This document shows positions 1-64,000 of a stretch of DNA of 64,000 nucleotides, one piece after another. The notes under the pieces are model-generated. The model made no database searches and had not been told where the DNA came from. It saw nothing but the letters and a program-made list of their open reading frames with translations. The DNA lies in the NCBI RefSeq assembly GCF_030408795.1, contig NZ_CP047211.1, positions 744,001 to 808,000 of the forward strand. Reading direction: 5' to 3'. The DNA is from Corynebacterium hansenii (lineage in GTDB: Bacteria > Actinomycetota > Actinomycetes > Mycobacteriales > Mycobacteriaceae). How positions within the stretch are numbered: position 1 is the stretch's first letter; each line of letters begins with the position of its first letter. The translations under genes and the position numbers were made by a program.

Positions 1-192
1 CTCGGGGGACAGGCCACGCTTCTTGAGGTGGTTGCGGTGCTCGTCGGCTTTGGCGTCAGCGGCTTCGAGGTCGGCCTTGAAAGCGCGGGCGTTGTCCATC
101 GTGGACTTCACGTCGGCGACGACGAGGCCGCCGCCGAGCAACTGCAGCCCGGCGGCGACTGAATGGAGGGTGTAGAGGATTGCTGGGCACAT
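1..192 (-). CDS. Small phage protein with one hydrophobic segment, 3' part cut off by window edge
   Basis: Reading leftward from ATG at 192-190 gives 64 codons with no stop before the window edge. The N-terminal third has a hydrophobic, glycine-rich segment (around residues 12-27, AAGLQLLGGGLVV). A charged, helical tail rich in Lys, Asp and Ala follows. I do not recognise the family. The position, downstream of the head-gene cluster and a redoxin, fits a small accessory phage gene. No clear ribosome binding site decides the start, and the length is unknown because the gene is truncated. Confidence 0.5.
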   Translation of the reverse strand, partial: MCPAILYTLHSVAAGLQLLGGGLVVADVKSTMDNARAFKADLEAADAKADEHRNHLKKRGLSPE

Positions 193-224
193 GCCTTCGA
201 AACTAACCGGGTGGGCGCCCCTTG

Positions 225-380
225 TTAAGCGTCGGTGCGGAGGATGGTGCCGCCGCCGGCGGACGTCGCGGCGATGCGGGCCTCGGTCTCCGTGAGGTAG
301 ATGCGGGTGGAGCCGTCGGGGAACGTGACCTCGTACTTCGGTGCCGGGCGGGCGGCGCCGCCGCACATGCCGCAGCTCAC
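225..380 (-). CDS. Small Cys-rich-start phage protein (MSCGxCGG type)
   Basis: A 51-residue protein beginning, from a GTG codon, with V/M-S-C-G-M-C-G-G, followed by a compact beta-rich part (YEVTFPDG, then a TETEA helix). The GTG overlaps the stop of the upstream redoxin gene in a GTGA arrangement, as at other junctions here. An internal ATG at 368 would drop the first Cys. Short phage proteins with this start occur between head genes of actinophages. The CxxC-like opening could bind metal, but that is inference and no function is known to me. Confidence 0.65.
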   Translation of the reverse strand: MSCGMCGGAARPAPKYEVTFPDGSTRIYLTETEARIAATSAGGGTILRTDA

Positions 381-655
381 GGCAGGACCTCCAACGCCTC
401 GGTGGCGACGGTGATGGCGGCGTCGAGCATGTCGGGCCGGTACCCCGACCAGTGGTCGAGACCATCCGGCAGATCGACGGTGACGACCGGCAGCATCGAA
501 TACCCGAGCTGCTCGACGGCGAAGCGGCCCACCGCGTCGCGGGTGACGTCGACGAGCTTGAAATCCACGCCGGCGCGGCGGAGATGCCGCTTCGTAGCGT
601 GGCACTGCATGCACGACGGGGCGGTGTAGACGGTGATCATCCGGTCGGGGGTCAC
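377..655 (-). CDS. Glutaredoxin/NrdH-like redoxin of the prophage
   Basis: About 92 residues with a thioredoxin-fold layout: strand ITVYTAPSC, the redox motif C-M-Q-C, the family helix ATKRHLRRAG, strand VDFKLVDVT, and the cis-Pro region LPVVTVD. NrdH redoxins give electrons to class Ib ribonucleotide reductase or reduce other thiols. Here it would be a phage-borne dithiol protein. The GTG start at 655 overlaps the stop of the MuF gene (AAGTGACC) with a G-rich stretch 6 bases upstream. The ATG at 640 is the alternative and matches the usual NrdH N-terminus (MITVYT). No reductase subunit is nearby in the window. Confidence 0.8.
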   Translation of the reverse strand: MTPDRMITVYTAPSCMQCHATKRHLRRAGVDFKLVDVTRDAVGRFAVEQLGYSMLPVVTVDLPDGLDHWSGYRPDMLDAAITVATEALEVLP

Positions 656-3600
656 TTGATGCCCCCGGCGAGCAGGGAGGCGGCCATGCGGCGCGCTTCG
701 ACGGTGCGGGCCTCGGTGGCCTCCGCGGTGGCGCGGCGCTCCTCGTAGCGGCGCAGCCCTTCGGCGACGGCGTCGGCGAGGACGTCCTCGCGGGTGCGGC
801 GCGGCATGACGGCGGCGGCGACCAGCGACATCTCCGCCCCTTCGGCGGCCGCGTAGGCGCGGGGCACCGGGAAGCCCGGGGTGTTGACCGACAGGGCGGC
901 GACGAGCTCCAGGTTGCCGCCCACCGACCGCCAATCCCCCGACAGGGGCGCGGACGCTCCGGCGCGGACGGTGGCGGTGTCGGCGTCGGGGTTGATGATC
1001 CCGGCGACCCAGATGCCGTGGGCGTCCTCCCCGGCGCGGACGTAGGCCCAGCAGGTGCCGGTCTGGTCGTAGTGCTCGGTGGCGGCGTGCGCCCCGTCGC
1101 GGGGCCCGGCGTGGCCGCAGCCGACGGTCAGCCGGCCCACGGAGATGGGGCCTTCGTCGGTGGCGACGGTGGAGACGTGGAATAGGGCGTAGTCCGTCTT
1201 CGAGTGCGGCGGGGTCACCCCGCGGCCGATGCCGACGTGCTCGGTGCCCCACAAGGCGAGGTGACCGAACACGCGGCCGTCGTCGGTGACGGTCAGGGCC
1301 GTCGGCCCGTCGAGGCCCGGGTCCGCGAACGCGGCGGAGTCCACCGCCGCGTCGACCGGGGCAAGGGCGACGGCCGACGCGACCAGCGCCGCCGTCTCCT
1401 CCTCCGCATCGTCCGGGGAGGCAACCTCGTCGCCGAGGACGATCTTCGCCTCCGCGAACGCCGGCTTGCTAACGAGGGTGGCGGCCATGATCGTCGCGGA
1501 GCGGACATGCATCGTCTCCGACCACGACGGATCCCACTCGTCGACCTCCGGGTCGACCTTCTTGCCGTCGCCGTCGACGACGGTGAAGTCGACGACCATG
1601 TCGCACATGTCCACCGACGGGCGGATGACGCCCTCGGCCAGTAACTCGCGGGCCTCGGCGGCGTCGTCGGTGTCGAACAGTTCACCGGTCGCGTGGATCG
1701 CGCCGCCCTCCACGACGGCGGTGCTGATCTTCCCGACGACCACGGCGGTGTCGTGGCCTGCGCTGGTGGCCCGCTGGAACATCAAGGGGAGCGGGAACTC
1801 CCGGAACTTGATGTCGGCGTCGGAGTCGATGACGCGTCCATCGCCGGTGGGCTTGTCGATGGGGGCGAGGACCCCCGACCAGGATGTGCGCATGGGCTGC
1901 TCCTTCATGGCTGCGGTCACGGTCTGCGGTGCATCGTCGCGGGCCCGGGTGACCCCATCAGCCGCGCGGCGCCTCACCTCGGCCTGCGGGTCCCGGCGAG
2001 TGCCGTCGGCCCGCTCCCGCTCCGTCTGCCGGTCCGACTCATCCGGCAGGGGCTCGTCAGCATCGAGGAGCAGGAGGCTGCACCGGCAATTTGCCGCCTC
2101 GTGAACAGGGAGATGCTGGTCGCCCGGGTGGTCGCACTCGTGGCCACCGATCGTGAACTTCCCGTCGAGGGGGACACGCTGACCGTCGGCCTGGAAGTGC
2201 GAATCACGGGTGCGGCGGTCGAGGGTACAATTATGAACCACCAGGCCATTGGCCTGATACCAGTGCCCAGCCGTCTCAAGGTCGTACACATGCCCAACAA
2301 ACGAGTACCGCTCGATGTCGACAAGATCGTCCGCCTCTACGAGTCCGGACACTCCCTCAAGGAGGTCGCCGCCGCCGTCGGATCGAACTACAGCACCGTC
2401 AGCCGCCGACTCGCCGAACGCGGCGTCCGCACCCGAACGGCGGGTGAGGGGACGCGCCTTAGGTTCGATCGCGACCCCGCCGCCGCCGAGCAAGCCCGCG
2501 CCGCCCAGAAGCTCGGAGTCGCGGCCCGGCGACGATCCGACATAGACACTGCGGCCGTCATCGCTGAGTACACCTCCGGAGACTCCCTCAACACTGTCGG
2601 CGATCGCCACGGCACCAGCCACGACGTGATCCGCCGTATTCTCCGGGAAGCCGGGGTTCCCATCCGTGGTCAATCCGCCGCTGGAATCATCCGCGCCAGC
2701 CGAGAAGACCCCGCGGTGAAGTCCGAGAAGTACCGCCGAATCGGAGAAAAGGCCCGCGGTCGACCGATGCCGCCCGGCACCCACCAAAGGTCCGCTCGCA
2801 CGAAGCACGAGCGCATGAGCCAGCGCGTCGGCCGAGGTGAGATGGAGGTCGCGGGAGCGCTCCGCTACTACGGCTTCGAGGTTGACCGACAGGTCGCGGT
2901 CGGCAACTACAACCTCGACATCGTGTGCCTTGGCGTCGACGTTGAGATCCACACCGCTGCGCACGGTCCTCACCTTGGCGTCGGACGCATTCATCGCCGC
3001 ATCGACGACCTGACCAATGCCGGGTGGCGAGTCCTGTACGTCTGGTGCCCCAGGGGTCTGAGCATGGACGACCTGGAAGAGGTTGTCCGACAAGTCAAGA
3101 TCGCCAGCGGCGACCCAGCCACGCCCGGTCAATACCGGATGCTCAGGTGTGAGGGAGAGTTCCCGCCCGCTCGCGGTGGTGATGCGTACAAGGGTGCCTA
3201 CGTACTCTCGACGGGCAGCATGCCGAACGTCGATGGCACCGACAACCGTGTCCGGAGCAACGCATAGCCACGCCTTGTGCATTTCCTCCCCGGTGAGGTG
3301 CTGCTCCATCCGCCCGGCCTCAAGGTCGGCGGCGTTGATCAGGGAGTTCGTTTCGGTGCGGGCGATGGTCTGCGCGCGGCGCCGCCATCGCTCGTACTGG
3401 GCGGGGTCGTCGAGGTCGAGGAACTCCCGCACCAGGGCTGCCCGGTCCTGCGGGTTCATGCCGTCCTTCACGGCCTTCGCCAGGGCCTGCACCATCTCCC
3501 GGTACACCGACTCCGGCATCCCCGACACCCGATTGACCGCGGCACGGGCGTAATCGTCGATGAAGTCGACCCACGTCGCCGTGTCGATGATCACGGCCAT

Positions 3601-3987
3601 CTGCCCGGTGGCGACGCCGGCGCGGGTCATGGCGACCATCGCTTCGTCGAGGGCGTCGGCGAGCTCGTCGCGCAGCCCGGCGGCGCGGGGCAGGGCAGCA
3701 ACGTCGACGCCCCTCGCGTCGGTCATTGCTGCGACGCGGGCGGCGATGAGCCCGATCTGCGTCGGCGTCATTTCCTGGGCGAGGACGAGGTCCCACGCGG
3801 CGGCTGCGGCGAGGATCGCCTCGATGTTCGGCATCACCTCCTCGTCGTCGGCGGCGGCGAGAAGCGCCCGGAAGACGGAGGGGCGGACATGCTCGTCGAG
3901 CCATGTGCGCATCGCTCGCATCACCGGCTCTTCGAGGATGGCGGCCCAGTCGTCGAACGGGTCCGGCAGGAACACGGCCATGGTCAT
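652..3987 (-). CDS. MuF head-morphogenesis / capsid-maturation-protease fusion, interrupted by an intein
   Basis: A precursor of 1111 residues, about 766 after removal of the intein at residues 242-586. Residues 1 to about 241 plus 587 to about 640 form a MuF-like (portal-associated head morphogenesis) domain, ending in the Cys/His-rich H-E-A-A-N-C-R-C segment. Residues from about 690 to 860 resemble phage capsid maturation proteases (GVLAPIDKPTGDGR ... LVSKPAFAEAKI). A third beta-rich domain (about 890-1060) carries conserved Cys/His (VGCGHAG, TGTCWAY) and resembles the C-terminal part of actinophage protease fusions. The gene overlaps the portal stop (ATGA). No scaffold or capsid gene is visible because the region continues left of the window. 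The domain calls are from sequence pattern only. Confidence 0.85.
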   Translation of the reverse strand: MTMAVFLPDPFDDWAAILEEPVMRAMRTWLDEHVRPSVFRALLAAADDEEVMPNIEAILAAAAAWDLVLAQEMTPTQIGLIAARVAAMTDARGVDVAALPRAAGLRDELADALDEAMVAMTRAGVATGQMAVIIDTATWVDFIDDYARAAVNRVSGMPESVYREMVQALAKAVKDGMNPQDRAALVREFLDLDDPAQYERWRRRAQTIARTETNSLINAADLEAGRMEQHLTGEEMHKAWLCVAPDTVVGAIDVRHAARREYVGTLVRITTASGRELSLTPEHPVLTGRGWVAAGDLDLSDNLFQVVHAQTPGAPDVQDSPPGIGQVVDAAMNASDAKVRTVRSGVDLNVDAKAHDVEVVVADRDLSVNLEAVVAERSRDLHLTSADALAHALVLRASGPLVGAGRHRSTAGLFSDSAVLLGLHRGVFSAGADDSSGGLTTDGNPGFPENTADHVVAGAVAIADSVEGVSGGVLSDDGRSVYVGSSPGRDSELLGGAGLLGGGGVAIEPKARPLTRRSGADAAFGESAADGAVVRSDGGGDLLEGVSGLVEADDLVDIERYSFVGHVYDLETAGHWYQANGLVVHNCTLDRRTRDSHFQADGQRVPLDGKFTIGGHECDHPGDQHLPVHEAANCRCSLLLLDADEPLPDESDRQTERERADGTRRDPQAEVRRRAADGVTRARDDAPQTVTAAMKEQPMRTSWSGVLAPIDKPTGDGRVIDSDADIKFREFPLPLMFQRATSAGHDTAVVVGKISTAVVEGGAIHATGELFDTDDAAEARELLAEGVIRPSVDMCDMVVDFTVVDGDGKKVDPEVDEWDPSWSETMHVRSATIMAATLVSKPAFAEAKIVLGDEVASPDDAEEETAALVASAVALAPVDAAVDSAAFADPGLDGPTALTVTDDGRVFGHLALWGTEHVGIGRGVTPPHSKTDYALFHVSTVATDEGPISVGRLTVGCGHAGPRDGAHAATEHYDQTGTCWAYVRAGEDAHGIWVAGIINPDADTATVRAGASAPLSGDWRSVGGNLELVAALSVNTPGFPVPRAYAAAEGAEMSLVAAAVMPRRTREDVLADAVAEGLRRYEERRATAEATEARTVEARRMAASLLAGGIK
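2226..2231 (+). promoter_or_regulatory. Possible -10 box (TACAAT) for the antisense endonuclease gene
   Basis: TACAAT lies about 60 bases before the ATG at 2290, facing the endonuclease gene. It falls exactly on the codons for the intein's last Asn and the +1 Cys read on the other strand (AAT TGT). No good -35 element is seen at 17-18 bases. Because the splice junction alone forces most of these bases, the match may be accidental. Confidence 0.35.
2230..3264 (-). other. Class 1 intein in the MuF/protease gene (345 aa)
   Basis: Block A starts at Cys1 (CVAPDTVV). Block B has the T-x-x-H motif at intein residues 39-42 (LTPEHPVLTGRGW). Blocks F and G are VYDLETAGHW and NGLVVHN, with terminal His344-Asn345 and Cys as the +1 extein residue. 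All residues needed for standard class 1 splicing are present. Residues about 70-312 carry no LAGLIDADG, HNH or other endonuclease motif. They are low in complexity (Gly/Ala/Asp/Ser/Val), as expected where the real gene is on the other strand. The insertion site lies in the MuF domain between Trp-Leu and Cys-Thr-Leu-Asp-Arg. Confidence 0.92.
2290..3267 (+). CDS. Putative homing endonuclease encoded antisense within the MuF intein (HTH-HTH-Vsr/EDxHD-like nuclease)
   Basis: A 325-residue protein. Residues about 10-47 and 85-127 are two helix-turn-helix units of similar layout (IVRLYESGHSLKEVAAAVG and VIAEYTSGDSLNTVGDRHG). Residues 182-255 look like the compact PD-(D/E)XK fold of Vsr/EDxHD nucleases: Glu184/Glu186, strand YNLD with Asp210, strand V-E-I-H with Glu219 and His221, then HRRIDDLTNAGWRVLYVW. 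Codon use is strongly GC3-biased like real genes here, and the N- and C-terminal parts are not low complexity. The ATG at 2290 has AAGG 8 bases upstream; ATG 2233 is in frame but probably upstream of transcription start. The gene ends at TAG 3265-3267, one codon outside the intein. Function as a homing enzyme is inference from location and fold. Confidence 0.82.
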   Translation: MPNKRVPLDVDKIVRLYESGHSLKEVAAAVGSNYSTVSRRLAERGVRTRTAGEGTRLRFDRDPAAAEQARAAQKLGVAARRRSDIDTAAVIAEYTSGDSLNTVGDRHGTSHDVIRRILREAGVPIRGQSAAGIIRASREDPAVKSEKYRRIGEKARGRPMPPGTHQRSARTKHERMSQRVGRGEMEVAGALRYYGFEVDRQVAVGNYNLDIVCLGVDVEIHTAAHGPHLGVGRIHRRIDDLTNAGWRVLYVWCPRGLSMDDLEEVVRQVKIASGDPATPGQYRMLRCEGEFPPARGGDAYKGAYVLSTGSMPNVDGTDNRVRSNA

Positions 3988-5468
3988 GCTCCCTTCGGCG
4001 GAGCAGGCGAGGAGACGGGGGCCTGCGCCACCGGGGCGCCGGCGACCGGGCCGACGGTGGAGTCGATGTCGAGGCCGAGGATCGGGGCGAGCATTGGCAG
4101 CAGCGACGGGGCCTTCGACACCATCTGGATCGCCAGCGCCCGCTTCTCCGAGTCGCTCATCTCGTCGGAGGGAGCATCGTCATCACCGAAGCCGAGGGAC
4201 TGCCGCAGCGTCACCGCACTGATCGCACCGCGGTCGAAGGCGGCGACGGCGTTCTCCGTCCTGGATGCGCCGTTGGCGAGGTCGGAGACGTCGAACCAGA
4301 TCGTCACCGACGACGGATCCTGGTGCCCCGCGCGGGCGAGCAGGGGGCGCAGCACCGCGTCGGTCAGCGCGTCGCAGATGACGGTGAGCATCGGCACGAC
4401 GTGGGTATTCACCGCCGACGCGTCAATCGCCCACGCCGACCAGTGGTTGCCCTGCGACAGGCCGAGCAGCATCTCCGGCGGCACCTTCAGCGACAGCGCC
4501 AGCCGCCGGATCGCCGAATCACGGGTGCGCAGCGACATCTCCGTCACCTCGGATTCCAGGGTGATGTGCCGCACCTTGTCGAGATGCTCACCAGGGGCCT
4601 TGAGGATGATCGGCACCATCGCCGCCGCCGACGCCGGGTCCTGAATCGCCAGCGTCATGACCTGCTGCAGCTGGCCCATAACGTCCTGCGCGGTGACCTG
4701 CCGGTCCTCCATGACCGGCTGCTCCGGGGTCGGCAGGCCGGGGGCGTCGGGGTCGCCGGTCGGCGGGGCTGCCATCGGCATGCTGATTTCCTGCGGCAGC
4801 AGAAGGATGCCGTTGCCCGCGAGGCGGGAGCGAGTCGCGCCGCGGATCGAGGCGGCGGTGCCGGCGAGCTCGCGCAGCGGTTCGAGGGCGGATCGGGTCG
4901 CGGCGGCGGACTCGCGGGCGTTGCGCGGGTGGGGGATGTGCACGCGGGTGAGGAGGTCCACGTCGGGGTTGAATACGTGGGTGGTGTCGTCGCCGAGGGT
5001 GAGGAGGATTTCCGAGCCGCGGGTCGTCATCTCGTCGGCGGAGAGGATGTGCCATTCCTCGACGGAGCCGAGGTCGGTGTCGCGGGTGAGGATCGCGACC
5101 CACGCTTCGCCGACGATGGTGAGGTTGGTGGCGAGGCGGCCGAGCATGGTGGATTGGCCGGCGGGTCCCCCGGCGATGTCGGCGACGATGCTGGCGACCG
5201 TGGTGTCGTCGGTGGTGCCGGTGGGGCGTCCGTCGTCGGCGATGTCGGAGGCGATGAGGCGGGCGCGGGAGAGGGCGTCACCGAGCCAGTCGCAGACGTA
5301 GGACAGTTCGCCGACGGTGTCGTAGAAGTCCCAGGCTTCCTTTTTCCAGCCGGTGGCTTCGGCGACCTTCTTGGTGGAGTTGCCGGTTTTGACCGGGGTG
5401 GCGGCGGCGACGAGGGCGGGGGAGGCGAGTTCGGCGCCGGTGATGGGGCGGCGGGCGACGCGGGGCAT
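3984..5468 (-). CDS. Phage portal protein
   Basis: A 494-residue protein directly upstream of the MuF/protease gene, overlapping it by 4 bases. It has the features of tailed-phage portal proteins of actinophages: an N-terminal stretch leading to W-K-K-E-A-W-D-F-Y-D-T-V-G-E-L, a beta-rich clip/wing part (EAWVAILTRDTD), a stem with SLKVPPEMLLGLSQGNHWSAWAID, and a long helical C-terminus ending in a Pro/Ala-rich tail. Portal rings sit at one capsid vertex, dock the terminase and pass DNA. Gene order terminase, portal, MuF/protease supports the call. Length is normal for the family. Confidence 0.9.
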   Translation of the reverse strand: MPRVARRPITGAELASPALVAAATPVKTGNSTKKVAEATGWKKEAWDFYDTVGELSYVCDWLGDALSRARLIASDIADDGRPTGTTDDTTVASIVADIAGGPAGQSTMLGRLATNLTIVGEAWVAILTRDTDLGSVEEWHILSADEMTTRGSEILLTLGDDTTHVFNPDVDLLTRVHIPHPRNARESAAATRSALEPLRELAGTAASIRGATRSRLAGNGILLLPQEISMPMAAPPTGDPDAPGLPTPEQPVMEDRQVTAQDVMGQLQQVMTLAIQDPASAAAMVPIILKAPGEHLDKVRHITLESEVTEMSLRTRDSAIRRLALSLKVPPEMLLGLSQGNHWSAWAIDASAVNTHVVPMLTVICDALTDAVLRPLLARAGHQDPSSVTIWFDVSDLANGASRTENAVAAFDRGAISAVTLRQSLGFGDDDAPSDEMSDSEKRALAIQMVSKAPSLLPMLAPILGLDIDSTVGPVAGAPVAQAPVSSPAPPKGA

Positions 5469-5789
5469 TTAGTTGGCCTCCCCTCGGGTGAGGATCCAGC
5501 CGGTGGCGTAGGAGATGGCGGCCCAGGTGGTGAGGAAGGCCAGCCAGGCGGGGAGGTTCAGGGCGGTGTGGAGGGCGCCGGGCCAGGTGGCGAGGGCGGC
5601 GGCGGGGGCGGCGAGCCACCAGCCCATGCACCAGGGACAGTGGAACAGATACGTCCACCAGCCGTTCTCGCCGTTTCGTCGGACGACCCAGGTGCGGATG
5701 GGGTCGGAGATTTTGTCGTTGACGATGATTCGGGTGACGCGGGCGGTGGCCAGCGTGAGGAGGGCGAGGGTGATCAGCGCGGCGGTCAT
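5469..5789 (-). CDS. DUF1360-family membrane protein
   Basis: A 106-residue protein with a hydrophobic N-terminus (ALITLALLTLATARVTRII), the conserved W-W-T-Y-L-F-H-C-P-W-C-M-G-W-W-L segment and two further hydrophobic stretches. These match the DUF1360 family found in phages and Bacillus/actinobacterial genomes. Function is unknown; the CPWC pair may be redox active or bind metal. It sits between terminase and portal, an accessory position. Its stop codon abuts the portal start, so it probably shares the late transcript. Confidence 0.8.
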   Translation of the reverse strand: MTAALITLALLTLATARVTRIIVNDKISDPIRTWVVRRNGENGWWTYLFHCPWCMGWWLAAPAAALATWPGALHTALNLPAWLAFLTTWAAISYATGWILTRGEAN

Positions 5790-6066
5790 GCCCGGGATGG
5801 TCGCGCGGCGGGGTGACCATGGAAATGAGTCGGCCCCGCGGGAGCGGGGGGGGTGCTCAACCGCGAGGCCTCGCCGCCGCCTCGGGGGGAGGGGCGGCGA
5901 CTGCTGATGATGGTAGCGGGCCCGGTGGGGGTGCGCATGTCGTGGCGAGCGCCGAGGTAAGCCCAGCAGTCGGGGGCGTACGAAATCGTCCGTGATCTGG
6001 GTTAATTACGCCTCTTACCCCCGTTTGAAGGGGGGGCGGGGAACAGCGGCGTGCGACGCTCCACGC

Positions 6067-6270
6067 ATGACTTCTGCCACACACCTCATGATCATCCTCG
6101 CTACCACCCTGATCAGCGTATTTGCGCTCGCCGCCTACGCCGCCGCCCACTACGTCCTGGTCGTCGACGATCGCACGGAGCGGCACGCCTACCGGCTGAC
6201 GCTCTCCACTGCGGTCGTATGCCTCGCCGTGCAGCTGATCGCGGACGCCGTCGCGCTCGGGGTGATCTAG
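6067..6270 (+). CDS. Small two-helix membrane protein in the late gene block
   Basis: 67 residues from ATG 6067: a first hydrophobic helix (LMIILATTLISVFALAAYAAA), a short charged loop (DDRTERHAYR) and a second helix (LTLSTAVVCLAVQLIADAVAL). It is the only plus-strand gene inside the late block and converges on the terminase gene with a 4-base overlap. No clear ribosome binding site is present. The two-helix form recalls small phage membrane proteins such as holin-like or superinfection-exclusion factors, but nothing specific identifies it. Confidence 0.55.
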   Translation: MTSATHLMIILATTLISVFALAAYAAAHYVLVVDDRTERHAYRLTLSTAVVCLAVQLIADAVALGVI

Positions 6271-9011
6271 CCGATCGGGCTGGACCAGAACCCCGAGCCG
6301 ACCCCGGGCGACGCAGCTGGGGCCGCGGCGGGCATGCCTGGGGTGGCGATCTGCGCTTCCGCCCCGACGAGCTGCATGCACCGCTCATACCCATTGACCA
6401 GCGCGTCCATGCGGTCGGGGGAATCCTGCCCGGGCAGCCACCGGGTGGCCTGCTCCTCGAGCTCCGGGTGCGTGCCGACCATCCGCAGCCGCCCGGTGGA
6501 CGCGGCCTGCCGGGTGCCGGCGGCGCGGGCGACCTTGTCGCCGCGGGCGCGCCACGGGCGGATCCGGAACGGCGGGTCGGTCTGGTCGGGCACCGGCACT
6601 CCGTCGAGCTGCCGGAGGGCGGCCAGTGGGTCGGCGGGCCGGTCCTCCAGTCGGGCGTAGGCGATCGCCGCGGCGGCGAGGTCACCGGCATGGTCGCGGA
6701 GCAGGCGGGCTTCGTCGCGCACCCGCCGCCACGCCGCGTCGAGGACCCGCTCGTAGGTGGGGCCGGTGGTGAACGCCTCGAACAGCACTTCTCCCGCTCC
6801 GGTGCCCAGGGCCAGTAGGACGGCGGTGCGTGCCCACTCGTCGGATTGCATGCGGCCGGAGTGGTCGTCGGTGACCCAGGCGCGGCCGTCGGCGGTGACG
6901 GTCAGGCCGATGATGCCGGCTTCGTCGGCTTTGCCGGTTTCGGCGGGGTCGACGGAGACGATGCGGGCCGCTGGGGTGCCGCCGACGGTGGGGGCGCGGT
7001 GGCGGGCGAACCACTCGGTGGCGAACAGGCCGCCGCCGGCGGGGGTCGGCTGGCCGAGGTACAGGGCCGACCAGACGCGCTCGCCGACATCCGCGCGGAT
7101 GCGGTCGAAGTCCTCCGCGGTGCGGCCGCGGGCGGAGATCATCGCCTCCCCGGGCTCGCGGCCCAGGGCGTCGGGCACTCCGGGTGTGGCGACGGCGGGG
7201 ATGTTCACCACCCGCCACGACGACCTGCCGGCCTGCTTGTCCTGGGCGAGGACATGTCCGACGAGGTCCTTCTCGTGCCAGCGGGTCATGATGATGACGA
7301 CGGGGGCTCCGGGGGCGAGGCGGGTCTGGGCGACGGATTCCCACCAGTCGATGACCTTCCGGCGTTCGACAACCGAGTCGGCTTCGGCCATGCCTTTGAG
7401 GGGGTCATCGACGAGGAGGACGTCGGCGGGGCGGCCCGTCAGCGAGCCGCCGACGCCGACGGCGTAGAGACCGCCCTTGTGTCCGGCGAGCTGCCAGGAC
7501 CCCGCACTTGCGTTGTCGTCGGCCAGGGCCAGGCCCAGCTTGTCGACCAGTGCGGCACCGGTCAGGGGGTCTTTCGCGCCGTGGCCGTGTTCGCGGATGA
7601 TGTTGCGGACCTGGCGGGCGGTACCGCGGGCGAGGTGCTCGGCGTAGGAGGCGAGGACGACGCGGCGGTCGGGGTTTTGGACGAGGGCGCGGACGACGCC
7701 CCATACGCCGACGCGCTGCGAGTTGTGGGTCGGTACCATGGTCCGGCCCACGAGGTACAGGCCGTCGGGTGCGTCGACGGTGATGCACCGGCCGGGCCGT
7801 GGGGGGATGGGCTCGATGCCGGTGATGGGGGTGCGGCGGCGGGCGGCGCGGGCGGTGATGCGCCCCTCGTAACGGGGCAGGCGGGTCGGCACGATGCCGT
7901 CGTGGGGGCTGAATGCGACGCGCCACATCTCCCGCCGCCCGGTGATCTGCTGTCCGCGGACGCCGGTTCCGCCGTCGCTGGGGGCGATGGGGCGGTGTTC
8001 GCCGGCGCGGTAGCCGAGGGTGCGGATGAGCTCGGCGACGTCGGCGACGAGGCGGCGGGAGGTGTTGTCGAAGCACACCTGATTCCCCGTGGCGGGCACG
8101 TGCCCGTCGGAGTCGATGAGGCCCGCCAGCAGGGCCCGCCGCTGCGCCTCCGACGCCCGCAGGTACACGGAGGGGATGTGCCTGTTGCCCAGCAGGCCCA
8201 GGGCCCGCAGTGCGGTGAGGAAGCCGCCGCCGAGGTAGTCCTGCACGACGCCGGTGTCCTTGTGCGTCCAGGTGGACGTGACGGGGTAGGCGTACTGGTA
8301 GTCGTCGGCGGCGTCGTGGTGGATGTAGGCGCCGGATGCGCGGCCGTCGCCGAGCCACAGCCCCAGGGTGTACGGGTCAATGGGGAGGTTGGCGTCGGGG
8401 AGGGTGAAGGCCTCGCGGTGCGGCAGGTGGCTCAGGTACTTGCATCCCCGACGGCCCGCCGGGCCGGTGGTGATGGCGTGGTCCGCGAGCCATTGGGTTT
8501 CGACGGTGCGGGGGGCGGGGCAGCCGTTGCGGTGGATGGTCCATTCATGGCGGGGGTGCACATCGATGTGGTCGTTGCCGTCGATGTGGACGCGCATGGT
8601 GGCCATCGCTTCGGGGTGGATGGCGGTGACGGTGACGGGGCGGCCGGAGGGGTGCATCACCTGGTCGCCGGGGCGGAGCTCGCCGTGCGTGGTCCAGCCG
8701 GTGGGCGTGGGCACGGGGGTGTCGTGGGCGACTAGCTTCCCCTCCTGTGGGGGCATGGAGATGGCGAGGCGGGCGTCGCGGGTCGACAGGGCCCATTCGA
8801 GGGCCTGGTCGATTGCTTCGAGGGCGGGGGTCTGCACCGTCGATGGTTCGATGGCTTGGGCGAGGGTGCCGGCGGTGGGGTGGGTGCGGGCGGTGTGGGC
8901 GCGGGTGGTTTCGCGGTCGAGGCGGTGGAGGAGGGCGGCGCGTTGGGTGGGGGACCATCCGGCGGTTTCGGCGAGGATGGTGCGGCGGAGCAGGTCGGCG
9001 TGGTCGGTCAT
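6267..9011 (-). CDS. Terminase large subunit, interrupted by an intein
   Basis: A 914-residue precursor, about 576 after splicing. The N-terminal ATPase has the P-loop M-P-P-Q-E-G-K-S, rebuilt only when the intein between Lys92 and Ser431 is removed. Walker B is ADVLLVDDPLKG, followed by an arginine-rich coupling region. The C-terminal RNase H-like nuclease shows strand IVSVDPAE with catalytic Asp and the later D-R-M-D-A-L. Terminase pumps DNA into the prohead and cuts it. The start at MTDHADLL is chosen because sequence further upstream is arginine-rich shadow of neighbouring genes. The minus-strand neighbours are small phage genes. Confidence 0.93.
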   Translation of the reverse strand: MTDHADLLRRTILAETAGWSPTQRAALLHRLDRETTRAHTARTHPTAGTLAQAIEPSTVQTPALEAIDQALEWALSTRDARLAISMPPQEGKLVAHDTPVPTPTGWTTHGELRPGDQVMHPSGRPVTVTAIHPEAMATMRVHIDGNDHIDVHPRHEWTIHRNGCPAPRTVETQWLADHAITTGPAGRRGCKYLSHLPHREAFTLPDANLPIDPYTLGLWLGDGRASGAYIHHDAADDYQYAYPVTSTWTHKDTGVVQDYLGGGFLTALRALGLLGNRHIPSVYLRASEAQRRALLAGLIDSDGHVPATGNQVCFDNTSRRLVADVAELIRTLGYRAGEHRPIAPSDGGTGVRGQQITGRREMWRVAFSPHDGIVPTRLPRYEGRITARAARRRTPITGIEPIPPRPGRCITVDAPDGLYLVGRTMVPTHNSQRVGVWGVVRALVQNPDRRVVLASYAEHLARGTARQVRNIIREHGHGAKDPLTGAALVDKLGLALADDNASAGSWQLAGHKGGLYAVGVGGSLTGRPADVLLVDDPLKGMAEADSVVERRKVIDWWESVAQTRLAPGAPVVIIMTRWHEKDLVGHVLAQDKQAGRSSWRVVNIPAVATPGVPDALGREPGEAMISARGRTAEDFDRIRADVGERVWSALYLGQPTPAGGGLFATEWFARHRAPTVGGTPAARIVSVDPAETGKADEAGIIGLTVTADGRAWVTDDHSGRMQSDEWARTAVLLALGTGAGEVLFEAFTTGPTYERVLDAAWRRVRDEARLLRDHAGDLAAAAIAYARLEDRPADPLAALRQLDGVPVPDQTDPPFRIRPWRARGDKVARAAGTRQAASTGRLRMVGTHPELEEQATRWLPGQDSPDRMDALVNGYERCMQLVGAEAQIATPGMPAAAPAASPGVGSGFWSSPIG
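7722..8735 (-). other. Class 3 intein with LAGLIDADG endonuclease in the terminase P-loop (338 aa)
   Basis: The intein starts with Leu-Val-Ala-His-Asp-Thr-Pro, so the usual N-terminal Cys/Ser nucleophile is absent. It carries the class 3 W-C-T triad: Trp65 in H-E-W (block B), Cys317 in R-C-I-T-V-D (block F) and Thr336 in V-P-T-H-N (block G). It ends His337-Asn338, with Ser as +1 residue. Two endonuclease motifs are visible: YTLGLWLGDG (residues 122-131) and LLAGLIDSDG (202-211), so it should be a mobile, self-splicing element. Insertion between Gly-Lys and Ser of Walker A is a classic intein site. Confidence 0.93.
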
Positions 9012-9043
9012 GCCCGTGATGGTCGTGGGCAGTGGTGACCGGG

Positions 9044-9313
9044 TTAGCGGGGTGCGAGGGCGGCCCAGGTGTAGACGGCGACGATGGTGGAGATCGCGTG
9101 GACGAGGACGACGTCGCGGTGCGTTTCGGGGGCCTGGGAGATCGCGTCGATGAAGAAGTCGACCGCCAGGCCGGTCGACGGGCCGGGCGTGGTGTCGGGG
9201 GCGGCGGGTGGCCAGTGCCCGGCTTCCACGTCGGGGTCCAGGCCCAGGCGGGTCATGGCCGCATAGAACTCGGCCCAGGCGCGGGTGTCTTCCGGGGTCA
9301 TGTGGTTCTCCAT
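9044..9313 (-). CDS. Small phage protein of unknown function
   Basis: 89 residues from ATG 9313 (MENHMTPEDTRAWAEFYAAM). An acidic, aromatic helical N-terminus is followed by a Pro-rich turn and a helical part (VDFFIDAISQA, VVLVHAISTIVAVYTWAAL) ending in a hydrophobic helix. Its start lies inside the 3' end of the next gene upstream (overlap 16 bases), typical of this operon. It precedes terminase by 32 bases. I do not recognise the family. Confidence 0.65.
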   Translation of the reverse strand: MENHMTPEDTRAWAEFYAAMTRLGLDPDVEAGHWPPAAPDTTPGPSTGLAVDFFIDAISQAPETHRDVVLVHAISTIVAVYTWAALAPR

Positions 9314-9537
9314 GTGTGTCGTCGGTCCTCGTGGTGCCGGTGGGGTCCGGCATGGCCTGGGGGTTCGCCGCATTGCAGCCAGTCGCCCTGCCATTCGTCG
9401 CCGTCCGGGAAGTGCATTTCAGCGCAGTGGTCGCGCACCCATTGGTCGCCCCATTCGGACAAGCGCTCAAACCCCCGCAGCGCTGCGACCATGTTTCGGC
9501 GGTGGGCCATGCGGTCGCGCCCGATTACGTCACCCAC
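9298..9537 (-). CDS. Small phage protein with Cys/His-rich C-terminus
   Basis: 79 residues starting at a GTG 20 bases after the upstream stop. The C-terminal half holds Cys/His pairs (RDHCAEMHF, LQCGEPPGHAGPHRHH). The C-G-x-P-x-G-H-x-G-P-H-R pattern recurs in small actinophage proteins and may bind a metal. A later in-frame ATG (MAHRRNM) is a possible start. Function unknown. Confidence 0.6.
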   Translation of the reverse strand: MGDVIGRDRMAHRRNMVAALRGFERLSEWGDQWVRDHCAEMHFPDGDEWQGDWLQCGEPPGHAGPHRHHEDRRHTWRTT

Positions 9538-9556
9538 ACGGTGCCCCCTCGGGTGC

Positions 9557-9739
9557 TCATGCTTCCTCCTGTTGTGTGAGTCGGTCGAGGATGCGGAGGA
9601 GGGCGAGGTTCACGGCGTCCCTCCGGGCTTGGTTGATGCTGCGGTTCGGGGAATCCATAGGGATGCCTTCGAGCATCTGCCCCCATGCGCGGCGCTCTTC
9701 GGTGATGGCGCGGGCCACGTCATCGAGGCTCAGGTTCAT
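9557..9739 (-). CDS. Small phage protein of unknown function (60 aa)
   Basis: Starts MNLSLDDVARAITEERR at ATG 9739, which overlaps the stop of the preceding gene (GCATGA). The protein is mostly alpha-helical, with amphipathic segments (DAVNLALLRILDRLTQQEE). No catalytic motif is visible. It belongs to the small-gene run upstream of terminase. Confidence 0.7.
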   Translation of the reverse strand: MNLSLDDVARAITEERRAWGQMLEGIPMDSPNRSINQARRDAVNLALLRILDRLTQQEEA

Positions 9740-10122
9740 GCTTCCTCCGGGGTGGTGACGTACCGGCGGACGACGCGGGTGGGGAGGCCGAGGTTGCGGC
9801 ATTCGTCGGCGGCGTCTTCCGCGACGGCGCGGTCGTCCGTCCAGATGGTGTTGAACGCAAAGACGACACGGTGCCAGCGCCCGCGCACCCGGCGTTCCGC
9901 GCCCCATTCCTCGCGCATTCCGGCGATGAATTCGGCCATGTCGGGGGCGGCGGCGTACAGGACAACGTCCTCATACGGCGCGTCGGCGATTTGGTTCCAG
10001 TACTTGGCTTCGTCGCCTCCGGATTCGACCTCGAACATGGCGTGGCCCTTTCCGTCGCGCACCTTCGGGTGATCTTCATCGTTGCGCCAGTTAATGAGTT
10101 CGCGTGCGTGGTCGGGGGTCAT
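9736..10122 (-). CDS. Phage protein of unknown function
   Basis: 128 residues from ATG 10122 (MTPDHARELINWRNDEDHPKV). GTG 10128 is the alternative and overlaps the upstream stop. The stretch VVLYAAAPDMAEFIAGMREE resembles the AAPxLA helix common in phage hypothetical proteins. A strand/helix part (HRVVFAFNTIWTDDRAVAEDAADEC) follows. Its stop overlaps the next start by 4 bases, so translation is probably coupled. No enzymatic motif is seen. Confidence 0.7.
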   Translation of the reverse strand: MTPDHARELINWRNDEDHPKVRDGKGHAMFEVESGGDEAKYWNQIADAPYEDVVLYAAAPDMAEFIAGMREEWGAERRVRGRWHRVVFAFNTIWTDDRAVAEDAADECRNLGLPTRVVRRYVTTPEEA

Positions 10123-10124
10123 GG

Positions 10125-10760
10125 TCACTGGTCGGCCTCCCACCCGGTGTGCAGCACCGTCCACGGGGCCATGTCGTGAGGGCCGTCCGGCCCCCAGTGC
10201 TCCCCATGCCAGCGGCCGGTGGCGGCGCAGTAGCGGTGCGGCCTGTTCGCGGCGTTCATCGCGATCACGTCGTCACGCCCAGACGTGCGAACGGCTTCGT
10301 CCAGAGCGTCCCCGTCGTCCCACGTGCTGCCGACGGCCAGCCGGTTCGGGGCGGGGGTGGTGCCCACGAACGTCAACACGTCGGGCTTGCACCAGCCGCC
10401 GCCGCGATTCCTGCCAGTACCGGGGAAGGGGCAGACAAAGTACAGTTCGCCGTCCCTGTCCGGTTCGGTGGCGGTGACCACGACCCGCCCATGCACCGGG
10501 TGGTCAGCCAACCGGAACCCATGCGGCAGAGCATCATTGATGGACGGTCGAGTATCAGAGACAGGCTCAGAGTCGGGCCATTCGAGGCGGGGGAGGTCAG
10601 GGCGAGGGGTGACGCGCTCGGGGGGAACGTTCCACCGGGCGCCGTCCTTCTCGATCAGTTCAACGCTCGACGCGTGGATCTCAATGATCACCATGCGGCG
10701 GGCGAAGGTGCGCACGTCGGCTTGCATCCACTGGCACGCTTCCCGTTCGTCCGGGGTCAT
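10125..10760 (-). CDS. Phage protein of unknown function (211 aa)
   Basis: Starts MTPDEREACQWMQADVRTFARRM. The middle is Pro/Arg rich (PPERVTPRPDLPRLEWPDSEP). The C-terminal half contains beta-rich repeats with Trp and Cys (WCKPDVLTFVG, HRYCAATGRWHGEHWGPDGPHD). The 5' end overlaps the HTH gene upstream by 80 bases in a different frame. Internal ATG codons at residues 12 and 23 could shorten that overlap. I cannot assign a function; it lies in the middle of the early-to-late transition. Confidence 0.65.
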   Translation of the reverse strand: MTPDEREACQWMQADVRTFARRMVIIEIHASSVELIEKDGARWNVPPERVTPRPDLPRLEWPDSEPVSDTRPSINDALPHGFRLADHPVHGRVVVTATEPDRDGELYFVCPFPGTGRNRGGGWCKPDVLTFVGTTPAPNRLAVGSTWDDGDALDEAVRTSGRDDVIAMNAANRPHRYCAATGRWHGEHWGPDGPHDMAPWTVLHTGWEADQ

Positions 10761-10935
10761 GTCGGCGAGCGTCGGGCGCGGCGGGGTGGGTGACGGTGCC
10801 GCGGCGGCGGGCGACGATGAGGGTGCTGGCTGCGAGTCCTGCGGCGCGGCTGATGGCGGTGAGCGGGTATCCGGCGTCGAGGAGTGGTCGGATGTGGGAC
10901 TCGGGGAACGGGATCGTGGCGGGCGGGGCGGCCAT
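10681..10935 (-). CDS. Putative small HTH DNA-binding protein
   Basis: 84 residues from ATG 10935, in a TGATG overlap with the membrane-protein gene upstream. The central part (YPLTAISRAAGLAASTLIVARRRG) has the spacing of a helix-turn-helix followed by a basic stretch. The C-terminal 27 residues are Arg/His/Pro-rich and overlap the next gene in another frame, so they may be only tolerated sequence. The start overlap supports a real gene; the long 3' overlap weakens it. Confidence 0.5.
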   Translation of the reverse strand: MAAPPATIPFPESHIRPLLDAGYPLTAISRAAGLAASTLIVARRRGTVTHPAAPDARRHDPGRTGSVPVDASRRAHLRPPHGDH

Positions 10936-11114
10936 CACGCGGTCGCTTCCAGGATGGCGGTGAGGTGCTGGTCGGCTTGGTGTCCGATCCACAGGGTGAT
11001 CGTGAGGGTGGTGATGGTGATCAGGGCCCAGGTGAGGTGGGTGCGCCAGCGCGGTCGGGCAGGTGGGTTCATGACGCCGACGGCGACGGCGAGGGCGGTG
11101 AGATCGCGGTGCAC
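10935..11114 (-). CDS. Small single-span membrane protein
   Basis: 59 residues from GTG 11114, with GAAAGG 8 bases upstream, a good ribosome binding site. One membrane helix (LTWALITITTLTITLWIG) follows a basic N-terminus (PPARPRWRTH), which suggests the N-terminus faces the cytoplasm. Its stop overlaps the ATG of the HTH gene downstream (TGATG). Function unknown. Confidence 0.6.
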   Translation of the reverse strand: MHRDLTALAVAVGVMNPPARPRWRTHLTWALITITTLTITLWIGHQADQHLTAILEATA

Positions 11115-11410
11115 GATAGGGGCCTTTCGATTTCGTGGGAGGGGGTGGTTTGGTGGTGCGCAGCCCCGCCGGCTCGGGGAAATTTGGAAACCCGGGCTGT
11201 ATGGGGTGGCGGGGCTTTGCGGTGTTCCCAGACCGCTTTTGACGCACCGGCTTGTGTGGGGCGGGGGTCCGGGTGGCCACGGGGTCGTGGCCGGTGAGGG
11301 GCCCGGTGAGTAAAGGGAGGACTCCCTTCTGGGGAAGCCCCCGCCCCTGGTGCCCCGTCTCGGATCTGATCCGCGCCCACCTGGCGTGGGTGACGGGGCT
11401 TCCGCGCGGG
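11115..11410. other. Phage intergenic stretch without a convincing gene
   Basis: About 300 bases between two minus-strand genes. It contains short inverted repeats, for example GGCCAC/GTGGCC around 11274-11291 and GGGAGGACTCCC near 11316, which could end or attenuate leftward transcription. Possible reading frames are low-complexity Pro/Arg/Gly shadows. Confidence 0.4.
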
Positions 11411-12124
11411 TTAGGCGGCGGCGGTGCCCGGGCGGTGGTGGCGAACCGCTTCCGCCCGGGTGCGGAGCGCGTCGATGTGGGCGACGAGACCGGCGCGGAT
11501 GTCGTCGCCGGTGATGCGGCGGGGCACGCACAGTTCGGTGAACGCGGCCTCCAGGCCCAGGTGTTCGAGCTGGTCGTCGAGGGTGACGGCGGTGCGCATC
11601 GCGGCGGCGAGGTCGGTTCCGGCCCACAGTCCTTCGAGCCAGCCGCCGTCGGTGCGGCGCTTGGCGAGGGTGGCGACTTCCGAGTTGAACACCGTGAAGT
11701 CGCGGTTTGTGCCGTACATGGTGGGGTCCGGCTCCCACGGCAGGACGACCTCGGGCCGGCCGTCGAGGTAGGTGTCGACGATGCGGGCGAGCATCTCGAC
11801 GGGCATGGTGATGTCCATGTGGGCATCGGCTTCGTCGGCGCCGTCGGGGATCGCGCCGGAGGTGATGTCGGACAGGGCGACGGTGGGGTCGGTGGTGGGG
11901 TCCCAGTCGATGTGGTCGGTGGATTCGGTGGTGTCGGTCCAGTCCTCCATGAGGGAGAAGCCGCCGGACCCGTCGGCGTAGCGGGTCATGTGCGGGGCGC
12001 CGGGGATTTCGATGTCGACGAGGATCGTCGACTCGGTGGTGGTGTGGACGGTGAGCTCGTCGACGACGGGGCAGGACGAGGTTTCGTAGAGCGCGTCGGT
12101 GATGAGGTCGCGGAGGGTGAGCAT
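11411..12124 (-). CDS. Phage protein of unknown function, first gene after an operator-promoter
   Basis: 237 residues from ATG 12124, with AAAAGGAC upstream as ribosome binding site. A longer ATG start would run into the operator. The sequence is acidic with many Thr/Asp (DWTDTTESTDHIDWDPTTDPTVAL) and ends in a helical part (DDIRAGLVAHIDALRTRAEAV). There is no motif I recognise. It lies about 90 bases downstream of a promoter with the same -10/operator arrangement as the Cro-side promoter at 17506-17534, so it is probably repressed in the lysogen. Confidence 0.75.
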   Translation of the reverse strand: MLTLRDLITDALYETSSCPVVDELTVHTTTESTILVDIEIPGAPHMTRYADGSGGFSLMEDWTDTTESTDHIDWDPTTDPTVALSDITSGAIPDGADEADAHMDITMPVEMLARIVDTYLDGRPEVVLPWEPDPTMYGTNRDFTVFNSEVATLAKRRTDGGWLEGLWAGTDLAAAMRTAVTLDDQLEHLGLEAAFTELCVPRRITGDDIRAGLVAHIDALRTRAEAVRHHRPGTAAA

Positions 12125-12146
12125 GGTGCGGGTCCTTTTCGGTTGG

Positions 12147-12166
12147 TTGCGCGTCATTGCGCGTAA
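12147..12166 (-). promoter_or_regulatory. Half-matching immunity operator
   Basis: Read on the minus strand this is TTACGCGCAATGACGCGCAA: the left half (TTACGCGCAAT) matches the full palindrome at 12218-12237, and the right half is degenerate. It sits between that promoter and the start of the 11411-12124 gene, where a bound repressor could add cooperativity. Confidence 0.55.
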
Positions 12167-12214
12167 GGGGCCGGTATTCGCTTCTTGGGTGGCGTGGTCG
12201 CTTGCCTGTGGATC

Positions 12215-12243
12215 AGATTACGCGCAATTGCGCGTAATGCGAA
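12215..12243 (-). promoter_or_regulatory. Leftward phage promoter with palindromic operator
   Basis: Minus-strand -35 TTCGCA (12243-12238), a 17-base spacer, and -10 TAATCT (12220-12215). The 20-bp palindrome TTACGCGCAATTGCGCGTAA (12218-12237) fills the spacer and overlaps the -10. The same -10, spacer and palindrome recur at 17506-17534. This is a repressor-controlled promoter for the gene at 11411-12124 and probably those beyond. Confidence 0.75.
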
Positions 12244-12254
12244 CTGGGGGGTAA

Positions 12255-12602
12255 TCAACGGGGGGAATACCTTGCTCGCTCCAACGCATCACGCTCCGCC
12301 ACCACCCGCCGCGCCACAGCCTCCGCATCCAACGCCCGACGCTCGCACCCCACAGCCCGCGCCCGCTCCTCCGCAAACGCCCGCATCACCCGCACCACCG
12401 GCCGCGCCCGCACCCGCTTCACATGCCGCGGCGTACACCCCAATGCCCGCGCAATCTCCGCGACCGTCCGCCGCCGCGCACTGAGCTCGGCCACCACCCA
12501 GTTCGTGTCATCCGTCGACAAATCCGCAATCCGCCGCCGGCCCTGCAGCACCTGCTCGGTCACCACTGGATCCGGCTCCCACCAGCACTCCGCATCACTC
12601 AC
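12255..12602 (-). CDS. Phage HTH protein of unknown role
   Basis: 115 residues from GTG 12602, which overlaps the upstream stop by 8 bases. Residues around 45-70 (RRTVAEIARALGCTPRHVKRVRARP) form a clear helix-turn-helix with a basic recognition helix. The C-terminus is a long charged helix (ERARAVGCERRALDAEAVARRVVAERDALERARY), possibly a coiled coil. It follows the small-terminase-like gene and may assist packaging-site recognition or regulation. Confidence 0.7.
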   Translation of the reverse strand: MSDAECWWEPDPVVTEQVLQGRRRIADLSTDDTNWVVAELSARRRTVAEIARALGCTPRHVKRVRARPVVRVMRAFAEERARAVGCERRALDAEAVARRVVAERDALERARYSPR

Positions 12603-13038
12603 CGCCGACCACCTCGTCCCCATGCTTCGACACCGCATCGGCCACCGCCATGATCCGCGCGACCGTCGCATCCAGGTCCACGTCCACGCCGGTGACCTCC
12701 ACCTGCTGCGGCGCATCCAGGCCAAGCATCTTCGCCCGCCGGTCGATGACCTTCAGCGCCCGGTCGATCGCCGACAGGTCACCACGCACGGCGTCGTCCC
12801 AGCAGGCGTTTTGCAGCTTGTCGAGGCGTGCGATCTCCTGCTTCCGCAGCTCGTCCGCGCTCGCTTTCGGGATGTCCGACAGGCACCTGCGGATGTCCTT
12901 GTGGGCGGTGGTGATCGACACGCCGTGCGCTTCGGCGATCTCCGCGAGGGTCGCGCCGGCGAGGCGGAGGTCGAGTGCGCGCTTGCGTCGTTCGGCGATG
13001 TGGACGTCGTCTTCGGGGAGGGTGCGGCGGTTGGCCAT
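12595..13038 (-). CDS. Small terminase subunit-like HTH protein
   Basis: 147 residues. The N-terminal HTH (ALDLRLAGATLAEIAEAHGVSITTAHKDIRRCL) is followed by helices (LRKQEIARLDKLQNACWDDAVRGDLSAIDRALKVIDRRAKMLGLDAP) of the type found in actinophage proteins annotated as small terminase. These bind the packaging-initiation site and regulate the large subunit. The large terminase lies 3.5 kb downstream rather than adjacent, so a separate HTH regulator role remains possible. Start at ATG 13038; a GTGTCC/AAAGGACAC stretch precedes it. Confidence 0.65.
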   Translation of the reverse strand: MANRRTLPEDDVHIAERRKRALDLRLAGATLAEIAEAHGVSITTAHKDIRRCLSDIPKASADELRKQEIARLDKLQNACWDDAVRGDLSAIDRALKVIDRRAKMLGLDAPQQVEVTGVDVDLDATVARIMAVADAVSKHGDEVVGGE

Positions 13039-13150
13039 GTCGGGTGTCCTTTCTGGTGGTGGTGGTCGATCGTGGTGCGGGTGGGTGGCCTGTGGGGTTT
13101 TGCGGGGTGTTGGTTTTCGGCTGTGCGGGCTTGTCGCGCGCTGTAGTGCG

Positions 13151-13576
13151 CTAGGGGTGGTCGGGTGGCGGGGTGTGGGTGTGCGGCTGCGAGAGGCCCC
13201 GAATTTTGAGTTTTAGGGCCATGCGCGAGTTGTTGGGGCCGGGGGCTTCGCGGGATGGCTGGTCGATGGTGGGCATGTGCTTGGTCATCAGGTCCGGGGT
13301 GTCGTCCGGGACGAGGCCGGCGTCGACGAGTCCGTCGCAGGCGGCTTTGAGCGTCGGGACAAGGTTGTCGGCGTCGCGGCGCCGTCGGTCGCGCGGGGTG
13401 TAGTGCAGCTCGATCGTGACGTGCTCGACGCCCTGGGGGAGTTTCACGGCGCGGGCCAGCAGCATCGCGGTGCGGCGGACGTCGGCGGTAGTGCGGGCCT
13501 TGACGGCCCAGTGCATGCGCTGGTTCGCGGTGAGCGGCGGGGTGGCGTAGGGCAGCCACAGGGTGTGCTCGATCAT
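13151..13576 (-). CDS. RusA-family Holliday junction resolvase
   Basis: 141 residues. The RusA signature is clear: R-R-R-D-A-D-N-L-V-P-T-L-K-A-A-C-D-G-L around residues 65-85, with the metal-binding Asp residues, preceded by a beta strand (VEHVTIELHYTP) and followed by GLVPDDTPDLM. RusA dimers cut four-way junctions at CC dinucleotides and help phage recombination and packaging. It lies next to the replication initiator and near RecT/YqaJ, completing a recombination set. The C-terminus is a disordered His/Pro tail. Confidence 0.88.
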   Translation of the reverse strand: MIEHTLWLPYATPPLTANQRMHWAVKARTTADVRRTAMLLARAVKLPQGVEHVTIELHYTPRDRRRRDADNLVPTLKAACDGLVDAGLVPDDTPDLMTKHMPTIDQPSREAPGPNNSRMALKLKIRGLSQPHTHTPPPDHP

Positions 13577-14568
13577 GCGGAGGTCCTTTGCTCGGCGAGG
13601 CGGGCCCGGAGTTCGCGGGCTTGGGCGGCGGCTTTGGCGGCACGGTCACGGCGCTCCGCTTCGGCTTCGGCTTCCGCTTCCGCGCGCTGGCGGGCGTCGA
13701 GGACGAGCGCCGCGTTGGCGTCCTCGTCGTGGGTGCAGTGGATCGCCGGTGCCATGGGGCGGCCGCGGTCGTCGAGGATCTGGCCGGTCTCGTCGCACAG
13801 GTCGCAGGCGTTGGTCGCGGCGCGCTTGGATGCCGCGAGTTCGCGCTTCTGCGCTTCGGCGCGTCCGGCTTCGGCGGTTGCCTCCGCATCGGCGACGAGG
13901 TGAGGGAGGAGACCGGGGCCCTTCGGCCGGGGGCGTGCGATCCAGGCAGCGACGGCGGTGTCGATGGCTGCGGGGGAATGTCCGGCGGTGAGGAGCCGGC
14001 GGATCGTCGGTGCGAGTTCGGCCGGGTGGTGGGGATCGCTGCTGGCGCTTTCGGTGCTGGCGTCCTGCTCACCGTGAGGCTGGCTGCTAGCTGTATTTAC
14101 TTCGGGTCGGGTCGGGTCGGGTCGGGTCGGGTCGGGGTAATGCGAACGTTCGCTCAATCCATCTGAGCGAACTTCGCGCGAACGTTCGCTGTCTGTTCGC
14201 GCGAACGTTTCGGCATTGCTACTGGTGGCGGCCTTCTTGGCTCTCGCGCGGGCCATTCGCTCGCGTGCCTCTCGGCGCTTCGCCTCAACGTCGTCGCGCG
14301 TCGGCTGGAAGTCCCGCCAGTTCTCGAAGGAGTAACGGCGAGCGCTCAACGGCGCTCCGTCGTGGCTCCAAAGGCCCGCCGCGACGAGTTTCTCGGCTTG
14401 TTTCCGGGTGCCTCCGAGCGCCCGGATTTGCCGGTCGTCGATGACTCCGTCGGTGAGCTGCTGGGCACACCAGGAGCCGGCAGTGACCCACAGCCCCCGG
14501 GCGGCCATGTCGAGCCCGATGACCTTCGGGTGGGAGCAGAATCCATCGTCAACCTTGAACCACGTCAC
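13573..14568 (-). CDS. Phage replication initiator-like protein (winged-helix N-terminus, zinc motif)
   Basis: 331 residues from GTG 14568 (overlapping the upstream stop). The start T-W-F-K-V-D-D-G-F-C-S-H-P-K-V-I-G-L is typical of phage replication/DnaD-like proteins whose first domain is a winged helix. A low-complexity linker (PDPTRPDPTRPEV) is encoded by a pentanucleotide repeat. Then come a helical part (TIRRLLTAGHSPAAIDTAVAAWI) and a C-x-x-C/C-x-x-x-H group (NACDLCDETG ... AIHCTHDED). The C-terminus is a charged helix. A cluster of GCGAAC/GTTCGC repeats inside the gene may be the origin it acts on. Confidence 0.75.
   Translation of the reverse strand: MTWFKVDDGFCSHPKVIGLDMAARGLWVTAGSWCAQQLTDGVIDDRQIRALGGTRKQAEKLVAAGLWSHDGAPLSARRYSFENWRDFQPTRDDVEAKRREARERMARARAKKAATSSNAETFARTDSERSREVRSDGLSERSHYPDPTRPDPTRPEVNTASSQPHGEQDASTESASSDPHHPAELAPTIRRLLTAGHSPAAIDTAVAAWIARPRPKGPGLLPHLVADAEATAEAGRAEAQKRELAASKRAATNACDLCDETGQILDDRGRPMAPAIHCTHDEDANAALVLDARQRAEAEAEAEAERRDRAAKAAAQARELRARLAEQRTSA
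14103..14137 (+). repeat. Pentanucleotide tandem repeat (CGGGT)n inside the initiator gene
   Basis: Six exact CGGGT copies plus one ending CGGGG. On the coding strand this gives Asp-Pro-Thr-Arg-Pro repeats. Five is not a multiple of three, so gain or loss of one copy would shift the reading frame. Confidence 0.85.
14142..14210. other. Cluster of GCGAAC/GTTCGC palindromes, putative phage replication origin
   Basis: GCGAACGTTCGC occurs at 14142-14153 and 14178-14189, GTTCGCGCGAAC at 14195-14206, and single GCGAAC copies at 14167 and 14201. The density of one palindromic word in about 70 bases within a replication initiator gene recalls the lambda O gene, where iterons lie inside the initiator. 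Origin function is inference. Confidence 0.5.
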
Positions 14569-14801
14569 TGTCCTGCAACTCCTGCATCCGTGCGCGGGGA
14601 AGATTCCCAATTGCGCCGGAAGTCGAGCCAGAACTGCTGGACCTTGGGGTCCTTGCGGTTCTCGATGAAGTACCGGCACACGACGATGGTTTCGTAGCCG
14701 GTCTGGACGTTGTAGTCGTCGTCCACCTCCTTGTGGACGGCTCGGGCGAGGTTGTCGGCGGCGATCTTGAGCTCTTCTCCGAGCTGCTTGTCGGTCATCA
14801 T
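14565..14801 (-). CDS. Small phage protein of unknown function (78 aa)
   Basis: Starts MMTDKQLGEELKIAADNLARAVHKE at ATG 14801, overlapping the WhiB-like gene stop (ATGA). A helical N-terminus is followed by an aromatic segment (YNVQTGYETIVVCRYFIENRKDPKVQQFWLDFRRNW). Its stop overlaps the start of the replication initiator. No known motif. Confidence 0.7.
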   Translation of the reverse strand: MMTDKQLGEELKIAADNLARAVHKEVDDDYNVQTGYETIVVCRYFIENRKDPKVQQFWLDFRRNWESSPRTDAGVAGQ

Positions 14802-15076
14802 GTCGTGTCCTGTCGGTGTTGGTGGGCGATGGAATGCAGCCGGCGGGTGTCCTCGGAGCGCTGTCGGCCGTAGGAGTTTGCGGGCCAGAGGCACACTCCG
14901 GCGCGGATGACGAAGGCGTCGCCGCCCGCGGCGGCGTCGGTCGCGCAGTCGGCGATGACGGGGCATCCGCGGCACAGTTGGCGGCAGGCGGTCTCGGCGT
15001 CGCTGCGGGTGCGGTAGGTGTCCAGGTCCCAGGGGCGGGGGTCACCTCCGCACCGCGCGCGGGCGGCCCACGTCAC
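14798..15076 (-). CDS. WhiB-like iron-sulfur regulator of the prophage
   Basis: 92 residues from GTG 15076. Cys9, then Cys35-x2-Cys38-x5-Cys44, is the WhiB iron-sulfur pattern, with an extra Cys31. A G-V-C-L-W-P turn stands where WhiB proteins have G-V/I-W-G-G, and a basic tail follows (YGRQRSEDTRRLH). WhiB proteins bind sigma-A and change promoter use in actinobacteria. Phage members can repress host whiB genes. The gene overlaps recT and the next gene by 4 bases each, so it belongs to the replication operon. Confidence 0.8.
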   Translation of the reverse strand: MTWAARARCGGDPRPWDLDTYRTRSDAETACRQLCRGCPVIADCATDAAAGGDAFVIRAGVCLWPANSYGRQRSEDTRRLHSIAHQHRQDTT

Positions 15077-15945
15077 GCGTCGGTGCCGTCGGCCTGGGCG
15101 GCGTAGACGGCGTCAGCGTCTCCCGGGGCAGCGTCCGGGGTGGTGTCCGGGGCGGCGTCGTCGATGACCTGCCCGTCGACGTGCTCGGGGTAGTCGACTG
15201 CGGCGGGGGTTAGATCCACACGGACGGAGTTGTCGGCCTCGATCGCCCGGCCCAAGTCGGTGCTCTTCGGCATCCACTTGGCGAGCTGACGGACGCAGGT
15301 CTTGTGGGCCATGCCCTCGAAGTGGTCGCGCCACGGGCCGACGACCCGGCCGTCGCGGGTCTTCGCGGTGGCGTGGTTGTCGCGGTACTGCTCCATCTCC
15401 CAGTGGTTCATGATGTAGAACGCGTGCCCGCCGGTGGTGAACTTCGCGATGGCGTAGTACGCAATGGGCTGGCCCTTCGGGCCGGTCATCGTCGGCTTGT
15501 GGACGAGACGGTCATCGAGGCCGTAGTCGACCTCGAAGAAGTCGTTCTCGTACACCGTTCGCGCAATCAAGCTCTTGATCTGCCCGGAGCGGTGCGCCAG
15601 CTCGATGAGGCCCTGGTAGCCGATGACGAGCTGCGCCCGCCTGCCGCCGGCCTTCGTGTCCCAGAACGGCAAGAGGTAGGCGTGCCCGAGGACGCCGGGG
15701 CGAAGGCCAAGCTGGGCGCAGGTCATCAGCGACCCGAGGACCGACGGGGCGTCGCACTCGGCGAGCTGCGGGGTCTGCCGGATGGCGGTCAGGGCGTCGC
15801 GGACGAGCTGGGCGGCTTCGGCGCCGCGGGGCATGGCGAGCTGGAACTGCTTCTCCATGCTGCGGATCTGGTCGGCGAGACCGGCCGGGCGGCGGGTGTC
15901 GGGGGACTGGTTGTTTTCGAGTCGGGTGGCGAGGTCGCGGGCCAT
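15073..15945 (-). CDS. recT: RecT-family single-strand annealing protein
   Basis: 290 residues from ATG 15945, with GGAG 11 bases upstream. The RecT core is evident: SVLGSLMTCAQLGLRPGVLGHAYLLPFW, then LVIGYQGLIELAHRSGQIKSLIARTVYENDFFEVDYG, GPWRDHFEGMAHKTCVRQLAKWMPKS. RecT coats single strands and pairs them during phage recombination and replication. It lies directly downstream of a YqaJ-type exonuclease gene, the usual two-part system. The C-terminal 40 residues are acidic and disordered (DDAAPDTTPDAAPGD). The call is secure. Confidence 0.93.
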   Translation of the reverse strand: MARDLATRLENNQSPDTRRPAGLADQIRSMEKQFQLAMPRGAEAAQLVRDALTAIRQTPQLAECDAPSVLGSLMTCAQLGLRPGVLGHAYLLPFWDTKAGGRRAQLVIGYQGLIELAHRSGQIKSLIARTVYENDFFEVDYGLDDRLVHKPTMTGPKGQPIAYYAIAKFTTGGHAFYIMNHWEMEQYRDNHATAKTRDGRVVGPWRDHFEGMAHKTCVRQLAKWMPKSTDLGRAIEADNSVRVDLTPAAVDYPEHVDGQVIDDAAPDTTPDAAPGDADAVYAAQADGTDA

Positions 15946-15950
15946 GGTGA

Positions 15951-16961
15951 TCAGTTCTCCTTGGGGGTCTTGGGTCGGATGGAGACGCCCTGGTAGGCGC
16001 CGTAGATGTCGGGGTGGTCGGTCTTGAACGCTTCGAGGTCGAACACCGGGGCGGGCCGGGTGTACTCGGCGACGAGGTCGGGTTTGTCGGCGGCCAGGCG
16101 GGACATGACGAGCTGGCCGCGCTGGGCTCGGGCCCACACGCGGTCGCCGGTGCGCAGTTCGTCGTGGCCGTCCATCGCGGCTGCGAGTTCGGCGACGGCC
16201 TGCTTCTTCGCGGCCGCGGCTGCCTTCTCCGCCGCGTCGGCGTCGGCCCACCGCGCCCAGGCGTCTTGCACGTCGGTGGCGGGGATTTCGCGGACGCCGG
16301 GCTTGTGCGCCCACGCCCGGGTGAGGGATTCCATCGTGCGAACGTGCCCGTCGACCGGCGGCGGGGTATCGCTGGTGACGTGCTCCCAGAAGCGGGACTC
16401 GGCGTCGAGGATGATGTCGACGACGGCCGGGTTGATCGTGATCTCGTGGATCCGCAGGCGGTTTCCGCCGACGAACCCGGCGATGATCGCCCGGTCGGCG
16501 CCGACGACGTGTGCGGAGTGGTGGACCTGCAGCTCGGCGTGGTCGGGGACCTGTCCGTCCCAGAGCCAGGCGTTGCGGGCGTCGGTGTTCTTCGCCTCAA
16601 AAAGGGCCTCGAGGTCGGGGACCCAGCCGTCGAGGTTCGCCAGCATGTGGGGGTGCTCGATGGATCGGTAGGCGACGGGCGGCTTGATGATGTCGACGCC
16701 GAGCTCGCGGGCGGTGTCCTCCCGGATGATGGGCTCGAGGCGATTGCCCCAGTACCGCAGTTCTTCGATGCGGTCGTCTGCCGGCGGGTCGAGGGGCGCG
16801 CGCCCGGTTTTCTGCTCCCACAGGGAGTAGGCGCTCTCGTAGGTCGACAGGCCGAGGATGGCGGAGACGTCGGAGGATCCGATGCCTTCGCGGCGTTGGG
16901 TCAGCCATTCGGTGCGGCCTGCTGTCGGCGGCATGGCCTCGGTGGTGGGGAAGTGGAGCAT
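15951..16961 (-). CDS. YqaJ-like phage recombination exonuclease
   Basis: 336 residues. The N-terminus W-L-T-Q-R-R-E-G-I-G-S-S-D-V-S-A-I-L-G-L-S-T-Y and the later L-A-N-L-D-G-W, L-F-E-A-K-N and V-P-D-H-A-E-L-Q-V-H-H-S motifs are those of the lambda-exonuclease-like PD-(D/E)XK YqaJ family (Asp in LDGW, Glu-x-Lys in EAKN, Gln in ELQ). It degrades one DNA strand to make substrate for RecT, whose gene starts 6 bases downstream. A helical, Ala/Lys-rich segment (residues about 235-265) separates a C-terminal extension. Length is typical. Confidence 0.9.
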   Translation of the reverse strand: MLHFPTTEAMPPTAGRTEWLTQRREGIGSSDVSAILGLSTYESAYSLWEQKTGRAPLDPPADDRIEELRYWGNRLEPIIREDTARELGVDIIKPPVAYRSIEHPHMLANLDGWVPDLEALFEAKNTDARNAWLWDGQVPDHAELQVHHSAHVVGADRAIIAGFVGGNRLRIHEITINPAVVDIILDAESRFWEHVTSDTPPPVDGHVRTMESLTRAWAHKPGVREIPATDVQDAWARWADADAAEKAAAAAKKQAVAELAAAMDGHDELRTGDRVWARAQRGQLVMSRLAADKPDLVAEYTRPAPVFDLEAFKTDHPDIYGAYQGVSIRPKTPKEN

Positions 16962-16977
16962 GGTGTGGTCTTTCGGG

Positions 16978-17259
16978 TTAGGCGGCGGCGGTGCGGTCGG
17001 CCATCCAGTCGCGGAGTGCGTCGCGGTGGTAGCGGATGACGCGGCCGTGGCGGGCGAACGGTGGGCCGGAGCCTTCGGCGCGCCACCGGGCGAGGGTGGA
17101 CGCTGATGCGCCGATCAGGTCTGCGGCGGCTCCGGTCGGCAGCCACTCGTCGGCGTCGAGGATCACCGGTTCGGGGGTGGTCATCTTGGCGAGTTCCTCG
17201 CGGACGACGGCGCGCACGGCGTCGGTGATTTCGGCGAGCAGCGGGTCGAGGGCGCTCAT
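16978..17259 (-). CDS. HTH protein, excisionase-like
   Basis: 93 residues. The C-terminal half (EWLPTGAAADLIGASASTLARWRAEGSGPPFARHGRVIRYHRDALRDWMADR) is a winged/MerR-type HTH of the excisionase (Xis/AlpA-like) family, where a G-P-P-F/Y-x-x-x-G-R-x-I-R-Y wing is typical. The N-terminus is a helix that may dimerise. The start overlaps the preceding Cro-like gene stop (ATGA). It may direct excision with the integrase or regulate early genes. Confidence 0.75.
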   Translation of the reverse strand: MSALDPLLAEITDAVRAVVREELAKMTTPEPVILDADEWLPTGAAADLIGASASTLARWRAEGSGPPFARHGRVIRYHRDALRDWMADRTAAA

Positions 17260-17498
17260 GCTGCACCCCCGATGAATTCGGCGACGAGCTGGTCGAGGTG
17301 CGCCTTCTGTGCGAGAGCGTCGGAGACGATGACGTGGTCGAGGGATTCGAGGATGTAGGGACTGGCTCCGGTCTTACCTGCGAGGACGGCGCGGATGTGC
17401 GATTCGGAATGCCCGACCCGGCGGGAGGTTTCCCGGAGGGTCAGGCGGCTGGCTTCCCGGAGCGCGGCCAGATCTGAGGGGGTGCGATGGCGGGTCAT
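17256..17498 (-). CDS. Cro-like HTH regulator
   Basis: 80 residues from ATG 17498. Residues about 8-45 (LAALREASRLTLRETSRRVGHSESHIRAVLAGKTG) form a lambda-repressor-type HTH. A helical tail follows. Transcribed leftward from the operator-promoter at 17506-17534 and divergent from the 17606-18097 repressor-like gene, it is in the classic cro position and would head the early leftward operon. Confidence 0.75.
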   Translation of the reverse strand: MTRHRTPSDLAALREASRLTLRETSRRVGHSESHIRAVLAGKTGASPYILESLDHVIVSDALAQKAHLDQLVAEFIGGAA

Positions 17499-17505
17499 GG
17501 TCAAC

Positions 17506-17534
17506 AGATTACGCGCAATTGCGCGTAAGCACAA
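17506..17534 (-). promoter_or_regulatory. Early leftward promoter with palindromic operator
   Basis: Minus-strand -35 TTGTGC (17534-17529), 17-base spacer, -10 TAATCT (17511-17506), 8 bases before the Cro-like ATG, so the mRNA has almost no leader. The perfect palindrome TTACGCGCAATTGCGCGTAA (17509-17528) covers the spacer and -10, so repressor binding would exclude RNA polymerase. Confidence 0.8.
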
Positions 17535-17596
17535 CCGTGTGACATCTGACCAGGCTGGATTGAATTGCGGCAATGTAATTCGCGCACTCGCGCGGA

Positions 17597-17616
17597 TTGC
17601 TCACAATGGCGCGTAA
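17597..17616 (+). promoter_or_regulatory. Degenerate operator at the start of the repressor-like gene
   Basis: TTGCTCACAATGGCGCGTAA keeps the CAAT and GCGCGTAA half of the palindrome and overlaps the candidate ATG at 17606. It would allow the repressor to act on its own gene. Confidence 0.5.
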
Positions 17617-18097
17617 AATTTCGGCCATGGACGTCCCAGAAGGCATCACGCCGGCCCCCGAGGGCGCGCTCATTCGACAAGCGCGCGCCGCGCTGTGGCC
17701 CGCCATTTCCGCGACAGCCGCCGCCAAGAAAGCCGGGATCAGCCCCTCGCGCTGGCAGTCCATCGAGCGCGGGTGGCGCTGGGAATCCAAGGGCGTCCCG
17801 ATCGTCGACCATCCGCCGGCGCCGACGCTGGCCATCATCGCCGCCGCCGTCGGCGTAACCCCCGCGGACCTGATCAGCGTTGGGCGTGGCGACGCTGCGT
17901 CCGAGCTGAAATCACTGCTGCGCGCGCAGGACCAAGCCGCGCCCGCCGTAGACCTTTCGCAGGTCGACAGCGATGACCTCCTCGACGAGCTGCGTCGGCG
18001 ACTTCGCGAAGGGGCGAGGGAAGCGTCGGAAGTGCCGTACCTCGCCGCGGCACGCGAGATCGACCCGAACGACGCGTCGTCGTTCTATCGCGACTAG
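17606..18097 (+). CDS. Immunity repressor-like HTH protein
   Basis: 163 residues from ATG 17606, or 156 from ATG 17627; neither has a ribosome binding site and the mRNA may be leaderless. Residues about 20-75 hold an HTH (ALIRQARAALWPAISATAAAKKAGISPSRWQSIERGW, then a helix TLAIIAAAVGVTPADLI). The C-terminus is an acidic helix (DSDDLLDELRRRLREGAREASEV). It is divergent from the Cro-like gene across the shared operator and followed by an ImmA-type gene, the arrangement of actinophage immunity modules. Confidence 0.75.
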   Translation: MARKISAMDVPEGITPAPEGALIRQARAALWPAISATAAAKKAGISPSRWQSIERGWRWESKGVPIVDHPPAPTLAIIAAAVGVTPADLISVGRGDAASELKSLLRAQDQAAPAVDLSQVDSDDLLDELRRRLREGAREASEVPYLAAAREIDPNDASSFYRD

Positions 18098-18176
18098 GGG
18101 GAGGGGGGCAGTCGTGACCTGGGATGTTCGAACAGTCTCACACCCGTATTCGAAAGCGTGTGCTAGAACATCGGGC

Positions 18177-18605
18177 ATGACCTGGAACCCCGACGACCAC
18201 ACCCAGGGCCTCCGAATCATCAGCAGCCTGCCCCTGCCGGCGGGAATCGCAGGCCTCACCGACGGCCACACCATCTGGCTCAACCCCGCACTCACCCCGA
18301 CCGGACGACGCTGCACCCTCGCCCACGAACTCATCCACGTCGAACGCGGCATCATCCACCACCTCCCCAACGTCCTCGCCGAACGCGAAGAACGCACCGT
18401 CGACCGCATCGCCGCCCACCGGCTGATCACCATCGACGACCTCGTCACCGCAATCGTCTGGGCCCAGGGCGACGGCGACCGCCACGGCATCGCCACCGAC
18501 GTCGACGTCGACCTCAGCACCCTCGACGTCCGCCTGCGCACCGTCACCGACGACGAAGCCGCCGCCATCAACCGCGCCCTCGACGAACTCGGGCAGGTGG
18601 CCTGA
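18177..18605 (+). CDS. ImmA/IrrE-type metallopeptidase
   Basis: 142 residues from ATG 18177. The zinc-protease motif H-E-L-I-H lies in LAHELIHVERGI, with a downstream D-R-I-A-A-H-R-L segment like the third-ligand helix of ImmA (E-x-x-A-D-x-x-A variants). ImmA proteins cleave phage or ICE repressors upon induction. Its place between the repressor-like gene and integrase supports that role. An in-frame GTG at 18114 gives a longer N-terminus that repeats MTW. The stop overlaps the integrase ATG. Confidence 0.8.
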   Translation: MTWNPDDHTQGLRIISSLPLPAGIAGLTDGHTIWLNPALTPTGRRCTLAHELIHVERGIIHHLPNVLAEREERTVDRIAAHRLITIDDLVTAIVWAQGDGDRHGIATDVDVDLSTLDVRLRTVTDDEAAAINRALDELGQVA

Positions 18606-19813
18606 TGGCCGGCCGACCCCGCACCCCCATCGGCACCTGGGGAGACATCAACGTCCGCTCCATCCGGCCCGGCACCTTTGAGGCCCGCGCCCGCTTCCGC
18701 GACCCCGACGGCCGCCTGCGCCCCGTCTCCGCCCGCGGCCCCAGCGCCAGCGCCGCCAAAGGCGCGCTACGCGACCGCCTCGCCGCGCGCGCCGCCACCA
18801 CGGCCCCCGCTGCCGGACTTGGCCCCACCACCACCATCACCGACCTCTGCGCCACCTGGATCGCAACGAAGGCCGGGGAGATCCTGCCCCAGTCGATCGA
18901 CGACTACGAGCAGACCATCAGCAGCCTCATCCGCCCGCGTATCGGCGAGGTCACGCTCATTGAGGCCACCCCGGGGCGCATCGCGAAGTTCCTCGACGGC
19001 CTGCCCGACTCCCAACGAGTCCGGGCCCGGACGATCCTGTCGCAGGCATTCGCCCTCGCCCTGTCGCACGACGCCGTCACGGCGAACCCCGTCCGCCCGC
19101 TGCCGAAGAAGCGAGCCCCCGAGCCCGACGTCGTCGTCCTGACCCCCGCGCAGTTCCTCGAGCTGCGAGCCGGCGTCGTCGACTGGATGGCCGTGCGCAT
19201 CGCAGACGATGGGCGCCCGGTTGAACGGGTCAACCTACGGTCGGTGGGCCGGGCACATGACCTGCTGGACTTCGTTGACATGCTGCTGGCCACCGGGGCC
19301 CGGCCGGGGGAGATCGCCGCCCTGCGGTGGTGCGACATCGACCTCGACGCCGCGACGCCGACGGTGACCATCGCGGCGACGATGGTGTGGATCAAGGGGG
19401 AGGGGCTCGTGCGCCAAGAGCACACCAAGGCCCGCGACATCCGCGAGCTCGTGCTGCCGCCGTTCGCGGTGCAACTGTTGGCGACGATGCGGGCAACGCA
19501 GATGACCCCGATCGGCATCGCCCCCGTCTTCCCGACGGCGGACGGCGGGCATCGGTCGCCGGCGAACATCCGGCGCCAGTGGCGCACCGCCCGACGCGCC
19601 GCCGGCCGCGGCAACGTCGACATGTGGTCGTGGGTGGAGTTCCGCACGCTGCGCCGGTCGGTGGCCACGCTGGTCGACTCCGTCACCGGCGATGAGGATG
19701 CCGCGGCGCAGCTCGGGCACGCGTCGACGGCGATGACGCGACGGCACTACATCGCGGCGCGGGCGAAGCGGGCGCCGGACCTGACGGCGATTCTGCAGCG
19801 CTTCGCCGGGTGA
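18605..19813 (+). CDS. int: Tyrosine site-specific integrase
   Basis: 402 residues: an N-terminal arm-binding part with a beta-sheet (GTFEARARFRDPDGR), a core-binding SAM-like domain (residues about 78-150), and the catalytic domain. Visible catalytic residues are Arg in T-G-A-R-P-G-E-I-A-A-L-R-W, Lys in the HTKARD beta-hairpin, Arg in F-R-T-L-R-R, His in L-G-H-A-S, and Tyr in R-R-H-Y. The box II His is replaced by Arg (F-R-T-L-R-R), as in many actinobacterial integrases. It lies 128 bases from a tRNA-Lys gene, its likely target. Confidence 0.93.
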   Translation: MAGRPRTPIGTWGDINVRSIRPGTFEARARFRDPDGRLRPVSARGPSASAAKGALRDRLAARAATTAPAAGLGPTTTITDLCATWIATKAGEILPQSIDDYEQTISSLIRPRIGEVTLIEATPGRIAKFLDGLPDSQRVRARTILSQAFALALSHDAVTANPVRPLPKKRAPEPDVVVLTPAQFLELRAGVVDWMAVRIADDGRPVERVNLRSVGRAHDLLDFVDMLLATGARPGEIAALRWCDIDLDAATPTVTIAATMVWIKGEGLVRQEHTKARDIRELVLPPFAVQLLATMRATQMTPIGIAPVFPTADGGHRSPANIRRQWRTARRAAGRGNVDMWSWVEFRTLRRSVATLVDSVTGDEDAAAQLGHASTAMTRRHYIAARAKRAPDLTAILQRFAG

Positions 19814-19833
19814 GCGAATCGCACAATCGTGCA

Positions 19834-19868
19834 TTTCCGCTGGTAGGCAAAGTGGTGGATAAGTGGTG
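19834..19868 (+). repeat. Short direct repeats between integrase and tRNA, possible arm-type sites
   Basis: AAGTGGTG occurs at 19850-19857 and 19861-19868, 11 bases apart (one helical turn). TTTCCGCTGGT at 19834-19844 recurs at 19915-19925. Such spaced repeats beside an integrase gene are typical of integrase arm sites, but there is no direct proof. Confidence 0.4.
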
Positions 19869-19902
19869 AGCGGGGGTGTTTCGAGTCAGGGAAAAGCAAA
19901 AT

Positions 19903-19930
19903 CCCCGACCCGCGTTTCCGCTGGTCGGGG
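19903..19930 (-). terminator. Terminator of the tRNA-Lys gene
   Basis: CCCCGACC (19903-19910) pairs with GGTCGGGG (19923-19930) across a 12-base loop. On the minus strand it is followed by ATTTTGCTTTT, so it should stop transcription leaving the tRNA gene before the integrase. Confidence 0.75.
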
Positions 19931-19940
19931 ATGATTTCTT

Positions 19941-20016
<76 letters not shown>

Positions 20017-20067
20017 TTGGTCTTGGCTTCGGCCCGCTGTGCGCTGGCCTCCGCTGCAACGAGAAGA

Positions 20068-20096
20068 AATATAACCCTCTTCGCCGCGCGATTCAA
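20068..20096 (-). promoter_or_regulatory. Promoter of tRNA-Lys
   Basis: Minus-strand -35 TTGAAT (20096-20091), a 17-base spacer, and -10 TATATT (20073-20068), about 50 bases before the mature tRNA 5' end. Near-consensus for the main sigma factor, as expected for a stable RNA gene. Confidence 0.8.
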
Positions 20097-20657
20097 AATC
20101 GCCTGGTCAGGGGCGGTTTTCGTCGGCAAGCTTTGGCGTGCATCGGCACGCCTTCGCGGGCATCGTCGCGCCGAGGTGCCATCCGGGGCAGCTCCGGGGC
20201 GGCACCGGAGCAGCGCCGGTGCGCGAAGTGCGGGAAATGCCCGTTTCGGGCGGGGCGGCGAGAGACGCGGAAGTAGGCGGCCGCAGGCGGGCCCGACGAG
20301 GAGTGGCGGTCGATCGAAGGAGGGGAGGGGGAGAGCCCGGACGGAGCATCGGACGTGGCGGGAGGCGGTTGCGGGGGTGAACGGCGGTCCGGAGTGAAGG
20401 GCGCGTAACGCAACTCCCTTTGGGGACCGATAGTCATCATGAAGCCCCCCGGACGTGCGACGTTGCTGGTTCGATACTCAAATCGACCGCGCGTCACCTG
20501 CGGCTACGGGATGTTGTCGGATTGTGACCTGTCTGCGGCCCTCTTGAGGAGCGTTTTTCCGGGGCGAGCGACTAGGTTGGCCGGGTATGCATTTGCATGG
20601 CATGTGTGCGGGGGTGTCCCCTGACGGCTGCCGTCGCAGGGCATTTGTGTCGACGAC
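20097..20657. other. Gene-free stretch
   Basis: No frame here has convincing coding character; possible translations are Arg/Gly/Pro-rich. Short inverted repeats (CGGCACCGGAGCAGCGCCGGTGC near 20191-20213) are present. The last 100 bases hold the leader of the L,D-transpeptidase gene. Confidence 0.5.
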
Positions 20658-21872
20658 ATGGACGAGTGTGTGGAGCGATTGAAAAAAATGGGTGTTGAGC
20701 TGATCCGCGGCCGCCGTTTCCGGGCCGCCGTCGCGGCCTTCGGCGTTGCCGCGCTGACTCTTACGGGCTGCACCGTCGGTGATGCGGGCGGTACCGGGGA
20801 AACCAACCAGGTGGAGCAGGCCGATCCGAAGCCGGTCGCCAACGTCAAGGACGGCGCCGACGACTGGTCGGTCACCGAGCCGGTGAAGGTGACCATCGAC
20901 GGCGCGAAGCTCGATTCGGTGAAGTTGACCAACGAAGAGGGCAAGGAAGTCGCCGGCGAGCTGGCCTCCGACGGCAAGTCCTGGTCGACCACGGAGAACC
21001 TCGGCTACGGCCGCACGTACGAGCTGGAGGCCAAGGCCGGCGAGGAGAAGCTGTCCAGCTCCTTCCAGACGGTCACGCCCACCACGATGACGATGGGCTA
21101 CCTGTCTCCGGCCGAGGGCTCGACGGTGGGCGTCGGCCAGACCATCGCGGTGCGCTTCGATGAGCCGATCTCCGACCGCAAGGCCGCGCAGGACGCCATC
21201 AAAGTGACCACGGAACCGGCCGTCGAGGGCGCGTTCTACTGGCTGAACAACTCCGAGGTGCGCTGGCGCCCGGCGGAGTACTGGGAGCCGGGCACCAAGG
21301 TCAACGTCGACGTGGACATCTACGGCAAGGACCTGGGCAACGGGTACTACGGCCAGGAGAACAGCTCCACGAACTTCACCATCGGCGACCGCGTCGTCGC
21401 CATCGCGGATGACGCGACGAAGACGATGACCATCGAGCGCAACGGCACCGTGGAGAACTCGATGCCCATCTCGATGGGCTCGGCGCGCTGGCCCACGCCG
21501 AACGGCACCTACGTCATCGGCGACCAGCACTCGAGCATGATCATGGACTCCACGACCTACGGTCTGTCGCTGGAAGCCGGCGGCTACCGGACGCCGGTGA
21601 AGTACGCGACGCAGATGTCCTACTCGGGCATCTACGTCCACGGTGCGCCGTGGTCGGTGTGGGCGCAGGGCTCGCAGAACGTGTCGCACGGCTGCATCAA
21701 CGTCACCGACGCCAATGCGGCGTGGTTCCAGCAGAACACCAAGCGCGGCGACATCGTGCTGGTGAAGAACACCATCGGCGGCACCCTGCCCGGCACCGAC
21801 GGCCTGGGCGACTGGAACATCCCGTGGGAGACCTGGAAGGCGGGCAACGCCAACGAGACCTCTTCCTGGTGA
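20658..21872 (+). CDS. L,D-transpeptidase lipoprotein (LdtMt2 type)
   Basis: Up to 404 residues. A basic N-terminus (RGRRFRAA) and hydrophobic core end in lipobox L-T-G-C ([12 protein letters not shown]), so it is a lipoprotein. Two Ig-like domains (about 60-140 and 145-245) precede a YkuD catalytic domain with I-Y-V-H-G-A-P and the nucleophile motif S-H-G-C-I-N-V. It makes 3-3 cross-links in peptidoglycan outside the membrane. The start is uncertain: ATG 20658 has no ribosome binding site, and ATG 20688 (with GGAG 12 bases before) or TTG 20679 are alternatives. A strong terminator follows. Confidence 0.92.
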
Positions 21873-21903
21873 TCCGGGAATAGGCTTTACGACGTCGACG
21901 CAC

Positions 21904-21938
21904 AACCCCGTCCGGCCACTCGGCCGGGCGGGGTTTTT
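21904..21938 (+). terminator. Rho-independent terminator after the L,D-transpeptidase gene
   Basis: AACCCCG-t-CCGGCC, loop ACTC, GGCCGG-g-CGGGGTT, followed by a run of T (21932-21938). Confidence 0.9.
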
Positions 21939-21982
21939 CCGTGTTCGGCCGCGGCAGCCCGCTTCTGCCCGTCCCGGAGAGT

Positions 21983-22148
21983 CCCCGGCTAACCCACCCC
22001 GAATGCGCACACCCACCCCGAATAGCCCCCGGCTAACCCACCCCGAAAGATCCCCGGCAACCCCACGCCGAAAAGTCCCCGGCTAACCCACCCCGAATGC
22101 GCACACCCACCCCCTGTAGCAGGTGGGTCTGCGCATTCGGGGTGGGTT
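21983..22148. repeat. Intergenic repeat cluster with a long hairpin
   Basis: Four imperfect copies of a unit starting CCCCGGCTAACCCACCCCGAA (at about 21983, 22027, 22051 and 22076), two of them continuing TGCGCACACCCACCCC. The last copy forms a 64-base hairpin: AACCCACCCCGAATGCGCA (22085-22103) pairs exactly with 22130-22148, with an inner ACCCACC/GGTGGGT stem. Confidence 0.8.
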
Positions 22149-22602
22149 TACGGGCCGGAGGCGGTGCCGACCAGGTAGCCGGCGGGGTGCATTGCCCCGG
22201 GCGGGACAGCCCGCGGGTTGCCGACGCGGGTGAACGAACCGATCGCCCCTACGTCCCCGTCCCCGTCCCCGTCGCCGCCGGCGCATGGGGCGGCGGTAGC
22301 TCGGCGATGCAGCCACACGATTTCGCCACCTGGGCGTTTATCGCCGTTCACGCGGTCAGTGGCTGCGTTTCGCGCCCAACTCCAACTGGGGTTGACGTTG
22401 AGCGACGCGCCCAAGGAGTGGCGTGCCCGAGGAGCGGCGCGGTGTGCCCAGGGAGCGGAGCGGGTTGACCAGCGGGGTGGCGTGCCGGGCGCGGCGATCC
22501 CCACGATGGGTGGCGTTCGCGACGACACCGGGACGCAGCGACATTGGGCCACAACGGACCGGGATGCATCAACACCGGGACCCACCGACCGGGGCACTGC
22601 AG
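22149..22602. other. Gene-free stretch between repeat cluster and response regulator
   Basis: No convincing gene. It contains a short C-rich simple tract (CCCCGTCCCCGTC near 22255) and a loose repeat of GTGCCC-GAGGAGCGG / GTGCCC-AGGGAGCGG near 22423-22458. Confidence 0.45.
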
Positions 22603-23253
22603 CTAGAGCATCCCCAGCTCGGTCGCCTTGGCCACGGCTGCGGTGCGCGAGCCGACGTCCAGCTTGGTGAACACGTGGACCAGGTGCGATTTCACGGTCG
22701 CCTCGGTCAGCGTCAGGCGCGCGGCGATCTCCCGGTTGGACAGGCCGTCGGCGACGAGCCGCAGCACGTCCGTTTCCCGCGCGGTGAGGCTGCGGCCCGG
22801 GTCGCGCAGGCGGCCCATCAGCCGCGTCGCCACATCGCCCGACAGCACCGTCTCGCCCCGGGCGGCGGCGCGGACGCCATCGACCAGTTGCTCGGGGTCG
22901 GTGTCCTTGAGCAGGTAGCCCACGGCCCCCGCCGAGACCGCGCCGAGGATGTCGGCGTCGGAGGAGTAGTTGGTCACCACCAGCACCTGCGGCGGGTCGG
23001 GCAGGGCGCGGATCCGCGTGGTCGCGTCGACGCCGCCGGCCTGGCCGTGGGCGCCGGGCCCCTCGCCGAAGCGCAGGTCCATCAGGACGAGGTCGATGGG
23101 CGCCCCGGAGCGCTGCGCGTCCTCCACGGCGCGCACGGCGTCGTCGGGTGTCCCGGCTTCGGCGGCGACGGAGATATCGTCTGCGGTGGAGAGCACGGCG
23201 CGCAGGCCCGCGCGGACGACGGGGTGGTCGTCGGCCAGCAGAACGTTGATCAT
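22603..23253 (-). CDS. NarL-family response regulator, ChrA-like
   Basis: 216 residues. The receiver domain has the acidic pair D-D (residues 8-9), phospho-acceptor Asp in L-V-L-M-D-L-R, Thr/Ser in V-V-T-N-Y and Lys in L-L-K-D-T. The C-terminal LuxR-type HTH reads LTARETDVLRLVADGLSNREIAARLTLTEATVKSHLVHVFTKL. It overlaps the histidine kinase gene by 4 bases. The kinase/regulator pair is divergent from an ABC exporter, exactly the chrSA/hrtBA layout of C. glutamicum and C. diphtheriae, so haem response is the best guess. An 11-residue insertion (GEGPGAHGQAG) follows the phosphorylation site. Confidence 0.88.
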   Translation of the reverse strand: MINVLLADDHPVVRAGLRAVLSTADDISVAAEAGTPDDAVRAVEDAQRSGAPIDLVLMDLRFGEGPGAHGQAGGVDATTRIRALPDPPQVLVVTNYSSDADILGAVSAGAVGYLLKDTDPEQLVDGVRAAARGETVLSGDVATRLMGRLRDPGRSLTARETDVLRLVADGLSNREIAARLTLTEATVKSHLVHVFTKLDVGSRTAAVAKATELGML

Positions 23254-24578
23254 CGGGGCTCCTGGGTGGGGTCGGTCGGTGCGGCGCCGTCGCCGGTACC
23301 GGTTGAGTCGGAGGAGGGCGGGGCTGACTCGGGTGGCGTGGAGCCGAGAATGGTGGAGCCTGGCACGGCGGACTCGGGGAGGCGGGCGTCGTCAAGCGGG
23401 ACCCGCACCGACACCCCGCAGCCGGCGCCCGGCGCGGACTCGATGGTCATGGATCCGCCGAGGGCCTCCACGCGGCGCCGCACGCCGGCGATGCCGACGG
23501 CCCCGGCCGGGGCGGCGGCGGTGGGGTCGAAGCCGACGCCGTCGTCGACGATGTCGAGGGACACGCAGTCGGGCTGGTAGGTCAGCGTGACGTTGCAGCG
23601 GGTGGCGCGGGAATGCTTGACGACGTTGCCCACCGACGCCTGGCACATCCGCACCAGGGCGGCTTCGATGTCATCCGGCAGCGGCCGCGGATCGCCGTCG
23701 ACGGTGAAGCCCGCCGTGGTGCCTTCGGCGTCGATGGGCGTGGCCGCGCACGTCCGAGCCAGCGCCAGCGGCAGATCGGCCCCGGACAGCGGGGCGGGCT
23801 GGAGGGCGGCGATGATGCGCCGGGTCTCGGCGAGATTGTCGGCGGCGACGCGGCGCGCCATGCGGATGCGCTCGAGGGCGGGCTCAGCCGGGTCGAGGGT
23901 GCTCTCCACCGAATGCAGCAGCAGCTGGATGGACGACAGGCCCTGGGCGACGGTGTCGTGGATGTCGGCGGCCAGGCGGGCGCGCTCGTCGAGCTCGCCG
24001 GCGCGGCGGGACATCGCGGCGACGTCGGCGCGGGCGGCGACCAGCTCGGCCATGGCGCGCTCGCGGGCCAGCGCGTCGCGCATGAGCAACCGGAAACCCA
24101 GGCCGATGCCGATGGCCACCGCCGCGCCGAGGACCGGGCCGACGATGCCGCCGACGCCGAAATCACCGTGCCGCGCGATGCCGGCGATGGCCACCAGCGT
24201 CAGCGCCACCACCAAGGCGACGGCGGCCCAGCCCGCCGCGATGTGCATGACCACGAAGAACAGGGGGAACGCCAGATACGCGGCGTCCGCCGAATTCCAC
24301 GCCAGTCCCGCGAACGTCGCCGACAGCGCGGCCAGCCACGGCCACGTGGGCAGACCCGGGCCCAGCTCGTCGGACCGGAACCGCCCGGCGGCGTAGACCG
24401 CCGCGAACCCGACGGCCCACGCCCACGTCGCCCAACCGTCGCCGCGCACCACGGCGAACAGCCACAGCACGGCGATGAGCAGGTCGAGGCAGATCCGCAG
24501 CACCCGCCACAAACGGCTGAGCGCCACGGGGTCGGTGCCGCGATCCGGCACCGGGGCAACGGGGTTCGGCGCATTCAC
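23250..24578 (-). CDS. Sensor histidine kinase, ChrS-like
   Basis: 442 residues from GTG 24578. About five or six membrane helices (residues 20-160) have almost no extracellular domain, then a coiled coil. The HisKA_3 phospho-acceptor is H in L-A-A-D-I-H-D-T-V-A-Q-G-L-S-S-I-Q. The ATPase has N-V-V-K-H-S-R-A-T and D-D-G-V-G-F. The C-terminal 45 residues are Ser/Pro-rich and disordered. Intramembrane-sensing kinases of this kind (ChrS) detect haem in the membrane. The call rests on gene order with HrtBA-like genes; the ligand is inferred. Confidence 0.85.
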   Translation of the reverse strand: MNAPNPVAPVPDRGTDPVALSRLWRVLRICLDLLIAVLWLFAVVRGDGWATWAWAVGFAAVYAAGRFRSDELGPGLPTWPWLAALSATFAGLAWNSADAAYLAFPLFFVVMHIAAGWAAVALVVALTLVAIAGIARHGDFGVGGIVGPVLGAAVAIGIGLGFRLLMRDALARERAMAELVAARADVAAMSRRAGELDERARLAADIHDTVAQGLSSIQLLLHSVESTLDPAEPALERIRMARRVAADNLAETRRIIAALQPAPLSGADLPLALARTCAATPIDAEGTTAGFTVDGDPRPLPDDIEAALVRMCQASVGNVVKHSRATRCNVTLTYQPDCVSLDIVDDGVGFDPTAAAPAGAVGIAGVRRRVEALGGSMTIESAPGAGCGVSVRVPLDDARLPESAVPGSTILGSTPPESAPPSSDSTGTGDGAAPTDPTQEPR

Positions 24579-24650
24579 GGTGTCCAGCGTAGGGGCTCGG
24601 CACGGGGGAGGGCGCCGCCGCGGGCCTGGCCGCCCGATCCCCGGGTCAAC

Positions 24651-24695
24651 CGAAAGTTGGTGGCGAAGTCCAATCCCGCGGGTGATTCGCTTTCG
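24651..24695 (+). promoter_or_regulatory. Divergent regulatory region of the kinase and exporter genes
   Basis: The 142 bases between the two divergent operons contain an inverted repeat CGAAAG (24651-24656) and CTTTCG (24690-24695), nested with GGCGAAGTC/GATTCGC. These are candidate binding sites for the response regulator. No strong -35/-10 pair stands out. Confidence 0.4.
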
Positions 24696-24720
24696 CCGCG
24701 CGCCGACGAACATCGATGGC

Positions 24721-25716
24721 ATGTTCCAGGGATTGCGTGAATTGAAGGCCGCGCCGGGCCGTACGGCGCTGATCACCGTCACCGTCGGGCTCATCGCGGT
24801 GATGGTGACGTTTCTGTCCTCTCTCGCCGCGGGGCTGTCGCACCGGTCGGTGTCGGCGCTCGATGAGCTGTTGGGGCCGGACGACGCCGTCGTCGTCGCG
24901 GACACCGGCACCCCGTCGCTGTCGGCGTCGCGGCTGACGCCGAAGCAGGTCGAACGGCTCACCGCCGCCGGTGGCGAGGCATGGTCCGTGGGGCGTGCCC
25001 GGGTGGGCGACGTCCCGGTGACCGTGCTTCCCGACGCCGCCCTGACGGGCGACGTGATCCGCCCGGCCGATGAGGTAGCCGGGGATCTGTCCGGCAAGTC
25101 CACGGCGACGTTCGGCGGCCGCACCGTGACCGTCTCGGGCGATGCGGGCGACATCTGGTGGGAGCACCAGCCGGTCGTGCTGGCCTCGCCGCAGCTGGCC
25201 GAGCGCCTGGGAGAGGGGCAGGTCGCCGCGGTGGTCGTCGACGAGGCCGCCCACGGCGCAGTGCCGGAGGTCGACGGAACGACGGTGCTGCGCGGCGAGG
25301 ACCGTTACGGGCTGTCGGCGTCCTACACCGGCGAGCAGATGTCGCTGGGTGCCATGACCAGCCTGCTCTACGTCATCTCGGCGCTCGTCGTGGGCGCGTT
25401 CTTCATGGTGTGGACCGTGCAGCGGATGCGCGGCGTGGCGGTGTCGTCGGCCCTCGGCGCCTCGCGGGGCGTGCTCGTCGCCGACGCCCTGGGGCAGGCG
25501 CTGGTCGTGCTCGCGCTGGGAGTCGGTGCGGGCGTCGCCATCACCGCGGGAGCCGGTGCGCTGCTGTCCAACGCCGACGTCATGCCCATCGTCATCGACG
25601 CCTCGACGACCCTGTGGCCCGGCGCCCTGCTGGTGGCCACCGGCGTGATCGGCGCGGCCGTGGCGCTGGTGCCCGTGCTGCGGGTGCAGCCGCGGGCGGC
25701 GCTGGCCAACGCCTGA
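24721..25716 (+). CDS. ABC exporter permease, HrtB-like (FtsX/MacB type)
   Basis: 331 residues. The N-terminal helix (TALITVTVGLIAVMVTFLSSLAAGL) is followed by a periplasmic-side domain (residues about 45-210) and three C-terminal helices (LLYVISALVVGAFFMVWTVQ; ALVVLALGVGAGVAITAGA; GALLVATGVIGAAVALVPVL), the FtsX/MacB permease topology. HrtB with HrtA exports haem to prevent toxicity. It overlaps an ATG of the ATPase frame (TGATGG). There is no Shine-Dalgarno near ATG 24721. Substrate assignment rests on the neighbouring ChrSA-like genes. Confidence 0.85.
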   Translation: MFQGLRELKAAPGRTALITVTVGLIAVMVTFLSSLAAGLSHRSVSALDELLGPDDAVVVADTGTPSLSASRLTPKQVERLTAAGGEAWSVGRARVGDVPVTVLPDAALTGDVIRPADEVAGDLSGKSTATFGGRTVTVSGDAGDIWWEHQPVVLASPQLAERLGEGQVAAVVVDEAAHGAVPEVDGTTVLRGEDRYGLSASYTGEQMSLGAMTSLLYVISALVVGAFFMVWTVQRMRGVAVSSALGASRGVLVADALGQALVVLALGVGAGVAITAGAGALLSNADVMPIVIDASTTLWPGALLVATGVIGAAVALVPVLRVQPRAALANA

Positions 25717-25787
25717 TGGTCGCCGAAGAAACCCAAGACACCGAAGACACGGAAAACGCGAAAGACACGGGAAACCAGGAGAGCACC

Positions 25788-26591
25788 ATGACCACCAGCA
25801 CCAGCACCAGCACCAGCACCAGCACCAGCACCAGCACCAGCGCTCACGCCGACACGGACCGGGCCGCGCTCATTCTCGACGGCATCACGCTCGACGTCCG
25901 CGACGGTTCGGCGGACCGCCGGCTGCTCGACGACGTGTCGCTGTCCGTCGACGCGGGCGAGATCGTCGCCATCACCGGCCCGTCGGGCTCGGGCAAGTCG
26001 ACGCTGCTCGCCGTCGCCGGCTGCCTGCAGCGCCCCGACTCGGGCACCGCCGAACTACACCCGTCAGACGAGGAGGGGCGCACCATCGATCTCGTCGTCG
26101 GCGGCGCGGAAGCCGCAAAGGTCCGCCGCGGCCACATCGGCATCGTGTTCCAGCAGCCCAATCTGCTGCCGGCGCTGACCGTGCGGGAGCAGCTGATCGT
26201 CATGACGCGGCTGGACCGGGTATTGCCGCCGTCGTCAAGCAAGCGCCGCGAGGCACGCGAGCGGGCCGATGAACTGCTCGCCGCGGTGGGGCTCGCGGAC
26301 CTGGCGGACCGGAAGATCTCCACGCTGTCCGGCGGCCAGCAGGCGCGCGTCAATCTGGCGCGGGCGCTGATGAACGAACCGGACCTGCTGCTCGTCGACG
26401 AGCCGACGGCGGCCCTCGACCGCCGCGCCGCCGAGCAGGTCACCGACCTGATCATCGACGTGACCCGCAAGTACGGCGTGGCCACCCTCTACGTCACCCA
26501 CGATCCCGGGCAGGCGGGGCGCGCCGACCGCGCGCTGGAGATGGTCGACGGCCGGCTGGGGGAGCGGGCCGCCGAGCACGTCGCCGCGTAA
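25788..26591 (+). CDS. ABC exporter ATPase, HrtA-like
   Basis: 267 residues from ATG 25788, chosen because AGGAG lies 6 bases upstream; ATG 25716 would add 24 charged residues. After a Thr-Ser repeat tail (residues 2-18) come Walker A G-P-S-G-S-G-K-S-T, Q-loop F-Q-Q-P-N-L-L, signature L-S-G-G-Q-Q-A-R, Walker B L-L-L-V-D-E-P-T and the H-loop V-T-H-D. It belongs to the MacB/LolD-type ATPases. It energises the HrtB-like permease. The N-terminal repeat is unusual for the family. Confidence 0.9.
   Translation: MTTSTSTSTSTSTSTSTSAHADTDRAALILDGITLDVRDGSADRRLLDDVSLSVDAGEIVAITGPSGSGKSTLLAVAGCLQRPDSGTAELHPSDEEGRTIDLVVGGAEAAKVRRGHIGIVFQQPNLLPALTVREQLIVMTRLDRVLPPSSSKRREARERADELLAAVGLADLADRKISTLSGGQQARVNLARALMNEPDLLLVDEPTAALDRRAAEQVTDLIIDVTRKYGVATLYVTHDPGQAGRADRALEMVDGRLGERAAEHVAA
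25794..25841 (+). repeat. Hexanucleotide microsatellite (ACCAGC)8 in the ATPase gene
   Basis: Eight tandem ACCAGC copies encode alternating Thr-Ser at the very N-terminus. Copy changes keep the frame, so only tail length would vary. Confidence 0.9.
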
Positions 26592-26751
26592 CCGGGCCGG
26601 GGCGGCGGATGCGGCGGCGCTCGGTTGGTTGGTGGGGCCCGGTCGGTGGGTGGGGCTGGGCCGGATGGTGGGGCTAGGGTCGACGGCGGACCGGGAAACC
26701 GGCTCCGGGCGGACCGGCCGGCCCGCCCCGACGTCAACAGAAGGACAATGC

Positions 26752-27471
26752 ATGACTTCCGTCTTGATGATCATGACCGCCGCCGACCACTGGACCCTCA
26801 ACGACGGCACGAAGCACCCGACGGGCTTCTGGGCCGAGGAGTTCGTGGTGCCGTACCGGAAGTTCGTCGACGCCGGGTGGGACGTCACCATCGCCACCCC
26901 CGGCGGCGTCGCGCCGACCGTCGACGAGGCCAGCCTGGGCATGGCCGCGGGCCTGCCGGGCACCGGCAAAAAGATGAAGGCCGCGCTCGACGAGCTCGCG
27001 CCGGTGCTGGGGTCGCCGCGGGTGCTTGCCGACGTCGTCTCCGAGATCAAGTCAGGCGCCGCGTCCTACGACCTCGTCTTCTACCCGGGCGGACACGGCC
27101 CCATGGAGGATCTCGCCGCGGATTCCGATTCCGGCGAGCTGCTGCGCATGCGCATGGACGCCGGCCAGCCGCTGGCGCTGCTGTGCCACGCGCCGGCGGT
27201 GATCCGCGCGGCCACGGGCGACGATGGCGCGTCGCCGTTCGCCGGGCGCCGCATGACGGGCTTCTCCAATGCGGAGGAGCGCCTCAACCGTCTGGCGGAC
27301 AAGGCGCCGTGGCTGCTGGAGGACGAGCTCGTGCGCCTCGGCGTGGACTACGACAAGGCGCTCGTGCCGCTGGCGTCGAACGTCGTCGTCGACGGCAACC
27401 TGTACACGGGCCAGAACCCGAAGTCGTCGGAGAAGCTCGCGGAGCGCGTGATCGGCGACCTGTCGAAGTAG
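26752..27471 (+). CDS. DJ-1/PfpI family protein (Hsp31/glyoxalase III-like)
   Basis: 239 residues from ATG 26752, with AAGGA 6 bases upstream. The nucleophile elbow is A-L-L-C-H-A-P-A-V (Cys), preceded by D-L-V-F-Y-P-G-G-H-G-P-M-E-D-L and an early E in W-A-E-E-F, as in class I glutamine amidotransferase-like Hsp31/YhbO relatives with glyoxalase III or protein-repair activity. It is cytoplasmic, with no signal. Upstream G-rich repeats (GGTGGGG) fill the gap to the ABC operon. The actual substrate is unknown. Confidence 0.88.
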   Translation: MTSVLMIMTAADHWTLNDGTKHPTGFWAEEFVVPYRKFVDAGWDVTIATPGGVAPTVDEASLGMAAGLPGTGKKMKAALDELAPVLGSPRVLADVVSEIKSGAASYDLVFYPGGHGPMEDLAADSDSGELLRMRMDAGQPLALLCHAPAVIRAATGDDGASPFAGRRMTGFSNAEERLNRLADKAPWLLEDELVRLGVDYDKALVPLASNVVVDGNLYTGQNPKSSEKLAERVIGDLSK

Positions 27472-27472
27472 T

Positions 27473-28129
27473 TCAACTGACCTGGTCGCCCCTCCCCGGT
27501 TCGTCTTCGCGGCTGATGCCGAGGGTGGCGATCAGGTCTTCGTGCAACTGGAACCACACCAGGTGGCAGGAATCGCAGGACGAGGCGGCGACCCATCCCC
27601 GGTCGCCGCGTCGTGCGAACTCCAACGCCTTCGCAAATCTTGGGGCGTAACCGGAGAACCGGTCGAGGACCGAGGTCAAACGATCATTCAGGGGCTCCAG
27701 CTCTCGCGAGAGCGCGGCCAATTCATCGAGAACACGCTCGTCCCATGAAGGGTCCTCGTGGTCATTCGGGGAGTACTTGTCCTCGACCGTCGGTCTGACT
27801 TGCCAGTCGGTGCAGGCGCGGAAGAGTCGCGCATTCAGTGGCATGAAGTCTTGGTGGACTGCCTCGATGATTCCGTCCGGATCGGCAATTTCACGTTCGT
27901 GAGCGAGTTGCCTCTCGTTTTCGATGCGTCCCGATTCCGTGAGCGACCAACCGCTCAAGTCCGCGAACGAGGTCTTTCGGATCCACCCGTTGGTCTCGAA
28001 ATCCCGGAGCAACAATCGGACCTCGGCGATGGATGTTTCGGACCGGGCCGCGATCCGGGGAACGTCCGAAAAGCCCAGGAGCCGGACGGCGTGGAGAATC
28101 CGCAAGGGCGTGCGTGACCGGGCTCCCAT
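27473..28129 (-). CDS. Winged-helix protein linked to a PEP-utilising-enzyme-like gene
   Basis: 218 residues from ATG 28129. Residues 1-75 (TPLRILHAVRLLGFSDVPRIAARSETSIAEVRLLLRDFETNGWIRK ... GWSLTESGR) form a winged-helix DNA-binding domain. The rest (AVHQDFMPLNARLFRACTDWQVR ... WDERVLDELAALSRELEPL) is helical, with a conserved-looking F-M-P-L-N-x-x-x-L and D-W-Q-x-R that may sense a ligand. It is in tandem with a second HTH gene and divergent from the phosphotransferase gene. GC is visibly lower than around it. Confidence 0.7.
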   Translation of the reverse strand: MGARSRTPLRILHAVRLLGFSDVPRIAARSETSIAEVRLLLRDFETNGWIRKTSFADLSGWSLTESGRIENERQLAHEREIADPDGIIEAVHQDFMPLNARLFRACTDWQVRPTVEDKYSPNDHEDPSWDERVLDELAALSRELEPLNDRLTSVLDRFSGYAPRFAKALEFARRGDRGWVAASSCDSCHLVWFQLHEDLIATLGISREDEPGRGDQVS

Positions 28130-28131
28130 GA

Positions 28132-28539
28132 TCAGAGGCCTTTCCGGGAACTCAGGCGGGTGAAGTGTTGCTGGCAGGCCTGGGGGGAACGAAATCCGGT
28201 TGCCTCGGCGATTTGAGCCCACGTCAAACCGATGTTGCGCGCGCTGAAGAGCAGGCCGATTTCCGCGCCGTCGACCTCATCTCGAGCGGCCTGAAGCAGG
28301 GATAGCGCGCTGAGCAATTCGGCGCCGGATAGCTCCCCTGATTTCCACAGGGCGAACTGGGTGAGGTCGACGGCCGTGGGTGGGGCCGGGGCCGGGCGCC
28401 AAGGGCGTCGCTCAAGTTGATCCGCACCCAGATTCAGCAAGTGCGAGGTTGCTTCTTGCTCTCTGCGGGCTCGGGCCGCGTCGCTCGCGTCGGTGGGCGA
28501 TGCGCTCTCGTTCAACCGGGGGTGTTTCTCGTGTCCCAT
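28132..28539 (-). CDS. HTH protein, divergent from the phosphotransferase gene
   Basis: 135 residues from ATG 28539, with AAGGTGG 5 bases upstream. The C-terminal third (RNIGLTWAQIAEATGFRSPQACQQHFTRLSSRKG) is a helix-turn-helix. The middle is helical (TQFALWKSGELSGAELLSALSLLQAARDEVDGAEIGLLFSA). It ends 2 bases before the neighbouring winged-helix gene, so the two form one operon. It probably binds the palindromes at 28559-28582. Confidence 0.7.
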   Translation of the reverse strand: MGHEKHPRLNESASPTDASDAARARREQEATSHLLNLGADQLERRPWRPAPAPPTAVDLTQFALWKSGELSGAELLSALSLLQAARDEVDGAEIGLLFSARNIGLTWAQIAEATGFRSPQACQQHFTRLSSRKGL

Positions 28540-28558
28540 GGAATCCACCTTGCGGTAT

Positions 28559-28582
28559 CAACAAAATGTTGTCAACATGTTG
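28559..28582. promoter_or_regulatory. Operator-like overlapping dyads in a divergent promoter region
   Basis: CAACA-AAA-TGTTG (28559-28571) is followed and overlapped by ATGTTGTCAACAT (28566-28578) and CAACATGTTG (28573-28582). These AT-rich dyads between divergent genes are a likely binding site for one of the two HTH proteins. Confidence 0.6.
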
Positions 28583-28585
28583 TTG

Positions 28586-29785
28586 ATGACACTCAAGGCG
28601 ATGATCCCCCTTCGCGATGCCGAGACCGCAACGAGCGGGGCCAAGGCGGCGAATCTCGGGCTGCTGCTGCGCGCTGGTTTGCCGGTGCCCGAGGGATTCG
28701 TGATTCCGGTCGGCGACGAACCTTCGGTACGGACCAGCGCAAGTGAACGGGCGAGACTTCGGCGGGCGATGGAATTCGTTTTGCGTGAGCTCGGAGGTGG
28801 GCCGGTCGCAGTGAGGTCCTCCGGGGTAGAGGAGGACACTTCTGCCGCATCTGCGGCCGGTCAGTATGAGACGTTTCTCGCCGTCGAGGGAGTCGATGAC
28901 GTCTTGGATGCGATCGAACAGTGTCACCGTTCCGCGCTGGCTCCAAGAGTCGCGCAGTACCGGGCCCGGATCGAGCTCGGCGAAGCTGAAAGCGAGCGAC
29001 TCCTCCAACCGCAGCGTTTGGCCGTTCTCGTCCAGAAACACGTCGATGCCGAAGTGTCCGGTGTGCTGTTCACTCCATCCGCCGAACGTCAATCGGCGAG
29101 GATCGAAGCGACTTGGGGGTTGGGAACATCGTTGGTTGGCGGATCCGTCACGCCAGACTCGTTCGAGGTGCCCGAAGATGGAGATGTCACCTGCGTGATT
29201 GGATCGAAAGCGCAACGAGCCGATCGTTGTCGAGCTCGGGGCGGCATCGTGATTTCGTCGGTCCCCGAGTTTAAGCGATCGGCGGTTGCACTCGATGGAA
29301 AGATGATCGGCCTAATCGTGGAACTCGGTGGTAAGTCCTCCGAATTGCTGGGTGCACCCCAGGACATTGAGTGGGCCATTGCGGAGGGGAAGCCGTGGTT
29401 GCTTCAGTCGCGCCCCATAACCGCGGACCTCCCGGGACATTCGGCATCCATCTCCTCGGCGGCGGAGACGTGGGTGGCGGGGATGCCTGCGGCACGCGGC
29501 TCCGCCACCGGCGTGGCACGTGTAGTGCGCGGGCCCGATGAGTTCGGTCGCGTTCGCCCCGGCGACATCATCATCTGCCCATGGACCGACCCCTCTTGGA
29601 CCCCCCTATTTGCGATTGCCGGCGGAGTGGTGACTGAAACCGGAGGTGCTTTATGTCATGCGGCGATTGTGGCTCGTGAATACGGCATTCCCGCCGTCAC
29701 TGGTCTCCCCGACGCCACTCGATTAATCCCCGATGGTGTGCGCGTCACTCTCGACGGCACTGCCGGCACGTTGGGGCCAGGGTAA
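28586..29785 (+). CDS. Compact PEP-utilising-enzyme-like phosphotransferase (ATP-grasp plus His domain)
   Basis: 399 residues from ATG 28586 (28577 and 28601 are alternatives). Residues about 5-300 are a pyruvate-phosphate-dikinase-type ATP-grasp domain (GAKAANLGLLLRAGLPVPEGFVI; VAVRSSGVEEDTSAASAAGQYETFL; V-S-G-V-L-F; EWAIAEGKPWLLQSRPIT). Residues about 320-399 are the swivelling phospho-His domain (TETGGALCHAAIVAREYGIPAVTG). Rifampin phosphotransferase and PEP synthase have both parts plus a substrate domain, which is missing here. So it may phosphorylate a small molecule or a partner protein. Lower GC and atypical codons suggest transfer. Confidence 0.8.
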   Translation: MTLKAMIPLRDAETATSGAKAANLGLLLRAGLPVPEGFVIPVGDEPSVRTSASERARLRRAMEFVLRELGGGPVAVRSSGVEEDTSAASAAGQYETFLAVEGVDDVLDAIEQCHRSALAPRVAQYRARIELGEAESERLLQPQRLAVLVQKHVDAEVSGVLFTPSAERQSARIEATWGLGTSLVGGSVTPDSFEVPEDGDVTCVIGSKAQRADRCRARGGIVISSVPEFKRSAVALDGKMIGLIVELGGKSSELLGAPQDIEWAIAEGKPWLLQSRPITADLPGHSASISSAAETWVAGMPAARGSATGVARVVRGPDEFGRVRPGDIIICPWTDPSWTPLFAIAGGVVTETGGALCHAAIVAREYGIPAVTGLPDATRLIPDGVRVTLDGTAGTLGPG

Positions 29786-29938
29786 TGGGGGCCTTGGTGG
29801 GGGGCGGGCGGCTCTGCCATGATTCCCGCCAACTGAATCGGAATGCAGCCGTCCCATGACGGATCCAAGTATCCGCGAGCCCATGCAGAAGGAACGACGA
29901 CGGAAAGGTGAAGGAGCGTGAAGCGCTCCCGAAACGCC

Positions 29939-30541
29939 ATGGCAACCAGATTCCTCTACATAGCCCGGCATGGAGACGCCGATGCATTCGGAGCCTTGAC
30001 TGAAATTGGCCGGGAGCAATCCCGCTTACTCGGTCGTCGCCTCGCTGGGCTTCCCATCAGCGGTGTTTGGCACTCCCCGTTGCCGAGGGCCAGGGATACG
30101 GCGAGACAGTTGGACCTCTACTTGGAAGGCGATCCCGAACTGGCGGCTCGCCCTGAGTTGGTGGACCACGTCCCGTATGTTCCCCCTCGGTCACGGATCC
30201 CAGGTCCGTGGTTGCCGTTTTTCGATGGATACGCGCGAGAGGAAGCCGAGGCGGGACATCAGGTCGCGCGCTCACTGGTGGATCGTTTCGCGGTCGCCCC
30301 GGAAAGCGGGGAAGACGTGCACGAAGTCCTCATCACGCATGCGTATCCGATCGCTTGGCTGCTGCGTGACGCCTTTGGTGCTCCACCCGAACGTTGGCTC
30401 GGAGTGGAGAGCGCGAATGCAGCGCTCACGGTGATCGAGTACCGGCTGCAACTGGCGCCGAGCGTCATCATGTTCAACGACATGAGCCATTTACCGGAGG
30501 AGTTGCGCTGGACCGGGTTCCCCGAGAGATTGCGGCCGTGA
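29939..30541 (+). CDS. Histidine phosphatase (phosphoglycerate mutase-like)
   Basis: 200 residues from ATG 29939 (GTG 29918 possible). The R-H-G motif is Y-I-A-R-H-G-D-A-D near residue 10, the second Arg is in H-S-P-L-P-R-A-R-D-T-A, and the second His in V-L-I-T-H-A-Y-P-I-A-W. These are the branch 2/1 phosphohistidine catalytic residues. It follows the phosphotransferase gene on the same strand, so a phosphorylation/dephosphorylation pair is plausible. Substrate unknown; GC is lower than the surrounding housekeeping genes. Confidence 0.85.
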   Translation: MATRFLYIARHGDADAFGALTEIGREQSRLLGRRLAGLPISGVWHSPLPRARDTARQLDLYLEGDPELAARPELVDHVPYVPPRSRIPGPWLPFFDGYAREEAEAGHQVARSLVDRFAVAPESGEDVHEVLITHAYPIAWLLRDAFGAPPERWLGVESANAALTVIEYRLQLAPSVIMFNDMSHLPEELRWTGFPERLRP

Positions 30542-30581
30542 TTTGGCGGCGAACTCTCCTGTGGGCCGTGCGAATGAGGAA

Positions 30582-30609
30582 GGCCCGGACCTTGCGGTCC
30601 GGGCCTTCT
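30582..30609. terminator. Bidirectional terminator between the phosphatase gene and tRNA-His
   Basis: GGCCCGGACC (30582-30591), loop TTGC, GGTCCGGGCC (30596-30605), with TTCTC after it on the plus strand and TTCCTC on the minus strand. The stem is perfect and the T tracts are weak. Confidence 0.75.
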
Positions 30610-30616
30610 CTGTCGG

Positions 30617-30690
30617 GGTGACTGACGGGACTCGAACCCGCGACACCCAGGATCACAACCTGGTGCTCTACCAACTGAACTACAGTCACC
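30617..30690 (-). tRNA. tRNA-His (GTG)
   Basis: A minus-strand cloverleaf with the histidine-specific extra G(-1) at 30690 opposite discriminator C at 30617. Acceptor GTGACTG pairs with CAGTCAC; anticodon loop TTGTGAT has anticodon GTG; T arm GGGTTCGAGTCCC. CCA is not encoded. Confidence 0.95.
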
Positions 30691-30806
30691 ATCGCATTCA
30701 CGTCAGCGGCGTGAGCCCCTGCCGTGCAGCGGATTACAGGATAACCCACGAAATGCGCCCGACAAAACCGCAGGTCGGGGGCATGTCCGGCGGGGTTTGG
30801 CCGGGG

Positions 30807-31493
30807 TCAGTCCGTGGGCATCGCGCGGCACGCGTCGTCGGCGGCCCGGGCGACCTCTTCCGTGGTCGGCCCATCTCCGGGCACCAGCATGGTGCGGCGG
30901 TAGAACTCGAGCTCGCGGATCGACTCGCGGATGTCGGCCAGCGCCCGGTGGGCCATGCCCTTCTCCGGCTGCCCGAAGTACACGCGCGGGTACCAGCGGC
31001 GGGCGAGCTCCTTCAGCGAGGACACGTCGATCATGCGGTAGTGCAGGAACTGGTCGAGCTCCGGCATGTACCGGTTGATGAAGGCCCGGTCCGAGGCGAT
31101 CGAATTGCCCGCGAGCGGCGCCTGGCGCTCCGCCGGAACCCACTGGCGGACGTAGTCGAGGACCATCTGCTCCGCCTCGGTGAGATTCACCGACGACGCC
31201 CGGATCTCCTCGGTCAGCCCGGACGAGTTGTGCATGTTGGTGACGAACTCGTCCATCTGCGCCAGATCGGTCTCGGAGGCGTGGACGACGATGTCGACGC
31301 CCTCGCCGAGCACGTTCAGGTCGGCGTCGGTCACCAGCGCCGCGATCTCGACGATGACGTGCTTCTGCGGGTCCAGGCCCGTCATCTCGCAGTCGATCCA
31401 AACGATGCGGTCGTACTTGGGGTGCGTCCCGTTGCCGTTGCCGTTCGCGCCGCCGTTGGATTTTCCGTTCGCGCTTCCGTTGCCGCCGGTCAC
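30807..31493 (-). CDS. orn: Oligoribonuclease
   Basis: 228 residues from GTG 31493, which overlaps the SDR stop. The DEDDh exonuclease motifs are [21 protein letters not shown], and H-R-A-L-A-D-I near the C-terminus. The enzyme degrades 2-5 nucleotide RNAs and pGpG. A 20-residue Gly/Asn/Ser-rich N-terminal extension precedes the normal start ([11 protein letters not shown]), perhaps because translation begins internally at a site I cannot identify. It is coupled with the SDR gene. Confidence 0.93.
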
Positions 31494-32287
31494 TGGGCCA
31501 TCCCCTCGTAGAGCTTGCCGACGATCGGCGCCACCAGCCAGCGCGGCAGGTAGTTGCCGGCGGTGTTCATGCCCTTGCTCAGCACGCCGGGCACCACGCG
31601 CAGCCGGTTGGCCGCCAGCGCATCCAGGCTGTCGCGGGCGCAGTCGTCCGTGGAGGTCCACAGGAAATCCGGGATGTTCTCGTCGACCTCGTTCGCGCCG
31701 CCGTCGCGCACGTCGGGGCGGACCGGGCCGGGGGCCAGCAGCGTGCAATGCACGCCCGTGCCCTTGAGGTCGTAGTGCAGCGCCTCGGTGAACGTGTTCA
31801 CGAACGCCTTGGTGCCCACGTAGGTGGCGTTGTTCGGGATCACCGTGGTGCCGGCCGCCGAACCGACGTTGAGGATCGCCCCCGATCCCCGCTCGACCAT
31901 TGGGCCGATCGCCAGCTGGGTCAGGTCGAACAGCGCCGTGGCGTTGAGCTCGAACTGCGCGCGCTCGTACTCCGGATCCAGATCCTGGAAACGGCCGAAC
32001 GTGGCCACGCCGGCGCAATTGACCATCACGCTGATCTGGCGTTCACGCAGCTCGTCGCAAAGCTCCGCCCGCGCCTCGGGGTCGGACAGGTCGCAGGGCC
32101 GGCCCTCGACGGTCAGGGAGGGGCCGGAGAGTTCGGCGGCCAGGGCGGTCATCTTGTCCTCGGACCGCGCGACGAGGATCAGGGAATGTCCGCGCCGGGC
32201 GAGCTCCCGGGCCAACGCCATTCCGATGCCGGATGACGCGCCGGTCACCACCGCGCGGTAATCGGGATGGGGTGCGGGCAATGCCAT
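31490..32287 (-). CDS. Short-chain dehydrogenase/reductase
   Basis: 265 residues. Rossmann glycine motif T-G-A-S-S-G-I-G (residues 15-22), N-C-A-G near residue 90, catalytic Ser in N-V-G-S-A-A-G, and Y-V-G-T-K (Tyr/Lys). The N-terminal half matches the classical SDR fold, with the Arg after strand 2 (ARSEDK) favouring NADP. Substrate unknown; related actinobacterial enzymes act on lipids. The last 40 residues ([20 protein letters not shown]) include a hydrophobic, possibly membrane-associated helix. It overlaps orn. Confidence 0.85.
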
Positions 32288-32434
32288 GTTCGTCCTCGTG
32301 GTCGCTCGACGGATGGTTACGCCGCAAGCCTAGTGCGCCCGGCCGCGCGACACGGGACGGGCGGGCGAGTGCCGTTTCGGGAGGGGTTCCGCATCCTCCT
32401 GCCAATGGCTGAAAATATGCTGTTTACGCATGTG

Positions 32435-32455
32435 GACACCGTTAACGGGTGTCCC
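32435..32455 (+). promoter_or_regulatory. TetR-type operator candidate
   Basis: An inner palindrome CGTTAACG (32441-32448) is flanked by GGACAC (32435-32440) and GTGTCC (32450-32455), about 125 bases before the TetR gene start. The size and symmetry fit a TetR operator. Confidence 0.5.
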
Positions 32456-32581
32456 CATTCCCGGCGTGGAAAACGAAAATCGCGGCCGCCGCCCATTAGC
32501 ATTGGCGGCTAAGCGAATGGCTGCGATGGCCGACGGCCATCAACCCCGCCGCAAACGACGGGGCGCAGGAAAGGAATGACG

Positions 32582-33205
32582 ATGAACGGCGACACCCCCG
32601 AAGCCAACGGCGCAAAGCCCTCGGTCGACGAGGCGATCATCGAGGCGGCGCGCGACAGCATCATGACCGTCGGGCTCCGCCGCACGTCGATCGCCGAGAT
32701 CGCCCGCAAAGCCGGCGTGTCCCGCCCGACCGTCTACCGCCGCTACGCGGACCTCGACGAGCTGGCCAACGAAGTGATCACCCGCGAGTTCCTGCGCATC
32801 CTCGCCGACCTGCGCCAGATGCCCGGCGACGCCCGCGCCCGCATCGTCGACCGTTTCCGCATCATCCTCGAGCGACTCTCCAACGGCGACTTCTTCCTCA
32901 ACCTCGCCGAAACCGACCCCGAGCGCATCGTCCGCGCCATCATCCGCCCGAAGGGCTCGAGCGAGCGGACCATCATCGAGCAGTTCATCCTGCCCGGCAT
33001 CGTCCACGGCCAGGAGGACGGGTCCGTCCGCGACGGCGACCCCATGGTGCTGTCCAACAACGTGTTCATGGTCATGCAGTCCGCCGTGCTGATGTGCTCC
33101 AACATGCTGCGCGAGAGCACCGGTGACGGCGCGGGCTCCGACGGGGCCGCGCACAACGCGGTGGCGGAAGTCACCGAGATGGTCGACCGCTACCTGAGGC
33201 CCTGA
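32582..33205 (+). CDS. TetR-family regulator
   Basis: 207 residues from ATG 32582, chosen over ATG 32576 because AGGAAAGGA then has a 6-base spacing. The N-terminal HTH is T-V-G-L-R-R-T-S-I-A-E-I-A-R-K-A-G-V-S-R-P-T-V-Y-R-R-Y. The helical C-terminal domain (NNVFMVMQSAVLMCSNMLRE) should bind a ligand. The stop overlaps the following membrane-protein gene (TGATGG), suggesting an operon. A dyad at 32435-32455 may be its own operator. Confidence 0.88.
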   Translation: MNGDTPEANGAKPSVDEAIIEAARDSIMTVGLRRTSIAEIARKAGVSRPTVYRRYADLDELANEVITREFLRILADLRQMPGDARARIVDRFRIILERLSNGDFFLNLAETDPERIVRAIIRPKGSSERTIIEQFILPGIVHGQEDGSVRDGDPMVLSNNVFMVMQSAVLMCSNMLRESTGDGAGSDGAAHNAVAEVTEMVDRYLRP

Positions 33206-33603
33206 TGGCCGCCGGCGGCGAGGCTCCGCGGCCGCCCTCGCTGCGTGCGCTCTTCCTCGCCTCCGCCGCGATCCACGCCGTGCTGACGGCCGCCATCATG
33301 CTCCCGATCAGCCTTCTGGTCTTGGCGGGCGCCGGGCTGAACGCCGCCGTGATCATCGGCGGAATCGTCCTCGCCCGAGGGGGCGGGGGAGCGGCCCGGT
33401 GGGTGGGCACCGCAGCCGGGATCATCGCCGTTCTGGGCTGGGGGTCGTGGCCGGTGATCTGGTTCACCGACTCCGGCGCCGGCGGCGCCCCGATCAACAT
33501 CTGGGGCATCCTGCTGCCCGGGCTCGCGGCGATCGTTTACCTGGTCGCGGCGCTTTTGCCTTCCGCCCGTGGCGCAGGCGCGGGCCGGTCGCCGCGCCAC
33601 TGA
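33205..33603 (+). CDS. Small four-helix membrane protein
   Basis: 132 residues with four hydrophobic helices (ALFLASAAIHAVLTAAIMLPISLLVL; LNAAVIIGGIVLA; WVGTAAGIIAVLGWGSWPVIWF; IWGILLPGLAAIVYLVAALL) and a short basic C-terminus. Translationally coupled to the TetR gene, so it is probably the regulated partner. No family recognised. Confidence 0.75.
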   Translation: MAAGGEAPRPPSLRALFLASAAIHAVLTAAIMLPISLLVLAGAGLNAAVIIGGIVLARGGGGAARWVGTAAGIIAVLGWGSWPVIWFTDSGAGGAPINIWGILLPGLAAIVYLVAALLPSARGAGAGRSPRH

Positions 33604-33650
33604 CGGGCCCCGCCGGCGCGCACGGCCGACGAGCGAAAGACAAGTGAAAA

Positions 33651-33696
33651 ACGACACCCCCGTTAGTGCCTTTTGGCAAGGCCACGGGGGTGTCGT
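33651..33696 (-). terminator. Terminator of tRNA-Arg, probably bidirectional
   Basis: A 13-bp perfect stem ACGACACCCCCGT / ACGGGGGTGTCGT around a 20-base loop that itself holds TGCC/GGCA. On the minus strand it runs into TTTTTCAC. Confidence 0.8.
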
Positions 33697-33745
33697 GTTC
33701 GTGAGGGGCGCCCGGGCTCCGCACCCGGACCGCCGCCTTTCGTCG

Positions 33746-33819
33746 CGCCCCGGGCAGGATTCGAACCCGCGACCAGCCGGGTAGAAGCCGGATGCTCTAA
33801 TCCACTGAGCTACCGAGGC
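33746..33819 (-). tRNA. tRNA-Arg (TCT)
   Basis: A minus-strand cloverleaf: acceptor GCCTCGG pairs with CCGGGGC (one T-G wobble), D arm AGCTCAGTGGATTAGAGC, anticodon loop CTTCTAC (anticodon TCT), T arm GGGTTCGAATCCT. CCA is not encoded. Confidence 0.94.
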
Positions 33820-33932
33820 ATGCGAGACGGAATTCTAGCCCGGTGCGCGGGGCCGTCGGCAAGCGGGTCCGCGCCTTTCCGGGGGCGCACCGAACTTCTG
33901 CGGGGCGGGGGAGGGGGTCTACCCTAGGGGGC

Positions 33933-36053
33933 ATGACTGCGACGATGACCCGACCGACCCACAAGGTCAGGGGATCCCTCGGCTGGTACGTGGTTTTCGC
34001 CCTGGTGGCAGGTGCGCTCGCGGGCGCGCTGTCGCTGGCGTTCAACATGGATTCGCGCGCGACGCTGGGCATCCCCGACCCGGGCGTGATCACCACGGTG
34101 GGCTTCCCGCTGGCGAAGGCCGGCGGCGAGATGCTCGCGGCGCTGGCGATCGGCTCGTTCATGTTGGCGGCGTTCGGTTCCCGCCCGCGGCCCGACGGCA
34201 CGATCGACCTCGACGGTTGGGCGGCGGCGCGGACGGGCCGGTGGGCGATCTTCAGCTGGGGCGCCATCGCGTTCCTGCAGATCCCGCTTGTGCTTTCCGA
34301 CGTTTCGGGTCAGCCGTTGTCGACCACCATCAGCCCGCAGAACTGGTCCGTCGCTCTCGACCAGGTCAGTGAGGCGCTGGCGTGGCTGTGGGTGGGCATC
34401 TTCGCCATGGCCGTGGCCATCGGGTCGTCGCTGACCACGAAGTGGATCTGGCAGCCGGTGTTCTTCGCGGTGTCGCTGGTGTCGATGATGCCGCTGGCCG
34501 TCGTCAGCCACAACGCCACCGGCGGCAACCACGACTACGGCACGAACTCCTACATCTGGCACCTGACGTTCACGGTGTTCTGGGTCGGCGGCCTGATGGC
34601 GCTGATCGGCCATGCGCGCCGCCGCGGCGAGTTCATGACGGAGGTCGCGTCGCGCTACAGCTTCGTCGCGCTGGTGGCGTTCGTGGCCATGAGCGTGTCG
34701 GGCGTCATCAACGCGGCCATCAACGTGTCGTGGCAGGACCTGTTCAACAACAACTACGGCATCCTCGTGGTGGTCAAGGCGTTCCTGATCATCATCCTGG
34801 GCCTGTTCGGCTACATGCACCGCAAGGTGACCATCCCGCAGCTGGACAAGGATCCCAACGGCCCGGCGTTCTGGCGCCTGGCCATCGTGGAGGTCGTGGT
34901 CATGGCCGTCGCGGTGGGCGTGGCCGTGGCGCTGGGCCGCACGCCCCCGCCGCCGAATTACTCGGACCAGGCCGGCGGCGAGGGCCTGCCGCCGATCACC
35001 CAGATGGAGGTCAAGCTCGGCTACCAGCTGGAGATCCCCTTCGGCTGGGAGGCGCTGTTCACGCAGTTCCGCTTCGACATCTTCTTCGGGTCGGCGGCGA
35101 TCATCGCGGCGTGGATCTACCTGTACTGGCTGCGCAAGCTGCGCAAGCGCGGCGGCGAGTGGCCCATTTCCAACACCTTCTGGTGGCTGGCGGGCTGCGC
35201 GATGCTGCTGTTCACGTCGTCGTCGGCGCTGGGCGTGTACATGCCGGCGCTGTTCTCGGTGCACATGCTGGCGCACATGCTGTACTCGATGGCCATCCCG
35301 GTCATGCTGGCGCTGGGCGGCCCGGTGACGCTGGCGCTGCGCGCGCTGAAGCCCGCCGGCCGCAAGGGGCTTCCGGGCGTGCGCGAGTGGCTGGTGGCGT
35401 TCATCAACAACCCGGTGTCGCGGTTCCTGACCAACCCGGTGGTGGCCACGGCGCAGTTCGTCGCGGGCTTCTACCTGCTGTACATGACGCCGCTGTACGA
35501 CTACCTGGCCGACGAGCACGCCGGCCACCTGTTCATGAACATCCACTTCCTGATCTCCGGCTACATCTTCTACTGGGTGATCATCGGCGTGGATGCCGCG
35601 CCGCAGCAGATCTCCCCGGCGGTGAAGCTGGTGTCGCTGATGGGTTCGTTGCCCTTCCACGCGTGGTTCGGCATCACGCTGATGCAGATGCAGCAGATCC
35701 TGGCGGAGGACTACTACCGCAATCTGGCGCTGCCGTGGGAGGTCGATCTGCTGGCCGACCAGAACGTCGGCGGCGCGGTGGCGTGGGCGCTGGGCGAGGT
35801 GCCCATGTTCATCGTCATGACGGCCCTGTTCGTCCAGTGGCGCCGCAGCGACGAGAAGGACGCGGCGCGCTACGACCGCAACGCCGAGCGCGACCACGAT
35901 GCCGAGCTGGAGGCGTACAACGCCATGTTGGCGGCGCGTTCCAGCCAGAGCATGACCGATGAGGAGCGCGAGTACTACACCGGCACCGTCGACGCCGAGC
36001 ACGAGGTGCACCTCGGTTCGGCGAAGGACGCCGGCAAGCAGCACCACAGGTAG
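33933..36053 (+). CDS. CopD-CtaG fusion: copper resistance D / cytochrome c oxidase assembly membrane protein
   Basis: 706 residues with about 15 membrane helices. The N-terminal half (residues 1-330) has a CopD-like four-helix unit with H-x-T-F-T-V-F-W-V-G-G-L-M-A-L and A-x-R-Y-S-F-V-A-L. The C-terminal half (about 385-650) is the CtaG/caa3-assembly domain, with S-V-H-M-L-A-H-M-L-Y-S, M-N-I-H-F-L-I-S-G-Y and F-H-A-W-F-G. Such fusions are usual in actinobacteria and deliver copper to oxidases. The start is set by ATG 33933 after a TACCCT -10-like box. The cytosolic tail is charged. Confidence 0.9.
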   Translation: MTATMTRPTHKVRGSLGWYVVFALVAGALAGALSLAFNMDSRATLGIPDPGVITTVGFPLAKAGGEMLAALAIGSFMLAAFGSRPRPDGTIDLDGWAAARTGRWAIFSWGAIAFLQIPLVLSDVSGQPLSTTISPQNWSVALDQVSEALAWLWVGIFAMAVAIGSSLTTKWIWQPVFFAVSLVSMMPLAVVSHNATGGNHDYGTNSYIWHLTFTVFWVGGLMALIGHARRRGEFMTEVASRYSFVALVAFVAMSVSGVINAAINVSWQDLFNNNYGILVVVKAFLIIILGLFGYMHRKVTIPQLDKDPNGPAFWRLAIVEVVVMAVAVGVAVALGRTPPPPNYSDQAGGEGLPPITQMEVKLGYQLEIPFGWEALFTQFRFDIFFGSAAIIAAWIYLYWLRKLRKRGGEWPISNTFWWLAGCAMLLFTSSSALGVYMPALFSVHMLAHMLYSMAIPVMLALGGPVTLALRALKPAGRKGLPGVREWLVAFINNPVSRFLTNPVVATAQFVAGFYLLYMTPLYDYLADEHAGHLFMNIHFLISGYIFYWVIIGVDAAPQQISPAVKLVSLMGSLPFHAWFGITLMQMQQILAEDYYRNLALPWEVDLLADQNVGGAVAWALGEVPMFIVMTALFVQWRRSDEKDAARYDRNAERDHDAELEAYNAMLAARSSQSMTDEEREYYTGTVDAEHEVHLGSAKDAGKQHHR

Positions 36054-36070
36054 GGCTTTTCCGGTTCACG

Positions 36071-36107
36071 GGCGCGCGGCGGGTCATCCCCGCCGCGCGC
36101 CTTTTTT
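36071..36107 (+). terminator. Terminator after the CopD-CtaG gene
   Basis: GGCGCGCGGCGGG (36071-36083), loop TCAT, complementary arm 36088-36101, then TTTTTT. Confidence 0.9.
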
Positions 36108-36318
36108 CGGCTTTGCGACGACCGCCGGGCGGACCTGCGCCCGGGTGCCGTCGTCAAGCCGGGGAATCTGCCGGCTGTGGATGAGCGGCGTAATGCGGGA
36201 TCCATCCACAGGCGGCGGTTGCGGCGGTGGTGGCCGCCGGCGGGGAACGGAAGGGTCGGTGGCGGAAGACCCGGATCGAGCAGCGCTCCGGGGTCCACGA
36301 CCAGAAGGGGGACCCGCA

Positions 36319-36951
36319 GTGTCCGAAATCAGCGTGACCATCGTCGGGAACATCACCAGGAAGCCGGAGATCAAGACCACCAACACGGGGAAGCTGGTGA
36401 CGCGCCTGCGCGTCGCGTCGACCCGCAAGCGCTACGTCGACGAGCGGTGGGTCGACGGCGAAAGCGCGTACATCGACGTCGACTGTTGGGGGCATCTGGC
36501 GCAGAACGCGGTGAACACGTTCGGCAAGGGCGACCGAGTCATCGCCGAGGGGCGGCTGCGCACCGACGAGTGGGAGGACGAGCACGGCACGAAGAAGTCC
36601 TTCACCAAGGTCGTCGCCGATTCGGTCGGCCCGGAGCTGCGTTTCGCCACCGCCGTGATCCACCGGACCAAGACCGCCGGCGGGCGCGTGGCCGAAAGCG
36701 AGCGCCGGGCGCGGGAGGCCGCGGAGCTGGGTGCGGGCGGGAACGGCGTCGGAGGGAACGGAGGCGTCGGGGATGGCGGGGCCGCGAACGGAGCGGGCGG
36801 AAACGGCGGGGGCGGTGCGGTGGACGGCGGCCCGAATGGTGCGCAGGACGGCGGGCACGGGGCGGGGGAGACGCCCGGCGACGAGGCCCATGCGTTCTTC
36901 CCCGACGAGGCCCGCGCCCCGGAGCTCGGCGAGGCGGCGATGGCGTCGTAG
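36319..36951 (+). CDS. Single-stranded DNA-binding protein, second type without acidic tip
   Basis: 210 residues from GTG 36319, with AGAAGGGGG upstream. The OB-fold is complete (SVTIVGNITRKPEIKTTNTGKLVTRLRVASTRK; AYIDVDCWGHLAQNAVNTFGKGDRVIAEGRLRTDEWEDEHG). After residue 115 a long Gly/Asn linker leads to a C-terminus ELGEAAMAS. The D-D-x-x-F tip that recruits partner proteins in the main SSB is absent. In C. glutamicum-type genomes a second ssb lies near this ABC-F gene. It may serve competence, repair or phage-related DNA. Confidence 0.85.
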   Translation: MSEISVTIVGNITRKPEIKTTNTGKLVTRLRVASTRKRYVDERWVDGESAYIDVDCWGHLAQNAVNTFGKGDRVIAEGRLRTDEWEDEHGTKKSFTKVVADSVGPELRFATAVIHRTKTAGGRVAESERRAREAAELGAGGNGVGGNGGVGDGGAANGAGGNGGGGAVDGGPNGAQDGGHGAGETPGDEAHAFFPDEARAPELGEAAMAS

Positions 36952-37130
36952 TTTCGTGGCCGCCGGGCGGGGAAGTTGCCGGGCGTACCGGTAAGGTGAG
37001 GGCGAATGTGCGCGGGCGGTGACCGTCGCCAAGCGAAACCGGGGTCGGCGCGACGCGGAACCCGGGGGCCGGCGGGCGGTTCCCCGCGCACCTGAAGCGA
37101 AACCACCTACCTCCGAAGGAGAGCGCAGCA

Positions 37131-38801
<1,671 letters not shown>

Positions 38802-38820
38802 CCCCAGGAGAGGTAACGGC

Positions 38821-39327
38821 ATGCCCGATACGAATGCGTTTCTGACCACCATCCCCGTGCGCTGGTCCGACTTCGACCAGTACGGGCACGTCAACAACCT
38901 GGCGTACCTCGAGTACGGGCAGGAAGCCCGGGTCGCCTTCGCGCGCGCGAGCGTCGAGGGCGGCGGCGGGAAACTGGGCACCGTGGTGCGCCACGCGGAG
39001 ATCGACTACCTCCGCGCCCTGCTGCCCGACACCCGCGAGGTGCTCGTGGAAACCGAGATCATCGCCATCGGCAACACGTCCTACACGATCCGCCAGACGA
39101 TCAAGGACCAGCACGGCCACATCGCGGCGGTGCTGACCACCGTCATGGTGCTGTTCGACCTCGAGGAGTCCCGCGCCCGCGAGCTGACGCCGTCGGTGCG
39201 CCGGGTGCTGGGGCGTTTCGCCTCGCCCGAGCTGACCGCCGGCAACGGCGGAGGCAGCGGCAGCGGCGACGGCGGTAGCGGCGGTGGCGGCGGGGACGAT
39301 GCCGCCGCCGGTGACCGCGATGAATGA
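38821..39327 (+). CDS. Hotdog-fold acyl-CoA thioesterase (4HBT)
   Basis: 168 residues. The 4HBT start is V-R-W-S-D-F-D-Q-Y-G-H-V-N-N-L-A-Y-L-E-Y, with the catalytic Asp and G-H-V-N. Strands ILVETEII and YTIRQTI complete the hotdog domain by residue 115. The C-terminal 30 residues are a Gly/Ser tail of low complexity. It follows ettA by 19 bases and overlaps the next gene. The acyl substrate is unknown. Confidence 0.88.
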   Translation: MPDTNAFLTTIPVRWSDFDQYGHVNNLAYLEYGQEARVAFARASVEGGGGKLGTVVRHAEIDYLRALLPDTREVLVETEIIAIGNTSYTIRQTIKDQHGHIAAVLTTVMVLFDLEESRARELTPSVRRVLGRFASPELTAGNGGGSGSGDGGSGGGGGDDAAAGDRDE

Positions 39328-40174
39328 TGGCGGCGCGGGCGCCGGGGCCGGCGGGGAAACCCTCGTCGTCCACGACGCCGCCGCGCTGACCAACCTCGGG
39401 GTCCTCGCCCGCAAGGCCGAGGCGATGGACCCGGAGGCGCTGGTGCGCATCCGCTCGGTCGCGCCCGGCTCGCCGGATGACCCGGTTGCCGCGTCCCGGC
39501 CCGCCGGCATCGCCCGGGTGTGGGCGACCACGCCCTTCGGCCCGGTGGCCTGCCGCACCATGGCGATCGGCCCCGGCCGCGACGACATGATCGTCCGCGC
39601 CGACGCCGTCTCCGCCGCCACCGGCGACGCCCGGTCGGTGCCCCAGCTCGACGCCGCCGTCCCGATGACCCTGGACTGCGGCGCGGCCGCCGACGCCTCC
39701 TGGCCGGGCCGCCTGCCGGTCGACGGCGGGTGGACCGTCCTCGACGCCGTGCCCGCCGCCGTCTTCCGTGATTTGGAGGCACGGGCCAGGGGAGTGGCGA
39801 AGGAAGAATCCGGCCCGTTGGGCTTGCCGACGTCGCTGCTCGACCAGAAGGTCCTCACCGTCCGGAGCAGCGCGGGCAGTGGCGGAGGTGATGGCGCGGC
39901 CGATGAACGCGCCGCCGATTCCCGCTCGGCCGAAACGCCTTCGGCAGAAGATGCCGCCGCGGAAACACCCGCCATGGAAACGCCCGCCGCGGAATCGCCC
40001 ACCGCGGAGATCTCGATGCGCGAGGTTTTCGCCCTGTGCGCGATGGGCTTCATCCCCGGTGAACCCGCCGCGGAAGAGCCGGTGCGGGTGTCGGTGAAGG
40101 GGCGCTGGCGGCGCCTCGACGGGCGCTTCGGCAGCGTCTACGCTTCCGAGGGATTCGGGGTGCTGCCGCTGTAG
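39320..40174 (+). CDS. Conserved actinobacterial protein of unknown function
   Basis: 284 residues from ATG 39320, overlapping the thioesterase stop. The first 160 residues (VVHDAAALTNLGVLARKAEAMDPEALVRIRSV ... VWATTPFGPVACRTMA ... WPGRLPVDGGWTVLDAVPAAVF) look like a conserved domain found next to this thioesterase in corynebacteria. A Glu/Ala/Thr repeat region (residues about 205-245) is disordered, and a C-terminal helix-strand unit (MREVFALCAMGFIP ... RVSVKGRWRRLDGRFG) follows. No catalytic motif seen. Confidence 0.75.
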   Translation: MNDGGAGAGAGGETLVVHDAAALTNLGVLARKAEAMDPEALVRIRSVAPGSPDDPVAASRPAGIARVWATTPFGPVACRTMAIGPGRDDMIVRADAVSAATGDARSVPQLDAAVPMTLDCGAAADASWPGRLPVDGGWTVLDAVPAAVFRDLEARARGVAKEESGPLGLPTSLLDQKVLTVRSSAGSGGGDGAADERAADSRSAETPSAEDAAAETPAMETPAAESPTAEISMREVFALCAMGFIPGEPAAEEPVRVSVKGRWRRLDGRFGSVYASEGFGVLPL

Positions 40175-40207
40175 CGGTGCCCCGGCCACCGTGGCCCGCC
40201 CGGGAAA

Positions 40208-40639
40208 TCAGGCGGGCGTGTTGATGAGCATGTCCGCCACCCGCACCATGTGCTCCCACATGGCGTCCCGGTGAGGCTTGGGCAGCTCCTCGTCGGAGAC
40301 CTCGGCCAGCGCCTCGGACATCAGCTCCAGCCACCGGTCGCGGGCCGCCATGTCCACCACGAACGGGTGATGGCGCATCCGCAGCCGCGGATGGCCCCGC
40401 TCCACGTTGTACGTGGCCGGGCCGCCCCAATACTGCTCCAGGAACATCCGCAGGCGCCGCTCGGCGCCCTCCCAATCACCCGCCGGGTACATCGGCCCGA
40501 GGATGTCGTCCTCGCGGACGCGCACGTAGAAGCCGTGCACGATCTTCGCGAACGTCTCCTCGCCGACCTCGCGGTAGAAATCGCTGAACTGCGGCTGTCC
40601 GCCGCCGGGGGCTGCCTGAGGGGTCTGGCCGTTGGTCAT
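40208..40639 (-). CDS. glbO: Group II truncated haemoglobin (trHbO)
   Basis: 143 residues. F-S-D-F-Y-R-E-V-G-E-E-T-F-A-K-I-V, F-Y-x-R-V-R-E-D-D-I-L-G-P-M-Y-P, the Y-W-G-G-P element and the proximal His in L-R-M-R-H-H-P-F-V are those of trHbO. The distal Tyr (B10) and Trp (G8, in D-R-W-L) are present. These proteins bind oxygen and peroxide and protect respiration. The N-terminus has a 15-residue Gly/Pro extension. Convergent with the plus-strand gene upstream and 58 bases from pepN. Confidence 0.92.
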   Translation of the reverse strand: MTNGQTPQAAPGGGQPQFSDFYREVGEETFAKIVHGFYVRVREDDILGPMYPAGDWEGAERRLRMFLEQYWGGPATYNVERGHPRLRMRHHPFVVDMAARDRWLELMSEALAEVSDEELPKPHRDAMWEHMVRVADMLINTPA

Positions 40640-40696
40640 GCCCCCAGGCTACCCAGGCCCCCGCACGCCGCGGGGCCCCGGGCACCGGCGCGCGCC

Positions 40697-43453
<2,757 letters not shown>

Positions 43454-43526
43454 GGGATTCAGGGTAACCGCGGCCGCGGATCGGGTGGCGTGGCGCGATC
43501 GCGGGCCGCGGGCCATGATCGGTTGC

Positions 43527-44060
43527 ATGACCGAAAGCAACGCCAACGCACAAGACCCCGTCGCCCGCGTCAACGCCGCGTGGGACCGCATCGAGGGGCT
43601 GCTCCCCGAGGACGCGTTCGGGCCGGCCGCCTCCCACGAGGACCTCGACGACCTGGAGAAGCAGTTGGGCGTGACCCTGCCCGACGACGTCCGCGCCTCG
43701 TGGTCGCGCCATGGCTCGATGGAGGGGCCGCCGTGGGACGGAGGCTGGATCCAGCCGCCCGCGAAGATCATCTCCGACTGGCGGATGTGGACCGAAACCG
43801 AGGCCGACGGCGGCTTCGAGGGCTTCGTCGAAGATGCGGAGGACAACGCCGACTCCGAGGGCAAGTGGTTCCACGAGGCGTGGATCCCCCTCGTCCACGA
43901 CCACGGCGGCAACCACATCTGTCTGGACACCCGCACCGGCCGGTACGTCGACATGGACCACGAGTACGGCTCGTCGTTCCTGCGCTACACCGATTGGGCG
44001 GGCTACCTCGAGCACACCGCCGGGATGCTGGAGACGAAGGGCCGCCCGTCGGAGCATTGA
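43527..44060 (+). CDS. SMI1/KNR4-family protein (SUKH), first of a tandem pair
   Basis: 177 residues from ATG 43527. The SUKH fold is recognisable: S-H-E-D-L-D-D-L-E-K-Q-L-G-V-T-L-P-D-D-V-R-A-S-W-S-R-H-G-S, the strand/loop G-G-W-I-Q-P-P, and the W-I-P-L-V-H-D-H-G-G-N-H-I-C-L-D element. Many SUKH proteins are immunity proteins against polymorphic toxins; others act in cell-wall signalling. No toxin gene lies nearby. The next gene is a divergent relative. Confidence 0.85.
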   Translation: MTESNANAQDPVARVNAAWDRIEGLLPEDAFGPAASHEDLDDLEKQLGVTLPDDVRASWSRHGSMEGPPWDGGWIQPPAKIISDWRMWTETEADGGFEGFVEDAEDNADSEGKWFHEAWIPLVHDHGGNHICLDTRTGRYVDMDHEYGSSFLRYTDWAGYLEHTAGMLETKGRPSEH

Positions 44061-44123
44061 GCGGGGGTGGGCGCAGGGGATGATCGTCCGGCGCGGGTCC
44101 GTTGCAGTGGGTTCAATGTCCGC

Positions 44124-44618
44124 ATGACCATCGAACAGTCTTGGGAGACCATCGTCTCCGTCGTCCCCGCCAACCCGCCCGCCACCGACGAGGACCTCGC
44201 CCACGTCGCCGAGGTCATCGGGGCACCGCTTCCCGACGACATCGTCGCCTCGCTGAAAATCCACGACGGCATCGATGTCGAGACGGTCAACGACGCCATG
44301 CGCGAGGGGAAGGAATTGCCTTTCGGCGGCTGGATCATGTCGTGCAGGGATATCGCCACGGACTGGGCCGGGTGGAAGGGCGTGTACGACGCCGAGAACG
44401 ACGAGTGGAACGACCGGTGGTGGACGCCGAACCTCGTGCCGCTGGTGTCGGACGGAGGGGGAAATTCCGTGTGCGTCGACCTCACGACCGGCCAACTGAT
44501 GAACATGGACCACGAGTTGGGGCCCTTGGAGTACGAATTCAAGACGTGGGCGGAATACCTGGCGGCCGTCGCCGCGAACGCCGAATCCGGCGCCGAGGTT
44601 GCCGTCTACTGGACGTAG
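44124..44618 (+). CDS. SMI1/KNR4-family protein (SUKH), second of a tandem pair
   Basis: 164 residues from ATG 44124. It shares the SUKH plan with its neighbour (T-D-E-D-L-A-H-V-A-E-V-I-G-A-P-L-P-D-D-I-V-A-S-L; G-G-W-I-M-S-C; N-L-V-P-L-V-S-D-G-G-G-N-S-V-C-V-D-L) but at low identity. The pair looks like an old duplication. Stands 64 bases after the first gene, with no strong ribosome binding site. Function inferred only from the family. Confidence 0.85.
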   Translation: MTIEQSWETIVSVVPANPPATDEDLAHVAEVIGAPLPDDIVASLKIHDGIDVETVNDAMREGKELPFGGWIMSCRDIATDWAGWKGVYDAENDEWNDRWWTPNLVPLVSDGGGNSVCVDLTTGQLMNMDHELGPLEYEFKTWAEYLAAVAANAESGAEVAVYWT

Positions 44619-44719
44619 GGCGCGCCGGCCGACCGTCGCAAAGCCGGATCCGTTGGCCGATGCACGGGAAACGAAGCTGATCTAACCTGGCGGTCAGCTT
44701 CGACGAAAGGGTTCCCATC

Positions 44720-45349
44720 ATGACCTCCCGTGACACCGTGACCTTCTGGTTCGACGTCTCCTGCCCCTTCTGCTGGATCACCTCCCGGTGGATCAAGGAG
44801 GTGGAGAAGGTCCGCGACATCGACGTCACGTGGAAGCCGATGAGCCTGTCGGTGCTCAACGAGGGCCGCGACGAACTGCCCGAGGACTACAAGCGGATGA
44901 TGGTGGCCAACTGGGGGCCGGCCCGCGTGTTCGCCGCGGTCGCGGCGGAGGACGGCGAGGACGTGCTCGACGCGCTCTACACCGAGATGGGCACCCGTAT
45001 CCACGACGGCGGCCAGGGCGGCAAGGACACCGCCGACGGCTACGACGACATCATCCGCGAGTCGCTGGCCGCCGTGGGCCTGCCCGCCGAGCGCTTCGAC
45101 GCCGCGCATTCCGACCGGTACGACGCGAAGCTGCGCGAGTACCACGCCGGCGCGATGGACGCCGTCGGCGATGACGTGGGCACCCCGGTGGTCAAGCTCG
45201 GCGACACCGCGTTCTTCGGCCCGGTGCTGACGCGCATCCCCCGCGGCGAGGAGGCCGGCACCATCTTCGACGGCGCCATCGCTCTGGCCGGGTACCCGCA
45301 TTTCTTCGAGTTGAAGCGCTCGCGCACCGAGTCGCCCGAGTTCGATTAG
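44720..45349 (+). CDS. DsbA-like mycothiol-dependent reductase (Rv2466c type)
   Basis: 209 residues. The thioredoxin-fold motif is F-D-V-S-C-P-F-C-W-I-T-S-R-W, with C-P-F-C as in the M. tuberculosis mycothiol-dependent nitroreductase; the helical insert and the cis-Pro V-G-T-P-V-V-K-L follow. Such enzymes use mycothiol to reduce nitro compounds or disulfides in the cytoplasm. There is no signal peptide. AAAGGG lies 8 bases before ATG. A dispersed 11-mer repeat is present upstream (44634-44644). Confidence 0.88.
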   Translation: MTSRDTVTFWFDVSCPFCWITSRWIKEVEKVRDIDVTWKPMSLSVLNEGRDELPEDYKRMMVANWGPARVFAAVAAEDGEDVLDALYTEMGTRIHDGGQGGKDTADGYDDIIRESLAAVGLPAERFDAAHSDRYDAKLREYHAGAMDAVGDDVGTPVVKLGDTAFFGPVLTRIPRGEEAGTIFDGAIALAGYPHFFELKRSRTESPEFD

Positions 45350-45352
45350 GGC

Positions 45353-45808
45353 ATGGCTTTGCGACGGCGCCGGGCTGCGGGTTCGGCGGGGGAGATCGGC
45401 ATGACGCGCCGGGCGTTCGCCGTGGGCGCCGCGCTCGTCGTCGTCGCCGCAGTCGCCGCGGGGGTTGCGTGGGCGATGGGGGCGTTCCGCGGGCCCGAGC
45501 CGATCACCGGAGTGGATTGGCACCTCGAGTCGGATCGGCGGGCGAGTTTCCGCATCGACGGCACCGAGCTGAAGGGCACGGATTCGTGCAACCGAATCTT
45601 CGGCGACGCGTCGGTGTCCGAGGGGGAGCCGATGGTCATCGAGTTCGGCGTGCTCGCTTCGACGCGGATGGCCTGCCCCGACGGCGTGGACACGCAGGAA
45701 GCGATGCGGGTGGCGTTGGAGGGGCGGCGGCTGGTCGAGCGCCCCGATGAGGGGACGATCGTGCTGGTCGACGAAGCGACAGGCAACAGCTGGCGGTTCG
45801 TGAAGTAG
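45353..45808 (+). CDS. META/HslJ-domain protein, membrane-anchored or secreted
   Basis: 151 residues. A basic start and one hydrophobic segment (AFAVGAALVVVAAVAAGVAWAMG) precede a META domain: F-R-I-D-G-T-E-L-K-G-T-D-S-C-N-R-I-F-G, then V-L-A-S-T-R-M-A-C-P. HslJ-type domains occur in heat-shock and drug-tolerance envelope proteins. The second in-frame start (MTRRAF) is also possible. The first codons contain the dispersed repeat GCTTTGCGACG. Confidence 0.8.
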   Translation: MALRRRRAAGSAGEIGMTRRAFAVGAALVVVAAVAAGVAWAMGAFRGPEPITGVDWHLESDRRASFRIDGTELKGTDSCNRIFGDASVSEGEPMVIEFGVLASTRMACPDGVDTQEAMRVALEGRRLVERPDEGTIVLVDEATGNSWRFVK

Positions 45809-45817
45809 CCGCGCGCC

Positions 45818-47110
45818 CTACATCCCCTTCGAGCCGTCGATGACGGTGAGCTTCAGCGCGGGGGCGTGCTCGCCCGGGCCGGAACCGATGGGCGCGAGAT
45901 CCTCAGCCGTCGCCCCCTCCTCCTCGACGGCGTCGGCGTCGGGGTGCCACGCCGGCGGCACGTACACGCAGGTCGGATCCGACGCGCGGTAGTCACCGGT
46001 CAGCGCGAACGCCGTGGACCGCGAACCGCCGCACACGTTGTGGAACCCGCAGACGCTGCACTTGCCGTGCCAATTGTCGGGGTCGCGCAACTCCTTGAAC
46101 ACCGGCGACTCGGAGTAGATCTCCGGAAAAGGCGTCTCCTTCACGTTGCCGCAGTGCAGTGGCAGGAAGCCGTTGGGGTACACGTCGCCGATGTGGTCGA
46201 TGAAGGCGAATCCCGAGCCGGAATTCACCGCCATGGGGGAGCGCGGCGGGCGGGGCTTGGCGGGGTGCTCGCCGAGAAGCTCGGTGGTTTGGCGCGTCAG
46301 CTCGTCGTAAAGCGGGCCGCCCTCGTACTTCGGCGCGCCGGTCTCCTCGGCCTCGCGGCGCTGCAGCACCACGCGGCGGTACTGCGGGGCCTCCGTGGTC
46401 TTGATGGCGATGCGGTCCGACACGTCGACCAGCCAATTGAGCACGTCCTCGCGCTCCTGCGGCGACAGGCAATTCAGCGCCGCCCCGCGGCCCGTGGGCA
46501 CGAGGAAGAAGACGTACCACATCTTCGCGCCCATCTCGATGACCCGCTTCAGCAGCGCCGGGGCCTCGTGGATGTTGTCGCGCGTCAGCGTGGAGTTAAT
46601 CTGCAGGCGGTAGCCGGCTTCGTTGATCACCGGGGCCATCTCGACGGTCTTCTCGAACGTGCCGGAAAACCCCCGGAACGCGTCGTGCGTCGCCGCCGTC
46701 GCACCGTCGAGCGACATGGACATGGCCTTGCCGCCGGCCTCGCGCAGCGACCGGACGCGCTCCGGCGTCAGCTTCGGCGTCACCGACGGCGACAGGGAGA
46801 CGTTCAGGCCCTTCGACGTGCCGTACTCCGTCAGCTCCTCAAGATCCGCCCGCTCGAACGGATCGCCGCCCGTGAACACCACCAGCGGCAGCGGCCTGTC
46901 GTACGACGCCAGCGCGTCGAGAAGGCGCTTGCCCTCCTCCGTGGTCAGCTGATCCGGGTGCGGCTCGTGCTGCGCGTCGGCCCGGCAGTGCTTGCACACC
47001 AGGCCACACGCCCGCGTCACCTCCCAGATGACGATGAACGGCTTCTCGTTGATGTCGTGGCGGACGGTGCGGACTGCAGGGGGCCGGTGCACTGAACTTC
47101 CTCGGATCAT
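45818..47110 (-). CDS. Radical SAM/SPASM-domain protein (TIGR04053-like)
   Basis: 430 residues from ATG 47110. The radical SAM cluster is T-R-A-C-G-L-V-C-K-H-C-R-A, with a G-G-D-P-F SAM-binding motif and S-L-D-G-A. The C-terminal SPASM region has C-G-N-V-K-E-T-P-F and G-K-C-S-V-C-G-F-H-N-V-C-G-G-S-R, binding auxiliary iron-sulfur clusters. The family is widespread in actinobacteria and often linked to haem or redox-cofactor biology. No peptide substrate gene is visible nearby. The C-terminal 40 residues are acidic. Confidence 0.9.
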   Translation of the reverse strand: MIRGSSVHRPPAVRTVRHDINEKPFIVIWEVTRACGLVCKHCRADAQHEPHPDQLTTEEGKRLLDALASYDRPLPLVVFTGGDPFERADLEELTEYGTSKGLNVSLSPSVTPKLTPERVRSLREAGGKAMSMSLDGATAATHDAFRGFSGTFEKTVEMAPVINEAGYRLQINSTLTRDNIHEAPALLKRVIEMGAKMWYVFFLVPTGRGAALNCLSPQEREDVLNWLVDVSDRIAIKTTEAPQYRRVVLQRREAEETGAPKYEGGPLYDELTRQTTELLGEHPAKPRPPRSPMAVNSGSGFAFIDHIGDVYPNGFLPLHCGNVKETPFPEIYSESPVFKELRDPDNWHGKCSVCGFHNVCGGSRSTAFALTGDYRASDPTCVYVPPAWHPDADAVEEEGATAEDLAPIGSGPGEHAPALKLTVIDGSKGM

Positions 47111-47170
47111 GGTGGCTGGGAAACGCGCGGTAAACGCAGGTTCCCCCGCCACATTACGCTCGGTCGCGGC

Positions 47171-47761
47171 CTACTTGAAGGCGTCGGCGATCGCCGTGGA
47201 ATCGGCGCTGCACGTCGCCGACGCGAACTCGCCCGTGGCGGTGTTCTCCGAGATCGTCTTGCCGTTGGCGATGATCTTGCACGTGATCGCCCCGGTGTCG
47301 TTGATCCCGTTGGTGACGCTGAGGTGGCCGCCGAAGATCCCCTTCACGGTCACGTCCTTGGTCCAGCCGGCGGCGACGCCTGAATCCTGCGCCGTGTTCG
47401 CTTCGTCGACGTTGTAGGTCACCGTCGCGTCGGTCGCGTCGCCCTCGATCGCGTAGGTGATGGTGTGCTCGGCGTTGAGCTGCTTGTCGACTTCGTTGGC
47501 CGCCCCACCCAGCATGGCCATGCAACCGCCCGCGATGAGGAGCAGCAGAATCGCCAGGATCAGGGGGATCAGGCAGCCGGGCCGCTTGTAGAGGGGCTTC
47601 TTCGGCTCCTGCACGTACACGACGTTGGGCTGGCCGGGTTCGCCGCCGACGTAGGGCCCGGCGTTCCGCGGGTTGCCGTAATGCGGCCCGCCCGGGCCCT
47701 GCTGCGGGCCGGGCATGCCGGAGGGGTTGGTTCCGTGGGGGTCGGGATTGGGGTTCGACAT
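47171..47761 (-). CDS. MmpS-like secreted/membrane protein
   Basis: 196 residues from ATG 47761, with CAGGAG upstream. A Pro/Gly/Asn-rich cytosolic N-terminus (about 65 residues), a single helix (CLIPLILAILLLLIAGGCMAML), then an external beta-sandwich of MmpS type (HTITYAIEGDATDATVTYNV ... ITCKIIANGKTISENTATGEFASATCSA), with two Cys able to pair. MmpS-type proteins assist MmpL lipid exporters, but no mmpL gene is present here. Confidence 0.8.
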   Translation of the reverse strand: MSNPNPDPHGTNPSGMPGPQQGPGGPHYGNPRNAGPYVGGEPGQPNVVYVQEPKKPLYKRPGCLIPLILAILLLLIAGGCMAMLGGAANEVDKQLNAEHTITYAIEGDATDATVTYNVDEANTAQDSGVAAGWTKDVTVKGIFGGHLSVTNGINDTGAITCKIIANGKTISENTATGEFASATCSADSTAIADAFK

Positions 47762-48059
47762 CGTCGCTCCTGAAAGCTCGTGCCGGATCGCGGGTTGGAG
47801 TGTGAGCCGGCGTGGACGCGATCCGCGGTGGCGGACCGGGTGAGGCTCGCGTGAGCGGGGCCTCTTCGAAGCAACCGGATCCGTGGGCGGCGGTGCCCGC
47901 CACGGAACGTTGTCCGGCGACTTCGCGAGCATCATGTCGAACCGTCCGGATCGCCTATTTTTCTACATCGAATGGGCGAGCGAGCAGTGTTTTTCAGGCC
48001 TTTCGGCGAGGTGGGCGGCCCGTCGTGAAGCGTGGCCCCCGCGATCCCCCACCGGGCCC

Positions 48060-48848
48060 CTACTGGGCGACGGCGCCGGTGACCGGCCACTTGCCGGCGG
48101 CGGCGATGCGGAACTCGTTGAGGGCTCGCTCCATGTGGTCGCGGGACGTCATCAGCGTGATGCCGCGGCCGCCGCGCTCGGCGACGATCTTCGACGACAG
48201 CGCCGCATTTTCCTTCGTGTTGCCCGACCGGTCCTCGGAGGTGATGCGCGAGCCGTCGATGCCGTGGCCCGTCAGCCACTCGCGCATCGCCTCGGCCTCG
48301 GACTTGCCCTTCTTCGGGGCGCCGCCGGACACGATGATCGGGGTCTCCGGGAAGGCCTCCGCCAGGTCCTTCGCGCCGGCCAGTCGCGTGACCAGTTCGT
48401 CGCGAAGCTCTCCCTCGTCGGTGAGCCCGTAGCCGAGGACCACGATGTGGTGCCCCCGCGGGTCGGCGGTCAGCTGCACCGGGTACGACGTCGACTCCGA
48501 CTCCAGGCGCGTGCACAGGCGGATGAGGTCCTCGTTGTCGGACATGCACAGCGGGCTCGACGACAGCACCGCATCCCGCACCGCCGTGGGGCCGTCGGGC
48601 GCGCGGTTCGGATTCGGCTGCGCGGGAGAAGCCGCCGGGGCGGGGGTGGGGGAGGGTTCGGCGTGGGCCGTCTGCGCGGCCATCGGGGAAGCCACGAGGA
48701 GCGCGGAGGCGATGGCCACGGGGAGCGCGCGACCGAAGACCACGCGGGCGGAAATCCCTTCCCCGGAATGGGTTCGGGCGGTGGTGCCGCGGATCGGTGC
48801 GGCTGCCGCGGCGCCGGACGGGTGAACTCGGTCCCAGGAAAATCGCAT
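48060..48848 (-). CDS. Secreted DUF218 (YdcF/SanA-like) protein
   Basis: 262 residues from ATG 48848. An Arg-containing N-terminus and hydrophobic core (VAIASALLVASPMAAQTAHA) give a signal peptide ending near A-H-A. The DUF218 motif includes H-I-V-V-L-G-Y-G-L, I-I-V-S-G-G-A-P, S-E-A-E-A-M-R-E-W-L and E-D-R-S-G-N-T-K-E-N-A. The family is linked to envelope integrity and vancomycin resistance (SanA). Its promoter region holds a perfect 9-bp inverted repeat (48878-48902). Confidence 0.82.
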   Translation of the reverse strand: MRFSWDRVHPSGAAAAAPIRGTTARTHSGEGISARVVFGRALPVAIASALLVASPMAAQTAHAEPSPTPAPAASPAQPNPNRAPDGPTAVRDAVLSSSPLCMSDNEDLIRLCTRLESESTSYPVQLTADPRGHHIVVLGYGLTDEGELRDELVTRLAGAKDLAEAFPETPIIVSGGAPKKGKSEAEAMREWLTGHGIDGSRITSEDRSGNTKENAALSSKIVAERGGRGITLMTSRDHMERALNEFRIAAAGKWPVTGAVAQ

Positions 48849-48877
48849 GGCCGAGAAGGTAGCGAAAAGTAACGGAT

Positions 48878-48902
48878 TTATCAAAACTTTCGCTTTTGAT
48901 AA
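48878..48902. promoter_or_regulatory. Perfect AT-rich inverted repeat, likely operator
   Basis: TTATCAAAA (48878-48886), 7-base spacer, TTTTGATAA (48894-48902), 30 bases before the DUF218 gene start and between it and divergent rpiB. Strongly AT-rich in a GC-rich setting, so a regulator site (metal or stress type) is likely; the protein is unknown. Confidence 0.65.
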
Positions 48903-48980
48903 CAACGGCGCCGGTGCGCCGCCACCGCCCCCTCCGCGGCGTGGGGCACCCCCGCGCCCGCGCCTGGTTATGCTTGTCCC

Positions 48981-49457
48981 ATGCGTATTTACCTTGGCGC
49001 GGACCACGCCGGTTTCGAGATGAAGAACCTGATCAAGGACCACCTGGAGAAGGCGGGCCACGAGGTCGTCGATTGCGGCGCCCACGTGTACGATGCCGCC
49101 GACGATTACCCGGCCTTCTGCATCGAGGCCGCTTCCCGCACCGTCAACGACCCGGGCTCCCTGGGCATCGTGCTCGGCGGTTCCGGCAATGGCGAGCAGA
49201 TCGCCGCCAACAAGGTCAAGGGCGCCCGCTGTGCCCTGGCCTGGTCGGTGGAGACCGCCAAGCTGGCCCGCGAGCACAACAACGCCCAGCTCATCGGCCT
49301 GGGTGGCCGCATGCATTCCGAGGAGGAGGCGCTGGCCATCGTCGATGCCTTCGTCGCCCAGCCGTGGAGCGAGGAGGAGCGCCACCAGCGCCGAATCGAC
49401 ATCCTCGCCGAGTACGAGAAGACCGGCATCGCCCCCGCCCTGCCCGAGCAGGAGTAG
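48981..49457 (+). CDS. rpiB: Ribose-5-phosphate isomerase B
   Basis: 158 residues. RpiB/LacAB family: M-R-I-Y-L-G-A-D-H-A-G-F-E, D-C-G-A, D-D-Y-P-A-F-C, G-I-V-L-G-G-S-G-N-G-E-Q-I-A-A-N-K-V-K-G-A-R and H-N-N-A-Q-L-I-G-L-G-G-R. It interconverts ribose-5-phosphate and ribulose-5-phosphate in the pentose phosphate pathway. The actinobacterial catalytic Glu replaces Cys in GSGNGE. A strong terminator follows. Confidence 0.95.
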   Translation: MRIYLGADHAGFEMKNLIKDHLEKAGHEVVDCGAHVYDAADDYPAFCIEAASRTVNDPGSLGIVLGGSGNGEQIAANKVKGARCALAWSVETAKLAREHNNAQLIGLGGRMHSEEEALAIVDAFVAQPWSEEERHQRRIDILAEYEKTGIAPALPEQE

Positions 49458-49510
49458 CGCGAGGCGCCGGCGGTTTAAGCCGGGTCGCCGGCCCACCTGC
49501 CGCGACGACG

Positions 49511-49548
49511 AAGCGGCACCCCACGTTCGAGTGGGGTGCCGCTTTTTT
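49511..49548 (+). terminator. Terminator after rpiB
   Basis: AAGCGGCACCCCAC, loop GTTCGA, GTGGGGTGCCGCTT, then TTTT. A near-perfect 14-bp stem. Confidence 0.92.
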
Positions 49549-49589
49549 GCTTTGCGACGGACCGGCCCGGGCCCGCAGCCAGGCGAAAA

Positions 49590-50426
49590 CTAGAAGTCGA
49601 AGTCGAAGCCGTCGCCGCCGCCGTCGAAGAAGCCCCCGCCGTCGCCGCCATCGCCGTCGCCGCCGAAAAGGCCGTCGAAGAAGCCGCCGCCGTCATCGCC
49701 GCCGCCGTCGCCGAGGTCACCGGCGTCGCCCTCGTCGATGAAGGTGTCGGCGGGCCCATCGGACCCGTCGCCGGCGCCGCTCTCGAAGTTCGACGCGGCA
49801 TACGCCACGCCCGACATGCCGTTGAACATCAGCGAGAACAGGGCGACCGAGCCCATGGCCCACATGCCGGTGCGCAGGGCGGACTGCCACCACGGCTCGG
49901 AGTACCAGCCGGCGGGCACCGGGCGCCCGGCGACGCGGCCGCCGGGGTAGTAGTTGGGAGTTTCCTCGGTGGCCACGGGCGACGCGGTGATCTCGCGGCC
50001 CTCGTGTTTGATGGTGCGCTGCTCGGTCACGGAGCCGGCGGAGCGCTGGCCCTCCAGCGGAGGCAGTTCGGGGCCGGCGGGCATGCCCATGATCTCGCGC
50101 GCGGCGGCGACGTAGTGCAGGCCCTCGAGCGCGGATTCGCGCGCGAGCTGCGCCTGCTTGACGGTGTTGGCGGTGGAGATCTGCGACGACGCGGCGTTGT
50201 AGCGCTCGGAGGCGTCGGCCATCGCCTGGGTGGAGGCGGTGTCGGTGCCGGAGATGGACAGCACCTGGGAACCGAGCCGTTCGATCCAGCGGCGGGCGTC
50301 GGCCACGGCGTCGGCGACGTCGTCGTGTTCGCGCTGCGCGATGGCCTTGTTCTGGCGCTTCTGGGTCATCTGGATCAGCAGGACGCCGCCGATGATCGCG
50401 ATGCCGATGAGGAGGATGGCTGACAT
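49590..50426 (-). CDS. Membrane protein with Gly/Asp-repeat C-terminus (DUF1542-like)
   Basis: 278 residues from ATG 50426. N-terminal helix (SAILLIGIAIIGGVLLIQMT), a coiled-coil region (QKRQNKAIAQREHDDVADAVADARRWIERL), a helical middle, a second hydrophobic segment near residue 205 (GMWAMGSVALFSLMFN), and a tail of DGGG/FFDG repeats. This type of protein is conserved in Corynebacterium but its role is unknown; the tail could bind divalent ions or make surface contacts. Confidence 0.75.
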   Translation of the reverse strand: MSAILLIGIAIIGGVLLIQMTQKRQNKAIAQREHDDVADAVADARRWIERLGSQVLSISGTDTASTQAMADASERYNAASSQISTANTVKQAQLARESALEGLHYVAAAREIMGMPAGPELPPLEGQRSAGSVTEQRTIKHEGREITASPVATEETPNYYPGGRVAGRPVPAGWYSEPWWQSALRTGMWAMGSVALFSLMFNGMSGVAYAASNFESGAGDGSDGPADTFIDEGDAGDLGDGGGDDGGGFFDGLFGGDGDGGDGGGFFDGGGDGFDFDF

Positions 50427-50699
50427 TGTGGTCACGGTCCTATCTCGGTGGGTGGTTCCGGGTGCTTTCGTGTGGCCCGGGGGTTGTTCCGGGTCCATCC
50501 CATGCAACGGGCGAGGGGCCGGATTCGTTCCCCTTCTCCCCGGATTATCCCTTGTTCCGGGGCTTTGCGACGCCCACGCGCCGCGCCGTCCGGCCGCCTT
50601 TGCCCAGCGTCGAATCGGCGTCGCCGGGCGGACGAAAACGGACACAACGTTTCCGCCGAAAACCACTTTTTCGCGGACCGTGGCTCTTAGTGTGTTGGT

Positions 50700-52280
50700 A
50701 TGTCAACCACGGGGCCCGGCGGCACACCCAAGCCAATGCCCGCGCCGCGCACGTCACCGGCTGCGGAACCGCTGCTTCACGACGTCGATTTGCGCGGCCT
50801 GCTCATCGGAACGGCGTCTGCGGCGCTCCAAATCGAGGGCGGCGATCAGAACAACGATTGGCTCGATTGGGCACTCGAGCCGGGCAACGTGGCCGACGGC
50901 TCGACGCCGCTGCGCGCCACCGACCATTGGAATCGCTGGCGCGAGGACAACCGGCTGATGGCCTCGCTCGGCCTGCCCATTGCGCGCATCGGCGTGGAAT
51001 GGTCGCGCATCGAGCCGCGGCCGGGGGAGTTCGACCATGCGGTGCTCGACCGCTACCGAGAGGAGATCGCGGATCTGCGCGACAGGGGAATCCGGCCCCT
51101 GGTGACGCTCCACCACTTCGCCAACCCGCGCTGGTTCGCCGCGCGCGGGGGCTTCACCTCGGATGACGCGCCCCATGCCTTCCTGCGTTTCGCGGAGACG
51201 ACCGTGCGCGCGCTCGATGACCTGGTCGACGAGTGGGTGACGGTCAACGAGCCCAACGTCTACGCGACCCAGGCCCACTTGTTCCGGTCCGGCCCTCCGG
51301 GCAACCGGTCGTGGCGGGACACGATGGCGGTGCTGCGCAACATGGCGGTGTCGCATATCCTCGGCCACCAGCTCATCCACGGCATCCAGGGCGACCGCGC
51401 CAAGGTCGGCTTCGCACACCATGCCCGCGGGTTCGAGCCGCGCAATCCCCGCAATCCCATCCACCGCGGCCTGTCGCGGCTGAACCGGTTCCTGTTCCAG
51501 GACATCGTCGCCGACGCGCACCTGGCGGGTGAGTTCCACCCATTGTTGGGCGGTGCGAAGGTGGGGCGGAACCTGCCGTCGGGCAGCCACCACGACTTTT
51601 TGGGCCTCAACTACTACACGCGCACGGCAGTGGACAGGCTTGACGACGGCACCTTCGCTGGTGCCCCCGTCAACGACCTCGGCTGGGAAATCCACCCCGC
51701 CGGCCTGGTCGACTGCGCCCGTGACCTGCACGAGCGGTACGGGGGAACCGTGTGGGTGACCGAAAACGGCACCTGCGATCTCGGCGACCCCGGGTCGGCG
51801 GCCAATCCGGCGCCGGGCGCGGGCGGGGAGGCGGGCGTCGCAAAGCAGGAGGCGTCCGCCGCAGCCGACCGCAGTCTGGAATCCTTCCGGCCGCGGTTCA
51901 TTCTGGAGCATCTGCGCGCGATCGCGGAGTCCGGTCTGCCCATCGAGCGCTGGTACCACTGGTGCTTCGTGGACAACTGGGAATGGGCCGACGGCGAGGG
52001 GCCGCGGTTCGGCATCGTCCACCTCGATTACGAAACGCAGGAGCGCACGCTCAAACCGTCGGCGCATCTGCTCGCGGAACTGGCGCGGACCGGGCGGATC
52101 ACCCCGGAGCTGCATGGGCGCTACACCGCCGGGCGGCGCTACCCCGTCGCCGACGAACGCACCGACCCGACCGTGCGGTCCGCCATGCGCGCCATGACGT
52201 CCGACACCGCCACGATGCCCGACGCCACCAAGACGTCCGACGCCGCCAACATGTCCGACACAGGGGAGGGGAGCCGATGA
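50700..52280 (+). CDS. Glycoside hydrolase family 1 beta-glucosidase-like enzyme
   Basis: 526 residues. GH1 signatures: G-T-A-S-A-A-L-Q-I-E-G near the start, catalytic acid in W-V-T-V-N-E-P-N-V-Y, nucleophile in V-W-V-T-E-N-G-T. N-terminal 25 residues are Pro/Thr-rich; about 60 C-terminal residues (TDPTVRSAMRAMTSDTATMPDATKT) are Met/Thr/Asp-rich and lie outside the barrel. It hydrolyses beta-linked glycosides in the cytoplasm. The stop overlaps the ATG of an MFS transporter gene, so import and hydrolysis are likely coupled. Confidence 0.9.
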   Translation: MSTTGPGGTPKPMPAPRTSPAAEPLLHDVDLRGLLIGTASAALQIEGGDQNNDWLDWALEPGNVADGSTPLRATDHWNRWREDNRLMASLGLPIARIGVEWSRIEPRPGEFDHAVLDRYREEIADLRDRGIRPLVTLHHFANPRWFAARGGFTSDDAPHAFLRFAETTVRALDDLVDEWVTVNEPNVYATQAHLFRSGPPGNRSWRDTMAVLRNMAVSHILGHQLIHGIQGDRAKVGFAHHARGFEPRNPRNPIHRGLSRLNRFLFQDIVADAHLAGEFHPLLGGAKVGRNLPSGSHHDFLGLNYYTRTAVDRLDDGTFAGAPVNDLGWEIHPAGLVDCARDLHERYGGTVWVTENGTCDLGDPGSAANPAPGAGGEAGVAKQEASAAADRSLESFRPRFILEHLRAIAESGLPIERWYHWCFVDNWEWADGEGPRFGIVHLDYETQERTLKPSAHLLAELARTGRITPELHGRYTAGRRYPVADERTDPTVRSAMRAMTSDTATMPDATKTSDAANMSDTGEGSR

Positions 52281-53560
52281 GCGCCGCCGAACGCGCCCTC
52301 GCCGACGTCGGCCGTTTCGCCGCCGACCCCGCGCAGCGCACGCCCGTCACCACGGGCTGGGTCGTCCGCTACGGCCTGCTCTACCTGGGGCAGAACATTT
52401 CGTGGGCCGCGCCGACGCAGCTGCTGCTCGCGCAGCAGATCCTGGTGTGGCACCCGGGGGACAAGGAGTCGAAGCTGGCGCTGCTGATGGCGATCGGCGG
52501 GTTCTTCTCCATCGTCGGCCACCCGCTGGCCGGCTGGTTGTCCGACCGCACCGACTCGAGGTGGGGCCGGCGCGCGCCGTGGATCCTCTTCGGCGGGCTC
52601 GCGGCGGCGGGGGCGCTGATGTTCCTCGGCGCCGCCCCGGGGTTCGCCGCGCTGACCCTGGGGTGGGCGGTGTTCCAGCTGGCCATAGCGGCCTCGATCA
52701 ACGCCGCGCAGGCCGTCGCGCCCGACACCGTGCCCGACCACCAATACGGCGTGGTGTCCGGGGTGCTGGGGCTGACGTACACCCTCGGCGTGGTGCTGGG
52801 GACGGTGGTGGCCACGGTGTTCGACCTCGGGCTGGCGTACATCGTCACCGCGGCGCTGCTGCTGGCGCTCATCTTCCAGTTCATGCCCGGCTTCCGCGAC
52901 GTCTCCCGCGTGCGGCACCGCGGGGCGCTGGCGCCGGTGCCTTACGACGACGACGTCGAACCGGTCGTGCCCGCCGTCGCCGAATCGCCGGGAGGGCTGT
53001 ACCGGGACTTCAACTGGGTTTTCCTCGCCCGGTTCCTGGTGACCACCGGCAACTCCGTGGCGCTGTTCTACCTGTTCTATTACCTGCGCGACCACATCCG
53101 CCACGGGGACCCGGACTCCGGCGTGCTCGTGCTGACCGGCGCCTACGCGGGCTGCGTGATCCTCACCGCCGTCGCGTCGGGACGGCTGTCCGACAAGCTG
53201 GGCAAGCGGCGCGTGTTCGTGGCGGCGTCGTCGCTGGGAGTGGCCGGCGCGTGCGCGGTCATGGCGGTGGCGGAGTCCTTCGGCACGGTCGTCGGCGCCG
53301 CGGTGCTGCTGGGCCTGTCGTGGGGAGTGTTCATGGCGGTGGACCAGGCGCTGATCAACCAGGTGCTGCCCAAGGCCGACGAACGCGGGCGCGACGTCGG
53401 GGTGATGAACCTCGCGGTCGCCGGACCGAACATGGCCGCCCCGGTGCTCGCCGCCTTCGCGCTGGCGAACCTCGGCGGCTACCCGGGCCTGTACTTCTTC
53501 GCGGGCGCGTTGACCGCCGTCGGCGCGGTGCTGGTGTACGGGGTCCGCTCGGTGCCGTGA
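52277..53560 (+). CDS. MFS transporter, probably for a beta-glycoside
   Basis: 427 residues with 12 predicted helices. The helix 2-3 loop G-W-L-S-D-R-T-D-S-R-W-G-R-R-A-P-W is the MFS/GPH signature, repeated as S-G-R-L-S-D-K-L-G-K-R-R after helix 8. Similar to sugar:cation symporters of the GPH/SLC45 kind. GAGG lies before ATG 52277, which overlaps the beta-glucosidase stop. Substrate inferred from that neighbour. Confidence 0.87.
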   Translation: MSAAERALADVGRFAADPAQRTPVTTGWVVRYGLLYLGQNISWAAPTQLLLAQQILVWHPGDKESKLALLMAIGGFFSIVGHPLAGWLSDRTDSRWGRRAPWILFGGLAAAGALMFLGAAPGFAALTLGWAVFQLAIAASINAAQAVAPDTVPDHQYGVVSGVLGLTYTLGVVLGTVVATVFDLGLAYIVTAALLLALIFQFMPGFRDVSRVRHRGALAPVPYDDDVEPVVPAVAESPGGLYRDFNWVFLARFLVTTGNSVALFYLFYYLRDHIRHGDPDSGVLVLTGAYAGCVILTAVASGRLSDKLGKRRVFVAASSLGVAGACAVMAVAESFGTVVGAAVLLGLSWGVFMAVDQALINQVLPKADERGRDVGVMNLAVAGPNMAAPVLAAFALANLGGYPGLYFFAGALTAVGAVLVYGVRSVP

Positions 53561-53625
53561 CGGCCTGGTCCGGCGGCGGGCCCGGGCGTCTGATACGCTT
53601 TCCGGAGTCGAAGAAAGGGATTTCC

Positions 53626-55167
53626 GTGCAACTCGCTTCCATGTTCCGCCGGGCGCTCGCCCCGGCCACCGTCGTGGCCCTCGCGGGCGGCCTGCTGTCC
53701 GCCCCCCAAGCGTCGGCGGGCGGCCTCGCGGATTTGGGCGGGTTGGACTGGGGAGCCTGCCCCGCCGCGGCATCCGTCGCGCCGGGCACGGTGTGCGCGG
53801 ACGTGGAGGTCCCCCGCGATCACGCGGACCCGGACGGCGCCATGATCACCCTCACCGTCAGCCGCGTGCCCGCGACGGGCGAGCGGCGCGGCGTCATCGC
53901 GGGCAACCCGGGTGGCCCGGGCGGCGACGCGCTGAACATGTTCTCCGACGAGGCCATCAAAATGCCGGCCGCCGTCCGCGAGCACTTCGACCTCATCGCC
54001 GTGGAGCCCCGCGGCCTGCGGTGGGGCACCCCCTTGAACTGCAACGTGGCGGACATCCCCGCCAGCGGGGCCCTCGCCGGCCAGGTCGGCGCCATGTACG
54101 CGTCGTGCGAGGCGAACGACCCCGGTTACGCGGCGACCATCACCACCGAGAACACGGCCCGGGATCTCGACCACGTGCGGGGCGTCCTCGGCCAGGACGT
54201 GCTGAACCTCTACGGGGTCTCCTACGGCACGGACCTGATGGGCACGTACGCGACTCTGTTCCCGGAGCGCACCGGCCGCATGGTCCTCGACTCTTCGGTG
54301 GACCCGGCGGACCGCTGGTTCCGGCTCGGGGATTCGCGCGAGCCGTGGCGCCGCGACGCCGTGAACGCGATGTTCCAGTGGATCGCCGATCGAGATGACC
54401 GGTACGGGCTGGGCACGACGCCGCTGCAGGTGTACACGCGGTGGACGGAGCGCATCAACGAGGAGGTCGGCGCACCGGGGCAGCTGTACCCGCCGCCGGC
54501 GCAGGTGGGCGACGTACCCGGCGCGCTCGCCGACGACCCCGAGGCATACCTCCAGCTCGCCGACCGGGTCCTCCCCGCCGTTTGGCGCGGCCAGTCCTTC
54601 GCCGCGTCGATGCTGCGGCCGGGGGCCGGCGCCCAGTCGGTGCTGCTGCAGATGACGTTCGCCGCGACGTACTCGGAGGGCATGTGGGCAGACGTCGCCG
54701 ACGCGATCGTCAGCGGCAAGGCCGAGACCCCGCCGCTTCCCGAGGGCAAGACGGAGGAGGACGTGGCGGCCGAGATGGAGGCGATGGCCGTCGTCGAGCG
54801 TTCGATCGTGTGCAACGACAACCTGGTCGCCGCCGATCCGTCCCGCATTCCCCGCGCCTACGCCGACCAGTACACGGGCGGCGACATTTTCCGGGTCAAC
54901 GCCGATTCGATGGGCTCGGGCCAGCTGTGCCTGGGATGGCCGGGCAAGAGCTCGGCCGTCGCCCTGGACGGGTCGGCGCTGAAGCACAAGCCGCTGCTGC
55001 TGCACTACGACAAGGACGCCGCGGTGACCGGAACGGCCGGCCGCGCGATGCAGGCGGCGATGGGCGGCGAGCTGAAGGAACTGCCGGGATACGGCCACGG
55101 CGTGCTGGGCGGCGACAACGACGCCGATGCGGTCGCCGACCTGGTCAGCGCCCACTACCTGGGTTGA
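53626..55167 (+). CDS. Secreted alpha/beta-hydrolase, tripeptidyl aminopeptidase-like
   Basis: 513 residues from GTG 53626, with AAAGGG upstream. Signal peptide (ALAPATVVALAGGLLSAPQASA). Oxyanion motif G-N-P-G-G-P-G-G, nucleophile in Y-G-V-S-Y-G-T, and C-terminal TAP-like region with catalytic His in G-Y-G-H-G-V-L. Cys pairs suggest disulfides outside the cell. The family (SlpD/SlpE, TAP) releases tripeptides from secreted proteins; related mycobacterial enzymes are esterases. Confidence 0.88.
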   Translation: MQLASMFRRALAPATVVALAGGLLSAPQASAGGLADLGGLDWGACPAAASVAPGTVCADVEVPRDHADPDGAMITLTVSRVPATGERRGVIAGNPGGPGGDALNMFSDEAIKMPAAVREHFDLIAVEPRGLRWGTPLNCNVADIPASGALAGQVGAMYASCEANDPGYAATITTENTARDLDHVRGVLGQDVLNLYGVSYGTDLMGTYATLFPERTGRMVLDSSVDPADRWFRLGDSREPWRRDAVNAMFQWIADRDDRYGLGTTPLQVYTRWTERINEEVGAPGQLYPPPAQVGDVPGALADDPEAYLQLADRVLPAVWRGQSFAASMLRPGAGAQSVLLQMTFAATYSEGMWADVADAIVSGKAETPPLPEGKTEEDVAAEMEAMAVVERSIVCNDNLVAADPSRIPRAYADQYTGGDIFRVNADSMGSGQLCLGWPGKSSAVALDGSALKHKPLLLHYDKDAAVTGTAGRAMQAAMGGELKELPGYGHGVLGGDNDADAVADLVSAHYLG

Positions 55168-55234
55168 TGGCGGTACTGCCCGGGGCGTGCGCGGGCGTTG
55201 ACCGGCGGGCGCTACCTGGGTTGTTGCGGGGCGG

Positions 55235-55447
55235 TCACTTCTTCCGCTCTTCGCGGCTCTTCTGCCATTCGCGCACGTCGTCAGAGTTCCACAGCGTCAG
55301 GCCGTGGAGCTTCGTGGTGGGCACCGGCGCCTTGCCGCGGCCCGCATAGCTGGTGAACGTGCCGCGGGCGGTGCCGGTGAACTCGGCGCATTCCGCGGCG
55401 GTCCACAGCTCCACGCCGGTGTCCTTGTCGATGATGCGGGGGTCCAT
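55235..55447 (-). CDS. Small excisionase-like HTH protein
   Basis: 70 residues from ATG 55447 (MDPRIIDKDTGVELWTAAECAEFTGTARGTFTSYAGRGKAPVP). The motif is a MerR/excisionase-type HTH with wing (GKAPVPTTKLHGLTLWNSDDVREWQ). It stands alone next to tRNA-Gly and is not beside an integrase, so it may be a relic of a lost element or a free-standing regulator. Confidence 0.72.
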   Translation of the reverse strand: MDPRIIDKDTGVELWTAAECAEFTGTARGTFTSYAGRGKAPVPTTKLHGLTLWNSDDVREWQKSREERKK

Positions 55448-55570
55448 GCAGCCCACCATAGTGTTGGTTCGGGCCCTGAAAAGACCCGGCGGGGCAGTGG
55501 ATGCGACTTGTGACCTGCTCTCTATCCAACCGTGACTTCACACGTGACACGTGGGCGTGACATGGAAAAA

Positions 55571-55597
55571 CCGCCGCACCCGATCGGGTGCGGCGGC
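55571..55597 (-). terminator. Terminator after tRNA-Gly
   Basis: CCGCCGCACCC, loop GATC-like centre, GGGTGCGGCGG; on the minus strand it is followed by GGTTTTTCC. Confidence 0.82.
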
Positions 55598-55601
55598 GAA
55601 G

Positions 55602-55676
55602 TGGAGGGGATGACGGGAATCGAACCCGCGTCTTCAGCTTGGAAGGCTGAGGTATTAGCCACTATACGACATCCCC
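55602..55676 (-). tRNA. tRNA-Gly (TCC)
   Basis: A minus-strand cloverleaf: acceptor GGGGATG pairs with CATCCCC, anticodon loop CTTCCAA (anticodon TCC), T arm GGGTTCGATTCCC, and encoded CCA at 55602-55604. Confidence 0.93.
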
Positions 55677-55940
55677 GCAGCTCATCCGGGGCCGAGATTT
55701 CTCGCCGAAGCGGAAGCGGCCCCTCGTGAACGTGGGGGAAACTATAGCGCACCCGGAGCCCGCCGCCATAATCGCCGCGCCGCGGGCTTAAACCGGGGCG
55801 GTGATCGCCCCCCGAACGGGAGCCACGTAGACTGCACGACGTCATCGCATGGACCCGCTTCACGACGGGCCGATGTCCCCGTTCAGGCGGGTGCTCGGCC
55901 CGGATCGGCGGGTGCGTGCGGGGTCCGGACAAATTCACAA

Positions 55941-56017
55941 CGGGGTATGGCGCAGCTTGGTAGCGCACTCGCTTTGGGAGCGAGGGGCCGTGGGTTCAAA
56001 TCCCGCTACCCCGACCA
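55941..56017 (+). tRNA. tRNA-Pro (TGG)
   Basis: A plus-strand cloverleaf: acceptor CGGGGTA pairs with TACCCCG, anticodon loop TTTGGGA (anticodon TGG), T arm TGGGTTCAAATCCC, and encoded CCA. It lies 68 bases before the trigger factor gene on the same strand and may share a transcript with it. Confidence 0.94.
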
Positions 56018-56084
56018 GCATCACGGGCACTCCCGTGGTCTGTGAAATCATCAACTCACATCTACTAACAGGAGTGTGCAACCA

Positions 56085-57464
56085 GTGAAGTCCTCCGTCG
56101 AACAGCAAAGCGCCACCCGCGTCAAGATCACCGTCGAGGTTCCCTTCGACGAGCTCAAGCCCGAGTTCGACAAGGCCCACGAGGCCCTTGCCCAGCAGGT
56201 CCAGATCCCGGGCTTCCGCAAGGGCAAGGCCCCCGCCAAGCTGATCGAGGCCCGCGTCGGCCGCGGCCCGATCCTGGAGCAGGTCCTCAACGAGATGGTT
56301 CCCTCCCGCTACGGCCAGGCCGTCGAGGAGCATGAGCTGAAGGTCATCGGCCAGCCGGAGGTCGACGTCACCAAGCTGGAGGACGGTGAGGTCGTCGAGT
56401 TCACCGCCGAGGTCGACGTCCGCCCCGAGATCGAGCTGCCGGACTTCTCCGACATTTCCGTCGAGGTCGACGCCCTCAAGGCCGACGACGACGCCGTGCA
56501 GGCCGAGCTCGACAACCTCCTCGCCCGCTTCGGCACCCTCACCGGCGTCGAGCGCCCGGTCGAGGACGGCGACTTCATCTCCATCGACCTGTCGGCCACC
56601 GTCGACGGCGAGGAGCTGGAGGAGGCCTCCACTGAGGGCCTGTCCTACCAGGTCGGCTCCGGCGACCTGATCGACGGCCTGGACGAGGCCGTCACCGGCC
56701 TGGCCCAGGGCGAGTCCAAGGAGTTCGGCACCAAGCTGGTCGCCGGCGACCACGAGGGCGAGGACGCCCAGGTCACCGTCACCGTCCAGTCCGTGAAGGT
56801 CCGCGAGCTTCCCGACGCCGACGACGAGTTCGCCCAGATGGCCTCCGAGTTCGACACCATCGACGAGCTGCGCGAGGACCTGGCCAAGCAGGTCGAGAAC
56901 ACCAAGAAGGGCGAGCAGGCCCAGCAGATCCGCGACAAGGTCCTCGCCGCCGCCCTCGAGAAGACCGAGGTGCCGCTGCCGGAGGGCGTCGTCAAGGAGC
57001 AGGTCGACGGCCAGCTGCAGCAGCTGCTCGGCCAGTTCGGCGGCGACGAGGCCGTCCTGAACACCATGCTCGAGGCCCAGGGCACCACCCGCGAGCAGTT
57101 CGACGCCGACTCCCGCACCTCCGCCGAAGAGGCCGTGCGCACCCAGCTCTTCCTCGACGAGCTGGCCGAGCAGGAGCAGCCGGAGGTCTCCCAACAGGAG
57201 CTCACCGACCACATCCTGTTCACCGCCCAGTCCTACGGCATGGACCCGAACCAGTTCATCCAGCAGATCCAGCAGTCCGGCCAGCTCGGCAACCTCTTCG
57301 CCGACGTCCGCCGCGGCAAGGCCCTGGCCGTGTCCATCCTGAAGGCCACCGTCAAGGACACCGACGGCAACGACGTCGACGTCGCCGAGTTCTTCGGCGA
57401 GGCCGAGGCGCCCGAGGCCCCCGAGGCCGATGCGAAGGCCGACGAGGCCGACGCCGAGAAGTAG
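56085..57464 (+). CDS. tig: Trigger factor
   Basis: 459 residues from GTG 56085 ([24 protein letters not shown], the usual corynebacterial start); AGGAG lies about 10 bases upstream. Ribosome-binding loop [11 protein letters not shown], central FKBP-type PPIase domain (residues about 160-245, [11 protein letters not shown]), and helical C-terminal domain. An acidic tail of Asp/Glu/Ala follows. It chaperones nascent chains at the ribosome exit. Codons are almost uniformly C/G-ending, typical of high expression. The tig-clpP1-clpP2 order is conserved in actinobacteria. Confidence 0.95.
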
Positions 57465-57714
57465 AACCCACGCGGAACCGGGGGCCGTCGCAAAGCGAAA
57501 AGCGGAGGCGGACCCCGGCCCACCCGCGAAAATCGGGCCCGGGCCCGGGGGAAGCGCGCCGCCGATCCCCGGCCCCGACGCTGACAGCGAACATGGGGCC
57601 GTCCCGAAACAAAGGGGCGGTCCCTTTCGTTACCCTCAATGAGAGATCCCGCCCCCGAGGCGGGCCGCCCGTGAAACGGCGGCGAAGGCGAAATGGAAGG
57701 GAAACCCTTTTTCG

Positions 57715-58383
57715 ATGAGCGACCAGAACCCCGCCCCGGCCGACTCCGTGTTCGACAAGCTCCTGAAGGAGCGCATCCTGTTCCTCGGCGACCAGGTCGA
57801 CGACCAGATCGCCAACAAGCTGTGCGCCCAGATGCTGCTGCTGTCCGCCGAGGACCCCGAGCGTGACATCGCGCTGTACATCAACTCCCCGGGCGGCTCC
57901 GTCACCGCCGGCATGGCCATCTACGACACCATGAAGTTCGTGCCCTGCGACGTCGCCACCTACGGCATGGGCCTGGCCGCCTCGATGGGCCAGTTCCTGC
58001 TGTCCGCCGGCACCCCCGGCAAGCGCTACGCCCTGCCGCACGCCCGCATCATGATGCACCAGCCGTCCGCCGGCATCGGCGGCACCGCGTCGGACATCAC
58101 CATCCAGGCCGAGCAGTTCGCGCAGACCAAGAAGGAAATGGCCCGCCTCATCGCCGAGCACACCGGCCAGCCCCTGGAACGCATCGTCGAGGATTCCGAC
58201 CGCGACCGCTGGTTCACCGCCGCCGAGGCGCTGGAATACGGCTTCGTCGACCACGTGGTGACGTCCCTGAAGGACGCCCGCGACGCCAAGGCCGGCACCG
58301 GCAACAAGGCCAGCGACGACGCCGAGCGCAACGCCGAAAACGCCGCCGACGTCGCCCGCGAGCAGCGGGACTCGGGCAAGTAG
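57715..58383 (+). CDS. clpP1: ATP-dependent Clp protease proteolytic subunit 1
   Basis: 222 residues. Catalytic Ser in G-L-A-A-S-M-G-Q, His in A-R-I-M-M-H-Q-P, Asp in the D-S-D-R-D-R region. Active-site strand [12 protein letters not shown]. Actinobacteria make a mixed ClpP1P2 tetradecamer with ClpX or ClpC. The C-terminus is longer than usual by about 20 charged residues ([20 protein letters not shown]). It is followed 31 bases later by clpP2. Confidence 0.95.
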
Positions 58384-58414
58384 GCCCCGGGGCAGAGGAA
58401 AGCGAGCCACGAAG

Positions 58415-59101
58415 ATGCACCAGGAATACCCCGCCCGCAACGCCGGCACCGATACGTCCGGAACGAACATGGAGATGAGCAACAACATGCAGATGCCGCA
58501 GTCGCGCTACGTGCTGCCGTCCTTCGTCGAGCACTCCAGCTTCGGCGCCAAGGAGTCGAACCCGTACAACAAGCTGTTCGAGGAGCGCATCATCTTCCTC
58601 GGATCGCAGGTCGACGACACCGCCGCCAACGACATCATGGCGCAGCTGCTGGTGCTGGAGGGGCTGGACCCCGACCGCGACATCACCATGTACATCAACT
58701 CGCCCGGCGGCTCGTTCACGTCGCTGATGGCGATCTACGACACCATGCAGTACGTCCGCCCCGACGTGCGCACCGTGTGCCTGGGCCAGGCCGCGTCGGC
58801 CGCCGCCGTGCTGCTCGCCGCCGGTGCGCCGGGCAAGCGCGCGGCGCTGCCCAACGCCCGCGTGCTCATCCACCAGCCGGCGACGCAGGGCGTGCAGGGC
58901 CAGGTGTCCGACCTGGAGATCCAGGCCGCCGAGATCGAGCGCATGCGCAAGCTGATGGAGGAGACCCTGGCGGAACACACCGGCCAGTCCGCCGAGCAGA
59001 TCCGCCTGGACACCGACCGCGACAAGATCCTGACCGCCGAGCAGGCCAAGGAATACGGCATCATCGACCAGGTCTTCGAGTACCGCAAGCTGAACAAGTA
59101 A
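58415..59101 (+). CDS. clpP2: ATP-dependent Clp protease proteolytic subunit 2
   Basis: 228 residues. Catalytic Ser in G-Q-A-A-S-A-A-A-V, His in A-R-V-L-I-H-Q-P, Asp in L-D-T-D-R-D-K-I. N-terminal extension (about 35 residues, Met/Asn/Gln-rich; later ATG starts exist in M-E-M-S-N-N-M-Q-M) is probably removed by self-processing. ClpP2 provides the ring that binds the ATPases in ClpP1P2. ATP-dependent partners: clpX lies 2 kb downstream. Confidence 0.95.
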
Positions 59102-59318
59102 GCGGGAGACGGTCGCCGCGAGCGAGGCGGCGGGGGCGACGGCGCATCGGCCGTGCCCCCGCCGCTTCGTCGTGCGCGGGGGTGGCGGGCGCGGGGGCGA
59201 TGGCGCGGGGGAGCGATGGCGCGCGCGGGGGAAGGGGGAGGCCGTCGACGGCGCGCACGGGGGAAGGGGGAGGGGAACCCGTGATCGGTAGGCGGCGGGC
59301 CACTGTAGCTTTATCGGC

Positions 59319-59990
59319 ATGTTCAACTTCTTCAAGAGCAAATCCCGCATCGACCATGATTTCGTCGACAATGTCCCCCCGCACCTGGACAAGTACATCC
59401 CCGGCGAGCCCTACGTGTTGCAGGAGATCGTCTCCGGCGACATTCGGCTCGATCTCTTCGTCTGGGAGCCCACGGAGGAGCGCAACGTGATGACGCTGGC
59501 CACGGTCGGCGCCTCCGCCTACCGCATGAAGATGCCCCACAAATCGATGCCGGACCGCTGCGAGCTCATCATGACCCTGCCCGCCGACTGGCCGCGCCTC
59601 GACGAGATCCAGGCCATGCCGGATGATGAATCGGAACGCTGGTTCTGGCCGATCGCCAACCTGAAGCAGGCCGCCCGCGTCCCGTACGAGATGGACACGT
59701 TCTTCTGCATCGGCCACACCATCCAGGCCGGCGAGGATCCCGGGGAGACGTACCCCGGCACCGGTTTCAACTCCATGCTCCTCGGCCCGGTGATTTCGCT
59801 GCCCGAAGACGACTACGCCGTCCAGGAGCTGGAAGCCGACGACGCCACCTGCTTCTTCTACGCTCTCTACCCGCTGTACCCCTCGGAGCTGGAGTTCAAG
59901 ATGGAGCATGGTGCCGATGCCCTCTTTGATTTGTTCGAGGAGCACGGGGTGACCGAAGGCGTCCACCTGGACCGGCCGCCGGTGATGTGA
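59319..59990 (+). CDS. SUFU-domain-like protein, copy 1
   Basis: 223 residues starting MFNFFKSKSRIDHDFVDNV. The layout (hydrophobic/aromatic patches IHLDVFVWEPTE-like, MTLATVGASAYRMKMP, MTLPADWPRL, RVPYEMDTFFCIGHTI, NSMLLGPVISLPEDDYAVQELEADDATCFFYALYPLYPSELEFKMEHG) fits the bacterial suppressor-of-fused family, whose members are often immunity proteins to polymorphic toxins. No toxin gene is visible. The protein has no signal. The second copy is next door. Confidence 0.8.
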   Translation: MFNFFKSKSRIDHDFVDNVPPHLDKYIPGEPYVLQEIVSGDIRLDLFVWEPTEERNVMTLATVGASAYRMKMPHKSMPDRCELIMTLPADWPRLDEIQAMPDDESERWFWPIANLKQAARVPYEMDTFFCIGHTIQAGEDPGETYPGTGFNSMLLGPVISLPEDDYAVQELEADDATCFFYALYPLYPSELEFKMEHGADALFDLFEEHGVTEGVHLDRPPVM

Positions 59991-60150
59991 CGCCAGGCCG
60001 TGCCCCCGCCGCTTCGTCGTGCGGGGGGATGGCGGGCGCGGGGGGAGCGACAGGGAGAGGGCAGGGGGAAGGCCGGGGAAAGGGGCCGGGATGGAGTGCA
60101 CCGGAGAAATTCGTGATCGGTAGGCGGCGGGCCACTGTAGCTTTATCGGC

Positions 60151-60822
60151 ATGTTCAACTTCTTCAAGAGCAAATCCCGCATCGACCATGACTTCGTCGA
60201 CAATGTCGTCCCGCACCTGGACAAGTACATCCCCGGCGAGCCCTACGTGTGGCACGAGATCGTTTCCGACGAAATTCACCTCGACGTCTTCGTGTGGGAG
60301 CCCACGGAGGGGCGCAACGTGTGGACGCTGGCCACCGTCGGCGCCTCCGCCTACCGCATGAAGATGCCCGACAAGTCGATGCCCGACCGGTTTGAGCTCA
60401 TCATGACCCTGCCCGCCGACTGGCCGCGCCTCGACGAGATCCAGGCCATGCCGGATGATGAAGCGGACCGGTGGTTCTGGCCGATCTCCAACCTGAAGCA
60501 GGCTGCCCGCGTCCCGTACGAGATGGACACGTTCTTCTGCATCGGCCACACGATCCAGGTCGCAGAGGACCCCGCGGAGACGTACCCCGGCACCGGCTTC
60601 AACTCTATGTTCCTCGGCCCGGTGTTTTCGCTGCCCGAAGACGACTACGCCGTTATGGGGCTGGAAGTCGGCGACGTCACCTGCTTCTTCTACGGTCTCT
60701 ACCCGCTGTACCCCTCGGAGCTGGAGTACAAGATGGAGCATGGTGCCGATGCGCTCTTCGAATTGCTCGAGGAGCACGGGGTGACCGAGGGTATCCATCC
60801 GGACCGGCCGCCGGTGGTGTGA
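60151..60822 (+). CDS. SUFU-domain-like protein, copy 2
   Basis: 223 residues, colinear with copy 1 from start to stop and mostly identical; differences cluster around residues 35-60 and 185-200 (for example YVWHEIVSDEIHLDVFVWE against YVLQEIVSGDIRLDLFVWE). Such variation between tandem copies is common where each copy neutralises a different toxin variant, though that is inference. It lies 160 bases after copy 1 and 300 before clpX. Confidence 0.8.
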   Translation: MFNFFKSKSRIDHDFVDNVVPHLDKYIPGEPYVWHEIVSDEIHLDVFVWEPTEGRNVWTLATVGASAYRMKMPDKSMPDRFELIMTLPADWPRLDEIQAMPDDEADRWFWPISNLKQAARVPYEMDTFFCIGHTIQVAEDPAETYPGTGFNSMFLGPVFSLPEDDYAVMGLEVGDVTCFFYGLYPLYPSELEYKMEHGADALFELLEEHGVTEGIHPDRPPVV

Positions 60823-61123
60823 CCCCCGGCGGACCGGCCTCCGGTGGTGTGACGCCCGGCGGATCGACCGTCCGACAACCGCATCGCGGCGCTCACGTCG
60901 ACGCCATGGCGTCGCCGCGCCGTGGGGCCCGGGCTTCACCGTTGCGGTCCGGTCGGCGGGCTAGGCTGGGTGCGATCGGGCCCGCGCGTCGCAAGCGATT
61001 GGCGTCGCGGGGTTCGCACGGAATATCGTCGTCCGCCCGGGGGTTGCAGCCAACGGGCGGTCGACGCGACCGTCGGCGGGGTGTCCGCCGAGACAACGAC
61101 CAAGGAAGTGGGGCCGGACGGAT
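60823..61123. other. Leader region of clpX, no gene seen
   Basis: The first 40 bases repeat the end of the SUFU gene. The sequence TCGGCGGGCTAGGCTGGG at 60952-60969 could contain a -10 (TAGGCT) for clpX. One variant of the dispersed repeat lies at 60988. No coding frame is convincing. Confidence 0.4.
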
Positions 61124-62386
<1,263 letters not shown>

Positions 62387-62881
62387 ACCTTGCCCGCGGC
62401 CGCCGCTTGACGACGGCCCGCGCGGAATCGGCCCGGCCTCCACATCGCGTGGGGCCGGGCCGTCGTCTGCTCACGGCCGTCGTCTGCTCCGGGCCGCCGT
62501 CGGCTCGAGTGCTTCGCCGGCTAGGCGCAGTCGTGTCAAATGATCGACGCTTCCGCGTAGCACTTGTGACCACCTGCGTGTTTGTGGCGAGCGTGGGATG
62601 AGCGTTGATCAAATGACACGAGCCCATCGCGGCCGGCCCAGGGTGAAGCGGCCGCATCCGGCGCAGGTCGTTTGCGCAGGTCGGGGCCACGGGCGCAGGT
62701 CGCCTACGCGGCTCGGGATCGTCGCCGAGAGGTGTGCGGTGTTGCTGGTCGACCACGCGGACTGGGTCGACATATGGTGCTGGTCGACCAGGCGAACGGG
62801 GTCGACAAGTGGTGCTGGTCGCCTACGCGGGTGGGGGAACAGGTGGCGCGAGTCGCCTACGCGGGCGGGAACTCCGCCGGC
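62387..62881. repeat. Gene-free stretch with degenerate tandem repeats
   Basis: From about 62735 to 62850 a unit of about 35 bases is repeated: TGCTGGTCGACCACGCGGAC, TGCTGGTCGACCAGGCGAAC, TGCTGGTCGCCTACGCGGGT. GTCGCCTACGCGG recurs near 62699, 62819 and 62851. The same repeat gives different peptides in different frames, so it is probably not coding. It lies between convergent clpX and the TetR gene. Confidence 0.6.
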
Positions 62882-63670
62882 CTATTCCTGGCCCTCGTCG
62901 TACATGTCGGTGAACTGCGGCGCGACGTCGCCTTCGGCGCGTTCGTCGAGGATCGCCGGGGAGTCGTCGGCGTAAACCTCGTCGACCAGGCGCGGCTCGA
63001 CCTTCCGCCGCGGGGTGGTGGTGACGTACGACGTCCCGTGCTGCCACGTGGTGGTCGCGGTGAGGAAGCCGGTCACGGCGTCACGGGCCATCTCGCGCAG
63101 GCGGTCGATGAGCGTCTCCGACGTCAGCTCCAGGCTGTAGAGGTTGTCGAAGGTGCGCTCGTTGAGCGTCGGGAACTGCGCCATCGACGCGACGATGTAG
63201 TAGATGTCCAGCGCGGACACGTCGGTGCGGAACGCGCCGTAGTCGCGGCCGAGCAGCAGCACGCGGTCGAACTCGAGCACGATGGGGGACTGCTCCGCCA
63301 GGGCCGAAGACTCTTCGAGGGGGAGCACCGGGTGCATGTTCTCCTGGGCGATGAAGCGCACCGCCGAGGGGTTGTTCGCGAAGCAGTCGAAGATGACGCC
63401 GACGACGTGGCGGAGGACGTCCACGGGGACCTCGGAGTCGACGCGCAGGTCCTCCGGGTCGGGGCGCAGGAGGCTCAGCACGTAGTTCATGGTCGTGCGG
63501 TAGAGCCCCATCTTGTCGCCGCAGTGGTAGTGCAGCATGCGCTTGGAGACGCCGGACGACGACGAGATGGCGTCGAGGCGTGCATCGGCGTACCCCTTCG
63601 CGGTGAATTCACCGAGCGCCGCCTCGAGGACGGCGTGGGGGATCGCGTCGGTGCTGCCTGAGGCCTTCAT
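62882..63670 (-). CDS. TetR-family regulator next to mdh
   Basis: 262 residues from ATG 63670. HTH: A-L-G-E-F-T-A-K-G-Y-A-D-A-R-L-D-A-I-S-S-S-S-G-V-S-K-R-M-L-H-Y-H-C. A large helical ligand domain and a C-terminal acidic tail follow. The gene is divergent from mdh; in C. glutamicum a TetR-type gene also lies beside mdh, so it may control malate dehydrogenase or neighbouring metabolism. Longer than usual by about 50 residues at the C-terminus. Confidence 0.85.
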   Translation of the reverse strand: MKASGSTDAIPHAVLEAALGEFTAKGYADARLDAISSSSGVSKRMLHYHCGDKMGLYRTTMNYVLSLLRPDPEDLRVDSEVPVDVLRHVVGVIFDCFANNPSAVRFIAQENMHPVLPLEESSALAEQSPIVLEFDRVLLLGRDYGAFRTDVSALDIYYIVASMAQFPTLNERTFDNLYSLELTSETLIDRLREMARDAVTGFLTATTTWQHGTSYVTTTPRRKVEPRLVDEVYADDSPAILDERAEGDVAPQFTDMYDEGQE

Positions 63671-63711
63671 GTATCGCCTTTCCGGGGATTCGGGTGGTGT
63701 CCCGTCTGTGA

Positions 63712-64000
<289 letters not shown>

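Follow-up and report, generated by a model that had tools for sequence, protein, structure and literature searches.

A MuF-like capsid gene with an intein and a candidate homing endonuclease gene on opposite strands of the same DNA

The window, a 64,000-nucleotide stretch of the Corynebacterium hansenii genome, contains a gene for a MuF-like capsid protein that is interrupted in frame by an intein (positions 652–3987, minus strand, stop included). The open reading frame is uninterrupted, encodes a precursor of 1111 residues and occurs as a single copy in the 3.1-Mb genome. From its gene content, we read the surrounding region as a prophage. The intein has 345 residues (2230–3264, minus), from Cys1 to Asn345 with Cys as the +1 residue. 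It lies between an N-extein with the terminal residues HKAWL (3265–3987, minus) and a C-extein that carries the MuF motif and starts with CTLDRRTRDSH (652–2229, minus, stop included). Pfam recognized Phage_Mu_F in the extein with an E-value of 6.4e-7. Much of the same DNA encodes a 325-residue protein on the plus strand (2290–3267, stop included). This second gene is almost wholly contained in the intein, and in the window only its stop codon extends beyond it. From the coordinates, the two frames are exact codon-for-codon reverse complements.

The minus-strand translation has the marks of a class 1 HINT intein, which were found both in the window and in the family described below: Cys1, block B TxxH (here TPEH), block F VYDL (within GHVYDL), a C-terminal Asn (VVHN) and a Cys, Ser or Thr at +1. 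Intein_splicing from Pfam matched above its cut-off (E = 6.6e-10). The N-terminal splicing blocks, including TPEH (3043–3264, minus), and the C-terminal blocks from GHVYDL to VVHN (2230–2364, minus) were also matched by splicing-block HMMs (E = 6e-30 and 1e-22), which were built from 16 sequences with the window intein among them. The structural model of the minus frame has a mean pLDDT of 55.4 and is confident at approximately residues 1–65 and 311–345 (pLDDT 82–96 for residues 1–60 and 85–96 for 311–345), while pLDDT is below 50 at residues 104–113, 123–140 and 156–307. A Foldseek search with the model of both intein ends returned inteins as top matches (Mtu RecA, Ssp DnaB and others, E-values 4e-3 to 1e-2). 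The modeled fold is that of a HINT domain, predicted to consist of roughly the first 65 and last 35 residues linked by a long, mostly unstructured loop. No endonuclease family was detected in the intein's own frame (P0001) at E-values up to 1 in Pfam, PHROGs and NCBIfam, and the original prediction of a complete class 1 intein at 2230–3264 without an endonuclease in its own frame was confirmed.

The plus-strand protein is of a different kind. Its second helix-turn-helix (HTH) unit (residues 82–130, 2533–2679, plus) matched HTH_58 in Pfam above the curated cut-off (E = 5.1e-11), and a first unit (residues 9–43, 2314–2418, plus) gave weak matches to HTH_23 and HTH_38, below cut-off. A Vsr/I-Bth0305I-like nuclease core follows (residues 179–275, 2824–3114, plus), identified by a profile match and a confident nuclease-like model, for which Foldseek gave no E-value below 0.001. 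Among the nuclease families of Pfam, MTES_1575 (E = 7.7e-4) and DUF559 (E = 1.2e-3) both stayed below their curated cut-offs. Glu184 (2839–2841, plus), Asp210 in the motif YNLD (2917–2919, plus) and Glu219 in VEIH (2944–2946, plus) are invariant across 41 sequences, and the His two residues past Glu219 is variable. The plus strand thus encodes, as originally proposed, 325 residues that comprise two HTH units and a Vsr-like core. Judging from the models, one stretch of DNA specifies a structured protein on the plus strand and, in its middle part, a mostly disordered loop on the minus strand. This central part of the minus frame has the appearance of a disordered passenger, on which the main demand is to stay open.

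Two other arrangements were rejected. The locus is not a conventional intein with an in-frame endonuclease domain, since the nuclease is on the opposite strand and none was detected in the intein frame. Nor is it a split-intein fractured gene, a term that implies that host gene and intein are broken into separate frames, because here they form a single 1111-residue frame. Such fractured genes, reportedly described by Dassa et al. in 2009, are said to have a Vsr-like endonuclease gene between the halves of a split intein. They resemble the present case in linking a related nuclease type to inteins, and differ in that the intein and host gene here are one uninterrupted frame.

The same layout recurs widely. 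With tblastn, the plus protein matched 90 phage records and the intein 110, and in records found with both queries the two matched one place on opposite strands. HMM searches placed the nuclease antisense to the N-block of the intein in 81 of 97 sequences (duplicates included), always in the same register; the other 16 are weak genome matches (L080–L095). A C-block was also found in 77 of the 81, which reduce to 58 distinct DNA sequences and 47 non-redundant inteins. Among the named hosts of the phages are Gordonia, Mycobacterium, Salmonella, Escherichia, Cronobacter, Edwardsiella, Pseudomonas, Pantoea, Klebsiella, Vibrio and Idiomarinaceae. Phage_Mu_F was found in the exteins of 27 of 42 members scanned, and within MuF there are at least two intein sites. 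The search for the antisense layout in other MuF inteins thus revealed a widespread family that extends to other host genes. The extein is a dCMP deaminase in L072 and a uracil-glycosylase/DNA polymerase A fusion in L057, and those of L055 and L060, both lacking a C-block match, are terminase large subunits (phrog_2, E = 2.1e-34 and 8.1e-27). No host family was found for the exteins of L049, L056, L064 and L070. In L041 (451–4602, minus), and likewise in L042, a single MuF gene has an intein at each of the two sites, and both inteins carry an antisense endonuclease of their own.

Some observations on neighboring inteins were made along the way. The profile phrog_15127, labeled 'head protein' and 602 positions long, matched the intein region (E = 6.8e-21) as well as the terminase inteins L055 and L060, so this profile seems to contain such an intein. 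A portal-MuF fusion ORF in L048 (2899–6894, minus) has an extra Hint/LAGLIDADG region beside the antisense-type intein. In the prophage of the window, a terminase ORF (6267–9470, minus) shows in-frame LAGLIDADG_3 (E = 1.7e-10) and Hom_end matches ahead of Terminase_6N, for which reason it probably holds a conventional intein with an in-frame endonuclease.

At high GC content, it could be argued that only the minus frame is a gene and that the plus ORF is an accident, arising in a register that is often stop-free. Because the codons are exact complements, the minus frame is open only where the plus frame avoids TTA, CTA and TCA. The window locus has approximately 69% GC, and with codon usage taken from the exteins, its openness alone was not significant (P = 0.085 for the plus frame given the minus protein, 0.23 for the converse). 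Long antisense ORFs are common in the window, and several other GC-rich members were not significant singly either. That dual openness exceeds chance is therefore concluded from the relatives and not from the window alone. L069, with 39% GC, by itself gave P = 5e-16 for an open plus frame given the minus protein and 5e-10 for the converse. Summed over 46 inteins, log10 P reached −119 and −92, respectively, values that are too extreme, given the relatedness of the inteins and the choice of open spans. The two-strand layout is retained in 15 non-redundant loci with less than 58% GC. The idea of an accidental ORF also has to face a plus protein family that is related to nucleases and gives a confident nuclease-like model.

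Selection on the two strands was examined in 18 pairs of sequences, some sharing a member, by sorting single-base codon differences into plus-silent and minus-silent ones. In the intein middle, plus-silent differences exceeded minus-silent ones in all 18 pairs, whereas in the exteins the reverse was found in all 18. For the ten pairs without a shared member, plus-silent versus minus-silent counts were 340 versus 113 in the middle and 131 versus 610 in the exteins. The window compared with L043 gave 48 versus 16 in the middle. Since the middle was aligned in plus-protein space, these counts may favor the plus frame for divergent pairs, but close pairs agree, with 25 versus 2 for L004/L018 and 14 versus 2 for L014/L016. 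Counts for the splicing blocks are small. The N-block follows the minus frame in 16 of the 18 pairs (tie in L010/L012, reversed in L013/L004) and the C-block in 14 (ties in L004/L020 and L007/L009, plus frame favored in L010/L012 and L032/L033). The substitution patterns show that the strand apparently under selection switches within one gene, the exteins and mostly the splicing blocks being conserved as the minus protein and the middle as the plus nuclease. Selection is thus not confined to the minus frame, and the possibility that the minus frame is the only gene, largely refuted by the substitutions in the middle, is scarcely credible.

One may also suppose that the plus frame alone counts, with an intein that has lost splicing and a MuF gene that is broken or tolerates the insert. 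This would agree with the middle of the minus frame, which is little constrained as a protein and predicted to be disordered. However, Cys1 is kept in 47/47 non-redundant inteins, the +1 residue is C, S or T in 46/47, and the minus frame is open across the intein in all 47. The single exception at +1, L072, has a mis-set end with QN-C just past it. The exteins and most splicing-block comparisons are, moreover, conserved as minus protein, which leaves this explanation very improbable. The precursor is predicted to splice, and self-excision of the intein would join the exteins as ...AWL-CTLD.... The proposal that the splicing part and the mobility enzyme have been combined on opposite strands is, on the basis of recurrence and strand-switching selection, largely supported.

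The start of the putative endonuclease gene coincides with block F. Its ATG (2290–2292, plus) is the reverse complement of the CAT codon for the block F His, where translation of the endonuclease is expected to begin. A His directly before the V-Y/F of block F is present in 41/47 inteins. Its codon is CAT, giving an antisense ATG, in 35 of these 41 against 12.5 expected from His usage in the exteins (P = 4e-18), and CAC, giving GTG, in the remaining six. Of the six inteins without a His at this position, five have one located one or three residues earlier that gives an ATG, and L074 has none. A Shine-Dalgarno-like stretch with at least four matching bases precedes the start in 34/46 cases. The sum of these matches was higher than in all 2000 simulations preserving the minus protein, but a per-locus combined test gave P = 0.14. 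In the window, the sequence AAGG (2278–2281, plus) is weak in this respect (P = 0.76 versus the minus-protein expectation).

We consider it very likely that the element in the window is a mobile intein written in two directions, or ambigrammatic. Its minus strand would encode a class 1-like intein within the MuF capsid protein. Its plus strand would hold a separate homing endonuclease gene, expected from its sequence to be transcribed and translated, for an enzyme combining two HTH DNA-binding units with a Vsr/I-Bth0305I-like nuclease. By cutting MuF alleles that lack the intein at the conserved insertion site, this enzyme would lead to repair from the copy that has it, and in this way the 1035-bp element would spread.

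A homing element should have empty counterparts, and close relatives carry such alleles at exactly the same position for both insertion sites. For MuF site A, the uninterrupted gene of a same-genus genome (G265) reads KVWV-CGIDTRTRD, with a C-extein that is 76% identical; the search covered 151 genomes, of which two matched, G265 and the window's own genome. For site B, 500 phage records matched the gene of Salmonella phage LPSE1, 69 of them covering at least 80%, and among the matches listed many are without a stretch of intein length. Salmonella phage ST3 (95% identity) has 1037 bp where the LPSE1 query spans 1853, the difference of 816 bp being the length of the intein. A quickly built tree of 54 endonucleases united the six site-A rows in one clade (SH-aLRT 98) and grouped each of the two L041 enzymes with its own insertion site. 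The inteins of the window and L001 are identical over 1035 bp, and most flanking bins are 82–97% identical (range 74–99%). The opposite was seen with L007/L009, in which the inteins are more diverged than the flanks.

The homing cycle predicts endonuclease decay, and the antisense gene could be a decaying remnant of past homing in an element that is old and immobile in most phages. Two members fit this description. In L044 (1312–1950), the intein is intact and the antisense gene is shortened and interrupted by a stop inside the nuclease core, so that it is to all appearance a decayed copy. L078 (near 1468–2091, minus), which is outside the set of 47 and has no C-block match by HMM, has a 208-residue plus frame that keeps the nuclease core and misses the HTH part. 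Yet the plus frame is not freely broken by stops: it is open through the nuclease core in 46/47 non-redundant inteins, L044 being the one exception. Purifying selection on the plus frame between the close relatives mentioned above and the identity of the window and L001 inteins between differing flanks also argue against a remnant, which we regard as unlikely for the family at large. Somewhat less unlikely, although still improbable, is co-option of the plus protein for HTH-based regulation or for exclusion of rival phages via MuF cutting, instead of its own spread. Free-standing phage endonucleases can exclude rivals, and HTH units with a nuclease fit either use. The gene nevertheless lies almost wholly within the intein and tracks the insertion site, as expected of a homing enzyme, and exclusion or regulation would be compatible with homing.

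A second nuclease type was found in Gordonia phages. In Nordenberg, Lennon and SchottB, an intein occupies the same MuF site but gave no match to the Vsr-like nuclease. Antisense to this intein and in the same register is a 196-residue ORF (L101–L103; in L101 at 2501–3091, minus) that contains AYVAAFIDGEG, which we take to be a LAGLIDADG-like motif. It matched phrog_5046, labeled 'HNH endonuclease' (E = 2.2e-15), and annotated endonucleases of Cyanophage PP and Caulobacter phage CcrRogue, which are separate genes there. A weak match to I-MsoI (chain 3fd2) had an E-value of 1.3e-3 for the whole sequence and 5.5 for each stretch, and no Pfam match was found up to E = 0.1. Between Nordenberg and SchottB, plus-silent/minus-silent differences were 34/1 in the antisense endonuclease core and 3/46 in the N-extein. 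Block F is not used as the start of this gene. The type represents one lineage of nine Gordonia records, so a second origin of the layout rests on a single clade.

Together, we think it likely that these elements form a general phage class of ambigrammatic inteins, in which the splicing frame and an independent endonuclease gene are codon-for-codon complements and block F doubles as reverse start codon and ribosome-binding site. The layout would have arisen at least twice, with unrelated Vsr/EDxHD-like and LAGLIDADG-like nucleases, and, as a self-propagating unit, spread through genes for MuF, terminase, deaminase and uracil-glycosylase/polymerase. If this is correct, the mobility enzyme of an intein need not be one of its domains and may instead come from a second gene, written on the complementary strand. 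The class would also provide a large, conserved and testable case of opposite-strand double coding, with segments selected on different strands in one gene, and would explain phage inteins with long featureless middles.

In known inteins, the endonuclease domain is described as part of the intein protein itself, within which it is nested at a conserved insertion site (PMC6801210). As in the PI-PfuI and PI-SceI inteins, the present element unites a splicing domain and a mobility enzyme at a conserved host-protein motif and has the endonuclease placed between the N-terminal and C-terminal splicing blocks, but here the enzyme is a separate protein encoded on the opposite strand. EDxHD or Vsr-like enzymes such as I-Bth0305I belong to the described homing endonucleases of group I introns and phages (PMC3943268); unlike these, the present enzymes are encoded antisense in inteins and have HTH units N-terminal of the nuclease. 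A comparable layout occurs in nuclear group I introns such as Dsq.L2066, self-splicing elements that carry an endonuclease gene on the opposite strand (PMC9548176). In those introns, splicing is done by RNA and the gene occupies a peripheral segment where no protein frame has to be preserved, whereas here both strands have to be readable as protein over hundreds of codons. Ambigrammatic narnaviruses have overlapping ORFs on opposite strands (PMC8316113); these are RNA viruses with unrelated genes, and in the present case the reverse gene has a recognizable enzyme fold.

In the literature searched, in which subscription journals were incompletely covered, we did not find an intein with an antisense endonuclease described. 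The words 'antisense' and 'opposite' were not found in the accessible text of a paper on mycobacteriophage inteins (PMC5050341). A large intein in a capsid morphogenesis gene was reported for phage Snoke, with a nearly identical one in LSPA1 and none in K1ind2 (PMC6776784). Snoke, of the Guernseyvirinae (L105), belongs to the present family and has the same antisense gene, which is absent from its GenBank annotation and from the accessible part of the published intein account. Sequence comparison strongly indicates that the layout is real and widespread, and within the literature searched it is undescribed.

Among 16 GenBank phage records with the intein and the Vsr-like gene or its kin, 14 have no gene annotated on the endonuclease strand, and annotated genomes may therefore hold many more such genes. 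The record of Salmonella phage PK2 does show hypothetical proteins annotated antisense to the intein. In Edwardsiella phage MSW-3 (L011, 997–2857, plus), six small annotated ORFs are located directly upstream on the endonuclease strand, and these and the endonuclease could be on one transcript.
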